64,000 nucleotides of DNA, from contig CAXKWD010000004.1 in the NCBI GenBank assembly GCA_964059195.1, positions 124,096,043-124,160,042 on the forward strand. The letters are read 5' to 3'. Below, one piece after another: positions 1-64,000 of the stretch. This DNA is from Ectobius pallidus (taxonomy: Eukaryota; Arthropoda; Insecta; Blattodea; Ectobiidae). The position numbers and the translations under genes are program-made. How positions within the stretch are numbered: the stretch's first letter is position 1; the number at the start of each line of letters is the position of its first letter. The notes under the pieces were generated by a model that saw nothing but the letters and a program-made list of their open reading frames with translations, had not been told where the DNA came from and ran no database searches.

Positions 1-948
1 AAAATTGAAAAATCCAAAAATTAAAACAAGTTTCACTTCTGTTGCGTGGCGTTCCACGCACACTTTTTTTAAGTTAAAAAATACTCATTTAGATGAATTA
101 TCAAAATTTATGAACTTTTGAGGTTTCAGTTTTGTTTGTCTATTTTCTGTCACGGTTCCAACCATAACCAAGGCCAAAAGGCTGCTGATGTCGACCAAGA
201 AAAGAAAATCATACATGAACCATGTACTCCTGACCTTTCAAAGAGATATAACATCAGTTACAGGAAAATCGTTTGTGCTAGGGTAGCAGTTCCGAAACTG
301 TTCTAGTTTTTTTAAGGAGCAAGATCTGTCAACTTTCCTCCTAAAGACAATTTGTGTAACAGTATTAAAATACTCCATTCATATTGTGCCAAGCCATCTT
401 TATTCTTGAAGTACATGCCTCTATACATGAAGAAAAAGTTCACTGGAATGATGTTTAGGTAGATACAGTGTTCAGCTACCTATTGATATTCATTCATTGG
501 TAGTTTAAAATGAAATTATCTTACTATAGGTAGAGGACACTGTGCGCGGCCCCGAAATTAAAAAAGAATATTTAACATGAATATATATTTTGAGGTATCC
601 TGAATTCAAAAATGCTATTTTCTGAAACATGTATGCGTGTGTTATGTGTGTCTGTGACTGCGTGTGTGTTTGTGTGTGTGTCTGTGTGTGTGTCTGTGTC
701 TGTGTGTGAGTCTGTATCTATGGGTCTGTGAACAGCCTAGCTCGAGAAGGAAAAATCCTATAAAAGAAAATTTAATATTTGGATTAGAAGCCTTCTAGGC
801 AGGTTGTATTCAGAGGGGGGCTGAGTCCTACAGTCTACAGGCTACAGTCATCCCGAAATCGACATGCTAATCTTGCATATAAGGGCATATAAGGACAGTT
901 TAATGCCACATTTTGACTCACGAAATGAGACAGGCTAATCGTAAAATA
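1..948. other. AT-rich flank with TG microsatellite
   Basis: No gene is supported here. A TG/TCTG-rich simple repeat lies at about 638-715. A short coding-like stretch at about 150-240 resembles a segment near 62.0-62.1 kb on the other strand and is listed separately. The last six bases before the long-TIR element form its left target duplication. Confidence 0.6.
150..245 (+). other. Coding-like segment matching 62.0 kb (unknown family)
   Basis: In one open frame this stretch reads NQGQKAADVDQEKKIIHEPC. The reverse strand at about 62020-62120 reads a similar string with the shared core VDQEKK-(I/F)-(I/Y)-EPC-x-P. The DNA similarity continues on both sides of that core. I do not recognise the family. 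It could be a decayed exon pair or part of an unclassified repeat. The open frame of 62 codons is too short to be a gene on its own. Confidence 0.3.
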
Positions 949-954
949 GAAGTG
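949..954. repeat. Left 6 bp target site duplication (GAAGTG)
   Basis: GAAGTG lies directly outside the left inverted arm and is repeated exactly outside the right arm at 7458-7463. The inverted match between the arms stops at these hexamers. That is what a 6 bp duplication made at insertion looks like. Confidence 0.85.
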
Positions 955-3128
955 AGTAGGGATAGGTGAGGTTTACCAGCCGACGTCTAGCGTCGCGACG
1001 CCCCAACTCCGTCTTAAACTAATTGCAGTTAGGCCTTCTGGACCATCATGGCTATCATATGACACCAACCCCACACTTCTATCATCCCTCTATCCAAAGT
1101 TAAACCCAAAATTAGATTTGGTCGGGAAAACAGAGAACTGCTTGAAACAAAACATTAAAAGTCCTATTTAGGCCCTCCTGGCATCACTCCCACCCCTCTA
1201 TCATAAGCCAAGGCTCCGCACTGTGCTGATCCCATTCCAAGCCTTTTGGAACATCTTGGCTTATTATATGAAACCACCTCCACTTCTCTATCATACGTCT
1301 AACAGTAAATAAAATTATGTCGGTAAAGTAGAGACCTGCAATACCAACCTTGAAAACAATTAACTTAAATACAGTAAATATTATTAATATAAAATACGAA
1401 AATATTACCCAAATAGTTAGGCCTTTCTGAAGTAATATTTATCCCCTATGGGTAGTTGGTATTCTAGCCCATTTAAAATTTATTTTCAAGATTAAAAAAT
1501 CAAATTATGTTATAAAAAATGTAGGACATATTCTAAAACCTATTTTCACCACCTAAGGGGTTAATTTTATGAAGGGGTAGTTTTTCAAGGTCATCCAGGT
1601 TTTTGCTGATATGGACAACTTGAGCCACTGTAAATTGTCTAGAGGGTAGTTTTCATCCCAATTGCAATCTAACCCATTTAAAATTGATTTTTCGACAAAT
1701 AAACATCTTACAGAACAATATTATCTATCTGACATGATTTACACACCTAAATGACTTAATTTTACATAGGGGTGGCTTTTCAAGGTCAACCAAGATTTTG
1801 CTAATATGGACAACTTGAGCCACTATAAATCGTCTAGAGGGTAGTTTTCACCCCCACAACCAATCTAATACATTAAAATTTTATTTTTCAACAATAAAAA
1901 ATCATACTGAGTGATATCAACTATCTGACATCATTTGCAACCCGAAGGGGGTTAATTTTATTAAGGGGTAATTTTTCAAGGTCACACAAGTTTTTCCACA
2001 GATGGACAAGATAAGCCATTATAAATAATCTAGAGGGTGTTTTTCACCCCTCACAACCAATCTAACCAAGATAAAATTTATTTTTTAGATATTGATGCTA
2101 CAACAAATGTCTAAGAACGATATTAAACCCAGGATCACAAACGTTTTCTTTTTTTTCAAAAATGGACAAATTAAACTATTATAAACGTATGACATGACTG
2201 ACTAACTACCATTATATTAACCCTAACAAATCCAAAAAATAAAGTAATTTATGACAGCTAAGAATTCGTCACAGTTCCAAAGATCTGATTGGTTGAACTT
2301 TTGGTAGTATCCCATATCATTGGAGAGTTATATTTTATTTGTGAATATCTGTTCCCTCGTTATAGGATAGGATGAGAGGACACAAAATGTCTGCAAACAG
2401 AAAAAACCATCTGTAAGAAAGAGTATGTTGGAACCATTAGGACAAACACAACTCTAAAAACCCTTATCAATGCAAACAAACTGCTTGTAAAATAACAAAG
2501 ATGTGGGAAAACACAAGTGAAAACAAAGCAGAAGATGAAAATATTGTCGTCTTTGTATTAAAATTTAAAAAAATACATAATAAATACACAAATTATGATT
2601 GATCATATACATAGACAGAGGAAATGAAGCCATTTATACAATAAAATTACGAAACGATCATCCCTAACAAACTCAGAATTTGTTGGTTTGTTATAGCAAA
2701 TGTAGGACATGCCCTACTATAATCCAATGTTAAACAGGGCAAAAATAAGCCCCATCCCAACTAAAGCTAAATCCTCAAAATAATAAAATGTTATACCCAC
2801 CATAACCGGATGAAGGCTCAGCAACTCCTAATTTATGACAATGACGTACAGGATGAAAGGAGAGGTTAAACGTAAAAGGAAAGACATACCGAATGGTACA
2901 TCGCTCCTTTTTTAAAGATAAAGACAAAGAAAAATATTAGTAAAGAATGTTTATTTCAAGATTATCCTTCACCAATTAACAGATTGTACATTTTTTATGT
3001 ATCATAAGAAAGTTTATTTCATTCACAGATGGAGAATCATACACACATAGTCTATTATTTGCACAATCTGTAGGATAGCTTGGAGCACAGATGTTCACAT
3101 TATTAGTAATAAGAACAACGATAAAAGT
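955..3128 (+). repeat. Left inverted arm (2174 bp)
   Basis: This arm matches the reverse complement of 5100-7457 over almost its whole length, with scattered substitutions and small indels. It ends inward at ATAAAAGT, after which the two sides differ. It includes a 10 bp palindrome (CGTCGCGACG) near its outer end, three units of a roughly 195 bp tandem repeat, and near its inner end an inverted copy of the last codons and 3' UTR of the metalloproteinase gene. Confidence 0.9.
1463..2060. repeat. Three ~195 bp tandem units in the left arm
   Basis: A degenerate unit recurs with spacing near 196-201 bp, seen through the repeated motifs caagGTCA, CCACTATAAAT..TCTAGAGGGTAGTTTTCA and AATCTAA. The right arm holds four units at spacings of about 193-198 bp. 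The one-unit difference accounts for nearly all of the 184 bp length difference between the arms. Confidence 0.75.
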
Positions 3129-3468
3129 CAAACAAAATGATTGCTGGTCAGCAAGGGAAATTTGATCATGACTTCAATCACCACGAGGAAATGTGCGGGA
3201 GAGGAACATTTCACAACTTGTTTAATTCCTGCCAATCCTCTGATGGGAATATGGAGCAGAAAATGTGACACCAAGTGTGCAAAATTTAAGAGGACATCAC
3301 AAAAGGTATAACACAGTTAAGTTTTCGTATGATAACCAAATAGAAATTCCTTTCTTTTCTCTCAACACTTCTTTGGTTTCAGGCTGTAGATATGTTAATT
3401 TCTACGCATCAGAGGAAAATGGAGGAGAGGGGAGGTGTCGATTGCAACAGCTTACGTCATCGACAGGG
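3129..3468. other. Unique upstream region of the MMP gene
   Basis: Sequence between the inner end of the left arm and the TATA box. A 114-codon open frame spans 3265-3609, but it runs through the TATA box and start region of the metalloproteinase and has no recognisable domain, so I do not call it a gene. I see no integrase or polymerase remnant here. Confidence 0.5.
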
Positions 3469-3476
3469 TATATAAG
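3469..3476 (+). promoter_or_regulatory. TATA box (TATATAAG) of the MMP gene
   Basis: A consensus TATA box lies 42 bp upstream of the metalloproteinase start codon at 3518. A start site about 30 bp downstream would fall near 3499, at or just after an out-of-frame ATG, leaving a 5' leader of only about 20 nt. Such a compact, self-contained promoter suits a gene carried by a mobile or virus-like element. Confidence 0.6.
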
Positions 3477-3517
3477 CGGCTACATCACTGCCGAGACCAT
3501 GTTGGTGAAACTTCATC

Positions 3518-3616
3518 ATGTTACGGCTTGCAATTATTTTAACGATTGCCCTCTGTGGCTGGGCGGAGGTTATGATGGTGGACGACGACGATCAAGAAAT
3601 GGCAATTAATATCTAA
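3518..3616 (+). CDS. MMP N-terminus: signal peptide and start of propeptide
   Basis: A 32-codon frame starts at the first ATG that gives a secretory leader. It begins MLRLAIILTIALCGWAEV: one Arg, a hydrophobic core, then small and polar residues suited to signal peptidase cleavage. An acidic stretch (DDDDQE) follows, and the frame stops at 3614-3616. One frame over, the sequence is open from about 3612 and continues as SNSNTLRDKRTFEDALAMF, which reads like an MMP propeptide running into the catalytic frame. A net one-base shift around 3605-3612 therefore separates the signal peptide from the rest. It could be a mutation, an assembly error or a very short splice. The leader marks the enzyme as secreted or membrane-exported. 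Confidence 0.7.
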   Translation: MLRLAIILTIALCGWAEVMMVDDDDQEMAINI

Positions 3617-4934
3617 TAGCAACACACTACGAGACAAACGAACTTTCGAAGACGCTCTTGCCATGTTTCAAGCTAATTATGGACTTAATGTATCTTCAAA
3701 GTTAGACAATGACACTTTGATTTTAATGAGGACACCGCGATGCGGAGTTGCAGATATAACGTACTCTGAAGAGTTGAACAAGTGGAACAAAACACATTTA
3801 ACATGGAATTATAACACCATGGACCTAAAGGCTATAGAAATTGCATATAAGGCTTTTGAAAAATGGGCATCTATATCTGGTGTCACTTTCTCAAGAGATA
3901 TAAAACAACCAGATATCTTAATAACTAATCAGAGAGGATACCATAAATTTGAACTTCTCAATATGGATTGTTCTGACGATTTCGTGACACGTGACCATGT
4001 TTTAGCACATGCATTCCATCCTGGTAAGGGTATTCGTCCTGAAATTTACATTAACGACGACTTCCAATGGTCTACGAAAACGAATTTCACTGGTGATGGA
4101 AATGTCAACAGTCTGTATTACGTACTCATTCACGAAATTGGACATACGCTGGGAATACATCACTTAAACGATAAGAATGCTGTAATGTATGCATTTTACG
4201 ATCCCTATCATCCACCACTCAAATTGAACGGTAATGATATTGCTGAAGCTAAGAAACGATATGGTCCTCCGTCGTCACGACCTAAACCTCAGCCTTCACC
4301 ACCTCTGCTTCCTTCTTCGACACCTCGGCCTAGGCCTTCATCACCTAGACCTACGCCTTCATCGACTCGACCTACGCCATCATCAACTCGACCCACGCCA
4401 TCATCACCTCGACCTACGCTATCAACAACTCCTCAGTATGAATCTGGTAGACCTGTGCCGAGTATTGTTCCTGACCTCTGTAAACTGAAAAACGTTAACA
4501 CATTTATGGTAGTTAATAATGCATTATATGTGTTTTATAGAGAATGGGTATGGATTATAGATTTAGTAGATATGGAAATAAACTCTCCCTTTTTCATACC
4601 CACTTGGGTAGAGCACTTACCTAAGGAGTTTAATGTGACAGCTGTTTATCAAAAACCAAATTCCTACATCGTTTTGATAGTCGGTACTAAACAGTATCTC
4701 GTTGAACATAAAACATTTAGGCTTCAATCCGGCTATCCTAAACCTGTACCTACTTTTGGTAATAGAAACAACTCGTTGACAGCTGGTGTAAACACGAATA
4801 GAGGAATAACATATCTGTTTTATGATGACGGTTTAGTTTTAGAGATTGACGATTGTGCTGTAAAACCACCTAACTATTATTACGTTAAGAATATTTTCCC
4901 CGGGATTCCCCCAAAAAACAGAAAACGTGTTTAG
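3612..4934 (+). CDS. Matrix metalloproteinase: propeptide, catalytic domain, hinge, most of hemopexin domain
   Basis: The main open frame; its first internal ATG is at 3663, and positions below count from that Met. The cysteine-switch motif PRCGVAD (residues 25-31, Cys27) is the zymogen latch, with Ala where most MMPs have Pro. The metzincin zinc site HEIGHTLGIHH spans 157-167 (His157, Glu158, His161, His167), followed by the Met-turn AVMYAFY around Met175. A Pro/Ser/Thr-rich hinge with repeats of the type PTPSSTR covers about 202-265. A hemopexin domain starts at the Cys in VPDLC. MMPs are zinc endopeptidases that cut extracellular matrix and basement membrane. The frame stops at 4932-4934, just after FPGIPPK in the last hemopexin blade, and the neighbouring frame continues the fold. 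Catalytic residues all look intact. Insect MMPs and the MMP genes of granuloviruses are the natural comparisons. Confidence 0.93.
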   Translation, partial: SNSNTLRDKRTFEDALAMFQANYGLNVSSKLDNDTLILMRTPRCGVADITYSEELNKWNKTHLTWNYNTMDLKAIEIAYKAFEKWASISGVTFSRDIKQPDILITNQRGYHKFELLNMDCSDDFVTRDHVLAHAFHPGKGIRPEIYINDDFQWSTKTNFTGDGNVNSLYYVLIHEIGHTLGIHHLNDKNAVMYAFYDPYHPPLKLNGNDIAEAKKRYGPPSSRPKPQPSPPLLPSSTPRPRPSSPRPTPSSTRPTPSSTRPTPSSPRPTLSTTPQYESGRPVPSIVPDLCKLKNVNTFMVVNNALYVFYREWVWIIDLVDMEINSPFFIPTWVEHLPKEFNVTAVYQKPNSYIVLIVGTKQYLVEHKTFRLQSGYPKPVPTFGNRNNSLTAGVNTNRGITYLFYDDGLVLEIDDCAVKPPNYYYVKNIFPGIPPKNRKRV

Positions 4935-5133
4935 GTATACAGATGGGTTGTTATACTTCTTCCAGGATAATAAAGTAATACAATATAGTGAATTTAACAA
5001 CACCGTTGTTAATACCTTTAAGAATAGTCTTGAACTATTTGGAATAGATTGTCCACCTAAAAAGGGATTGATTAATGAAATTAAATCACTTGTATCTAAA
5101 CTTTTATCGTTGTTCTTATTACTAATAATGTGA
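4927..5133 (+). CDS. MMP C-terminus: last hemopexin blade and hydrophobic tail
   Basis: This frame begins FRYTDGLLYFFQDNKV, which fits the final hemopexin blade, and includes GIDCP, the closing Cys that normally bonds to the Cys opening the domain. The last roughly 20 residues form a hydrophobic tail ending LLSLFLLLIM. Such a tail suggests a GPI-attachment signal or a short membrane anchor, as in the membrane-linked insect MMP2 type. The frame is +1 relative to the catalytic frame, and the break falls in the A-run at about 4913-4918. The stop at 5131-5133 lies inside the right inverted arm, so the arm supplies the last 11 codons and the 3' UTR. Confidence 0.8.
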   Translation: MFRYTDGLLYFFQDNKVIQYSEFNNTVVNTFKNSLELFGIDCPPKKGLINEIKSLVSKLLSLFLLLIM

Positions 5134-5209
5134 ACATCTGTGCTCCAAGCTATCCTACAGATTGTGCAAATAATAGACTATGTGTGTATGATTCTCCATC
5201 TGTGAATGA

Positions 5210-5278
5210 AATAAACTTTCTTATGATACATAAAAAATGTACAATCTGTTAATTGGTGAAGGATAATCTTGAAATAAA
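5210..5278 (+). promoter_or_regulatory. Two AATAAA polyadenylation signals of the MMP gene
   Basis: AATAAA occurs at 5210-5215 and 5273-5278, 77 and 140 bp after the MMP stop codon. Both lie in the right inverted arm, so the left arm carries mirrored copies. Either could end an MMP transcript. Confidence 0.45.
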
Positions 5279-6160
5279 CATTCTTTACTAATATTTTTCT
5301 TTGTCTTTATTTTTAAAAAAGGAACGATGTACCATTCGGTATGTCTTTCCTTTTACGTTTAACCTCTCCTTTCATCCTGTACGTCATTGTCATAAATTAG
5401 GAGTTGCTGAGCCTTCATCCGGTTATGGTGGGTATAACATTTTATTATTTTGAGGATTTAGCTTTAGTTGGGATGGGGCTTATTTTTGCCCTGTTTAACA
5501 TTGGATATAGTAGGGCATGTCCTACATTTGCTATAACAAACCAACAAATTCTGAGTTTGTTAGGGATGATCGTTTCGTAATTTTATTGTATAAATGGCTT
5601 CATTTCCTCTGTCTATGTATATGATCAATCATAATTTGTGTATTTATTATGTATTTTTTTTAATTCTAATACAAAGACGACAATATTTTCATCTTCTGCT
5701 TTGTTTTCACTTGTGTTTTCCCACATCTTTGTTATTTTACAAGCAGTTTGTTTGCATTGATAAGGGTTTTTAGAGTTGTGTTTGTCCTAATGGTTCCAAC
5801 ATACTCTTTCTTACAGATGGTTTTTTCTGTTTGCAGACATTTTGTGTCCTCTCATCCTATCCTATAACGAGGGAACAGATATTCACAAATAAAATATAAC
5901 TCTCCAATGATATGGGATACTACCAAAAGTTCAACCAATCAGATCTTTGGAACTGTGACGAATTCTTAGCTGTCATAAATTACTTTATTTTTAGGATTTG
6001 TTAGGGTTAATATAATGGTAGTTAGTCAGTCATGTCATACATTTATAATAGTTTAAATTGTCCATTTTTGCAAAAAGAAAACGTTTGTGATCCTGGGTTT
6101 AATATCGTTCTTAGACATTTGTTGTAGCATCAATATCTAAAAAATAAATTTTATCTTGGT

Positions 6161-6944
6161 TAGATTGGTTGTGAGGGGTGAAAAACACCCTCTATATTAT
6201 TTATAATGGCTTATCTTGTCCATCTGTGGAAAAACTTGTGTGACCTTGAAAACCTACCCCTTAATAAAATTAACCCCCTTCGGGTTGTAAATGATGTCAG
6301 ATAGTTGATATCACTCAGTATGATTTTTTATTGTTGAAAAATAAAATTTTAATGTATTAGATTGGTTGTTGGGTGAAAACTACCCTCTAGACAATTTATA
6401 GTGGCTCAGGTTGTCCATTTGTGGAAAAGGTTGGTTGACCTTGAAAAACCACCCCCTCATAAAATTACCCCCTTTGGGGTGTAAATCATGTCAGATAGTT
6501 AATAATGCTCTGCAAGATGTTTATATGTCGAAAAATCAATTTAAATGGGTTAGATTGCAATTGGGGGTGAAAACTACCCTCTTGACGATTTATAGTGGCT
6601 CAAGTTGTCCATATCCGCAAAAACTTGGTTGTCCTTGAAAAGCCACCCCTATGTAAAATTAAGTCATTTAGGGGTGTAAATCATGTCAGATAGATAATAT
6701 TGTTCTGTAAGATGTTTATTTGTCGAATAATCAATTTTAAATGGGTTAGATTGCAATTGGGATGAAAACTACCCTCTAGACAATTTACAGTGGCTCAAGT
6801 GGCTCAGCAAAAACCTGGATGACCTTGAAAAACTATCCCTTCATAAAATTAACCCCTTAGGTGGTGAAAATAGGTTTTAGAATATGTCATACATTTTTAT
6901 AACATAATTTGATTTTTTAATCTTGAAAATAAATTTTAAATGGG
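6161..6944. repeat. Four ~195 bp tandem units in the right arm
   Basis: Unit starts marked by TAGATTG or a close variant fall at 6161, 6358, 6551, 6747 and a degenerate one near 6945, with spacings of 197, 193, 196 and 198 bp. Each unit carries the motif series AACTACCCTCTAGAC..TTATAGTGGCT, TTGTCCAT and GACCTTGAAAAACC, then ATGTCAGATAG. The left arm has three units. Confidence 0.8.
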
Positions 6945-7457
6945 CTAGAATACCAACTACCCATAGGGGATAAATATTACTTCAGAAAGGCCTAACTATT
7001 TGGGTAATATTTTCGTATTTTATATTAATAATATTTACTATATTTAAGTTAATTGTTTTCAAGGTTGGTATTGCAGGTCTCTACTTTACCCACATAATCT
7101 TATTTATTGTTAGACGTATGATAGAGAAGTGGAGGTGGTTTCATATGATAAGCCAAGATGTTCCAAAAGGCTTGGAATGGGATCAGCTCAGTGCGGAGCC
7201 TTGGCTTATGATAGAGGGGTGAGAGTGATGCCAGGAGGGCCTAAATAGGACTTTTAATGTTTTGTTTCAAGCAGCTCTCTGTTTTACCGACCAAATCTAA
7301 TTTTGGGCTTAACTTTGGATAGAGGGATGATAGAAGTGTGGGGTTGGTGTCATATGATAGCCATGATGGTCCAGAAGGCCTAACTGCAATTAGTTTAAGA
7401 CGGAGTTGGGGCGTCGCGACGCTAGACGTCGGCTGGTAAACCTCACCTATCCCTACT

Positions 7458-7463
7458 GAAGTG
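7458..7463. repeat. Right 6 bp target site duplication (GAAGTG)
   Basis: Exact copy of 949-954, immediately after the terminal CCCTACT of the right arm. Confidence 0.85.
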
Positions 7464-8640
7464 CCGTTACAACTTTCTTTAAATAGGCCTATATATACAT
7501 AGGTAGAATTCAGCCTAACATTGTATTTTTTTCCTATCAGCTCAAGCAATTCTGCGCCTGCCAGCCACAACGGCAATATGAGCAGTGCTTGAAATGGTGC
7601 TTGAAGAATGTTCCAATAGTAGGAAAGCGAGAAAATTTTGTTCTATGACCCTCGGCAGCTTTACCTCAGACTAAGGTGTGACTGTGACGTACACATCAAC
7701 AAACAAACCTGCTTACTTTGTTTCAATATCATTGTAATGTTATTCTAATGTGTGAAGATTCAATAATTATAATTGTATGTATAGTAGTAATAGTATGTTA
7801 AATTTATCATAGCCTCTCCCGAAAATTTATCTTGGATACTCCCCTGCTTCTGGAGATATGACGCGAAGATTGGCGACGACTTTCTCTCACTTTTAATGCC
7901 AATGAAGAAAATGATATTTTCGCGAATTTCTCGAAAACGGCTCTAACGATTTTTTAAATATTTTTTACATGAGACGCTTACAGTATGACCTAGAACTTTT
8001 ATTTTAAACATTTTTGCGATACGATATGGTAACGACACTTTCTTCATTTTTACCACCGATTTACACGAAGTGAATGTCATACATAATATTATATTATACT
8101 AAGAGGCAAACTTTTATTTGGGCAGCAGAGAAAGTCATTTGAGATTCACAACATATTCTTCTATATCAGAACGTGAATGTAAGTGAATGCTTAGTTCAAA
8201 GAAAGTTATGTGAATGCATTCATCAGATTTTATTTGGATTGTGTATCCTTCGGGGATGCGATTCAAAACAACTTTCTTGACTTTTATTTCATTTTTACAA
8301 CAAAGTTACATGAAGAGATTGTCATTTTTGACGATATTCTCGAAAACTTCCCGAACAATTTTGTTTAAATTTCCTACATGAATTCCATAATAAGCGTAAA
8401 ATATATTATATGGTATATTATGTAGCCTGATATATTATTATACTTAGTGCCAACATTTTTCTTTGGGTAGAGGAAGTTATGTGTTTGACATCAGTTTCTT
8501 ATTAATTATGTGCTGTATCAATTTGGTCTCCTTTGCAGACAGCTGTCGATAAAATGACCCCCTCCCCCCGGCTTAAAATTAGTGAATATGAATTCAGTGC
8601 CAGTAGTCTAATGTGATTTGCAAAGGAAGTTTTAAAGAAG
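7464..8640. other. AT-rich stretch with diverged dispersed repeat
   Basis: No gene seen. Phrases such as CTCGAAAACGGCTCTAACGATTTT (about 7930-7955) and GCAGAGAAAGTCAT (about 8125) recur in variant form near 9.1-9.6 kb and 55.2-55.9 kb, so part of this stretch belongs to an old interspersed repeat family. Confidence 0.4.
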
Positions 8641-8764
8641 ACCTCGGGTGTGTGACCGTTTCGCCCTCAAGGCAAAAAAAACTTCTAAACATCCTTGATA
8701 TAATTGAATAGTTATCTTTCTGTTTTGGCCTGAGGGTTCCTACTACGTCAAGCATGCCCGAGGT
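8641..8764. mobile_element. Small palindromic MITE-like element
   Basis: A 124 bp unit starts ACCTCGGG and ends CCCGAGGT. Imperfect inverted repeats continue inward for about 35-40 bp (CCCTCAAGGCAAAA against TTTTGGCCTGAGGG), leaving a short AT-rich loop. No clear target duplication is visible. It could be a MITE or simply a hairpin of other origin. Confidence 0.45.
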
Positions 8765-11700
8765 ATATATTCAATATATATATACTTTTTTATTTACTTC
8801 TTCCTTAGTGAAAGAAATAAAATTTAAAAAAATATGACGTGAAACATACAACTTCTTATTAACCCTTATATTTTAGTGATTACAGTAGACGGCTGTATTG
8901 CAGTAGTGGGCAGTCAGTTATCTCAGCCTCATTCAAAGTCACGTTACTCACAACACAATCTTTAAGACCAAAGTTTGCGTATAAAATAAATAGGTTATGA
9001 AATTCTCTTCATGTAAAGTGGTTGTAAAATACTATGCTCCGCATCCCGGAAGGATTCACAACTCAAAAAAAATCTTATGTATTGCACTCACATAACTTTC
9101 TTTGCCCTTAGCATGTGCAATACACCTTTCCTATGTCAAATTAAGTTATATATAGAATAATTGGCCGTCTTGCAATTCAGTTGTTTCAGCTTGAAGTAAA
9201 GATTTATCGTTCACCAGGGGCAAGTCTGAGCTTCTATCGAACAGTGCCTTTCTTATAATTATCTTACAGAGAATTTAAAAAAAAAAAAATCAAATAGAAG
9301 TTTTACCTGTTAGCCTAAGAGAAAGACATCGCCAATCTTGTCGCAACCACAGAAGGTACTTATCTCAAATATAACATTTTATTTTCGTACGATTTTTCGT
9401 TCTTGAGCTTCGCTGTTCACAGACGCACAGATACACAGATAGACATGTTTCTAAAAATAGTTCTTAAAGATTTTGGAGCTTCAAAACTTAAATTTATGTT
9501 GAAAAAGCGACATTGAATTTCGGAGTCAACGTAATACTTCCTCAACCTATTATCTATATTACGGGTAGAGGAAGTTAAAAAAATCAATTTCGGCTCGGCC
9601 TATAGGTGTAGATAGATTTCGACGTTCATTTTTCTGTTCGAATTTGGTAACGTTTAGAAGATTCACAACTATTTTGAACCGGCTCTATATTGTGTATAAT
9701 AAGGGAGTTTTTTTTTTTCGCTACCTCATTTCGGTCACCTCTTGCAGGAAGGGCTGCCCGTATCAAAAATTGTTTTAAACAAAGTATAGGCCAATGCCCG
9801 GCTATGGCATTGAATTTTTCAGTCTGACTTCACCTTTCCATAGGCCTAAGGTTTACAATACCTTTGAAAGATTCTGCTAATGTTTCTATTAATGGAGTTA
9901 TAATTTGTTTGTCCTTCACCCACAATTTTCCTATCCTGGCGCTAATGGTTGGAGTTATCGAAAAACCTTTCAAACTAAAGTTTTTGATATCGTACTACTC
10001 TTACGAAGTATAATAATAATTCAAACATATTCAGTGAGTTTTTTGTTTGTTTTTTTTTTTTTGTTTTGTTTTTTTTTGTTTGTTTTTGTTTTTGTTTTTT
10101 TCTCATTTTTATCCGTTTGATTGTATTTTCCCCACTAACAAACTCGACCGAGATTTTTCGTCTCTATATATAATATCTGTCTGGAATTAATTTCTGCAAA
10201 ATTACGGAAGTTAGCCTTGTTCACAAAAAAAGTGCAACCGATTTGGTAGCGTCTTGGACTCGCATTTGGTCGGCCATGTGAATTATTTTTTTCATGATTC
10301 TCCATAAAGGAAAGGGAAAAGGCCGAAAAAGGGAAAAGACATAAAGGAAAAGGCCGAATTTTGACATTTACTTACCATGACTCATCGCCGCTATTCCATT
10401 CTGTATCTCAATCATTAAAAATTTTAATATGTGTTGAAATTAATATAACCCATAACACATCAACAATAGAAAACAGATTCACATCAGTACTTACATGGCC
10501 TGTTGATACATCACAGAACCTCACTCGTGATATGACCTCGATGTTAAAGCGAGTATAAACAAAGCTGAATTTAAAAAGATTATGTAGGCTATACCTAAAC
10601 TTTTCAGTTGACGATTTTGGAGTCTAGGGACCATGTAAGGTAAAACTAAGTAGGAATTGATATCGATTGCAATATGCAGTCTTTCTTCGAAATCTACCTA
10701 ATATGAACTTTAACTAAAACTATCTGAAATTTCGTCAATTTTAAACAACCATGAACCCATAAAGTTTTTAAATAACGGCCTCCATGACATCGATTAGGAA
10801 TAGAAATTGATTACTAAGAACTGTGTAGCCTACAAAATAGACAAGAACTGTAGTCTACTTTAAGGAATATATTACATTAGGCTACATTATATTATATGCT
10901 ATATTACTCAATTGCTAGATGTTTTTTTTTAATAATTTAACGGAAAAATAACCATAACATCATATTTAGTAACACGCCGTTTTTACATAAAGTGCATGAA
11001 TTACATAATTTTATTGTTTTCCCATAATAAATATAAATAATTAAACGAATAGAACGAATCTTGTGCTTCCGTTCGGGGATACAGATTCGAAATTAAACGT
11101 ATCACATACTCAAAAAGTTACCTAAATCATGCATAAACAAACAAAACAATTGGTAATTTAAAAAAAAAAAAAAAACTAAAATCCCGGTTTCGATATAGTG
11201 CTATGCCCGGGGAAAAAACGACCTCAGATTCGAGTTTCCTTGCCCCCCCCCCAAAAAAAAACCCCGCATATTGAGTTTCGTCCAAGTCATTTTTCCCTGT
11301 TGCTATGGCAATTAATGTCACAATTAATAGTCTCGTTAATAAGGTCGTTACTTGAACTTTAATGAATTATCTACACAATATTTTAATCTGTACAGCGGAA
11401 AGTGTCTGGGAAATTGTGAGTTTGGTTTTACTTCCGGTAATATCATTCCAACGGGAACATTTCAGAACTATAGTTCTAATTTAGTATGACTATGTGTAGG
11501 AACCGGGTTATTCCGGAGAGAGAGGAGCAAAATGTAAGGTAGAATGTAAAATAAATTCTCTGGTAATGGAGGACCAGCCCGTAAGAATACAGGCACTCTG
11601 GGAGAGCAAGAAGGATTTATATAACTCAGGTCGTTGAATTCAGAGACCCTCGGATGCAACTGGGAATAAACCTTATTCATGTAATTAACGATGGAACTCT

Positions 11701-12425
11701 TTATTTCACACAATATAGGTAAATAATGCACTGAAATGAACTAAAGAATAAAGTGAATAACAAATAAACTGAAATACGATTGATACACTTGCAATATTCA
11801 AGGTAATGCGATTTGGCGGTAATTGCTAGACACGTGGCGATAATTGTTCTTTAATTATGCCAGTAGTAATTATTATATCAAAATGCTCGTAAGAATTGCT
11901 GTGTTCCGTTTAGGATGGATTAACACTGATATCTGGAGAATAATACACTGTATAGCTGATTTACTGTGAACGCTTGGGTTGCACAATACTATCGAACTAG
12001 AGACAAACTTCAAGACGGATCTATGAAGCCGAGATTAATGAAATTACTGTAATTAGTGTAATTTAAATACTCGCACACGATAATACTTGTATCTGTAAGT
12101 ATTATGTATTTATTCGCGATTTAATAGCAAAACCACTGTGGCTATTGTCTACAAATGGCGCGAATCTGGAGTAGCGATCCACACATCTGCTACGTGTGAA
12201 TGCTGGGATCTGACTAACTTGGCTGTGACGCTGCTTAATATCACGAGGCGTCTTACAAGTAAGCACCTGCTGGAAATAGTGCCAAGAACAGGCGGCAATC
12301 ACTTGTATCACTGCGCTGATATTGCTGGCTCAGCAAAAATAGACTTAGCGGAGAGTTTGAATATACAGACTCACTAGACACGTAGAAAAATGCTAGTAAA
12401 ACCTATAGCTTGCGTGAACACTATG
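8765..12425. other. Unassigned AT-rich region with repeat fragments
   Basis: No gene supported. About 9.0-9.6 kb matches the dispersed repeat at 55.2-55.9 kb through phrases such as CTCACATAACTTTC, TACGATTTT-CGTTCT-GAGCT and GCTGTTCACAGAC, and a GGGTAGAGGAAGTTAAA-type end. A T/G-rich low-complexity run lies at 10037-10105, and a repeat-end fragment at about 10660-10710 matches the 37.4 kb family. The remainder shows nothing recognisable. Confidence 0.4.
10660..10713 (-). repeat. End fragment of the ~710 bp repeat family
   Basis: ATATCGATTGCAAT followed by CTTTCTTCGAAATCTACCTAA matches the outer end of the copies at 37366 (inverted) and 45460-45505. Only this end is recognisable here. Confidence 0.55.
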
Positions 12426-12436
12426 AATGATGGAGA
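12426..12436. repeat. Left target duplication of SINE copy A
   Basis: AATGATGGAGA here and AATGATGTAGA at 12758-12768 flank the SINE, with one mismatch in 11. Confidence 0.55.
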
Positions 12437-12757
12437 CCGCCTGCATGGTCTCGTGGTTAGCGTCGCTGGCTACGGATCAGCAAGCCCCGGTACCTTCGAT
12501 CCCCGCTATCTTCTCGGATTTTTCTGAGGTAGGGAAGTCTGGAGCGGGGTGTACTCAGCCTAGTGATACAAACTAAGGATCTACTTGACTGAGAAGTAGC
12601 GGCTCCGGTCACGGAAACCATCCTTAACGGTTGTGGGTGTCGGCATAATGACCAAATGCTCCTGAATCCTGCCATCTGCCTACGGTAGATGACGCAGCAT
12701 TCGGATGTTAGGTCTAGTCCCTCCAGAGATGTAGCGCCATGGAGTTTAGTTTAGTTT
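12437..12757 (+). mobile_element. tRNA-derived SINE, family 1, copy A
   Basis: About 320 bp. The head has RNA polymerase III promoter boxes: an A-box-like TGGTCTCGTGGTTAGCGTCG and a B-box-like ACCTTCGATCCCC. The body carries the shared phrases CTCGGATTTTTCTGAGGTAGGGA, GAGAAGTAGCGGCTCCGGTCA and CCTGCCATCTG, and the tail is GTTTAGTTTAGTTTA. Copies B (42322-42643) and C (34616-34931, reversed) share the whole layout. Confidence 0.85.
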
Positions 12758-12768
12758 AATGATGTAGA

Positions 12769-13493
12769 TTGTTATTTTCAATTGACATTAGTAAGGTACC
12801 GGCACGTTATTTTTGTGTTTCACACTTCTGATTAAAATTAGTTTCTTGGAATGGTAATCTTAATGGTAATCTTAATGCCAACGCAGGCATTAGAGAATTA
12901 TAATATCCTCGAAGGAACATTGAACTGCGTAACGTACCTCGCATCAATGCAATTAATAAATGTAATAATCATTAGGTAGACCAGTAAACCTTAATGTAAA
13001 AATAAAATAAGTACACACCTCTCGTTTCGGATCATAACCAAATAAAATGTAAGTTACTTCAGTTGAAGAGTTCAATAATTTAGCAAGTATTTAAATTCCA
13101 TATCAAGATTAAGTAAAATTCATAGGATCTATTTGTTTAAAAACTGTTTGCTATATCAAAATACAATTATTTTGTCGGTGTTAAGTTTTACTAGTAAGAT
13201 TCTGTCAAAACGTTATTAGTTTCAGTAGCGGCTATTCAGGGGAAGATGGTGAAGAACAAATTCACCTACCATTTGCGACTTATTTGATTCGAATTTCATT
13301 TATAATTATTTATATTTTTATTAATATTATTTATTAGTATTATTATCATATTATTTTTACTGTAGTTTTCGTAAGTTGAAATTCAGTAATATATTGTTTG
13401 AATTTTCGCGCCAGAGAAGATGCGAAGACAGCGTTTCGCAGTTCCTCCAATAGTCACCAGAATGGCGATCACAGAACAACAATGGACTTAGTG
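12769..13493. other. Unassigned AT-rich stretch
   Basis: No gene or clear repeat seen. A short duplicated phrase (GGTAATCTTAAT) occurs at about 12852-12878. Confidence 0.4.
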
Positions 13494-13619
13494 CAGGCCG
13501 TACTGGCGCACGAGTATGCAAAACTTTTCGGACGCAGTTTCTTTTTGGATTCTTAATTATGACACCTTACAGTATGTAGAAATGCAGGTTGCCACCAAAT
13601 ATTGTGGTCAAGGTTATCT
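13494..13619 (+). repeat. Outer part of left inverted arm
   Basis: Matches the reverse complement of about 18096-18221 with few differences. The match stops after GGTTATCT and resumes at 14712. Confidence 0.8.
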
Positions 13620-13898
13620 TGACCCTGTCCCCCCTCCTTTTTAAACCATCCTTTTTATCATCACCTCTCCTCTTCTCTTTCTTCTCTGGACACTCGTGGA
13701 AGCTGCCAACCCAGAGGGAACCTGTGTCCTAAAGGAGGGAACAATCACAAAACCCGCAAACTACAATAATTAATAATCTGCTACCTTTTCAGTTTGCTAT
13801 AAAAATATATTATACTTCAAACACATAATATGCTGGGCCTAACTAAACATTAATGAAACACACCAGCTCTCTGCCTAACACAAGCATGCTCTAGACAT

Positions 13899-13944
<46 letters not shown>

Positions 13945-14711
13945 ATACGCACTCACCCTAATTAATTAATCATCCGTACCAGCCGGTGATCGCACATGTC
14001 GCCGATCTCACTCCTTTTTATACAATTTATTCATATCCCGCTCTATTCCTGAAAATAATTCTTTAGAACACTGAAGGCCTAACACACACAGTTCTCACCC
14101 TTGGGAAGCCTTCAGCCTAAATTCCCAAGCAGTGAGGAGAAGCCAATCAAGAGGCAGATCTTTCTTATTTAAACATTAAGTGCCGCTGCTCCAAAATTAA
14201 TTAAGACTACGGTACTTTACATTACCTTTGTTTCAATTCAGAATCATAACATATAATCGGGCAGCAAGACTATTTCCTTAATTTTAATTTATCTCGTGGC
14301 CTATTCCCAATCTTCAAAAATGGCTGCTTATGAGCTTGAATCTGACCACGGCGATTATTTTAAAATCGCATGATGATCGAAATAACAACTATGCAGCCTA
14401 ACTAATTACCTGAAACACTTCTATACTTTTGTCTGCACTCACACGCTATGTGATCACAAGTAGACTTTCTTAAATAACAGTCAACTGCCTTTTATCAACG
14501 GAGCAGCACAATGCACATTTACAACGATCGCCATCTTAACCAGTTCTGAAGAAACCAAAGGGATGAAGCTCGCATGCGCAAGACTTCATTTGTCTGCAGA
14601 AATGCGAATCCAACAATATGACGTATTGCTTTCTTGATATAATTTGTTATTTGGCAGTGAACCTAAACAGACGGAATGAGCCTACTCATACAAATTCTCA
14701 TACTGGCTCAT
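13620..14711. mobile_element. 1.1 kb insertion in the left arm, possibly a solo LTR
   Basis: This stretch has no counterpart in the right arm, so it is an insertion. It begins TGACCC and ends close to GGCTCA, compatible with TG...CA LTR ends, but I see no duplicated target. It includes an (ATA)n microsatellite at about 13902-13942 and a C/T-rich run near its start. I see no coding capacity. Confidence 0.5.
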
Positions 14712-15231
14712 CCCGCCATTAAAGATGGCGGATGAACCACATCATGTTTGCGCCATTATCTCCGTGATCCCTGGTCCAATCTTTCGGTTATTTTTTTAAA
14801 TAAAAGAAAATTAAAAATACAACAACAAATGCTATTACACATTTTTTTATATCTTCTACACTTTGAAAGTTATTTAGGTGCAAAGTGTTTTTTTTTTTTT
14901 AATATCCATAGAATAGGTATACTGAAAAATGAAACTATTTACAATTGGTTTAACAACTTTTTACGTTTATTACATGCATTCCTAGCACATACATATATTT
15001 TTTATTCAGCTTCAAATATAAAATACATGTTTGCAGTCCTCAACAATACATAGCCTACATATAGTGGTATTCAGTTCATTTGCTTCTTTTTTACAGCTGC
15101 AACTAAATGTCGTACAGCGAGACCTACAATTGCACGGTAGTACTATGTAACCAGGCACTGCCTTTTTTGTAACATACTTTGGTAGAAGTTCATTGCTATT
15201 TTTTTCATAACCAAATTCCGTCAAGTCTAAT
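14712..15231 (+). repeat. Inner part of left inverted arm
   Basis: Matches the reverse complement of 17579-18095. It contains the final codons of the nuclease-like gene on the minus strand, up to the stop at 15012. Confidence 0.85.
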
Positions 15232-17466
15232 GGCTCGCACAAGGGGTTGAAAGCGTTCTTCCATATGTATGTTTGGGCTGATGCACGTAAAGCATGTTGA
15301 TGTCAAGTATCTGTAGAGCATGGAATTCTGTCAAATGACAAACCAGTCTCACAGTTCGAGATATGGATATATAACGTGCTTCGTCTGCTGATAGTCCTGG
15401 TTTATTTATTAGTTTTAAATATAGTTGTTCCAGAACTGTTGACTGTGAGTGAGGGAGAGGTAGTCCATTTCCCAATGACTTAAGGACGTCTTGTGCGTAA
15501 GGTTGTTTAATTTCATTGTAGGCCTTTCTCTTTGAAGATATTTTGCTTGTGTCGCAATCAGTAAAAGTGTGCAGTGCTGGTAGGACATTAATCATTTTTT
15601 TCTCCCAAAGAGTCAGATACTAAATGGCGACGTTTTATTCTTAATTTGTTAGATGTAACTTTCATCCATAGACCCGAGCAGTTATAATTTTTAAATTTTG
15701 GCCAGATATGAATTGTCAAAACAAAAATATCAGTAGGCCTGTCTGAACTATGAATCATTAGCTCTGATCCAGGTTGTACAGCATGAAAAGCACGCACGTA
15801 TATTCTGGTGTCTGCTTCAGTATGATTTCATCTTAGATCCAAAACCTCTTAAGTCACGGCTCCCTGGATTTTGAAACATTTAGTTTCATCATCAAATCTT
15901 CCAAATATCACCAAATCTTGATTTTCATTCAGTTTAACATAGTGATTTGCACTTTTGCACAGGAATCTTACAAGTTCTTTTTTATTTGAAGAGCAACATA
16001 TAAAATTCTTTATATTTTTAGGTATGTGAGTGGATGGTCCCAAGATTTTGACTTGTACAGGACTGGAACCTTTTGCATATCTTTTCGCTTCCATATTCTT
16101 GATAGAAATTTCACCATATCTATCGAAAAGATGTAAATTCTTTGTACGTTAGGTCTGGAATAGAAAGAAATTATGTACTTGTAGAAAGCTCCTGTGAAGT
16201 CCCCAAACGTATTTACGTAGTTGAATGATGAACACAAGAGCCATCCAGTCAAATATATGAATCATACAATGACTTGACGAAAGACCGTAGTCTACATCAT
16301 AAGCGCAACTAACTTCATTGTCAATAACATTCATAAGAACGAGCTTCTCAGGTTTTTTCATGAACCCATGCACATCATTCAAGGCATGAGGATATTCTGC
16401 TAGTTCATGACTACCAATAGACTTCGGGTCATATTCACATTGAATCAATAACGTTACAATCTTATGGATGTCAAGAGATTCTTTTGATTTCTGAAGTTCC
16501 TTGCTTGTTCCTTTTTGGCAGTTTGTATCTTTCTGCTTAGGAGCGTATTTTAAATTCCGAAAGCTTGCCATCTTCATATGGTCGAAGACACTTTTTTCTT
16601 TTTCCTAAAGCATAAATAAAAGAATTCTTCCTGAAGATTTTCTCCATGTTCTTCAAACTTCAAAATACAAGATGGTACATTTTCGTTTACCAATTTATTC
16701 GTCTTTTTCTGTAAATAGGTTTCTTTTTTCTGACAGGCTCCTAACTAAACTCTTTAAATCAGCCTCATCTCTCTTTATTCTAGAGGGACTCCATTCATTA
16801 TGCGTGAATGAATCCTCGGCTGCTCCTGTAGGATCATTGTTCATGTCACAAAAATTCCAGGAGTACATTGTGAATAGCACTCTTTGTTGGATACAGAACT
16901 ATCCATTTCCCCATTGCATCTTTTTTTTTATCCCAATCAATCCACCATTGACCGCTGATAAACTTATCTGTGATTGCTCAATAGCTATAGTGATCCTTAA
17001 CTCTTCTCGACTGACAACATACCCCTTTCAAGATCAGTTTTCACGCCATCTGGAAGTTGAAGCATGCCTTGTAGGTAGGCCTACATCGTGATACCACGAG
17101 CATAGTTGTGATGGCTCATAGAAAAAAGTACGGTAACATTTTTCTTACAGATGCAATATGGAGTTCAAAATTGCAATCTCTGTCGGCTTTCAACGAGTCG
17201 AACAGTATTCCATCCAATTCACAGTATTTCATATAAGCTTAGTACTGCAGTGTATCGTTATTAGCGCTTCTGGGTGCCATGAAATCATTGAAGCTTTTAA
17301 AGAAATTTGCATTTTCCAGATCACATTCTAAAAGAGTGTATGTCATACTGAAATCAGCCACATTGTGATCGGCAATAGCTTCCCGTAAGATTTGGACTTT
17401 TGAAGTTATAAAAAACTCCTCCAAAACTTGAAGTTCAGCATACTTAACATATTGTTCAAGCTGCAA
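15012..17466 (-). pseudogene. Decayed transposon gene, PIN/XPG-nuclease-like with Cys-rich C-terminus
   Basis: Minus-strand pieces in order: 17466-17239; 16577-16149 (HELAEYPHALNDV, MKKPEKLVL); 16252-16010 (YVNTFGDFTGAFYKYI); 16094-15849 (PKNIKNFICCSSNKKEL); about 15820-15588 (EADTRIYVRAFHAV, TDIFVLTIHIWP); 15595-15227 (LPALHTFTDCDTS); and 15242-15012 with CNCRSRC, CSCKK and CRLC motifs. The EADTRI, DTDxFVL and xxHxxTGCDT-type strings are typical of a nuclease-like domain in proteins that are abundant in insect and cnidarian genomes and travel with transposons. Here the gene is broken by several frameshifts and has the motif variant TDCDTS. The last piece lies in the left inverted arm. Confidence 0.7.
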
Positions 17467-17578
17467 ATAAGTAAGAGCTTCATAGAGTGTGCTCTAACGC
17501 CCTTATCGTAGTGAGTACCGTTTAATATGGATTGTAACGTATTTTCACCATATAATCCTGCTTCTTCTGTCATAATAG

Positions 17579-18221
17579 ATTAGACTTGACGGAATTTGGT
17601 TATGAAAAAAATAGCAATGAACTTCTACCAAAGTATGTTACAAAAAAGGCAGTGCCTGGTTACATAGTACCACCGTGCAATTGTAGGTCTCGCTGTACGA
17701 CATTTAGTTGCAGCTGTAAAAAAGAAGCAAATGAACTGAATACCACTATATGTAGGCTATGTATTGTTGAGGACTGCAAACATGTATTTTATATTTGAAG
17801 CTGAATAAAAAAATATGTATGTGCTAGGAATGCATGTAATAAACGTAAAAAGTTGTTAAAACAATTGTAAATAGTTTCATTTTTCAGTATACCCTTTCTA
17901 TGAATATTAAAAAAAACATTTTGCACCTAAATAACTTTCTAAGGGTAGAAGATATAAAAAAATGTGTAATAACATTTTTTGTTGTATTTTTAATTTCCTT
18001 TTATTTAAAAAAAGAACCGAAATATTGGACTAGGGATCACGGAGATAATGGCGTAAACATGATGTGGCTCATCCGCCATCTTTAATGGCGGGCCTAGATA
18101 ACCTCGACCACAATATTTGGTGGCAACCTGCATTTCTACATACTGTAAGGTGTCATAATTAAGAATCCATAAAGAAACTGCGTCCGAAAAGTTTTGCATA
18201 CTTGTGCGCCAGTACGGCCTG
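17579..18221 (-). repeat. Right inverted arm (643 bp)
   Basis: Reverse complement of 13494-13619 plus 14712-15231. It is uninterrupted and serves as the reference that exposes the insertion in the left arm. Confidence 0.85.
17586..17798 (+). pseudogene. Inverted duplicate of the Cys-rich C-terminus
   Basis: A 70-codon open frame almost identical to the minus-strand C-terminus at 15012-15226 (one Pro for Leu in the part compared). It lies in the right arm and has no upstream gene on this strand, so it is a passive copy produced because the arm includes the gene's 3' end. Confidence 0.75.
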
Positions 18222-20100
18222 GTCTAACTGGCAGAAGAACAAACATTCCAGCAAGTTTTGGTCTTCTTTGTTTACAGCGGTTGCTATGACTACGGGTAGA
18301 AAATTTCCTCCCGTACTCCACCCTCTCACCGATATATCGTGGTACTTGATGCAGAGAATTTTTGTTCTTCTGGCCTGCTTGGCGCTTGGTGTTTATACCT
18401 ACCGAGCTAAGCCGATAGATTTATGACTACTTGTCTGTCCGACTGGGACCATCTTTCCTATATTCTGCAGTCTTCCTACAGAGTAAAATAAAATAATACA
18501 GCTCTGATTCTATTTTATATTCTTTATTAAGTACGATAAGGAGGCATTATATCCTCGGTTTCTCATTCTTTTGGCTATATTTTTGCATATGCTTAATTGA
18601 GAATCCCGCTAGTAATTTTAAAAGTACTAGCATGGTACTACAGCATGGATTCAACTGGAGAGAAAGTTCTATATTTTTAACACAACCATGCTAGTGTCAT
18701 GCCTTATTCAGGGAAATATGCATTTCTCCCCGGGCCCTCTGTATTAACAGTCTGTTCTATGACGCGTTATGTGCCAGGCGCTTATTTACCAGTTGTGAAT
18801 GTTCTTAACGTATATTTAAGACAAGTTATTTAACTGTATACTTCACTTATTTAAATAAATTGCTTTTCAGTTTAATTGTGTTAGGGAATATGAGGTGTAA
18901 TGTAAAAATGAATCCGTTCAGCGACCCCGTGTGCACTTTTACAAAATCTTTAGTCTTTGAAGGGAAGATGATAACAGAGATCTATTGTTTCTAGGTAGAC
19001 CTAATCCAGTTTTAGACATTAATTTTAAAAATTTAAATTCCCAGGATGGCAAGGCATTCAAAATCAATTTCAAAACTTCATAGTACAAACAGCACCATAC
19101 TATTGGCCATGCCTTCTCCTTGGGCATGGAATGAAACTGGATCCAGTTACTTTTTAAATGTTATTCACGCTCTGCATTCTTCAAGGAGAGGAGGATCAAC
19201 TTGATATATAAAAGATAGGTAAGCAATGTAATGTAATAATGTACAGGTATGTGCAATGATAGCAGGGATAAATAACGAAGCCACTTTCTTCCCTTGAACA
19301 CTATGGAATCTTGTGGGAGAACATCAGGCTTATTTTTATTTCCTATTGTTGATGCATTTACACGAGCTTTGCAAACAATGATTTGTGCTTCACCTACATT
19401 GACGAGCACGAGCCGCTACTGATTAGTTTGGAAATACGAACTCCATTAGCTAACAGCTTTTAAAAACATTTATCCTTTAAAACCTCATGTGTCTTTTTTC
19501 ACTGTAAGACCATCAACGTGGGTCGGTAAAAATATTAGACACGGGAATTTTTAGTTTAAACCCTTAAGGCGGTCCAGGCAGCCCAGCATCATATTCAGGA
19601 GTATAGTTAGCATAATTGGTAATTAATAAAATTTCAGTTGATTTCTTTTACATATAATACTAAGGACTGAGAATTTATATCTGGTGTTTGGTATCAAAAG
19701 ATTCGTCTTAGCATAAAAGTTAAAGTAAAGGTATTCATTTTATTGATAATAATTTTATTAAAGAATAAATTAACTTGGATTAATTTATAGCACTTTAAGA
19801 AAAGCAAGCAGTGAAAGTATGAAGCTGTAGTGAGTTGGGAATTCCAAGCCACAGGTATCATGAGCCAATGTACAAGCAGGCAGGTAGAGACCCTTGTGTC
19901 CGTGTCTATACAAAACTGGTACACTGTTCTATTCTAGGAGTAAGCCTTTTGTTCTTAAGGTTCGCTTCTAACAGCTTTACGGTTATAATGGCCAGCAGAC
20001 AATAAGAACTAGATCTTATCAATAGAATGTAACAAACGACTATCATTTTGGGTAAATCCAGTAAAAGAAAGGATTTTTATGGTTAATATATTTCGCGGTT
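18222..20100. other. Unassigned region
   Basis: No gene supported. The sequence is AT-rich, with several short open frames that lack any recognisable motif. Confidence 0.4.
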
Positions 20101-20945
20101 TGGAAAGTAAACTCGCGAACTTAAAGCTAGCTAAATAAGGTCAGGTGACCGTCAATCAGCCAATGATAATTAGTGGTGGGGATGATCATAACTTCTCTCC
20201 GAGGCTAGATTTATTTTATGAAGAAGATTGCAGGCTACAGAGTGTCGTGGCACCGAGTTTGCACACACCTAGGAGAGAGTGTCGTAGCACCGAGTTGTGC
20301 AGACACATACTTAGTGCAGCGGTGCAGAGTCGGCATCGTCTCAACTACTCATCACCTCAGCTCTTAGGCTGGGCAGAATTTATTACACTTAGAAAATTTC
20401 CGCGACATCAATTTATTGACTTAGAAATTTTCAGCGACGACAATTAATTACACTTAGAAATTTTTCAGCAACGATAATTTCTCATACTTATAAAATTCTT
20501 GAGCAGAATTTTATTGACTTAAATATTTTTTTTTAACAGCCAAAGTATTTAAATCCATTTATACAATTTTTGGTTTAGAAACCAATTATTTTACTCAAGT
20601 TTAATCATCTGGAAATTGATCTCCATATTATATCCAGTGAGCCATTATAACCATTTAGCGGATCTATCTGATTTCATCCGTCAAAAAGAAATATTGTACA
20701 AATCTCTGTATTTTGAACATCACTTCAGACATTTCAAGTATTTGTAATAAATAGCTCCTACAACTGATTCTGCTGATATTATTTTAATAATAAGTGATAT
20801 CTAAGTTATCTTCACCTTCAGCCCCTGAGAATTAGTCAACTGTTCGGACCCGATAGGCCTAGCCGGAGCGGACTCCAACTTCTTCACACAAATATAAATT
20901 TAGCATAAACCATCCGGTTTATGCAAGGCGCCCAACAACTGAGGA
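20100..20945 (+). mobile_element. Possible LTR end with adjacent primer-binding-like site
   Basis: A compositionally distinct stretch ends ...TTTATGCA, directly followed by AGGCGCCCAACAACTGAGG. The phrase GGCGCCCAAC resembles the primer-binding site that follows the 5' LTR of many insect gypsy-like elements. Within it, 20380-20530 carries imperfect repeats of (A/T)TxACACTTAGAAATTTTTCAGC(A/G)ACGA. No second LTR or coding region is present, and the left end is not defined. It is a tentative decayed LTR. Confidence 0.3.
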
Positions 20946-23900
20946 AGGAGGTACCGCCACACCCTATAAAGTGATTTTTGCAATAGTGCGACATCCGCGA
21001 CACGCGGCGTGATATTGCAGTATGGCATCGCGTCGCGGTCTTGGCTCACAATACGTCGCGTTGTTGTAGGTGACGTGAACTAATCAAACATTTTAAACAT
21101 TATTGACTGGGTATTCTTGCAATACCTGCCTTCAATTCAATAATATTTCTAGCCCTATGCATTCTGATAAGAAGAGAAAGAAGAAATTGTGACAGGGAGC
21201 ATCAATTATTGTTTGGGAATTATCGTACCGTGATTCCGAAATGATGTTGATGGACACTGGAATACAGAATCAAATTAGGCCTATCAAAATTATATGTGAA
21301 TGACACCTTGTTGCATATCACTGGTTCTCATACAGCGTATATAATTTTCATTGCGAAAAGCATTATGTCCAGCAGAACCTCTATTGCTCTAACTTGGAAG
21401 TTGAGGTTAGTTTGAGCTTAGTTTTGTACCGTGGAACACATGACCTTCTTTTCAAAGAAATAAATTTCAGATTGAGAACAGTAATTTTATTTTCTCGTAC
21501 ACGTCTTGAAATGAATGGAAACCGTACAGAAATCGCATTAAATGTAGTATTGCTCCCCGTACAAATTGCTCTGGCTGTGGTCGCAATTGAAAAAAATACA
21601 TACTTCCGCTCACCTCAGCTGATGTCGTGTGATAAAGTTAACTCCAACCCAACTTACCTAGCGTCGCCATCATGACTTCTGCCGCAGAAATGCTGGCTTG
21701 CCAGTGGTCAATAAAAATGTCGAGTGTCGCGTCGCTTTTGTCGAGTCGAGGGTTTCGCTCCATTGTAAATTAAGCATTACTGTTTGTCTGTGACAACCGT
21801 CCGTGTTGTTAGAAGGACAACTGAATGAAGGCATAGGATTCCATGATTATCATTACCTGACGTTGTGCTGTTCAGCCCCCAATTTTGTAAACCAGGAGTG
21901 AACACCAACAGCACCAGACTGGTCCTGTAACAAGTTAAGTTCTTTCTTCATATTATACTTTTACCTGCTGATCTGCATGATTATTGATTATTTTAAAATT
22001 GTTACTGATAAAATATGAAATTATATTTCAGATAATTCATTTAGAATTTCGCGTTAGCTCTTTCGAGAGGGTTAGGCCTATGCACAACACAGCTATCAGG
22101 ACAATAGGTTAGGATGATCTTTCCCGGAATGGCTAACCGATTGCAGGATCTAGTCATTTTCTAAACGAAAGAGGACCTTGTCCAGTAGGGACGTACACGG
22201 GCTAATTGTAATAATAAAAATACGTGGACCTAAAACTTTTATATGAAACATTTCTTTCTTTTAAGGCTTGCCTCGCGGACAATACGGCTCATATCTCACA
22301 ATGCAGCAGTTATCACTAGATTGCAGTAGAAATCTCTAACACTAACAGAGTTTATGAACTTTGACTTCATAAATTGTGTTTTCGTCATAACTTCTAAAAA
22401 TATGAAATAATACAGAGAAATTTTGCATTAACATGCATTTCACACTCTCGAACAATACGACTTTAAAATCCCTTCTAACGTGTGCGTGTGTGTGTGTGTG
22501 TGTATATATATATACACACACACGCACGCATATATATATTGATTTATTAAAAATTTAAACAATTAGTGGCCATAAAATAAAATAAATCGGCATCCATAAA
22601 AAATAGAAGAAAAAATGATATCTCAGATAATGAATAAACGCAATATCCTTAATCAGTACTTCTATTTGCCCGGATTTTTCTTTGGGCGACTGTACAGTAA
22701 TTGTTGTATTAAGGCCCATTACTTTTAAACCTACTTGAAACTTTTTTCGTAGAAACTATATGAAGGACAAAAGCGTGATAGCCTTTTCCTCCACAAATTT
22801 ACTACAGAAACCTAACTCCAGCTTCTCAAGCAACCCAGGCTTATGAGAGGGGAAGCAGCGGAATGAGCATTCCTGTTAGATTGATACATCAGGTTCTTCA
22901 ACATCATTGGCAGTTGTGTTGATTTTTAAATCTTTAGAATAGTCTGAAGTTACGGTCTTGTGTCTATTTTTAATATTAGAAAGTTTCGTAATAATTAGGT
23001 CGATTGAAAAGACAATGATAGTCTGCGACACATAGCCTAAATGTAGCGGGGAGGATGAAGGGTTAGCTAAAAACCCGGAACGACGATAGATTTTCATGAA
23101 TCTATGTACATCGTGTGCTATTCTTTTTTATCATTAATATTATTATTATTATTATTCGTCATCATCACTATCATCAGAATTGTTATTATTGTTGAGGCAT
23201 GACATATAATTCATTGCTGTTCGGGTAATGAATGTAGAGTGGCAAAAATAGAATAGGCCTACTCTTGTTCATTAGAAAGTTAGACTTTAAGGTGCGGTTC
23301 ACAAGTTAAAAAGCACTTAGTTATTACTATGACTTTATTTCGCTGAAGTCGACTGTCTACAATGTATTTAACTTCTTGAGGTGTGTCTGGTGCAGCGCAT
23401 TTTGCATTGACGGTTGTGAGTTCGCAACTCTATAGAACAGGCGAGGAAAAAAGTTGCTCTGTGACGTCAGTGCAGTCGGCTCCTGATTCACACGGAAAAC
23501 TTCTGCGAGGAGTGAAATGTAGGCACCACTGAACACGGGGCAATACCATTAGTATTGCGGCAGGGGAGCGCTCTTACTTGATGTCACACACACAGTCTTG
23601 CCGTGCACTTCCTTCACATACGTCATTACGGGACCAAGCTGTCTTCCACTGCGATAGAATAACACTTTTGTATTTGTTTACGCTATTTTAAGTGTCAATG
23701 ACATTCGTTAAATAACAAGGATATTCCAACATATAAAAACATTGTGGGCTGACAAAAATCTTAAATAAATCAATAATTGCCTGCCAACCATCTGCGACCA
23801 TGACTGCCCTCATATGACACGGCGTGAAGTCTACAAGATTGCGGGACCTCCTCCCACGCACAACTGCAGAAAATTTGAACGATTTAATTATTATGTGTTG

Positions 23901-25578
23901 CCTTGAGTATGCAGACGATGACGAGGCAAGGATGCGCAATATTCCATCCTTTTTATAGACAGCTATACATCAGGAATAAATAATGTAGACCTATTATTAT
24001 GCGAACAGAATTTGAACATTGCTCTTGAAATGGTTACTCATCAATATAAACATTGGTGATTTTCAAGTGGCCAGTGCTCTAATAATAAATTCGCCCAGGG
24101 AGGTGTGATCTTGCTGTTATCTTTTAATGTCGTAGGAATAGTAAAGTCGTGAATTTATAATTTTACTTCTGTTGTACAAGTTATTCAATGGTTGGCTTTG
24201 AACATTGCTCGTGGAAGTATTAGTTAATAAAGTACCGGTATTCATATGACTATTTTCACCCAGGGATGCAGGGACCGCAATTTTTCTGTAATCCTGTCAT
24301 GTTGGAGAAATAATAAAGTTGTCTATAATATGTGTAAATGTGGATTATGGAAAATAAAGTAAATTCCCTATAAGCAACTATGGCACTTCCGTTTTTGTCC
24401 TTATTATGGGAACGATAGACGGCGATTCAACTAGGATAAGGTCCGGCACTGGTGAGGGGGAGAGTGAATGGAAGGAAGGTCTACTATTGCATTGCATTAA
24501 AGCCTACTATTGCATTGCATTGCACGATACCAAGAGCGCATGCGTGCTCAAACGTGTTCCAACCTGATCAGCTCTCTACCTTACTCTCCCTCCTCCCATT
24601 ACTTACCCAGATTGTATATTTAGGCTTTACTGTTAACATTATTATCCCTCATTGGATGAAAACAAAGTTTATTATTATTATTATTATTATTCAAAGACTT
24701 AGGCAATAGTCACATCCTAATTACTGAATTTGAAGTGTTTGAAAAATCCACTAATAAATGTCACGTTCGAGAATTATATAACTCATAGAAGTTAGTTTAT
24801 AGCTTCTAGAGAAAAAAAGTGTTTTATCACTGCAAATATGCAGGTGGTGTGGTTAACTGACTAGTCGTTACACATTCCTGGTGATAACTTAGTTTAAAAG
24901 CAGGTGGAATAGACAATTTTATTGCAAACCGCAGTATCACATTCAGTCTCAATAATTGTGGACGTGCCTAGACTTCATAATTGGTATGATCAAGGTAACT
25001 CGTACTGTGAAATCAGCTTATTATCAATATTAAATTCTGCAGTTCTACTGAGAATAATCGGAAATAAAGAAGCTCTATCGATTCCAACCATAGCCGTACA
25101 ACCTTAAACTGCCCAGTTAATTGATAGGCCTACTTGTTATGCAACTGTGGTCTTAACTTGCATAGCTCGAAGACCAATTAGCAGTGAAGAAATAACATTT
25201 ACAGGCCGTCAAAGAAACTTCCTGTATTGAGAAGACAAAAAGGATGTAATCACTGAAATGTAATGAATTTTCTCAACTAGGTGGATTATCGGCAAGCTAC
25301 CTGGAAGATAGATACTGTATGAGCTAAACAAATATGTATAATTTTTATATAATAATTATCAAGTAAAATCATCAATTGGATCTAAGTCTGAAATCAATAG
25401 AGAAAATTTCAGTAGAGTAGCTGGTTTCTATGAATGACACGCATAGCACAAGGATAAAAATCTCATATTTTATATACAACATTACTCTACAAACCTTACA
25501 ATTATTTCTGCTTTTAAACAGCTTTTGAAGTGACGAATTTATTCGTCAGTAACATTGAATAGAAGCTATATATACAAC
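20946..25578. other. Unassigned region with simple repeats
   Basis: No gene supported. GC-richer CGCGAC/GTCGCG clusters occur at 20985-21060 and 21715-21755. A TG/TA/CA palindrome sits at about 22479-22531. There is an (ATT)n run at 24660-24692 and a duplicated CTACTATTGCATTGCATT phrase at about 24480-24523. Confidence 0.4.
22479..22531. repeat. Palindromic TG-TA-CA microsatellite
   Basis: A run of TGCGTGTG..., then TATATATATA, then CACACACACGCACGCA forms a near-perfect inverted repeat about 50 bp long. Such alternating purine-pyrimidine palindromes can extrude as cruciforms or adopt Z-DNA. Confidence 0.75.
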
Positions 25579-25592
25579 TTATAAAATCGAGA
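25579..25592. repeat. Left flanking 14 bp direct repeat of the tRNA-composite
   Basis: TTATAAAATCGAGA here matches 26476-26489 exactly, bracketing the composite element like a target duplication. Its last four bases (GAGA) also occur at the internal unit junction, so the true duplication may be 10-14 bp. Confidence 0.6.
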
Positions 25593-25612
25593 ATATTATA
25601 GGAGAAAAATTC

Positions 25613-25685
25613 CTCCGACACTGGGACTCGAACCCAGGACCTTTGGCTATTTGCGCCAATGCTCTACCAACTGAGCTAAGCCGGA
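25613..25685 (-). tRNA. tRNA-like sequence 1 (pseudo-tRNA, loop anticodon AAA)
   Basis: Folds as a cloverleaf with a 7 bp acceptor stem with mismatches, a D-arm TAGCTCAGTTGGTAGAGC, a stem TTGGC/GCCAA with a 7 nt loop GCAAATA, and a T-arm with GGTTCGAGTCC. Position 33 is C instead of the near-universal U, and the sequence sits in a repeated unit. I read it as a tRNA-derived SINE head rather than a working gene. Confidence 0.55.
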
Positions 25686-25926
25686 GTTCAATTCACACCG
25701 CCGGATGGAACCTCTCTCCTATGACTGATTGCCCTAATGGTCTACCTCACAGAGAGACAAGTTATGTCATATGCAGTACTGTGAGGCACACTAATTAGTG
25801 ATTTTTATGACCGGGCTCCCACTGTTATTGTACAGTTGACATTCAAGATAGATATATAAGCTTTCATGAACCACAGATTATTGTCTCTGTTGGACATTAC
25901 ATGAGAATATTATAGGAGAAAAATTC

Positions 25927-25999
25927 CTCCGACACTGGGACTCGAACCCAGGACCTTTAGCTATTCGCGCTAATGCTCTACCAACTGAGCTAAGCCGGA
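25927..25999 (-). tRNA. tRNA-like sequence 2 (pseudo-tRNA, loop anticodon GAA)
   Basis: Second copy, 314 bp from the first. The anticodon stem is TAGC/GCTA-type with loop GCGAATA. The central GAA would be Phe, and the D-arm and T-arm resemble tRNA-Phe, but position 33 is C. Confidence 0.55.
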
Positions 26000-26328
26000 G
26001 TTAAATTCACAGCGCCGGATGGAACCTCTCTCCTATGACTGATTGCCCTAATGGTCTACCTCACAGACAGACAAGTTATGTCATATGCAGTACTGTGAGG
26101 CACACTAATTAGTGATTTTTATGACCGGGCTCCCACTGTTATTGTACAGTTGACATTCAAGATAGATATATAAGCTTTCATGAACCACAGATTATTGTCT
26201 CTGCTGGACATTACATTAATTAGTGTGCCTCACAGTACTGCATATGACATAACTTGTCTGTCTGTGAGGTAGACCATTAGGGCAATCAGTCATAGGAGAG
26301 AGGTTCCATCCGGCGCTGTGAATTGAAC

Positions 26329-26400
26329 TCCGGCTTAGCTCAGTTGGTAGAGCATTGGCGCGAATAGCCAAAAGTCCTGGGTTCGAGTCCCAGTGTGGAG
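26329..26400 (+). tRNA. tRNA-like sequence 3 (pseudo-tRNA, loop anticodon GAA)
   Basis: Inverted third copy with stem TTGGC/GCCAA and loop GCGAATA. The 3' acceptor strand has lost one base (GTGTGGAG instead of GTGTCGGAG), which damages the acceptor stem. Confidence 0.55.
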
Positions 26401-26475
26401 GAATTTTTCTCCTATAATATTCTCATGTAATGTCCAACAGAGACAATAATCTGTGGTTCATGAAAGCTTATATAT

Positions 26476-26489
26476 TTATAAAATCGAGA
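26476..26489. repeat. Right flanking 14 bp direct repeat
   Basis: TTATAAAATCGAGA, identical to 25579-25592. Confidence 0.6.
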
Positions 26490-27184
26490 TTGACCATCCC
26501 TTCTTCTTCTTCTTCTTCTTCTTTCTCTTTGTTTAACATCTTCTACTATACGGACGTTTTTGCGGCCCATGTCGCTCGGGCATTACAGGACCGCGACCTG
26601 TGGGCAGAAGGATTACTTTTGGATCACAAATATACTTTTTTGTTTAGCCAAGGTCATGGAGGGACTCCCTGAATGGGTTATCACTCTATCAGCCTAATAC
26701 CGGGCCAACTCTGAGACAACACGAAAGCATAGGACGAGACACACCATTCTCACATAGGCCAAATTAAACCTAAAGGCGTATATGGGATGAAGAAGATAAT
26801 GATGGGCAGTTGATGTCCGGGGACAACAAGGGCCTAAAGCTACTCGACACAGGTGAGGAAATCCCCCTGAAATAACTCCAGGCAGGAAACTTCTCCCGAT
26901 CGGGAATCGAATCCTGGCCTGCTGTGTGAGGAGAGCGAACGCATCCCCTGGCAGTAAAATAACCAATCCTTGCCATTATTAACTAACTACCCGTTTCGGG
27001 AAGAACAATCACATTTTGGGAAATTTTAAAATTTATATTTTTTTCTCGAACGTGTATACACGCAGGATATGTTTATGCTATTTGTGTTGAATTAAATTAT
27101 GACCGGTTTATAAGGGGCTAGCAAGTAGGCAATAAAAATATCACAATCAATATATTTTTTTAGTAGCACAGAAAAATATGCTTA
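26490..27184. other. Repeat fragments between the tRNA composite and the LTR element
   Basis: A (TTC)n run lies at 26500-26525. The stretch 26578-26660 resembles the reverse strand at about 52850-52935 (shared GGATCA-AAATATACTTTTTT). A reversed SINE fragment (family 3) is at about 26875-26960. Confidence 0.5.
26875..26960 (-). mobile_element. tRNA-derived SINE fragment, family 3
   Basis: The reverse strand reads GGGATGCGTTCGCT-CTC, then a B-box-like GGATTCGATTCCC, then CGGGAGAAG. The same arrangement appears at 57500-57565, showing it is a dispersed family. Confidence 0.6.
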
Positions 27185-27188
27185 TGGT
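27185..27188. repeat. Left 4 bp target duplication (TGGT)
   Basis: TGGT precedes the 5' LTR and follows the 3' LTR at 31003-31006. Four bases is usual for Ty3/gypsy integration. Confidence 0.75.
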
Positions 27189-28369
27189 TGATGGAATTAA
27201 AGCTACCACTTTAATTAAGCGGCAACACATAAATAAATAATATGGGAGAATCAAAGCAAGTACTACGGGCTAAAGGGGAATAAGAGAAAGTAGAGTAAAA
27301 TAATACTAGCACTCCCAACCAGACTGTTTACTGGGAATCTTTCAATAGCTAGCATACAATTTCTATAGGAACACTATGGGATATTGGCGTCAAGTATTCA
27401 TAACTTGTGCACAAGTCTTTTCATAAGTTTTTACTGCCATTATACTGCAATGGGAGAGAAAGAAAGTATTAAGGAATGAATGGAGAATTCTTAGAATATG
27501 GATTTGGGGAAAGACACTCGAGCTGTACCAGGAAACTGCCTACAGGCACAAGCTATGTAAGTAGTTCAAGAAGCACTAATATGCGGGGGAAGAAATAGCC
27601 AATGACCATTAGTTTTAGAACTGAAAAACATGATTTTAGCTCTAAGGAAGGATATGATTAGCTATAAGGAATATTATGAATCTTGGAAGGGATGCTAGTC
27701 AGATGGTGGCGGAACGAATGCATTTACAGATACCTTGCAACTGGACTGAGGGTCCGACTGGACGCAATCGCGTACTGCCTCCTCGTTGCAACTTTATATT
27801 GTCTTATTGGCAGTAAATCGCCAATTCGACTGTTTTGATTCTAAACTCTGTGCAGGTGAGGGTTATATTAAAACCTTACACCACTTTAAGACAACTGTTG
27901 CTTATACAAGTCATATTTACGACTTGTACAGTAAATTCAGTGTGTGAAACGCAGTAAGTACATTACGACCTTCAAGGGCATAAATAGGCCAGTGATATCA
28001 CAAATCGGTGTAGAACAGAAAATATATTCGTGAAGCTCCCAATATTGCCAGACTGACTTTTTTCCGCTCCGCAATATAAACTATTGTTATTGAACACTTG
28101 TGAATTAATTTGTTTCTGGTAAAATAAACATTCTTAAACCCACTATATACCTCACTGCTTTGAATACATGAAATGTAATTTAGAACCTAACCACACCCAA
28201 TAAATATGCCCCGAGAAATGTAAAGAGGTAAATCTCGTTGTTCGCGACTGAAGCTGCCGTGGTACACAAACATATAAATTCAGTGGGACCCAATAAAACA
28301 CTTTTATTCCCCAAAATTCAAATTATATGAGCGAACTGCTACATAGAAATGGCACCCAGATCCGCTACA
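27189..28369 (+). repeat. 5' LTR (1181 bp)
   Basis: Begins TGATGGAATTAAAGC and ends GATCCGCTACA. Its 3' end contains CTACATAGAAATGGC-CCCAGA, which recurs as the junction to the primer-binding site, an imperfect short duplication. A-rich AATAAA-type signals lie near 28198-28204 and 28288-28296. Confidence 0.92.
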
Positions 28370-28375
28370 TAGAAA

Positions 28376-28393
28376 TGGCGCCCAGAACGTGAG
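28376..28393 (+). other. Primer-binding site
   Basis: TGGCGCCCAGAACGTGAG starts six bases after the 5' LTR. It resembles the TGGCGCCCA-type sites complementary to tRNA 3' ends used by many insect gypsy-like elements. The exact tRNA was not identified. Confidence 0.65.
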
Positions 28394-28585
28394 GCTTCGA
28401 AGGAATAGTGGCTAAATAGAAAAGAACAATTAAAAATCAAAAATCAAAACCTACCCGAGGGAAAAGACATTACAAGAATAAAAACAATTAAGAGGGAAAA
28501 CAGAACAGTAATCCAGGATAATAGGAGCGGGGCAGCGATCAAAAAAAAAAGTCGATAGGACGAGGGATAAGTAAATAGGAGCAGG

Positions 28586-28636
28586 GCATCGCATCACATC
28601 TCATCACATCACATCTCATCACGTCACATCACACTA
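28586..28636. repeat. CATCACATCT-type simple repeat
   Basis: Imperfect tandem copies of ATCACATC(T/A)C sit between the leader and the integrase remnant. They may mark the internal deletion junction. Confidence 0.6.
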
Positions 28637-28653
28637 TACATCCTGTCGTAGGC

Positions 28654-29055
28654 GTGGAACCAATACGATTGCTCCGAGGTGATGAACCTAAAGAGTTAGT
28701 AAAAGGCTTATTACCAGCCATCCCCCAATCAGGTGTAAACAAAAAGTTGGAGGAATATTGTAAAACCGCTATTGCGAACATTCGCAAGAATGCTGTGAAA
28801 AGAATGGAACGAGTCAAAAGGTATAAGCATATCTGGAAGCCTAAAATAGGAGACAAGGTGCTTATCAGGAGAAAAAATTTGTCTAGTACCAAGGATAAAC
28901 GAATGGCAAAACTCGAATTGGTTTATCGTGGTCCATTTTACATTACACAAATTTTCAATGAAGTTTGCTTGGAAGTAGCTAATCCATTGAACAATAAGGT
29001 AGTGGGTAGGTACAACTTATCGTTCGCTAGGCCTTACTACGAACAAACTGAATAA
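28654..29055 (+). CDS. Integrase C-terminal remnant of the LTR element
   Basis: A frame of 134 codons starting with a GTG codon in the track; the frame is open slightly upstream of it. It includes KPKIGDKVLIRRKNLSS and LVYRGPFYITQIFNEVCLEV, matching the SH3-like C-terminal domain of gypsy-type integrases, which binds DNA. The HHCC zinc finger and DDE catalytic core are absent, so it has no activity alone. There are no internal stops, in keeping with a young element. It is in the same orientation as the LTRs. Confidence 0.8.
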   Translation: MEPIRLLRGDEPKELVKGLLPAIPQSGVNKKLEEYCKTAIANIRKNAVKRMERVKRYKHIWKPKIGDKVLIRRKNLSSTKDKRMAKLELVYRGPFYITQIFNEVCLEVANPLNNKVVGRYNLSFARPYYEQTE

Positions 29056-29821
29056 TTAGCGACAACAGTATGGTTGATCAGAACTGCATTACTTAGCGTA
29101 AAAATGTGTATTAAGTGCAGTAAACAAACATGTAGTATAGTATGGGTGTGACCGAATGAGATACCGGTAACAGAAATATTATAATCTGTGTATAAAAAAA
29201 AAAAAAAAAAATGTATAGTGAGTGTTTAGTATTACGATGGACTGCATCAATAAAATCCGATGCTTAAATATATCAAGTTATTTTAGTATAATCATGGGAC
29301 TGCACAAAGAAATCCAGTGCTTTATATATTAGAAGTTTAGTGAAAATTCATAGGTGTGTTAGTTAGTATTTAGGGGACCCTTGTCAATAAATCCGACAGT
29401 TATTATATCACAATAAGGACTATGCTAATAAATCCGGCATTTTATATATTTTTAGTGAAGCTAAATTCGCTAGGAATAAAATTGTAAACAGAAAATTTTA
29501 GTGTAATCTCATTAATATTTGTGTTAGGTAACAGCTGAATATAATAGGATTAGAGTATACTCAAGATTCCGGGGGTGAAGTATGCATTGCATGGTATGTA
29601 TTGTAACTGTTGATTTAAGTTTAGATAAGAGGTTCATTCATTCAGTTATGAAAGGGAGAAGCTAAGTGGGTCAGAGGCTCTGGCAGGCTAAAGGGTCAGG
29701 TAGTTTGCACAGGTGATTACAAGGTTGCCAAACGGCTACCAGGAGCTAAAATATTTTCTGAAATAAAGTAACAAAATTTTACAAACTTTGCACTTGTATT
29801 GCAGAATATACTGGGGCATTA
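29056..29821 (+). other. 3' interior of the LTR element
   Basis: AT-rich, non-coding, with an A-run at 29193-29209. A phrase of the type 'AAATCC-G-G(C/A)(T/A)TTATATAT' recurs several times between 29230 and 29460. I could not pick out a strong polypurine tract directly before the 3' LTR. Confidence 0.5.
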
Positions 29822-31002
29822 TGATGGAATTAAAGCTACCACTTTAATTAAGCGGCAACACATAAATAAATAATATGGGAGAATCAAAGCAAGTACTACG
29901 GGCTAAAGGGGAATAAGAGAAAGTAGAGTAAAATAATACTAGCACTCCCAACCAGACTGTTTACTGGGAATCTTTCAATAGCTAGCATACAATTTCTATA
30001 GGAACACTATGGGATATTGGCGTCAAGTATTCATAACTTGTGCACAAGTCTTTTCATAAGTTTTTACTGCCATTATACTGCAATGGGAGAGAAAGAAAGT
30101 ATTAAGGAATGAATGGAGAATTCTTAGAATATGGATTTGGGGAAAGACACTCGAGCTGTACCAGGAAACTGCCTACAGGCACAAGCTATGTAAGTAGTTC
30201 AAGAAGCACTAATATGCGGGGGAAGAAATAGCCAATGACCATTAGTTTTAGAACTGAAAAACATGATTTTAGCTCTAAGGAAGGATATGATTAGCTATAA
30301 GGAATATTATGAATCTTGGAAGGGATGCTAGTCAGATGGTGGCGGAACGAATGCATTTACAGATACCTTGCAACTGGACTGAGGGTCCGACTGGACGCAA
30401 TCGCGTACTGCCTCCTCGTTGCAACTTTATATTGTCTTATTGGCAGTAAATCGCCAATTCGACTGTTTTGATTCTAAACTCTGTGCAGGTGAGGGTTATA
30501 TTAAAACCTTACACCACTTTAAGACAACTGTTGCTTATACAAGTCATATTTACGACTTGTACAGTAAATTCAGTGTGTGAAACGCAGTAAGTACATTACG
30601 ACCTTCAAGGGCATAAATAGGCCAGTGATATCACAAATCGGTGTAGAACAGAAAATATATTCGTGAAGCTCCCAATATTGCCAGACTGACTTTTTTCCGC
30701 TCCGCAATATAAACTATTGTTATTGAACACTTGTGAATTAATTTGTTTCTGGTAAAATAAACATTCTTAAACCCACTATATACCTCACTGCTTTGAATAC
30801 ATGAAATGTAATTTAGAACCTAACCACACCCAATAAATATGCCCCGAGAAATGTAAAGAGGTAAATCTCGTTGTTCGCGACTGAAGCTGCCGTGGTACAC
30901 AAACATATAAATTCAGTGGGACCCAATAAAACACTTTTATTCCCCAAAATTCAAATTATATGAGCGAACTGCTACATAGAAATGGCACCCAGATCCGCTA
31001 CA
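29822..31002 (+). repeat. 3' LTR (1181 bp)
   Basis: Same length and, as far as I can read, same sequence as the 5' LTR. TGGT follows at 31003-31006. Confidence 0.92.
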
Positions 31003-31006
31003 TGGT

Positions 31007-33470
31007 CATTTGCCAACTGATACAGATCTTACTTTAATAATGGAATAAACATAAATATACCTAGGTAGTTATTTTGTAGGGTTAGCCTATTTATACGCCT
31101 GGGGGGGATGAACCGGCAGGGCACTGTTTTCTTTTTCCCAAGTTAACGGGTTCGATTTCTGTCCACTCTCTATAGTATTAAGAATTAAGAATTAGCCCAC
31201 AAGCATCCCATAGCGGGCAAGGGCCTCCTGGCATACCAGGGTGGCTGACTCGTTGAAGGAACGTTTCAGGCTCTATGATATTATGTGTGCGTAAATGTCA
31301 CAGTTCCAAGTCTACAGATTTTCAGGCTTGAGAAAGAATCTCTGTAGGAAAGAAATTCCAAAACCCTAGTAATAGTTGTAGGTATAAATAGCAGAATAAG
31401 ATCATGACAAAGAGCCATATTTAAAGCTGCAGCGAACTTAAAGAATGGTCTTTAATTATTTTCTCTCGGGATCCTCATTATAGGAATAGAAAACTCTAAT
31501 CATTCGGACTCTTGTTCTGAGTTCATCCTCAGGGATCTGATGTACTAAAAGGTCCGAAAATTTCGAGTTTTCCAACGGTACCTCTCAGCTGGTAACCCGT
31601 GAATAAATCGACATTCGCAGAGAAAAAAAAATCAAGTCGTTTACATATATTGTTTGGTCGCAAACGAAGTAATATCTGTTGTAGGAAAACTGATTGAAGA
31701 TAAAAGGGAGAACCAACGTGTTTGATCACACGGAATTAATAGGAAGCTGCTGCAATTAACTGATTACTACCTCTAATTTCCTTCCTATTCTCTATATAGA
31801 AGATAAAACCAAATTTGCTTTGTTACTTTGAAGAAACTGTTTCATAACGTTCCTTTAGATTTGAAGATCTTCAGGCAGAAATCCTTTCATTAAAATTTCA
31901 AAATTAGTTTTCTTAGTTTGAAGTAAAGTACAGCTGGTTAGTCATAGCATGGAAATTATAAAGGAAATACATGTTAAGATCAAGACTGCGGTGGTTACGT
32001 TTTGTGGAGGAAGATACGATCATAATATTGCTGCTGTTGATCACGATGAAGGTAGTGGTTGTTGAGGTAATGATAATATAAAACGTTAAAGGGATTGCAT
32101 AGTTTAGATTATTTTAACAGTGACGACATTACACCCACCTTGGAGGTGACGTTTTTAAAATGAAAAACGTTAAATTATTTAGTTTTAAATTATTTTAACA
32201 GTTATGACATTGCACCCATCTTGGAGGTGACGTTTTTAAAATGAAGAGTAGTCTATGCACTATTATGCTCACGTCGAATTACTGTAATATGATCAAATTA
32301 ATATATTTTGTATGTAATTGCATTTATTCGAAGCACATACTATTGTCTTAACTCCATTCTTTCACTTGGGCCTAGATATGTAATATTCTTTCAATAATAC
32401 CGTCTATCATTCATTACAAATTTCTCTTTATTATTTGATTAATACGTTAGGCTTATAATGTTGCGATATGAATATCCGCTAGTATTTCAAAACTCAGAAA
32501 ACTGATTGCAATAATTGATAATTCTGATCAGTACAAAAGTTATTCACATTCCATCAGTAAGCCTACTCAAGCACAGACCAACCCACTTCTCATTCATTGC
32601 AAAAATAAAATATTCTGTATACGCCTACTCGCACACTATCTTTCCTGTACGCAACCAGTAGGCTAAGTAATCTGACCAAGGAATGTATTTCGTCTCTCAT
32701 ACGTTGCATTTGCACCAATTTTAGGAGAAAATATGCTTCTATCCCTGCAAAGTTGTATACTATTCTTCGTAGAAATTTGACACCTTGATATGAGTTAGTG
32801 TGTATATTAACAATGAGCCTTTACTTCAAGGTTACTTGTATATTTTAGTAAAGCATTAAAAGTAGGCCTAGTAAAAAAATACAAACAACATACTACTCCT
32901 TAAAACTTCAATAACTGCATTATTGTTTTCAACACATATCTAAATAGGATATGGAGGGACTCCCAGATGTGGATCAACATGACATAGAGCATCCTTCTTA
33001 TACAGCACAAACATGTTCAGACTACGGACAGGGAACGTTCGAAGTAGATGCTAAGTAAATTCCAATCTTTTGTCTTTGCAGCTAGAAAACCCCCGAAAAA
33101 ATCCACTTTAAAATTGATCTTCTAGGGGATTAGAACCCAGAAGCTCATTTGATATGAAGCCCAGAGTTTACCAATTCTAATGAAATAATTTTTAACGTGT
33201 TTTTGACACCTCGGGGACCATTACCTATTCTAGACCACGAGCCACAATGGTTTGCAGCTGAGAGCCATGAACCACTAGCTCTGCCACGAATTCTGTGAAA
33301 TTTGAAGATCCATATCAATATCGGGCCCGGGCTCGCTCCAACCGGAAGCAATAACACACTGAACCACTAAAGCGTTAAGCTAACCGAGGACATAAGGTGT
33401 TCTGAGTGTAACCTGTGAGATAAATTGCATTATTTATTAATTATTCTAGATTACATTAATATTATGTCGG
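31007..33470. other. Unassigned region with repeat traces
   Basis: No gene supported. A B-box-like GGGTTCGATTTCTGTCC at about 31148 suggests a decayed SINE. There is a tandem duplication at 32100-32245, and a further tRNA-like phrase (GGGGATTAGAACCC) at about 33123. Confidence 0.4.
32100..32245. repeat. Tandem duplication of ~75 bp
   Basis: Two imperfect copies share ATTATTTTAACAGT, GACATT(A/G)CACCCA and TTGGAGGTGACGTTTTTAAAATGAA. Confidence 0.7.
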
Positions 33471-33471
33471 C

Positions 33472-33640
33472 CGCGGTGGTCTAGAGGTAGCGTGCCCGCC
33501 TCTAGACCCGCAGGGCGCGGGATCAAACCCGGCCGCGGTCGATGGATTTTTCAGGACGTAAAAATCCTGGGCACACGGAGTCCTCCGGGAGGGACTTTAA
33601 GCTGGGGGTCTCGTGTCGTAGAGTTAAAGCACAGTACGCA
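33472..33640 (+). mobile_element. tRNA-derived SINE, family 2
   Basis: The GC-rich head has an A-box-like GTGGTCTAGAGGTAGCGTG and a B-box-like GGGATCAAACCCGG. The body then reads GGATTTTTCAGGACGTAAAAATCC and GGGAGGGACTTTAAGC. It differs from family 1 in both head and body. Confidence 0.7.
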
Positions 33641-34615
33641 CGCGCATGCATTTCAGCAGTTCATTGCCGAGTGCATGCAATTCGACCAAAAACGAGAGCA
33701 TTTCATATTTTTGTACGAAATTTCACTTCGTTTTCACATTCACATTCAATTGTTGCCTCTCTTGCCTACCACATTACATGTATTGATTTGTTAGTTTAAA
33801 ACAAATATTAGGAAAGTGACTGCTTTTACGCAGTTCAAGAATCTAGTTAAATTATATGACTTCCACTGAAATTTCACTGGAACTTTAGAATTTTGGGTAC
33901 AGTCCTAGTTATAAAATTGAATTAATGCCCGGTCATCATAGTCTCAAAATTAATTAAACGGAGAACATTGGGATTGTTGACATAACAAAACATGTCCGGA
34001 TGAGAAGGGAGGTTATTGTACATGGATGCGTTCAGATTGGCAGGTGTTTTGCTGCATGTCATCTAGCAAGGGGGCGGGAGAAACATGGCAGTTAAGAATG
34101 CGAGGACCCTATGGTCAGTACGTCATCATTGATTATTTACGATCGATACATTCATTAGTCCAACTGTGCATAAATGCCATAAATACTATGGACTTGCGGA
34201 CTCATCAAGCTTTCTACTGCACTCCTCGACTCTGTCCGGCCTGCCGCGCTCCCTTGCCGGCTTCCTGTGGCTAGCTTCGCATGCATCCCTCCTCCCTGTG
34301 CATTCAATGCATCCCTGGATCGACCCTAACCTTTCAATGCACTAGCACAAAACAATTGCAGCACTGGCTGCCTCTATATCTATTTCATGCGAGAACATGC
34401 GGCATAAAGAATGATATTTACTAAACAGTAACTTTCTATAACCTACCTAAGTGGATGTATTATTGATAATTGATAAATATAGATAAGAATTAGGTAACTT
34501 TTTCTGCGTTCCCATGCATTTGTTTGTAATAAAAAGGAACGATAAAAGAAGCTTACGAATTACTATAATACTTCACTAAAACAGTTCTTATACAATTAAG
34601 TAGCCTAATTGTATT
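33641..34615. other. Unassigned region
   Basis: No gene supported. Short open frames here (for example 34026-34274) lack any recognisable motif. Confidence 0.4.
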
Positions 34616-34931
34616 ACTAAACTAAAAAAATCCTTGGCGCTACATCCCTTCGAAGGACTAAGGACTGTCATCGACCGCTGCGGCATGTGCCACAGGTAGA
34701 TAACAGGATCTGGGGGCATATGGATAGCATGCCAGCTCCCATGGCCGTTACTGATGAGTTGATGACTTATTGAACAGGAGTCGCTACTTCTTTATCTAGT
34801 AGCTTCTCAGTTTTTGTCATGAGGCTGAGTGCACCTCCCTAACTCAGAAATACACGAGGAGGTACCGGGGATCGGACCCAGACCTACGGATCCGTAGTTA
34901 GCAACGCTAACCACTAGACCACGAAGGCGGA
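34616..34931 (-). mobile_element. tRNA-derived SINE, family 1, copy C (reversed)
   Basis: Reverse complement of the layout in copies A and B: the tail TAAACT at the left, the body phrases GGCGCTACATCCCT, GTCGCTACTTCT and AGGCTGAGTGCACC, a B-box complement GGGGATCGGACCC, and the head ending CCACTAGACCACGAAGGCGG. It is more diverged than copies A and B, and no clear target duplication was found. Confidence 0.8.
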
Positions 34932-35044
34932 ATTATACTATTTTAACGTTCTAAAACAGTGTTATTAAAACGTTTGTTTCCTGAGCGGAACCCTTAATTG
35001 AGTGTTTAATGTAATCGCTTCATTATTATTATTATTATTATTAT

Positions 35045-36205
35045 TAGGGACCGGATTTTTAGGTTTTTAAAAACACTGTTTTAGGTTTTCCATTAGTTGA
35101 AATAGTTTTTTTAGGTCCAAAATATCGTTTTCGGGTAGAATAATTGGTTTAATGAATTTGAATGTGCTACATAAGATTCAATACATATATTTGTAAAGTT
35201 TAACTTAACAAAATTGACTTAAATTTGTGTAAACTAGCTTTAGAAAAATATTATACAATTGAAGAAAGAAAGCATAAACAATCAAAAGAAGCAGTGAAAA
35301 TAAGATTGCCTCTCATTTCCTGGTTGCAGTTTATCACTAAATATCTTTCAAGATTCTCAACTGTGAAGTTCTTCCTGTTATCTCTTAGTTAATAGTTAAT
35401 ACTGTATGTAGACACTATCCTTCTCAGGGTTCGAATCCGATGCTTCTAATTTAGTGAGTAAAATACTTTAAGGTTGGATGTAAATGTGAAACTGATTATT
35501 TTCCTTTCTTCGGTTGTTACGCATGCTAACCGCAAAACAGATCAACTAGGGACGAAAATTTCCCCCTTTTCTAGAAAGGTAAATAATACTTACGTGTTTC
35601 TGGCAGGCTTGACAAAATATCACTTTGCCAATCTGTAGTGAAATTAAGATCGTCACCAATCCACTGCCGTAATAAACTCGATTTCATTTGTTTTGGCATA
35701 ATTAACATGTCTTATTAAAACTCGCAGTGTGACCACTAAGTATGATTAACAGGGAAGTAATAAAGGCAAACAAGGGCTTTAAAACACAGAAATCTATATC
35801 CTTGTTCATACACGGCAACAATGGTTGTTCGTACGAATATTTTAAAAGGAATACGCCGGTACTCTTACACTTCCTCTCTAGATACTGTCCATCCTAGATG
35901 ACAATGGATTGAACGAAACGCTGGTGGTATTAATTTCAACCCGACAAAAATTATTGTCTCTCCGCAAAATATCGATTTCTGAACTGACAAACAAAACACA
36001 AAAAAGTAGCCTAAATTACATAGGCTATTTTAGGTTTTATATCCCGTTTAGGTGTATTTAGGTTTTTATACCCCATTTAGGTATTTTTAGGTGCCATAGA
36101 ATTAATGTGGATGAATCCTATGGACATGGTTCGAAAAAGTGTATGAGCGCTTTTTGTTTTGGAAGTAAGGAAAAAATAGGTAAAAACCTAAGAATCCGGT
36201 CCCTA
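35045..36205. mobile_element. hAT-like non-autonomous element in an ATT microsatellite
   Basis: A 1161 bp unit with terminal inverted repeats TAGGGACCGGATT(T/C)TTAGGTTTTTA at both ends. It lies inside an (ATT)n run, and ATTATTAT flanks both sides; this fits an 8 bp hAT duplication but is ambiguous in a microsatellite. The interior is AT-rich with repeated TTTAGG(T/G) phrases and has no transposase. Confidence 0.65.

Positions 36206-36253
<48 letters not shown>
36206..36253. repeat. (ATT)n microsatellite
   Basis: About 16 ATT units continue to the right of the hAT-like element; the run left of it (35021-35044) is the other half. Confidence 0.9.
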
Positions 36254-36960
36254 GTCGTTGTTGTTATACTGCATTTAATTCAAAATTGATCTCCATAAAA
36301 ATGCACGTTTATATTGCCATCATATTACATTTTCAGTTTTGTACAATAGCCTATGAATTTGTTACCAGATCAATGCAATGAAATTTTATAAGAACTTTAA
36401 AAAAAGGATTAATTATTTTTTACCGTACAAAATTTAGTAGTACCTTGTCAAATTTCGGTTGGTGCACGAGTTGATTGAAAATGTTTTTCAGACCAGATGT
36501 GACTTACTGTAATGAACTGGTGCAATTTCTCAGACAACAGCCACATTTCATCACGCAGATACTTTTGGCGGATGAAAGAACGTTCAATGACACTGACATC
36601 GTAAATCGGGGGGAGGGGGGATGTTTACTGAGCTCTACTTGAGTTCATGAGCATCGCATTCAAATTTGGCGGAAGCCTAATGGTATCATTTAATTTATCC
36701 ATGATCTATGTAGGCCTTCTATGGCTAAATGGGGATTATGAAGTCTGTCTCACTTTTCTTCAGTCTTGTTTCTATTACTAAATAAATGGTGCAAAAATAT
36801 GTTGCACAAACTTTCTCGGATATACGTGTTAAAGGCTGGCACAGAAAAAAGTAAATTATAGAGACAATTAAATTTTATTTATTACATTTTCATAAAACTA
36901 ACAAGTATCTAGAACGGAAAGCATCAGGGTCGATCTTTATGCTCAATGCTTTTACCGTGA

Positions 36961-37002
<42 letters not shown>

Positions 37003-37363
37003 TTGGGGTTTGCATGCTTTCCTCAATCTCAACGGCAAAAAATGCAGGATACATTGAGATATAGCCGAACAATAGAATCAGATGCTGCACGAATGACTTA
37101 TTGTAAGAGCCTACTGGTAAATTTGGGTGGCCACGAAATTTGATTTGAACCCAGGACCTCTCCTCTATTACCCTATACCACCTCGCTCTAATTGATTTTG
37201 ATGTGTTCATATAGACTGTGGTAAACTGACTACATTTCACAACAATAATAATTAGATTATAGTAATCTTCTAAGTTCTAACCATGGGCAACAGAAGAATA
37301 TCATTCATATTTTAATCAAAATGTGTGTTCTGAAATTCGTATTTAAGCCATGTTATTTCGTTT
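36254..37363. other. Unassigned region with (ATA)n run and tRNA-like remnant
   Basis: No gene supported. An (ATA)n microsatellite lies at 36961-37001. About 37135-37195 has a tRNA-like phrase (ATTTGAACCCAGGACCTC...CCACCTCGCTC), similar to 50510-50575, and probably marks an old SINE head. Confidence 0.45.
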
Positions 37364-38075
37364 TAGGTAGATTTCGAAGAAAAATCGACCTATTGGGATC
37401 GATACCGTGTCATGACTTTCGAAAAATTCTTTCATATCTTTAAGTTGAATGCCTTCCTAAGTACGAAACCACCGCCCGTTCAATTTTTTTTTGTATATTT
37501 ATATATAACCGGTAGCCTAGGCTATATGTATTTATATAGGCTATATCTTTACACGCTAGCGGCCGTAATTTTTAAGATATTTTAACAAAATTTTATTATG
37601 TTATTTCTATGCCCAATAGTTCGAACAAGTTCGTTAATGAGCAAAATTGGCCCAAGGGGGGTGGGGGAGGGGGTTGAAATTTTGAAAAATTTATATCTCG
37701 GCCCCTATGAAGTACAGAGGGAAACTTTGTTTGAATAAATTAGAGTACTCCCTATGGAGTTCACAGTGACACCAACGATTCGGGAGTTTGGGAGGTACGA
37801 GTGGGTGTGTGGGTGATGGAAATTAGACATTTTTGAAACCACCTCTTATGGTATATCGTTGAAAAGCTATTGATGAGTACTCTACAAATCAATAACTAGA
37901 TTCTCGATAGCTCTCATATAAGGCGAGATTTGAATGCTTGAAAATGTGCTCTTTCCTCTTTTTTTCAGTTATTATTGCGGGTTTGTCTTGCCAAGGCTAA
38001 AGAAGAAGTGCTGCGCAGCGATAATAAATTAAACCAAAAGCACTTCGAAATCTACCCAGCCTGTAGTCCTGCCTA
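37364..38075 (+). mobile_element. ~710 bp repeat, uninterrupted copy
   Basis: Starts with a hairpin TAGGTAGATTTCGAAGAAAAATCGACCTA and ends CTTCGAAATCTACCCAGCCTGTAGTCCTGCCTAAAG. An inverted copy at 42663-45507 carries the same sequence interrupted by two other elements. It has no coding capacity. The ends share GGTAGATTTCGAAG inverted, so a DNA-type MITE is likely. The strong end hairpin recalls Helitrons, but the Helitron CTRR terminus is not present. Confidence 0.65.
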
Positions 38076-38199
38076 AAGGAATTTTTTTATCTTGATACCT
38101 ATTAATTTTATAAAGAAATTATTTAATAAAAAATGTCCCTTTTTAATTTTTTCTACAACTTTGCTCTGGTAGGTTTTCATGTATCGCCCAATGTAATGG

Positions 38200-38640
38200 A
38201 GGTAATCTAGAAAAATTGAAAATGGATACGAGTAAAGTACCCCTTAAGTCATGTTTGTAGAAATACGGATAGACATTTTACTAGTCATAGATAAATGTTT
38301 ACAATTTTAAATTTTTTATTAAAATCGTTAGAGCCAATTTTTTAAAAATTAAAAAAATTAAAAAATTAAAAAAAATCTTGAAAAGTCCCCATAATATTTG
38401 AGTTATAAAAGTCAAATTCTGGGTGGTTCGATAAAATTCCGAAAAAGTCCTTAATTCAAAAAATGAAGTAAATACAATGAACCGTTTACATGCTGTGCTT
38501 GTCCAGACAGACGGACAGACGTCATTCCGAAAACACTTTTTACGGTTTCTAGGCATCGTGAAACATGTACTTCCGGTGTTTGTCTAGATCACAATACTTT
38601 CTCTATACAATGTATATGCCAGAAAGTAAAAAGGGGTACT
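38200..38640. repeat. Dispersed repeat with CAGACGGACAGACGTC motif
   Basis: Contains AAATCGTTAGAGCC and CAGACAGACGGACAGACGTCATTCCGAAAACAC. Similar phrases (AAAATCGTTAGAGC, CAGACAAGGACAGACGTT, TTCTGAAAT) occur at 55600-55800. It is a widespread insect-type intergenic repeat of unknown class. Confidence 0.5.
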
Positions 38641-39590
38641 TCCTATTAAACATTTGAAAACAGGTTTAGTTAGAAACTGATCCAGCTAATATGATTGAAC
38701 TGTGAATGTTGTAATTTATGTTAATAAAACTGATAAATTTACTTGTTTATTAAAATATTTATAACAGTTTTTTTACTATGGACTGTTTTTCTCAGTTATT
38801 TAAATTATTATAAAGACAAGCCTACGTAAATTGATCCTATAAAGTTATTTATGAAATGAATACGGCTATTTTTGGTTAATTACACTTATTTGTAAAATCA
38901 ACAGCTACTGAAATATTATGAGTGTACCTAGGTAGAACATCTATTCATCCATAATTTCTCATACTTTAGCTTTGAAAAGCATTACTTCCTAACATGAGAA
39001 ACTACAGTAGTCTAAATTAATACAATTTATTGTGTACTCACATCTTCATAAGAAGTTATTAGCCCACGAAAGTGAAAATAGGTAATTAAAAATATTGTTT
39101 CCGAAAGTTAGTAGAGCATAGTTGACATTCAGATACTTCCAAGGGATTTGATGCTGTAGGCGTAGTAACATTTACTAAAAAAAAATTATGTATGTCCAAA
39201 TGGGACATGATAAGTTTCAGAGATGGAAATAATTTTACCACCATTAATCTGTCTATCTATCTTTATGGCAATATACATTTCTTAGAAGCCTTGTAAATCA
39301 ACTGCTGTCTTAACAATTTGAATTTGTATCCTTTACTCCTGATTGGATTTTTAAAACCCCGTGTTACAACGGTAAGTAGAGGCTGTTCATTAAATTCTTG
39401 TTATTGTTAAGGTTTATTCCCTGAGAGAGAAAATCTATTTTGCCCTGAAATATGCTGAATATCTAGCCAACATCACGCTGAAGTGGCATAAACTTCTTCA
39501 GTTTCAATGAGATTATGCAGTTGTGTTGCGACAAAAAAAAAATCAGTTCTTGAAATTGATAGAACATAAGATATTTTCAAAGAGTAATTG
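38641..39590. other. Unassigned AT-rich region
   Basis: No gene or recognised repeat seen. Confidence 0.4.
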
Positions 39591-39594
39591 TTTC

Positions 39595-40314
39595 TTAATT
39601 AGACATTCTCCATTTTCTTCTGTTTTGACTTTTTTCCTTATTCATATTTCTTTGTTCCATTGCCTCCTTCACATCATCTTGCCAGTTGCGCCGTGGGCGA
39701 CCTCTTTTCTTCCGCCGGGATGGTATCCATCTTAGTATCCTGTTCGGTAACCTTTCTTCACTCATCCTATTTACATGACCGAACCACATCAGCTGTCTCT
39801 TTTCGATGTCGTCATATATATCCCTATCCATTTTCATCCTTTCTCGGATTACGTCATTTTTTATTCTATCCATCCTAGTACAGCCTAAACTTCGCATTAA
39901 ATAGTCCATCCCAGTGGCAAGCAGTTTATTCTTGTTTTTCTTACTAACGTCCCAAACTTCTGATCCGTACAGAACTACACTCTGCACTATAGTCTTATAC
40001 AATCTTTTCTTCGTTCTTCTTATCTTTTTACTCCACCAAACGTAATTCATTGCTCTTATTACAGCTCGTCCTTTGTTCATCCTAATATTAATTTCATCAT
40101 TACGTGTGCCTTGTTTATTGAATACTACACCAAGGTATTTTGCTTTTTACAACCCTACAATTATTTCTCCATCTAACTCCAAATTCTTTATTTTCCCTGT
40201 TCCAACGGCCAAGTACTCACACTTCTTCATGTTCATTTTCAAACCCGCTTTATTGTACTCCTCTTTCAGTTTTCTTATCATATAACTAAAATCATCTTCG
40301 TCTTCTGCTACTAC
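39595..40314 (-). pseudogene. LINE reverse transcriptase, thumb and C-terminal part
   Basis: Starts in the polymerase palm just after the active site (VVAEDEDDFSYMIRKLKEEY), passes KKCEYLAVG and KAKYLGVVFN, and then runs through IVQSVVLYGSEVWDVS to the C-terminus with GHVNRMSEERLPNRIL and RGRPRRNWQDDV. One in-frame TAA at about 40149-40151 breaks it. No RNase H is seen. Confidence 0.85.
40311..40314. repeat. 4 bp target duplication (CTAC) of the LTR insertion
   Basis: CTAC precedes TG at 40315 and follows CA at 41624 (41625-41628). Confidence 0.7.
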
Positions 40315-41624
40315 TGATGCAGCCCACTCTGTTTTTGATCTGGTACTGTTCATAAAAATCCACTGTACTTACTTGATGATGTTGTCTTCTTCTTTCTGTT
40401 ACACGTGGATACCACGGTTCACTCAATCGCAAACAACGAGATACTCTTACCTTTCTCAGGGCGTATGTGGGTGGTGAGGTTCTTAGTACTATAATAATGT
40501 CAATGTGGTATAATAATGTCAATGTCAATTGGGGTCACTTAACAAGTTTATTCAATTAATAGTTATATTTTATCAGTGTCCAAAAGTTCAACAGAATAAT
40601 TAATTGGTCCAGTGTATTTGAATGGAATTTAGTTCTGGCAATCACTGCTTCTACGTAATAAAAATTGTGATGCTGAGATGAACTTACGTAATATTTAATT
40701 ATATGACGTTATCTATCAACTTGTCGTTGCTTACTTCGTAATATTCACTGTCTTTACAGTAATAAGCCACAACACAGCTTTTACTACAAATCACGTAGTT
40801 CACTGATTCTATACTGGTGAGAAACTACAATATAGCCTCACCTATTAGTGATTTTATAATAAATTAGACTGTCGGATTGGCCACTATGCCAATACGACCT
40901 GCTGTGACCTGCTCTCGGCAGCTACACAAGTTTACGACCGGTCTGCACCTCTGCAGTGACACAAGTAAGTTCCGTTCGAAGCCGTGATACTAACTTCCCT
41001 TCAAATATCACTGTTCTCCACCACATCTTACTAACTAATCATTTTCCCTCTTATATCTAGTTTTTGTGTTTCTTACTTTAACCTTACATTCTATTGGTCC
41101 ATCACTTCGTAGCTTGGTTTCAGCTCTTAAGTAACGCTTACACGCGTCTTCTTCCAGGCTATTCTCCGTATTCTAGCTCATTCCTTGTAATGCCTATACA
41201 GCTTGCAATTCCCAGCTCTGATTCTAGTGAAGTCTCTATTCAGTCAGTAATACTTTCATTCTCTAAGTTTTGCACAGAATAGAAGTGCACATTTTACACA
41301 AAGCGTGTCGCCTGTCCCCTGCTGATATTCTATACACTGTACTAGTGTGCTATTGACTGGTTCTCCGAAATTCGTCTGGCCACAACTTATTCTGCTATAA
41401 AATGTTTATTTTATCATTACAAATTGCTTGATTTCTCTTAATGTATTCTTACTATGATGCTCTTAATAATATTGCGTGACTTGTTATTTTATTCCCCTCC
41501 TTCTGATATAATTTTAGTAGTAGGCTATAATTAGTTTGGCTGTTATGAAAGATTATCGCTTTATATTATTTTAATATTATTTTATATCGATATATGAATC
41601 ATGGCAATAGCTATGATGATCTCA
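40315..41624. mobile_element. Putative solo LTR (1310 bp) inside the LINE
   Basis: Begins TGATGCAGCC and ends GATGATCTCA, with CTAC duplicated on either side. It holds no retroviral open frame and removes cleanly from the reverse transcriptase reading frame. TG...CA ends, a 4 bp duplication and no coding capacity fit a solo LTR left by recombination. A non-autonomous TG/CA element is the alternative. Confidence 0.65.
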
Positions 41625-42321
41625 CTACAACTTGATCGTCTGCAAAATACAGGCTACCTATCTTACTATTCTTTACTGGAACCCCCATAACTTGACAATT
41701 TCTGAGCCAATTCTTTAGGATTGCTCCTAGATATAACTTAAAGAGGGTCGATGACAGCCCACATCCTTGCCGCAGACTCTTACTAACCTCGAATTCTTCT
41801 GTCCAACTATTCCCAATCCTTACTCTCGCTTTGTTATTTTCATACAATTTCCTAACAGCCTTAATCAATCTTTGATCCAACTCCATCTCTTCCAACTTTT
41901 CCCACAATTTGTTGATAGGTACATATGCCTTTTCAAGATGAATCATGTGTCATGTGTCTCCAACCCTGTACGTTTTTCACCTATTATTTTTAAAGTAAAG
42001 ATGTTATCCATTACCGATCTTCCTGCCCGAAATCCTGCCTGTTCCTCTTGTTGTTTGTATCTTGTTTCTTTCTCAATCAAGTCTTTAAGTACTTTCGAGT
42101 ACAGTCTTCCAATGAAGGGGATCACTGCCAGTCCTCTATAATTATCCGGATCATTACGTGATCCTTTCTTATGCATCTGTATTATATAACACGTCGTCCA
42201 TTCCGATGGCACATTCTCTCCATTTAATATTCTTTCCAACAACTTCCTAAGCTTCTCCAACAATTCCGGTGGCCCAAACTTCACCAGCTCTGGGTATATT
42301 GATATAGCTATTGCATTAATT
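41625..42321 (-). pseudogene. LINE reverse transcriptase, fingers and palm
   Basis: Reads from ELVKFGPPELLEKL through PSEWTTCYIIQMHKKGS and PDNYRGLAVIPFIGRLYSKVL, then EEQAGFRAGRSVMDNIFTL, and after a frameshift near 41945 continues to SLRQGCGLSSTLFKLYL and the catalytic-loop motif YFADDQVV. The order and motifs are those of a non-LTR reverse transcriptase. Leu-Arg-Gln-Gly-Cys replaces the usual LRQG-D/C motif acceptably, and the FADD box is intact. Confidence 0.88.
42309..42321. repeat. 13 bp target duplication of SINE copy B
   Basis: TATTGCATTAATT here is repeated exactly at 42644-42656. Sequence after the right copy continues the LINE frame for a few codons. Confidence 0.85.
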
Positions 42322-42643
42322 GTCCGCCAGCGTGGTCTTGTGGTTAGCGTCGCTGACTACAGATCCGTCGGTCCGGGTTCGATTCCCGGTACCTCCTCGG
42401 ATTTTTCTGAGGTAGGGAGGTCTGGTAGGGGTGCACTCAGCCTCGTGATTCAAAATTGAGGAGCTACTTGATAGAGAAGTAGCGGCTCCGGTCAAGAAAA
42501 CCACCATTAACGGCCGTGGGAGTCAGCATGCTGACCACATGCCCCCAATCCTGCCATCTGTTTACGGGAGATGACGCAGCGGTCGGGTGGTAGGCCAAGT
42601 CCCTCCAGGGATGTAGCGCCACGGAGTTTAGTTTAGTTTAGTT
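42322..42643 (+). mobile_element. tRNA-derived SINE, family 1, copy B
   Basis: The best-preserved copy of the family. It has the A box TGGTCTTGTGGTTAGCGTCG, the B box GGTTCGATTCCC, the body phrases as in copy A, and the tail TTTAGTTTAGTTTAG. It is flanked by a perfect 13 bp duplication inside LINE sequence, so it inserted after the LINE. Confidence 0.92.
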
Positions 42644-43027
42644 TATTGCATTAATTAAAAATCCCTTTAGGCAGGCCTACAGGCTGAGGTAGATTTTGAA
42701 GTCTTTTGGTTTAATTTATTTATCGCTGCACAGCACTCTCCTTCTTTAACCTTGGCATGGCAAACCCGCAATAAAAAGAACTGAATTCAGTAAAGAGCAA
42801 GAGCCTACAATCATTTGTTTTGAAAACAAGAAAAGGATATAATGTTCTGGGAGGCCGTGTAGAGTACTCATCAAGAGCTTTTCAACGATACCCCACAAGA
42901 CGTGGTTTCAAAAATTTTGAATTTCCATCCCCCCACCCCTACCCTCACTCGTACCCCCGAAACGTTGGTGTCACTGTAAACTCCATGGGGAGTACTCTAA
43001 TTTATTCAAACAAAGTTTCCCTCTATA

Positions 43028-43961
43028 CAGTAAAACCTGTCTTAAAGACCACCCCTCTTTAGAGACCACCTCCTTTAAAGACCGATTTTTCTAGGAACCG
43101 ACAATAAAACCCATAAGGCCAATGTTATTTGTACCCCTATTAAACGACCACCCCTCTCCCCGACCAACGACCAAAGTTTCATTTGCGTTAAACTCCTCTA
43201 TAATGACCAAAATCTTAAAAAATATTTACTCAAATGGTAGGCATTTATCAGCATTTGAACAGAAATACTGATGTGGACACTGCAAGACGTCTCTTCAATT
43301 TTCAACAGTACTTTTACAAGAGTGGTGGAAAGAAATGTGAATATGGTTGAACAATGCTTTGGACTGTTTTACCTTACACATTTTGGGAAATACCTTACAG
43401 TAGACAGAGTGCAAATACCGTACAGCGCACGGCGTGAACAGGACACATTCCAATCTCCTACCTCTGACCTGCTTGTTTCAATACCCCTAAGAATTCATGC
43501 CTTTTTTATCTACATGATCGCAGTGACTCGGAGGGGTAATTCTATTTCTTATGTAAACGTTTATTCAGTAGACATGAGGGGGTTTCTGAAATTCTCGATT
43601 CAAAGAAACGTGCTGGACGAGTCCCTTTCATTGTCCTCCAAGCAAAATGTAATGTAGGGAAAATAGAAGTATCTTTCTTTTCCTGGAAAACATTACCCCG
43701 TTATACTGTAAATAGAGGCTCGGTGTTCTTGACCTACATAAATTAAAGAGTCTTATTGTTGTGCTGCAATTTGAAATACAGTAAAAGTAAGTAATAATAG
43801 ACTATGTGTTACATAATACACCTGCTGTATTGTGCCGTATTTATTCTATTGTATTTTCAGTTTCAAGACATAAAAATACATTCCCCCTATTAAGAGACCA
43901 CCCCTCTTAAAGACCACTTTTTGGAGGAACCAGCGATGGTCGTTATATAGAGGTTTTACTG
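43028..43961. mobile_element. pogo/Tigger-like non-autonomous element (934 bp) with TA duplication
   Basis: The ends read CAGTAAAACCT inward from both sides and are flanked by TA (43026-43027 and 43962-43963). The inverted ends continue with AAAGACCACCCCTCTT against AAGAGGGGTGGTCTTT-type sequence. The host repeat has an empty TA at 37713-37714 in its other copy. An open frame of 129 codons inside does not resemble a transposase. TA target and CAGT ends fit the Tc1/mariner-pogo group. Confidence 0.8.
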
Positions 43962-44151
43962 TACTTCATAGGGGGCGAGATATAAAGTTTTCAAAATTTC
44001 AACCCCCGACCACCCCCTTGGGCCAATTTTACTCATTAACGAACTCGTCCGAATTATTGGGCCTACTAATAACGTAATAAAATTTGGTTCAAATATCTTC
44101 AAAATTACGGCCGCTAGCGTGTAAAGAGAGAGATATATATATATATATATA

Positions 44152-45374
44152 GGGTAATTCCGGGAGAGACGGCCATGTGGGGGAGACGACCAATCGCTCT
44201 GATTTCAAGGCCGATAAACATATTTGAACGTAACTTGGTAGGCGGCATGCTTTTGGTACTAAGACGCGATTGTTGAACACCTGCGCTGTTTATATTTAGA
44301 AATCCGCGATTGATTTAACATTTCTGTTTTCTAACTGGCCGTTTATTTTTTGTATGTTGAATGAAATAAGCAGAAGTCCGACATTATTACTAACAGTTAA
44401 ACGATACTCACTGTGTGAGGTGAGTGAACCTTATATATTTCACTTGTATTACAAATAGGAGAGATGGCCCACTTCTTTTCCGGGAGAGTTGGCCAACAAC
44501 TTAAGAGCCATATTTTGAAGATCTTCTGATTTTTTCTAACGCGAAATGTAAACATTTTCACTTAAGACTAATTTCCATCGCTTCTCAATTACTTATTTAT
44601 TTTTATTGCTAGGGAATTGACATAAACGAACATATTAATACGTATACCTTAATGAAACAATTTTGAAAATCCACTCCGGAAAGATGTATGTAAATAGAGA
44701 CGACTTTGACAGTGTACCCCTAATTAAATACATAATTAAATTCATTTTCAAAATTATTTATGTGCTTAAAAAGTGGATTGGACTCATGTTTCTATACCAA
44801 AGGTGGCTCCATAATATTGTATTATTTTTCATATTTACGTTTTCCTGTTATCAATTAACAAAGTCGAAAGATGGAGATAAATGATGTAGAGGTTAGATGG
44901 TATGCTCTTCCCCGCCATGCATGCAGTAGTGGCATACAGTAGAGTTTAGTTATCTTTTCAGAAATGTATCAGAACTTTTCAGTTACTCAGAATTGATTCT
45001 GTTTTCCAAAATATGTTTATTTTTACGTTGTGATATCTTATTTGGCACTTAAATTTATTTTATTTGCATATATTTATTGGAGAAGAGCTAACTAGTCTTT
45101 CTACTTTTTTACCTGTACTTTCTACCTTCGAAAACTGTCCCTATGTCCTATGGCAATCTCCCCCTGACACCTCGGGTGAGATGGCCAACGCACCATTTTT
45201 TTAAATGTTGGGATTTCTCACCCTAAATTACTTTTTTTCTCTCCATAAAAAATTATGCTAAGAGAATGTGACATCCAAGGACCTAATTGAACATTTTGCA
45301 CATGAATTATCTTGAAAATCCTTCAAGTTATTAAGCATTAAAAAAAGCATGGCCATCTCACCCGGATTTACCCC
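44152..45374. mobile_element. Non-autonomous DNA element with GGGTAA ends (1223 bp)
   Basis: The terminal inverted repeats are GGGTAATTCCGGGAGAGACG at the left and GGGTAAATCCGGGTGAGATG at the right (reverse complement), with GGCCATG following in both. It is inserted in a TA-rich microsatellite, so the target duplication cannot be defined. Internal copies of GAGAGATGGCC and GGGTGAGATGGCCAA sit near both ends as subterminal repeats. No transposase is recognised; an open frame at 44663-44884 lacks motifs. Confidence 0.65.
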
Positions 45375-45507
45375 ATATTATATATTTGAACTGCCGGTGG
45401 TTTCGTACTTAGGGAGGCATGAAACGTAAAGATATTAAAGAATTTTTCGAAAGTCATGTCATGGTATCGATTGCAATAGGTAGATTTTTCTTCGAAATCT
45501 ACCTAAA

Positions 45508-48500
45508 AATAGTAGCGTAATGAATAATATAAACATAAGCTCCACAATATTCTACTTGGTTTACAAAATACCAAGCTGAAAGTATGCTGACAAATATTTT
45601 GAATGATTCACTATACATACTGCAATGCACCTACCATGTGTAATTCAGCAGGTAATTCTTAATACATTTTTAAACATAACCTTATTTATATAAAAATCTA
45701 AATAATTACCATCTCTTAACTTAGATGTTTGATACGTGTGCTTCTAATTGAATGGTATTTATTCTGCATTCGCTTACAAGAAGCTCATTCTAGACCGGGG
45801 TAGACACGCACACTAAACTTGCCCAGAATAATGTTTTTAACGAGTTCGTGTAACTGACAGTATTTTATTGAGATAATTTGATCTAATTCAGTCGTATTGT
45901 GAAGTTACATGCTTGTGAATAACAATCTGTACATTTCTTAGACTTGAAGAAAGTAATAACTTCTAACACATTGAATGATCTTTTTAGTAGTAGAATAATA
46001 ATGTATGTCTGTGATTCTTTTATTTTGTGTTTATATAGGTAGGCCTACTAGAAATTATCCTACTTACGTTAAGAATTCAAATGAGTTACCCTAATGTAAC
46101 GACTAGAGTGGAGGTCATTATAAGGATTTGGTAATTGCAGTCAGCTTTCAGATAGCGGTATATTGAGCATATGCATGTAAGGCTGGAACGATTTCTGGTG
46201 AGTAGGGAGGGAGGACATTAATTGAAAAATGCTGCAACCCTTCCCCATTCCACCAGCTAATTAGTGTGGGCGCCATAGCAACACAGGTTCGAACTCAGGT
46301 CTTTACATTTGCTCTTGCAACCCTGCCTTTGTAATTTGCAGCAAAATGAGCCTGGACACAAGAATCGGATGCCAGCCTGCTTCACTCATGAATATCTCCC
46401 TCGCTGTAAACAAATTCTGAGTAAGAACATTTCCCTCCATTAATAATACTAATACTAATGATAATAATAACAAAAATAATAATAATATTTACGTAGAATT
46501 CAAGGAACGTTGAATTGTACTTTACGTGTTACATGTATTCAAATGAACGATGCTGTTTTGTGTAAGGAATTACTAATAACTACGGCAAGGTATTTAACGA
46601 CCAAAAAATAGTGAAAAATGCAAAATAATAAATGTGTTCATGATATAAAAATAGCAAAAAATGACACAACAATAAATTACCCATTATTTATTGTTTTTTT
46701 ATAAGTAATGATTTGATTTTAGAGAGCAATTTATTGGATAACAATGTTTAATTTAAATTTGCAATATAGATTATTTTAATATTAATGAAGTAAGTAATTT
46801 AATTCTACTTGGACACTATTTGTGAAAAAAAAATTGCATTGGCTGTTTATAATAAATTGAAATTGAATTGAAGGATGAGGACTTGGCGGAAATTCTCAAA
46901 TGGAAACGATTATCTATTGGGTAAAAATAACGATTTTTACCTCCACTGGAGGTTTTCTTAGAAATGTATCAGAGTTCGAAATGCACATTCCTTTAAAAAA
47001 TAGGGGTACTAAAAGTATTTTTAAATGAGAAGCCTTTTCCTTCACCACCAATCACGTGTACGAGCTAAGGAACTGCCGCTAGCAGTAAGAGTCTTCCCTC
47101 CGTCTCGCCGTCTCTGATTGGACCGCGCATCTAATCAGGAGAAGTACAAACGGCTTGTCATCTGCAAAACACTTTAGTTATGCTGCAAATCTGCTTTGTG
47201 TACTGTGGATATTGTTTACTTACAAAATTATAATAGACAAGCATTAAAACATGAATAATAAAAAATATAACATTGTATTAAAAAACTAAAAACAATTCCG
47301 AAAATGACCTAAAATGCCCCAAAATGACCTATATCTTGAAAATGACGAAAGATGCAAAATAATGCCAAATCAAATTGCCCTTAATTAACCAAATAATTCA
47401 TGATAAACATTTGTATACGTTCCAGCTTTTTTCAACAGTCATAATTATAAAAGAGACGAAAAAGCACCAAATATCTAACCCTACTGATAAAATTTACATG
47501 CATTTTTTTTTTTTTTGTTCCGTTATTTGCTAGGTGTGGATTGCGCTAGAAAAATATACTACTGGCCTATAATTTATTATAATGACAATACGCTTATTTG
47601 CAAGTGTGTAATATGTTATTTGTAATTAGTTATACCAATAGAATATACAAAATTTCCAATACTTATTAATACATTAATCAATGATTATGCCACTCCTAAG
47701 TCGATTAAACTGTTAGGAGAACTCAGAAACAGTTTCTTTAAATGGAAGTCTGGGAGAATTTCACATAACAAAATGCAGATTAATGAATTCTTAATCATTG
47801 GTAATTCGGAACTCAACTTAATCGATAGTTCACTCTCCCCTGTCGCAGTCATCTTATCATACCATAACGATAACCATTGCTTTCACTTCTTCGAGATTAC
47901 GGAGTCTGTCCAATAAGCTGTCCAAATAATTGGTACTGGTCGCGACTCGTAAAACGATGGTGTGCTGCATACACCATTTCATATGCCCAAATTTAAAATC
48001 ATGGTAATATTTTCTAAGCTTATTTACATCATGAAGAGGGAAGTATTATTTATATAGCCCATTAAAATTAAAAGGATTCAACATTGTTGAACTTCTAAAT
48101 ATAACATAACGTCTTAATATCCACTGCACGACACATCAGCCTACAGCCAATGCTTTACTCGTAGCGGCTTCCCGTCCCGTAGCACAATCAGATCTGGGAA
48201 TCAAGAAACCCCAACAGAGCATGCACAGTGGAAGTTTCACAATAACCGTGAGTGAGATCGTCGCGGCTGAAGCTAATTCAGCACTCGACACTATAGTTCC
48301 TACTTATCCCGGACAGAGTGCTGCAAAATATATTTTCGCCCGTTTTGTTTGCATAACGGCTCGCTTTCGAAGAGAATAGGTGTAATTTTAGTGCCGTAAG
48401 ATCATCGGCCGCCCGTGATTGGTACAATATAATCTTAGCAACTTTTTCAAGTAGTCTATACCAGTATACTTAAAACTATTCTGACCCGCAGATTTAATCT

Positions 48501-49009
48501 TATAAGTTGATATGTAGTGATAGCTTGTTTTGGTTTTCAGATTTGTCTTTTGGGATTCATCTTCTATTTTAGTTAAGCTGTTATGTTACGACCCAGTTAC
48601 AGTTTCAAGCAATATAATTCAAACCCTACCCTCCCTCCCAAGAAAGGGATAACTACGGCTGGCCACAAGTGTCACGAATATAACATTTGAAGTTGTCAAA
48701 TACAAAACATGAAGTGATATAATTAGATAAAATGATCTGTAAGTAAATATCCTAATTCACAAACATTATATTATAGTTTTGTAGCATCATCAACGGGTAG
48801 CTCAGTATCATGTACAGATTCTATTCGTGATCTCATTTTAAATGTCAATGAGAGCCGGATTAACCAACCTGCCGCTCCGCAATCCGGTACAATTCATACT
48901 ACATGTATTTAATATATTTAAAAAGTCTAAATAAATATATTTTATATTAAAGTAATCTACCATGATTATATTCATATTTTTGTAATATATACTAAAAGTG
49001 CTATTTATA
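45508..49009. other. Unassigned AT-rich region
   Basis: No gene supported. A tRNA-like phrase (ACAGGTTCGAACTCAGGTC) at about 46284 and TAA-type microsatellite DNA at 46444-46487 are visible. Phrases such as CCTAAAATGCCCCAAAATGACCTA at about 47307 look like decayed repeat. Confidence 0.4.
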
Positions 49010-49415
49010 TGAATGTGAAACATGGTCCTTCGGGAAGGACATAATCTGAGTGTGTTCGAAAACAGGATGCTTAGGAAGATATTTGAACCTAAGACATGAA
49101 AACGGGAACTGGAAAAACTCAAAATCGACGAACTTTATAACCTGTACTCTCCACAGAATATAGTAGGGTAATTAAATCACAGAGGATGAAATGGGCTGGA
49201 CATGTGAATACATGGGGGAGGAAAGACATATATCTAATAAATATTGTCTGGGAGACCCGAAGGGAAAATACCACTTAGTAGAGCTAGACGTAGGTGGGAG
49301 AACAATATTGGAATAGAATTAAGCGAAGTAGGATTTGCGAGGGATGGATGGAGTTAGCACAGAATAGGTTTGAATAACAGGTAAGCGCGGCAATGAGCCT
49401 TCGGGTTCCATAAAA
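49010..49415 (+). pseudogene. LINE 3' fragment, reverse transcriptase C-terminus
   Basis: Across several frames and stops the plus strand reads ETWSFREGHNLSVFENRMLR, KREL-EKLKIDELYNLYS, a GLDM-type WAGHV equivalent, and finally GWMELAQNRFE and SAAMSLRVP. This matches the C-terminal end of a common insect LINE type (ENKVLRKIFG...RRWEDNI...AAMNLRVP). It is heavily decayed and 5'-truncated. Confidence 0.75.
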
Positions 49416-51274
49416 TAGATAGACCTAATATTCCTTTAGCCATATTCCTTCCATCTTAGTCCACACCCGGCCAGTGTGAAATAATTATCATTCCTTTAGG
49501 TTGTTTAGAAATTGTCTATTCTGACTAAGTACGTAAGTAAGTACTAATGTACAACTTAGTCTAATGGAAATTTCATTTACACCTTTATTTTCATATAAAA
49601 AAAGTTAAATTTTATTTATTTTTCTTGGAAAACTCGTAACAAGTTATATAAAAAATATACTAGCATAAACTTATTATTATATTGTTATAGGCCTAGTGTA
49701 TAGGTACTACGCCTAACTTAGGACTATTGTTATCATCTTTGTATCACATTACTGGTTGAAAAAATTACTTATTCAAAAGATTTTAAACTTTTACGTTGCA
49801 TTCATGAAATTAAAGATATGAAGTTTACTTAAAGTATATCAAGAACCCTTGTGTTGTCATTGCAGAATTGATTATATAACTTTTAAAATTTCAAACAAAA
49901 TAACCATTGGTTTATCGCTGGTGTACTGTTCCTGGTGTTTGCCAATTCACTGAGAAATAGTACGTTTTTCAAAGATGCATCCTTCCTGGAGCATTTAAAA
50001 ATGCTTTGCATGTAGTGTGGTGGTATTGAATAATCAGATTTCTCATATTTCGAAGTAGCTGAATTAATGGGAAATCATGTCAGGAGGTAGTCCTATAAAC
50101 GGGTAGCAAAATGGAATTAGAATTAAAATGAGAGCATAATGCGTCCCGTTAGCATTTTATTGGAACAACGAATCGGAGTCTAAAATAATGGACAATCCAT
50201 AAAAAATTCAGTTCATCCTAGTTTAGACTATACATTTTGCTCTATGCAGATTCATGCCGCTTTTACATGTTGGAGCTCCTAGCGATAATTTTATGAATAA
50301 TTTATATTTATTTATTTATTTATACTCATATTAGCATCGAAGCCATATCAGAGTTCAGGATTGTGTCTGTACAGTAGACTACAACTATTGATTGTCACTA
50401 TTTTCTGTTGTTAGTGTATGTTATGTCAGTAAATTTCAACTGATTTATTAATTTAAATGAATATGGTACAGGATGAAACCATGGAAAAACCCATGTCAAT
50501 TTGGCCGGTCACAGGATTTGAACCTTGGACCTCCCGAATGCGAGTCCATCTCAGTCACCTCGCTCGGTCCCGGTCAGTCTTAAAGCAGCCACATTATACA
50601 TCCACTGTTGAAGACAAAACAATGTGTTTGTACTGGAGGAACTGTTGAAATAATTTTATATCGGAAAAATCTGATATTGAACGTTCATTGTGAAATGAAT
50701 TTAACGTGAAAAGTCTTCTGTGAAACACTCTAATATCTTCATCTATCCTTCATATATTCCATGTTTTGAATCAAGGAAGTAGCAAAATACAATATTATTC
50801 CTGTCTGTGTAAAAATAAATTCCTGTTTTGCAAAGCATTTCAGAACATTTCAATAATATACTTGCCGTGACATGCTCTGTGTCCTTTTTTGTTCCACCCT
50901 TGACAAGATTTTGAAACCAATAAATTAATATTAAAACTTGCGCAAAAATTGCCTAGATAATTACAGGTGTTGAAGGATTTTACCTCAGAGATTGAATGGC
51001 ATACATTTTAATATTTTTCATAAATTCTCATGTAAAAATTATTCACTGTAATGAAAATACTGAAAATGTTCTACATGTGACAATGGCATGCCGGCAGTTC
51101 TTGGGATTCGTAGAAAGATGTCAAAATCCTAATCCTAAGGAAAGTACTAGTTATACTGAAATTCGCTCTCGCTCTTAGAAAAACTTAAAGATTAATTTCT
51201 ATTTGTTTCACTTATTATTTTAAGTGCCAGAATGGTACTTTCTACGAATACATGGTGAACAGAAAAAAAGTATG
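49416..51274. other. Unassigned AT-rich region
   Basis: No gene supported. About 50505-50580 has a tRNA-like phrase (GGATTTGAACCTTGGACCTCC...CACCTCGCTCGG) matching 37135-37195, a decayed SINE head. Confidence 0.45.
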
Positions 51275-51276
51275 TA

Positions 51277-51431
51277 TTGTTGGGAGCTGACGAGGTGATC
51301 CCTGGCCAGACTGAGGAGCTCTTATCTGCAGCCAATAGCAGCGCTCCCCTACACGTGCAGTTATAGCACAACACCGTCTTCCCCCTGCATGCCACCACCA
51401 AATCACGGATCATCTCGTCAGCTCCCAACAA
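51277..51431. mobile_element. 155 bp MITE with TA duplication
   Basis: Inverted ends of about 25 bp (TTGTTGGGAGCTGACGAG(G/A)TGATCC) are flanked by TA on both sides (51275-51276, 51432-51433). Size, TA target and lack of coding capacity fit a Tc1/mariner-type MITE. Confidence 0.8.
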
Positions 51432-51433
51432 TA

Positions 51434-53033
51434 GGCTGCGTCCGTCCGTGAGTCTGTACGCGCGATATCTCGATTCCGCTTCGCCAGATTTTCTTGAAAC
51501 TTGGTGTACACACTTATTACGTCCATAGAAAGAACAATATTTATTTTGGAAACAAATCTATTGACCGTTATAATCTTTTGGCTGAATTAACATTTTCATG
51601 GGATTTCGCCCTTCGTTGTTTCTAATCGCTATCTTACAATAGGCTATAAATTAAAACTTACTCTCGTCGTCTGTAGAAGTCTTTTCATTCATAAAATTAT
51701 CAAATATAAGACGGTCACATTTTGACAAACTATAAATCACTAGTAAATTATAAGCATTGCTACAACATTAATACGCATTTACAAAATGTTTTCTACGTAG
51801 CTAAAATACCAAAAAGAAAGTGCTCACATTCCTTTTGGCCTACTGAACCGCCAAACAGCTTTATACTATACATACATAATATTTTCATACAATGTCCAAC
51901 GGAGACAATAATCTGTGGTTCATGAGTGCATACGAGTATATATCCATATATAATTATGCTTGGATTTCAACGATGCTGTAAGTCTGTTAATTTTATGGAA
52001 TCACAGTGCAGCATATAAAGCCCTCATTAGTTAGGGTGAACATATGTATTCTCTATGTATGCGGCGAAAATTGTCTTCTAGTTATACGTTTAAGGTCAGC
52101 TGAGTAAAAATTTAATTAATTATAATAAAAATAATAATACTTTTGAGAAAAAATAGGCATGTTTTCATTAGTCTGCTTCTGGTTATAAATAGTTCCGGTA
52201 ATAGTTAACACAATTAAATTCTTTATAGAAAAATTTGTCCTGGACGGGAATCGAGTCGCGGTTTTTCAGCCTTGTACGCTGACGGCAAGACCACCTCCTC
52301 CTCAGTATCGTGTCCAGTCCTATTCTAAATATTCCTCCAGACCCCTGTCGACCTCGCTTCATACATAAATACACACCGATTCAACGAGGATGCATCTAAC
52401 GCCGATGGTTATTCATTACCGGGATTTAAATTGAGGCGATGGGCTTACCTGTCTGCCCACTCTCGGCAAATAAGCGTAACTAATCAGTCCTAGATACTGA
52501 AACCTAAGTGAGAGACTCTATGTTCCACTTAGGAATTGAAATGGGGGGAGAAAATCGGTCATCAGTCAACACTCTTGAATGACACCATTAATATCTTCAA
52601 GAGGAATATTTGGAATGGGATTGAGGACGATCGTGGGGAGGCGAGTGGTCTCATCTTCAGCGAACAATGCTAAAATCAGGGGTTCGATTCTCGCCCAGGC
52701 CAAATGCTTTTCTAAACAAATTAATAGGAATCTTTTAGTGAGTTAAATGAAAACTTGTCTGTCAAAACTTTGCAAAATTTCCTAGCCTATATTTCAAGCC
52801 TCTTGTCTTCATCCTCAATGACATAAAATTAGAAGCTGCATAATATGCGTCATGTCCTTTTCTGCTCAAAAAAGTATATTTCTGATCCAAGGAAATCCTT
52901 CTCTCGAATGGTCGCAGACCTTTAAGGCCCGGGTGCATAAACATCCTTCCAACGGGGATGTTAAAGCTGAGAGAACAACATATTTTGAATGAATAGCCCT
53001 AATATAAGTATGAAGTTGGGTGCTCTCATATGA
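51434..53033. other. Repeat fragments, no gene
   Basis: A tail fragment of the tRNA-composite family lies at about 51883-51925. Decayed SINE-like B boxes are at about 52236 (reverse) and 52680 (GGGGTTCGATTCTCGCCC). The stretch 52850-52935 (reverse) resembles 26578-26660. Confidence 0.5.
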
Positions 53034-53064
53034 CAGAATCAGCAATTTTAAATTGCTGATTCTG
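53034..53064. repeat. Perfect 15 bp hairpin
   Basis: CAGAATCAGCAATTT, one T, then its exact reverse complement. No U-tract or gene context suggests a terminator; it could be the hairpin end of a transposon. Confidence 0.85.
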
Positions 53065-53229
53065 AAAGTGCAATTAGTTTTTCGCTATCTTCCTCCAATT
53101 TGTAGTTATAGAGGTTTTTAAAATAACTATGTCTAAAAGCAGAGACTACAGTGGGCTGTATAATTGCTACAATAAATTTGTACAATTGTAACACTAATGT
53201 CACAAACTAAGTTACTGTGGTGTCGTAGG

Positions 53230-54225
53230 CCTAAAGTAGATTTTTACAATCAAACATACAACATTCATTTGCTGGATGATGATGTTGATGGTGGATGGTT
53301 GAGTCTTTTTGATGGCAACTTTCTTCTGTGGGATGTAGATCCTTCACGCTTCAAAACCAACAGTAGTCACTTAACATTGAAGGGTTCTATTTACATTTAT
53401 AGCAGCTTTCCATCTGCAATATGTCCTGATGGAACCTTTCTCCATGCTCATCACTTAACCGCTCCCAAATTGTCAGGGAAGAAACCTAATGCAAATGAAT
53501 GAAGTGCATTTTTAGAGATATTCTACACTCAAGGTTTTTATAGTTCTCTAAAAGATTTCTCACTAATATGTTCTGCTCTTCAATTATCTAGGAAACCTTT
53601 AATAACATCCTTAACAGGACACCAGGCTGCGAGCCTGACAACTTTTTCCTTTAAAGTTCTTATCGTGCGTTAACTTTCTAATCTGTGACCCTATAAAAAT
53701 CCCTTCTTTCAATTTTGCATCACTTAATTCAGGGTACACTTCACGTAGATGCATGAAACCGTTACCTCTTTTGTCCATCCCCTTTACAAAATTCTTGATA
53801 AGTCCAAGCTTTATATGGATGGAAGCGGGGAAGGAATACATTTTGAGAATCCACATTTTCTTTCCCTTGAGCCAATTCCTCTCGGGGTGGCCAAGGGTTA
53901 ACTGTATAATGTTTGTCTGTTGCACGGCTTTCCCAAAGACAGAGAGAACAGCAATATTTTGTGAAACCACTCTGGAGACCAGTTAATACACTAATTATCT
54001 TAAGATCACTACAATATTTTCCAATTGTCATCTTTATAGTTAACACCTTCAAGTATTGCTGTTAAATTTCCATAATTCTCTTTCATTGTCGCAGAGTATC
54101 CTACAGGTACAGAAGGAAACGCATTCCCATTATGTAATAATACAGCCTTCAGGCTTGTCTTGGAAGCTTCTATAAACAAGTGCCATTCTGCAGCATGATA
54201 TGGTATGTTTAATTGTTTCATTAAA
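53230..54225 (-). pseudogene. Decayed multicopy transposon-type protein gene
   Basis: Minus-strand pieces in order: 54221-54009 (EWHLFIEASKTSLKAVLLHN, FPSVPVGYSATMKENYGNL), 54052-53762 (GLQSGFTKYCCSLCLWESR, WPPREELAQGKENV), 53970-53611 (IHIKLGLIKNFVKGMD, PELSDAKLKEGIFIGSQIR), and, with stops, about 53460-53300 (DEHGERFHQDILQMES). These strings belong to a protein found in many near-identical copies in arthropod and cnidarian genomes and probably encoded by a transposon; I cannot name the superfamily. The paired-Cys segment FTKYCCSLC is a zinc-binding candidate. At least three frame changes and several stops show it is dead. Confidence 0.7.
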
Positions 54226-54239
54226 CCTAAGTCACTACA

Positions 54240-55210
54240 ACAAAAACGTTGCCCACCATACGGTAGTATGGCACCAGATCTTTGTTACTTTGTCTGAAGT
54301 GAGTAATTTTTGTTTCTGCATGAAGTAAGCGCCATTCCTTAAGACGTGAAGATAAAATTATTGCATGCACTTATTTTTTTCCACACTTCTCTTGGACACA
54401 AAGCACTTAAAAGTCATACAGTAAATCTCCCAACTGTAATATCACTTGCAGCTCATAACTTTAAATTCTGACGTGAAGGACACTTTCTGATTTGACATTT
54501 TATGTCACATTTCGATATAGAATTAAGTTTAATATATATTTTGTGTGTACCAAAACCACTGCTGACCAGTGTAATTTTCTAAAATAAATCAGAAAAATAA
54601 CTCCACAGCAGAGGAAACATAATATATCCAAAGACGTCACAAGTGTTGAGACGGATGGGAGGAAAGTAGCCTAATATGGGGTGGAGTCAAATTTGTAGTA
54701 CCATTGTATCTCGGCTGCTTGGTGCTGACATCGTTTGGAAATATGACGAACCCCAAAAGCAGTAAATGTGTTCTGTATGAAGGCAATGAAGTGTGCTTCA
54801 GTGAATAGAAGAAAGAAGTCGCACCTAAATATTTTTAATACTATGCTTAGAACAAGATTAACACATTTATAATTTCATTAACTTATATTCTTTCTAGAGT
54901 ATGGAAATCACCTATCTGGTCACATTTTACTCGAGAGTCTTCACTTCACCTACACAGTTCCACTAGAAATTTTACTAATGCACCATTAAAGTCACTAAAA
55001 CTATTCTAGGGTCCCCCATATTACCGTTATGGACTTGAATAGAACAGATATTTTAATTTTCGTTTATATTTACTGATATATCCATCTTAGAAAAAATCAT
55101 TTTTTTGGAAGTGGACACGATTTGAACAAGGGCCGTATCATTCTAATGCCTTTATTATATAACTATTATTTTTTAGAATAATTTAAATTCTACCGGTATA
55201 TATCTAAGAA
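54240..55210. other. Unassigned AT-rich region
   Basis: No gene or clear repeat seen. Confidence 0.4.
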
Positions 55211-55375
55211 ATCCATTCCTTATAATGTATCTCCACTGACTTTATTAGGAAACTTTAAAAAAAATATTATATGATAAACTCACATAACTTTCCTTCCTTT
55301 CATTCCTTATAATGTATCTCCACTGGCCTTATTAGGACACTGAAAAAAATTATATGATAAACTCACATAACTTTT
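55211..55375. repeat. Tandem duplication of ~90 bp
   Basis: Two copies share CATTCCTTATAATGTATCTCCACTG, the phrase TTATTAGGA, and then TATATGATAAACTCACATAAC. Confidence 0.75.
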
Positions 55376-55915
55376 ACCCTTCAAATTTTGATATAAAATA
55401 AAAATATATATTACATGGAGTATGCACTCAGTTGCTTTTTCCTCAGGCAAAGATTTATAAATTGTTCACCACGCAAGACGCCTGAGTTTATGCAAACAAC
55501 CGCTTACTTATAACTACCCTGCAGAAATTTGTGCGAAAATCAAGAGAAAAAAGTTTCAACCCTAAGTATAAAAGCACCTCGCCCCAAAATTTAAACAAAA
55601 TCGTTAGAGCTATTTTCAATCAAATCACGAAAAATGAAACTTTATTTCTGTAAACTGGTGGTCAAACTAGAGACGGTAGTCGCCGATCTCCGAATCACAT
55701 TCCACAGGGTATCGAACCTAAATTAAAATGTTGTTTTTATACGATTTTCCGTTCTCGAGCTATGCTGTTCACAGACAAGGACAGACGTTATTTCTGAAAT
55801 TTTTTTTTTTTTTAAATTAAGGCACGTAAAAATTGCACATCGAATTGCACATCGAATTACAGGGCCAAACGCAATATTTCCTACCTACGGTACGAGTAGA
55901 GAAAGTAAAAATTAA
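55211..55915. repeat. Dispersed repeat related to 9.0-9.6 kb
   Basis: Shares CTCACATAACTTT, TACGATTTTCCGTTCTCGAGCT, GCTGTTCACAGAC and a terminal GAGTAGAGAAAGTAAAA with about 9080-9575. No coding capacity is seen, and the class is unknown. Confidence 0.5.
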
Positions 55916-57182
55916 ATTAATCATCTAAATAGTGAAATTAAAATGGCATAACTTAGGCCTACTTATTTTAAACTTTTTTAAACAACTGCAGAATTAACGT
56001 GTTTTACATATTAATATTTCATAACTCGAATAGTACTGCTGAGATAAAAATGTGTCCAAAATTAGGCTGCTTTCCTTTACCGTGCAAACAATTCGCACAT
56101 TAGCTGATTTTGGGATGAGTAACCGAGTTAATAATATTGTCCCACTCTTTATCATTTTTAAATTGGTTCAACGGTTTAAAAGGTCACCGTAAAGTGCAGA
56201 CTGAATTGATAATAATCTGGTATAAACGTATAACTCACAATTCGAATATAATACTCTATCTGCACTGAACAGACATGTGTCTGAATAACCATGGTTCTCT
56301 CTTTCAAGAGAAGATAGGAAGCAGAGGGCATGGAAACTGTTGTGTGCTCAGTAACATGTATTTGTTGACTTGCCTCTTAGCATGCAATGTAATAAGTAGC
56401 GACGTCATACTCATTTTCCTATCCGCACTGCATTTCCTTACTTATCTTGCGAAACAGAATTTCCGGCTGTAACCATTTTCTGTGTTATTTAGTAGCAGAT
56501 TAAGACTGTTACACAGATACTACAAGCCTTTATCGTATTTAGAAAGATTGCAGCATTGGCAACACTGTAACCAACTGTAACTGTATTAATTAGTAGGTTG
56601 AAACTAGTCACTTTCTTGTATTGCAATTAGGTAGGCTACTAGCAGGGACGGACAGGCCATATGGACATTCGGGAAAATTTGTGCGCCGCCCCCCCCTAAT
56701 TTTCGTTGAAAGACGCCGGTTGACCACATCTTATTATTATTATTATTTTATAACCTGAAAATAAGCAGAGGGATGAGCTATGCGAGCAGATAGAGAATGA
56801 AATATTTTATGCTGACGTCCATTGAAAGGGGAATTCTACAAAACCTTAACTGTAATGGCATTATTAATCACCTTGGGAAAGAAGAGTGCACTATTGAAAT
56901 CTCTTCTTGTTGTTTAATGTAAATGTGTTCACTGCCGGGACCTGTGTGTATACTGGCATTTTAAATCATTGCTAGGGCCCGGATTTCGATGACTTAGCAT
57001 CTTTTTTCTGATTATGCCAGGACAATGCTCTGTGAAATAACTTTTATGGTTCTTTTTTCTGCATTTGTTGACATTTTCTCTGATAAGTTATTTTTTTACG
57101 GGTTATAAGCCATTTTAAAGGAAAAATCCAGTTTTCTTTGTCATTTTTAGCTAGTTTGGTTGCACTATTCTTATAATACTAG
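55916..57182. other. Unassigned AT-rich region
   Basis: No gene supported. A short (ATT)n run lies at 56731-56746 and a C-run at 56688-56696. Confidence 0.4.
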
Positions 57183-57184
57183 TA

Positions 57185-57470
57185 CGAGGGTAAGTCAATA
57201 AATATCTGTATTTTTTGTTTAATTTTTTGTAAATTGGCTGTAGGCTACCGCTTTGTGCTCACACGCGTCATCTTGTTCATTTATCTCCGCTTGTGGAATG
57301 TTTGACCGTAATGACTCCACTGTATTTTGCGCTGTTGCACATTAAACATGGCTGCATCGCTCAGCGTTTGCACCAAAGAACAGCGAAATCCATCGAACAC
57401 TCCGCACAATATGGGGACGATGTTTACCACGGCGAAGCGTGCACGAATGGATTGAAAGTTCAACCTTACA
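57185..57470 (+). mobile_element. mariner 5' fragment with transposase N-terminus
   Basis: CGAGGGTAAGTCAATAAATATC directly after TA resembles a mariner terminal repeat. About 165 bp later an ATG opens MAASLSVCTKEQR, the start of a mariner transposase, and after frame changes IEHSAQYGDD and LPRRSVHEWIES follow in the expected order. This is the DNA-binding HTH part; the DDD catalytic domain is missing. The match stops where SINE-like sequence starts. Confidence 0.75.
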
Positions 57471-57590
57471 TGCGAAGGAAAAGTGCTGCAAATCTCCAAC
57501 GGAATCTTGTCCCGACCGGGAATCAAACCCGGGCCTGTTACCTGAGGACAGCGAACGCATCCCCTATTTGCGTCTTGCCATTCGTACAAT
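57471..57590 (-). mobile_element. tRNA-derived SINE fragment, family 3, next to mariner
   Basis: The reverse strand has GGGGATGCGTTCGCTGTCC and a B-box-like GGGTTTGATTCCCGG, matching 26875-26960. It abuts the broken end of the mariner fragment. Confidence 0.65.
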
Positions 57591-57904
57591 AGGCTATAGC
57601 CTATAATTTTTATGGTATAGAATAAAGCATGGAGATCAAGGGTGGTCACGATGCTTGTTGTGATGACAGTAGTAACCATTACCTTAATCCCAGTCATTAT
57701 GTACCCCATTTCTCCGTAATTAGCCATATCGTAATAGCTTACTCTTCTCTGTATAGGCACATTTACTTAAAGGTCGGACTGACAATGGGCGATGTCATTG
57801 TCAAAATCATCCAAAAACGCGATTTTTTTTTATCATGTAGCAATAGTTGGGTTTATGATAAGGAGCAACATCCATCCAATGAATTGTAGACACAAATATA
57901 GCGA

Positions 57905-58140
57905 CACTTTATTTACCACATTTATTTATTTAATCTGTATTTACATAAAAAATATCACCATTAACTTTGCGAATATTTATTATTGGTACCACAGATAATA
58001 GGAACCGGTGATACATCGTAATAATTGTGACATATCAATACATGTGAACAAACAGAAGAAGCAATGTGATTGTTTCATATCATGCAGCGGTTTTTTTAAA
58101 TATAATTTTCAACACATTTATTTTAAAGAAGGTTTTTTTT
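57905..58140. repeat. Direct repeat, copy 1
   Basis: About 235 bp matching 58765-58995, with phrases CACCATTAACTTTGCGAATATTTATTA and GGAACCGGTGATACATCGTAATAATTGTGACAT. Distance between copies is about 855 bp. Confidence 0.8.
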
Positions 58141-58764
58141 TTATATCTTTCTACACAAGAATTTGGCACCATTACTAACAACAGTGACTTCCATAATACA
58201 TCTCTAAAATAGGACGTCAATATAGCATCATTACAAATAAGTGAATAATAACAGGATATCGAAAGGAAAGCGTCTAACCCTATTGCTTCAATTACATTTC
58301 TTTTCAAGCCAGCATACGATTTTCTTTTGGAATTTGATTTCACGGATTACTTGGACCTAATATAAAAGCGTCTGTTTTCTTATTACGTTCATAGTATAGG
58401 GTAATAGATATAAAATTAATATTTTTACTTCTTTCTTTATTTTAATGGAAATGCATCACAATACTCAGTTTTATTTCCAAATTACGTGGAACTCGAGAAG
58501 AGCTTTGACCATGTTGGAGAACTTAGTAGGACTACATACACACGAGATCATTGGTACGGCAACAGATCGCTCTTACAGACGACCGACCAAGAACATGATT
58601 TATTTTAAGAGAGTGTTGTGCATTTTATCATTAATATTTTCATTTACTATGGTGGGTGATTTCTTCCAGAAAATGCTTCCATTTGTTGTGAAAATGTTGA
58701 GGGAATCTATCCTGTTTAAATAAATAAATGAAGAACTCGTTAGTTTTAAATACAGCAACATTTG
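58141..58764. other. Sequence between the direct repeats
   Basis: Contains open frames at 58080-58343 (-) and 58445-58723 (+, 93 codons). Neither shows a known motif. The layout of two repeats around a roughly 620 bp interior could be an LTR-like element or a local tandem duplication; no TG/CA ends are evident. Confidence 0.35.
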
Positions 58765-58995
58765 ATTTGGCACATGTATTTATTTTATCTGTATTTACAT
58801 AAAACTATCACCATTAACTTTGCGAATATTTATTACAGTATCTATTACCACAGCTAATAGGAACCGGTGATACATCGTAATAATTGTGACATACCAATAC
58901 ATGTGAATAAACAGAAGCAAAGTGATTGTTTAATATCATGTAGCGGTTGTCTTTTAACATTTTCATCACATTCATTTTAAAAAGGAGTTTCATAA
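58765..58995. repeat. Direct repeat, copy 2
   Basis: Second copy of the 57905-58140 sequence, in the same orientation, with small indels. Confidence 0.8.
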
Positions 58996-61900
58996 TTTAT
59001 TTTATATAAACTAATAAATGTCTTCAATTTATTTTCCACGCGGTTACATTGCAGAATCATACACTCTTCTTGTAAACGAAGTTCCTTTCTGGAATGAAAT
59101 CAGTAAATATAGTTAGCTGATTGCTGAGTCTGTTCACCAAGGAAGCGTGCAAACAACTGCTTTCTATCGGAATAAAATGCGAACTTTTTAAACTTGATTT
59201 TCTTGCACTCGGGTTAATGACATCGTCTCGCTGATAGGCTGATTTTTAAAGACGAGTGTACTCATTGATATCATCGGAAGAAATTCAATCTCATTACTTA
59301 AGGATTTGCTCTGTGTCATTCTCGTACAAAATGTATTTGTGTTTTAACAATCTTGATGACAAGACGCCGAATCTCACATGGAGTTATAGCACAGTATACT
59401 GTGATTATAGTACCAGAGGATATTCTAATGGAAGTAAGTTAGTTTAAAACAAGTCTTAATTGGACGTCGATTTCCAAATATTGTGATTTCTAAAACGCAA
59501 CATCCGCTTTTATCCTACAGAAGGGGTTGGAATGTTGTTTGATAGATCATTTAATTCAAATTATGGACGACTCGCTAGAACAAGTGTGTAATGTTACATA
59601 AAACCCATATCTGGTATTCGAATACGGCTACAAAAAACAATCCATGATGTGAAATTGAATATTGAGCTATTTTGAGGTGTCTTTAGCATTAGTAAAATAT
59701 CCAGAAAGTGAGATACCGTAGCCTATGGTACTAAAGATGATGATGGGTTTATAATGTGTTTAAATATAGGCCTACTATATGTTGTTGGGTCCCGTTGTGC
59801 TTGATCACTAAAATAAAAGTTTGATGCCTTGAGCTCAACATTTATTTGATTTAATAAAATAAAGTAAAGTAAAGTAAATCTTGAACAGGGTGTACAGTTT
59901 AGAGGCATGCTTCAATTACATTCCAGTGTTTTAATAACATGACAGTTTACCGTAGTTACGATATCTTGTAAGGAGGACAAAAATAATACAATTAAATATT
60001 TTGTTTAAATATACGATCTGTTTGAGTACTAAAATAATTTCGTAATATTATGTTCTAAATGATCATTTATAAAAGAATATTATAACCATGCGCAAACTCT
60101 GACAGAGCAGAATAACGATATTATTCTACTGTAATCGTAAAATGTCCGGGGGGGGGGGAGAACATAAGAGGAGTAGAGTTAAAAGCTTTGAGGATAAAAA
60201 GAAGAAACATAAAATGATAAATTAACGGGAGTTGAGCTAGCTAGCTAGACACTCCGGTATTTCGGCTGGAACTTTATTTAAAATAACACCCTTCGTCCTT
60301 TATTGTTGGCATAACCCTAATGGCAACGTGGAACAAATTAAATATTACAAATTTGTAAAAAAAAAAAACAAACAAACAAACAAACAAAAAACAGTTTTAC
60401 AGTCTTCTATAGATTTTTCTCTGCTGTATGTTTTAGTGCATAAAATTCAAATACGCATAGAATAATATTTCTTGTTATATAGAACAAATTACCCTTATAT
60501 TATACACAGGCTACAAACAAATTACGTAGGGCTATATATGAAATAATTTTCTTAACTAACTACAAAGTGTTTTGTTTACCCTCTCTCGTATGAAGTAATT
60601 ATAAACCAAAGTTGCTAATAATATAGCTGCATCGAAACGGGCACTTGTTTCATGATGTAATTTTAATAGCACCAATAGCGTTAAGGTTAAATAAACTAGG
60701 TAACATTAATGCTCTCAACGGAAGGCGTAGTTGAATTACACGTAGAGGAACTGCGTTTATTTTACTGTCTATATTCTACAACTTGTTTGACCCCCATTGT
60801 AGATGCCATTACTCTGCACCTGCTGTATACAGGGATATAGCCTATTATGCCAAGTCTCGCAACTATTACTGGCTGTAAACACGAACGCTGTGTATATTGC
60901 ACTATGAACTTCCACCATTATTCTCAATCTAGAAGCACAGAACAATATACAGTAAGAAAAAGTTTACTTAAATTTTCTAATGAACAAAAGTTATTTTTAG
61001 CAAATTACATTAGTCTATCTTTGGTCTATGTAAGGATTTTCAGCTGCTGAGTTAATAACATTTTTATTAGTGAGTTCTGGGTGGATCAGGAATAGTTTCA
61101 ATAATAGACTTACTACGGTTTTTCCCCTATGATTATGAAATGAAGTTAACATACCCACACACTCTAGGTGAGATACGAAATATGAGTATTTCTAAATAAG
61201 GGAAAGGAAACGAAGTTATATTTATAATAATATCAATCATTATTAGATAATCAACAATATAAATAAAATGACTCAATATATTGACGGTGAAAACGATGTG
61301 CCTAGAAGATAGAAATAATACTCACAGGATAATATTATAATCAGATATGCAATGTTTGTAAAGGGATTGAAGGCTCACGTTTAGCGTGACAAGTACCTAG
61401 CATGATGTTACTGTGTAGGGACAATAACTTCACAGTATAGCAGAGCGCATCGAGTGCATCTACTGCAATCTGCATTAAATTTAGAAAAAATACATTTATT
61501 TATATTCATCATCACAGGTGATCATTTATGCGTATAATACAAATCTGAGTTAATTTATTTGATCATGCTTTATTATAAAAGCTTTATGAAATGTATTCAT
61601 TTTTTTAACTCCACCTGATTAAACATGAGCACATTCTTGCTGTCATAGTTTGACACACTCACCCAAATCCTCCTATAGTACAGTATAGTATAGTAGTTCT
61701 ATAGTATAGAACTTAACCGATGTACAAAGCGAGCCTGATTATAACTTACGATTCCGAAAAGAAGAATGTTACAGGTTACATATAATCTTTTTAAAAATTA
61801 AACATTGATTTCAGCTATGCACTCTTACATGTGGGGAATACATTTGCAGAATTTTTAATTACTGTTTAAATATCTGTGGAATATACCTCGTGAGTCCTTC

Positions 61901-62015
61901 AGTATTCATATTTTTTTTTTAATTATCAATGATTAGACAAGTCCTAATGAATTTGGGTAGGCCCATTGTGCTTCTGCACTGATCTATGACTAAATTCAAT
62001 ACCATTAGTTAAACA
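58996..62015. other. Unassigned AT-rich region
   Basis: No gene supported. Homopolymer runs (G at 60149-60158, A around 60358-60369) and short simple repeats are visible. Confidence 0.4.
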
Positions 62016-62019
62016 AGGG

Positions 62020-62120
62020 TATGGTAGACATGGTTCGTATATAAATTTCTTCTCTTGATCGACCTCAAATGCCTGATGGTAGTCTCTTCCAGTATTATGG
62101 TTTATGGCTACAATATCAGC
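62020..62120 (-). other. Coding-like segment matching 0.15-0.25 kb
   Basis: On the minus strand a frame reads MADIVAINHNTGRDYHQAFE, then VDQEKKFIYEPCLP. The core matches the plus-strand segment at 150-245. The family is not recognised. It is open over 63 codons and has no clear splice signals that I can defend. Confidence 0.35.
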
Positions 62121-62139
62121 CATCTTCGTTAACATAGAA

Positions 62140-64000
62140 TTCCATCTGCTTCAGATTGATAGCTAGAACAGTCAAGTTCTTTTGTTATGTCTCGTAATGA
62201 TAGGAAGTTAGCTTAGGGAGTGAAATACCAGTACCGGTACACCTACTAACTTTCTTAAGGGACAACAAATATTTTATTTTATTATTAAGTTTGTATTATA
62301 TATTCAATATGGTTTAGTTTATCGTAAAGATTACAGTAGGAAAGTAATCAATTTGCTTAAATTTTAATGTTGTATTAGGCTAGTATAAAATCATAAATAT
62401 GTTTAAAAATGTTAAATGGCAAACTTTTGGCGAAACAATAAAAATTGAACCAAACCCATTTAATACGTCCACTTCTTAACTAACTCGCTCTTTGATTACA
62501 AGAAAACCGCTTCCTCACTTGATATTATACACCTTATGTGTCTAATATTTGGTTAAAATGTTTCTTTAAATTACCAATGAGATCTTTTACTTCATGGCTT
62601 ATGGCGTATCCTTAGATTTTCCGTCTTACACAAGAAACTTGATTAAGTATTGAACCGTAGATTAAACATACATTAGCTTCTGTTCGAATTAACGAAAAAC
62701 ATGTTAATAAGATGTTTTTGGATCATACAAATAAGAAGTTAATGGGTTAATCATTGTGGTGTCTAGAAAGGAGACTAAGCACATTCTCATTGAAATTACC
62801 ATCAGCTGTTCCCATCTAACGATTATTATCTCGAAGTTCATAACCACTAGCATTTTGACCTATTAAATCTGATAGTTCAGTAGAGAGACTGGATTTTTGA
62901 TAATCAGCTACATGTGCATCTAGGTTATGTAGATTTCTTGAAATATACATACAAATATGCATCTAAATATGCCTTTACATAATGTATAAAATATGTTGTG
63001 CGTCTTTGTCTGGACTTGAGTTGTGATATGACAAATGATTGTAACACGATCAAAGTTACTGTAGCACTACCTGCACTCTGAATGATTTTTATATCAAAAT
63101 TACTTTCCCAATATCCTGTTATTTTTACTCGACCACACAATTATTCGTGAAATACTCATCTTATTTTATATGAATCACAATTGAATTTTTGGACGTGAAT
63201 TATCAAGTCTACCGTTTCACGGTAGGCTATTATAAATATACAATAAAATATATTTTGCAACATACATCATTTAAAAAGAAAACACATATATAAAGTATCT
63301 GACATATTTCAACACTTTCTGAAAAGGACATTATATAAAGTAGGAAACATTTAAACCTGTTTCAACGTGTCTAATATAATGCGTTATGAATGAACAATAC
63401 CGAATCCTTTCAATTAAATGATTTAAGTTTTCAGGTGTAAAATGATCATTTAATTTATGATAGAATGAAATATTCACAGTGGTGTATATTAATGAATTTT
63501 TCTATTGAAAGAAGTAAATATACGAAGAAATCAACGCCCATAAGTACAGTACTGTTACTGTCGTTAATATATTTGAGCCTGAATTTAAATAAAATTAATT
63601 AATAAATTTAACAAAATCAATATTCTTACTTTTTACTTGCATATTTCACTAGAGGCATACATAATTATCTTCATCTATATTTAAACCTACAGATCGACAT
63701 AATAATTAAATTATTTAATAACCGATATAGATTAAGAACTGGGGCCATTTCACAATTTAAGTTTGCTTTTCGTTGGAATAATATTTTAACCTTTCTACAT
63801 GTTTATCAAAAGTAACCTGTTTCTGATTCAAAATGTATAGTCGTTTAATTCTGTCACAATACGGTATAATTATGTTGGACGAAAGTTATAATTGGGATCA
63901 TAGGTTATAACTATACCACATACTACGATTCACTATGTGCACTTTTCGGAGTTTCGATTTGATTTCACTTTTTTGAACACTAGAGTTATTTCGCAATTAC
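62140..64000. other. Unassigned AT-rich end of window
   Basis: No gene or recognised repeat seen. Confidence 0.4.

Follow-up and report, generated by a model that had tools for sequence, protein, structure and literature searches.

The insertion at positions 955-7457 of the window (the whole 64,000-nt stretch of Ectobius pallidus DNA that was analysed) is a mobile element, here called E1, and belongs to a dispersed family of palindromic elements with many copies in the 2.12-Gb source genome. A reverse-transcriptase fragment of the window had only distant matches, the single named one being to Cacopsylla at 40%. E1 appears to be a non-autonomous fold-back member of this family. The explanation we favour, and consider fairly probable, is that these palindromes are non-autonomous satellites which a Polinton-type integrase mobilises and whose arms are equalised through hairpin copying.

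Anatomy of E1 and its metalloproteinase gene

E1 is flanked by an exact 6-bp target-site duplication, GAAGTG, at 949-954 and 7458-7463 (no strand assigned). The left inverted arm (955-3128, plus strand, 2174 nt) starts with AGTAGGG and the right inverted arm (5100-7457, minus strand, 2358 nt) finishes with CCCTACT. The arms are 98.5% identical, with 33 mismatches in 2165 aligned sites. Both contain tandem repeats, of ~196 nt in the left arm (1555-2085, plus strand, 2.7 units) and of ~195 nt in the right (6176-6871, minus strand, 3.6 units), and the right arm has one additional ~193-nt unit compared with the left. The initial annotation had proposed inverted arms of over 2 kb, an exact GAAGTG duplication and ends starting with AG, and all of these were confirmed, the termini reading AGTAG...CTACT.

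Inward of the left arm lies a remnant of the unknown ORF P148 (3125-3308, plus strand) in two frames (3125-3196 and 3192-3308); the inner junction, near 3128, has removed its start. The centre contains a Peptidase_M10 domain (Pfam, 87 bits) of a matrix metalloproteinase (MMP) gene on the plus strand, which matched stromelysin-2 at 1.4e-29. Its 5' frame (3476-3610 by tblastn alignment) has an ATG at 3518 and encodes the signal peptide and the start of the prodomain. The main frame (3606-4916) continues with the end of the prodomain, the catalytic domain, a Pro/Ser-rich hinge and the start of the hemopexin region, and includes the cysteine-switch motif PRCGVAD (3735-3755) and the zinc-binding motif HEIGHTLGIHH (4131-4163). 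Past a second frame break, the 3' frame (4900-5085) runs on into the right arm. Arms and cargo of E1 are thus not separate, because the right arm includes the 3' end of the MMP gene. The TATA box credited to the gene was found as TATATAAG at 3469-3476 (plus strand), upstream of the first ATG; of 20 MMP loci looked at, 15 (E1 included) have the start-context string, and 14 of these contain TATATAA.

Compared with an intact relative, E1 MMP is spread over three frames with two frame breaks and lacks prodomain residues, and is therefore probably a pseudogene. The complete MMP layout originally described holds as regards the domains in the centre, but not as regards a complete gene. The intact relative, in locus L043, has PG_binding_1, Peptidase_M10 and Hemopexin domains, which is the M10A prodomain/catalytic/hemopexin layout. 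MMP genes of the family are intronless.

Copies, arms and gene content of the family

A 501-nt piece of the E1 arm gave 48 matches in the source genome, far more than chance would give, many of them as inverted pairs (40 of 712 candidates scored). The further copies that the initial annotation had proposed to look for exist. Ten copies were read (E1-E10). All end in AGTAG...CTACT, and the target-site duplication is an exact 6 bp in nine, while the tenth matches at 5 of 6 bases, in agreement with a mobile element that makes Polinton-type 6-bp duplications. E6 is inserted in a SINE, and the empty form spans the joint in all 40 scored places (of 2582 candidates in the whole genome). E6 alone was sought genome-wide; in the fetched loci no empty site was found for any of the ten copies. 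The joined flanks of E5 matched only their own flank, at 69-71%. A subterminal motif has 118 exact matches in the genome and its reversed control none. Among the 100 places listed (18 of the 118 are not), 33 terminus pairs were recognised, nine of which enclose a listed MMP; a listed motif lies within 10 kb of only 17 of 93 MMP places.

The read copies are largely inverted repeat, with arms of 2.2-7.2 kb. Identity between the two arms of an element exceeds 99% in eight of ten (E2 99.95%, E3 99.7%, E5 99.85%, E6 99.9%, E7 99.9%, E8 99.6%, E9 99.97%, E10 99.7%; E1 98.5% as above, E4 97.5-97.8%). E1 compared with E2-E10 shows 82-87% in the outermost aligned segment and 74-83% further inward. Between-element identity is sometimes high: 97.5% over 6.4 kb for E2/E9, 97.9% over 7.1 kb for E7/E8, 98% across ~2 kb for E7/E10, and 91-98% in long segments for several other pairs. 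Gene conversion after insertion, or recent insertion, can alternatively account for the high identity within elements.

MMP is encoded at 93 scored places out of 1280 candidates. Sixty-eight of these form 34 head-to-head (divergent) pairs and none form convergent pairs. Long open frames are retained at 64 places, and a dN/dS of 0.59 suggests only weak purifying selection. Near many of the MMP places lies a BIR gene of IAP type, together with unknown ORFs. MMP had been taken for the sole cargo, which does not hold for the gene-bearing members: in these, MMP is accompanied by a BIR gene and two unknown ORFs, and both arms often have them. E1 would be a shortened derivative of such members that has decayed. 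From the end inwards the order is terminus, 195-nt tandem repeats, MMP, P148, BIR, EXO and centre, followed by a mirror image whose length varies. Further members have the same ends but are palindromes without genes, and no EXO, BIR, MMP or P148 was found in E2, E4 or E6-E10.

Proposed mobilisation and copying, and alternative explanations

For insertion, the family would rely on another element to provide a Polinton-type integrase. Polinton ends are AG...CT, and such an integrase would explain both the AG...CT ends of the family and its 6-bp duplications. Published duplication lengths for Polintons are 6 bp (PMC10045372) and 5-6 bp (PMC8547959). IS3EU and GingerRoot do not match: according to PMC10045372 they have TA..TA (or TG..CA) ends beside a 6-bp duplication, and the family ends are AG...CT.

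Polintons with recent activity are present in the source genome; PolB-bearing ones lie, for instance, around C10:4204888 and C1:57176261. Of 1704 PolB candidates 75 were scored, and none of these has a listed MMP, EXO or arm place within 40 kb; two are that close to a BIR (30 and 37 kb away). The initial annotation had envisaged a longer parent with PolB and integrase between the same arms, but none of the 33 terminus pairs encloses a listed PolB. Six-frame Pfam scans of E1, L019 (the left piece of E7) and L050 (a near-palindromic centre, one strand) detected no protein-primed PolB (PF03175), no rve integrase at E 0.01, and no capsid or packaging ATPase, with the caveat that a capsid lacking a model would escape; the other read elements were judged for integrase by ORF size. 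A sub-cutoff TcpC-like_C match in L019 was taken as chance. TBLASTN with the genome's own PolB and packaging ATPase gave no match in the fetched loci other than L052-L059. The proposal of a satellite-like derivative fits these results: no polymerase or integrase was found in the elements examined, in keeping with a non-autonomous character. A single MMP copy at C3:113.17 Mb was tried as an unfolded parent, but it seems truncated because the DNA inward of its EXO has tandem repeats like those of the E3 host flank.

Copying of the element would pass through a single strand that pairs with itself (hairpin or panhandle), and the arms would stay alike because one arm is the template for both. In ten EXO pairs the centre offset is an identical 458 nt, with 95-99% identity to the query, and both arms score equally in seven, which suggests a single founding palindrome whose arms have evolved in concert. 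E1 may have originated from a copying event that fused the inner end of an arm to a site within P148, after which a single MMP would have remained and later decayed. MMP and BIR were probably useful in a virus-like phase, in matrix degradation and in blocking cell death. A broader reading is tentative and rather doubtful: a hairpin-genome satellite system of Polinton-type viruses might use one arm to rewrite the other in every round of copying and be split over EXO-sharing families with differing accessory genes, one of them spreading an MMP together with an inhibitor of apoptosis within the host genome and perhaps between insects.

It is unlikely that the elements form a separate transposon class moved by a protein of their own, although EXO and an ORF of a second palindromic family would be candidates. 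EXO also occurs in that family at ~63% identity, and for that family's ORF, which has a weak zinc-finger match, 121 of 3582 candidates were scored; neither EXO nor this ORF has a listed PolB nearby. However, neither Pfam nor PHROG gave a match for EXO, its predicted fold is poor (pLDDT 41.5), and its only two database relatives are both unnamed. E2, E4 and E6-E10 show none of the four genes, so mobilisation in trans would be needed anyway.

It is quite improbable that the palindromes derive from a multipartite virus akin to Polintons or bidnaviruses, its genome segments having been endogenised with a gene set each. The two palindromic families do have EXO in common while their remaining genes differ, and BIR and MMP are accessory genes of viral type. 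PMC8363768 reports a bidna-like insect virus, Vesanto virus, with up to twelve segments. However, no capsid, polymerase or other replication genes were recognised in the read elements, and a scan of viral contigs found no relatives of MMP, the zinc-finger ORF or PolB.

That a single element recently captured a host MMP is very improbable, even though the domain layout is that of animal MMPs. The scored places show 85-95% identity, with one exception at 69% (E1 itself excluded), and these other copies rule out a recent single capture for E1. No granulovirus MMP was among the matches. In the MMP tree the family falls in a clade with ant and ladybird MMPs, some of them multi-copy (Temnothorax and Henosepilachna), apart from the insect MMP2 clade, both clades being fully supported. 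Long palindromes are a known hazard in assembly, but the outer 6-bp duplications, the empty site, the intronless genes and arms that differ by 0.03-2.5% leave negligible probability for an assembly artefact or for a host MMP locus duplicated locally in inverted orientation, and dispersal over many contigs rules out a single local duplication. None of the outcomes named beforehand as refuting the mobile-element reading, such as a lone copy, was seen.

Comparison with known systems

MMP and IAP-type BIR genes are known from large insect viruses. Here both lie within inverted arms of a mobile element that exists in many copies, and many of the frames are intact, a possible route for such genes between hosts and viruses. 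The family also lends itself to measuring, across many natural insertions, how the arms of palindromic DNA are homogenised. No description of an MMP within a Maverick/Polinton or a like arrangement was found in the searched literature, outside which most subscription papers fall. Where "metalloprotein-" stood beside Polinton in that literature, the term applied to Poxviridae.

Intact family copies share with insect MMP2 and granulovirus MMP the signal peptide, cysteine-switch prodomain, M10 catalytic domain, hinge and hemopexin repeats. Unlike insect MMP2, the family MMP is intronless, mobile and in a separate tree clade. Snap-back defective genomes of linear DNA viruses have one end duplicated in inverted form around a variable junction, and so do E1, L049 and L051. 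The family members, however, are insertions scattered over the genome and flanked by duplications, and one type of palindrome has multiplied in that form. Foldback-type elements (FB, Galileo) resemble the family in their very long inverted arms, inside which tandem repeats occur, but the target duplications of the Foldback superfamilies are longer, and the family differs in its 6-bp duplications, AG ends and coding genes in the arms. With Polinton/Maverick elements, including adintoviruses, the family shares 6-bp target duplications, terminal inverted repeats and AG...CT termini. It departs from them in that no PolB, integrase or packaging ATPase was found in the elements examined, which are mostly inverted repeat, and in that many copies hold MMP and BIR genes in both arms.

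Structure and probable decay of E1

The element at window positions 955-7457 (E1) has GAAGTG on either side, and its inverted arms (left 955-3128, right 5100-7457) align with 33 differences in 2165 sites. Both the 6-bp duplication and the arms of over 2 kb described in the initial annotation are thus present. The right arm is ~193 nt longer, corresponding to one tandem unit. The annotation had also described a complete matrix metalloproteinase (MMP) layout. A six-frame Pfam scan of E1 yielded Peptidase_M10 and a weak, sub-cutoff Hemopexin match and no other. Against an intact relative the alignment is split over three frames and part of the prodomain is absent, so E1 probably carries a dead gene. 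The inner end of the left arm (~3128) abuts the interior of P148, an ORF of this element family, while its right-arm counterpart falls within the MMP 3' end. We infer that E1 is a fold-back derivative, in which one element end (3129-7457) has had its outer portion repeated in inverted orientation. Elsewhere in the window, retroelement reverse-transcriptase fragments (RVT_1) lie at 41611-42356 on the minus strand.

Genomic copies and the MMP elements

In the E. pallidus genome the arm piece 955-1455 gave at least 48 matches (40 of 712 candidates scored) and the matching piece of copy E5 at least 46 (40 of 733). Together these lists comprise 50 places. Sixteen inward-facing pairs, spaced 6-20 kb, take up 32 of them, and the other 18 have no partner among the matches listed. 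Nine further copies (E2-E10), each read as separate pieces, have arms of 2.3-7.2 kb with 97.5-99.97% identity within the element. The spacers of E2, E7 and E8 are only ~140-170 nt by alignment coordinates, and there is a unique centre of 2.5 kb in E3 and 4.1 kb in E6. E1 is 82-87% identical to these copies in the outermost segment and less so toward the inside. Among themselves they range from ~70% to 98% depending on the segment, with E2/E9 (97.5%) and E7/E8 (97.9%) similar along their entire length. The AGTAG end is common to all ten copies and the 6-bp duplication is exact in nine (five of six bases in E4), so that these are further copies of the kind that the annotation had proposed to look for. 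The sequence hosting E6 is, on our reading, a tRNA-like SINE; when the flanks of E6 were joined as an empty site, 40 of 40 scored places spanned the joint (93-97% identity). ORFs of at least 110 aa in E2-E9 are limited to one low-complexity frame (locus L014) and one arm frame (L023). Shorter fragments of BIR (an IAP-type gene) and P148 occur in E3, and of BIR, P148 and another family ORF, EXO, in E5. E10 contains a nested retroelement; within E10, L026 (C379:219000-225999) holds a ~4.16-kb retroelement-like unit, with DUF1759 and a weak aspartyl protease match, twice in tandem.

The E1 MMP query returned at least 148 rows (93 of 1280 candidates scored), which collapse to 93 places. On our count, 64 have an open frame of at least 500 aa with no stop in any listed stretch, and 17 of the 20 MMP loci fetched, E1 counted, have the zinc-binding motif in frame. 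Divergent pairs 4-12 kb apart account for 68 places (34 pairs) and convergent pairs for none, leaving 25 unpaired, E1 included; for the 36 MMP neighbours within 15 kb, the orientation is -+ in 34, ++ in one and -- in one. The proposal that MMP is the only visible cargo is not supported: the three centres read between MMP pairs (L049-L051) also bear EXO and P148, both unknown ORFs, and in two of three a BIR ORF (2e-19 for the one scanned). Within 12 kb of a listed MMP, EXO was found at 64 and BIR at 68 of the 93 places. L050 is a 7.25-kb palindrome (99%); the centres of L049 and L051 are unique. Some arms have, between MMP and BIR, low-complexity arrays that are open in several frames (L050:465-844, L051:438-920). 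Three unpaired BIR genes (85%, 122-aa frame), ~18-24 kb apart at C6:47581976, 47600267 and 47624143, possibly belong to longer elements with a single BIR.

An exact subterminal motif has 118 genome matches, 58 on one strand and 60 on the other, and its reversed control has none. The 100 listed places include 33 inward-facing pairs (66 places) with spacings of 3.2-27 kb; nine of these pairs, that of E1 among them, enclose a listed MMP. Because they share this motif, E1 and these MMP elements are one family. Against this, a listed motif lies within 10 kb of only 17 of 93 MMP places (100 of 118 motif places being listed), but the remainder may carry variants.

Proposed arm copying and source of mobility

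Ten EXO pairs (on contigs C1, C2, C3, C6, C7 twice, C10, C11 and C356 twice) share an identical 458-nt centre offset. EXO at these loci is 95-99% identical to the query, yet both arms score equally in seven of ten, an outcome that hairpin copying, with a single arm templating both, would produce. The alternative is gene conversion equalising the arms after insertion. A palindrome founded once, with arms diverging freely thereafter, would not yield these equal scores. The ten loci may not all be independent, some perhaps being duplicates of others. Overall, a non-autonomous palindromic family copied via a hairpin, with a Polinton-type integrase supplied from elsewhere, is moderately favoured; confidence is held down by the high identity, in places, between different elements.

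Palindromic organisation is common in this genome and no peculiarity of E1, as there is a second, abundant family. EXO at ~63% identity has 67 further listed places, with 29 pairs, 18 of them at an identical 7781-nt spacing; some of these 18 adjoin each other. In one example (C1:29948022-29956309, with L061 at C1:29949800-29952000) such a pair flanks a 405-aa frame, of which 332 aa were read, giving a weak, sub-cutoff BED zinc-finger match. The frame is itself paired (121 of 3582 candidates scored). Similar ORFs occur in Polintons.

Pfam scans recognised no polymerase, integrase or packaging gene in E1, the left piece of E7 (L019) or centre L050. PolB is abundant in the genome (at least 151 matches, 75 of 1704 candidates scored). 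Eight fetched loci (L052-L059) are one family: seven share ~94-100% identity over 965 aa, and the eighth, which is broken, ~91% over 365 aa. An extra ORF adjoins PolB in seven of eight; the one scanned matches the poxvirus A32 packaging ATPase. These loci represent a recently active Polinton. PolB and ATPase queries from this genome matched no other fetched locus, and no listed PolB is closer than 40 kb to any MMP, EXO or arm place listed. The longer PolB-bearing copies that had been envisaged did not emerge among the listed places. The 6-bp duplications and the non-autonomous character of the proposed Polinton-like satellite are supported. We accordingly regard E1 as a non-autonomous, Polinton-like element rather than as a Polinton.

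MMP relatives and known systems

The nearest protein-database sequences are 30-39% identical to the element MMP and come from ants (Temnothorax with 34 member sequences, Cyphomyrmex, Pogonomyrmex, Trachymyrmex), the ladybird Henosepilachna (13 members) and other contigs. The suggested MMP tree was run with insect MMP2 and without baculovirus MMP; viral contigs gave no relative. Among its 79 rows, 11 database relatives and 12 E. pallidus rows form a clade of 23 (support 100/100), separate from a nine-row clade with insect MMP2 (also 100/100). The Temnothorax (P0002) and Henosepilachna (P0007) clusters in this clade are possibly element-borne there too. For 11 long-frame E. pallidus copies, dN/dS (ratio of sums) comes to 0.59.

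The literature searched contained no description of a Maverick/Polinton combined with an MMP or of insect virus-like Mavericks with a metalloprotease, and that on Polintons and palindromes, judged by titles and abstract openings of part of it, none about such elements. In PMC4981718, metalloproteinase wording beside Polinton refers to Poxviridae. Polintons make 6-bp (PMC10045372) or 5-6 bp (PMC8547959) duplications, and a bidna-like insect virus, Vesanto virus, is reported to have up to twelve segments (PMC8363768).
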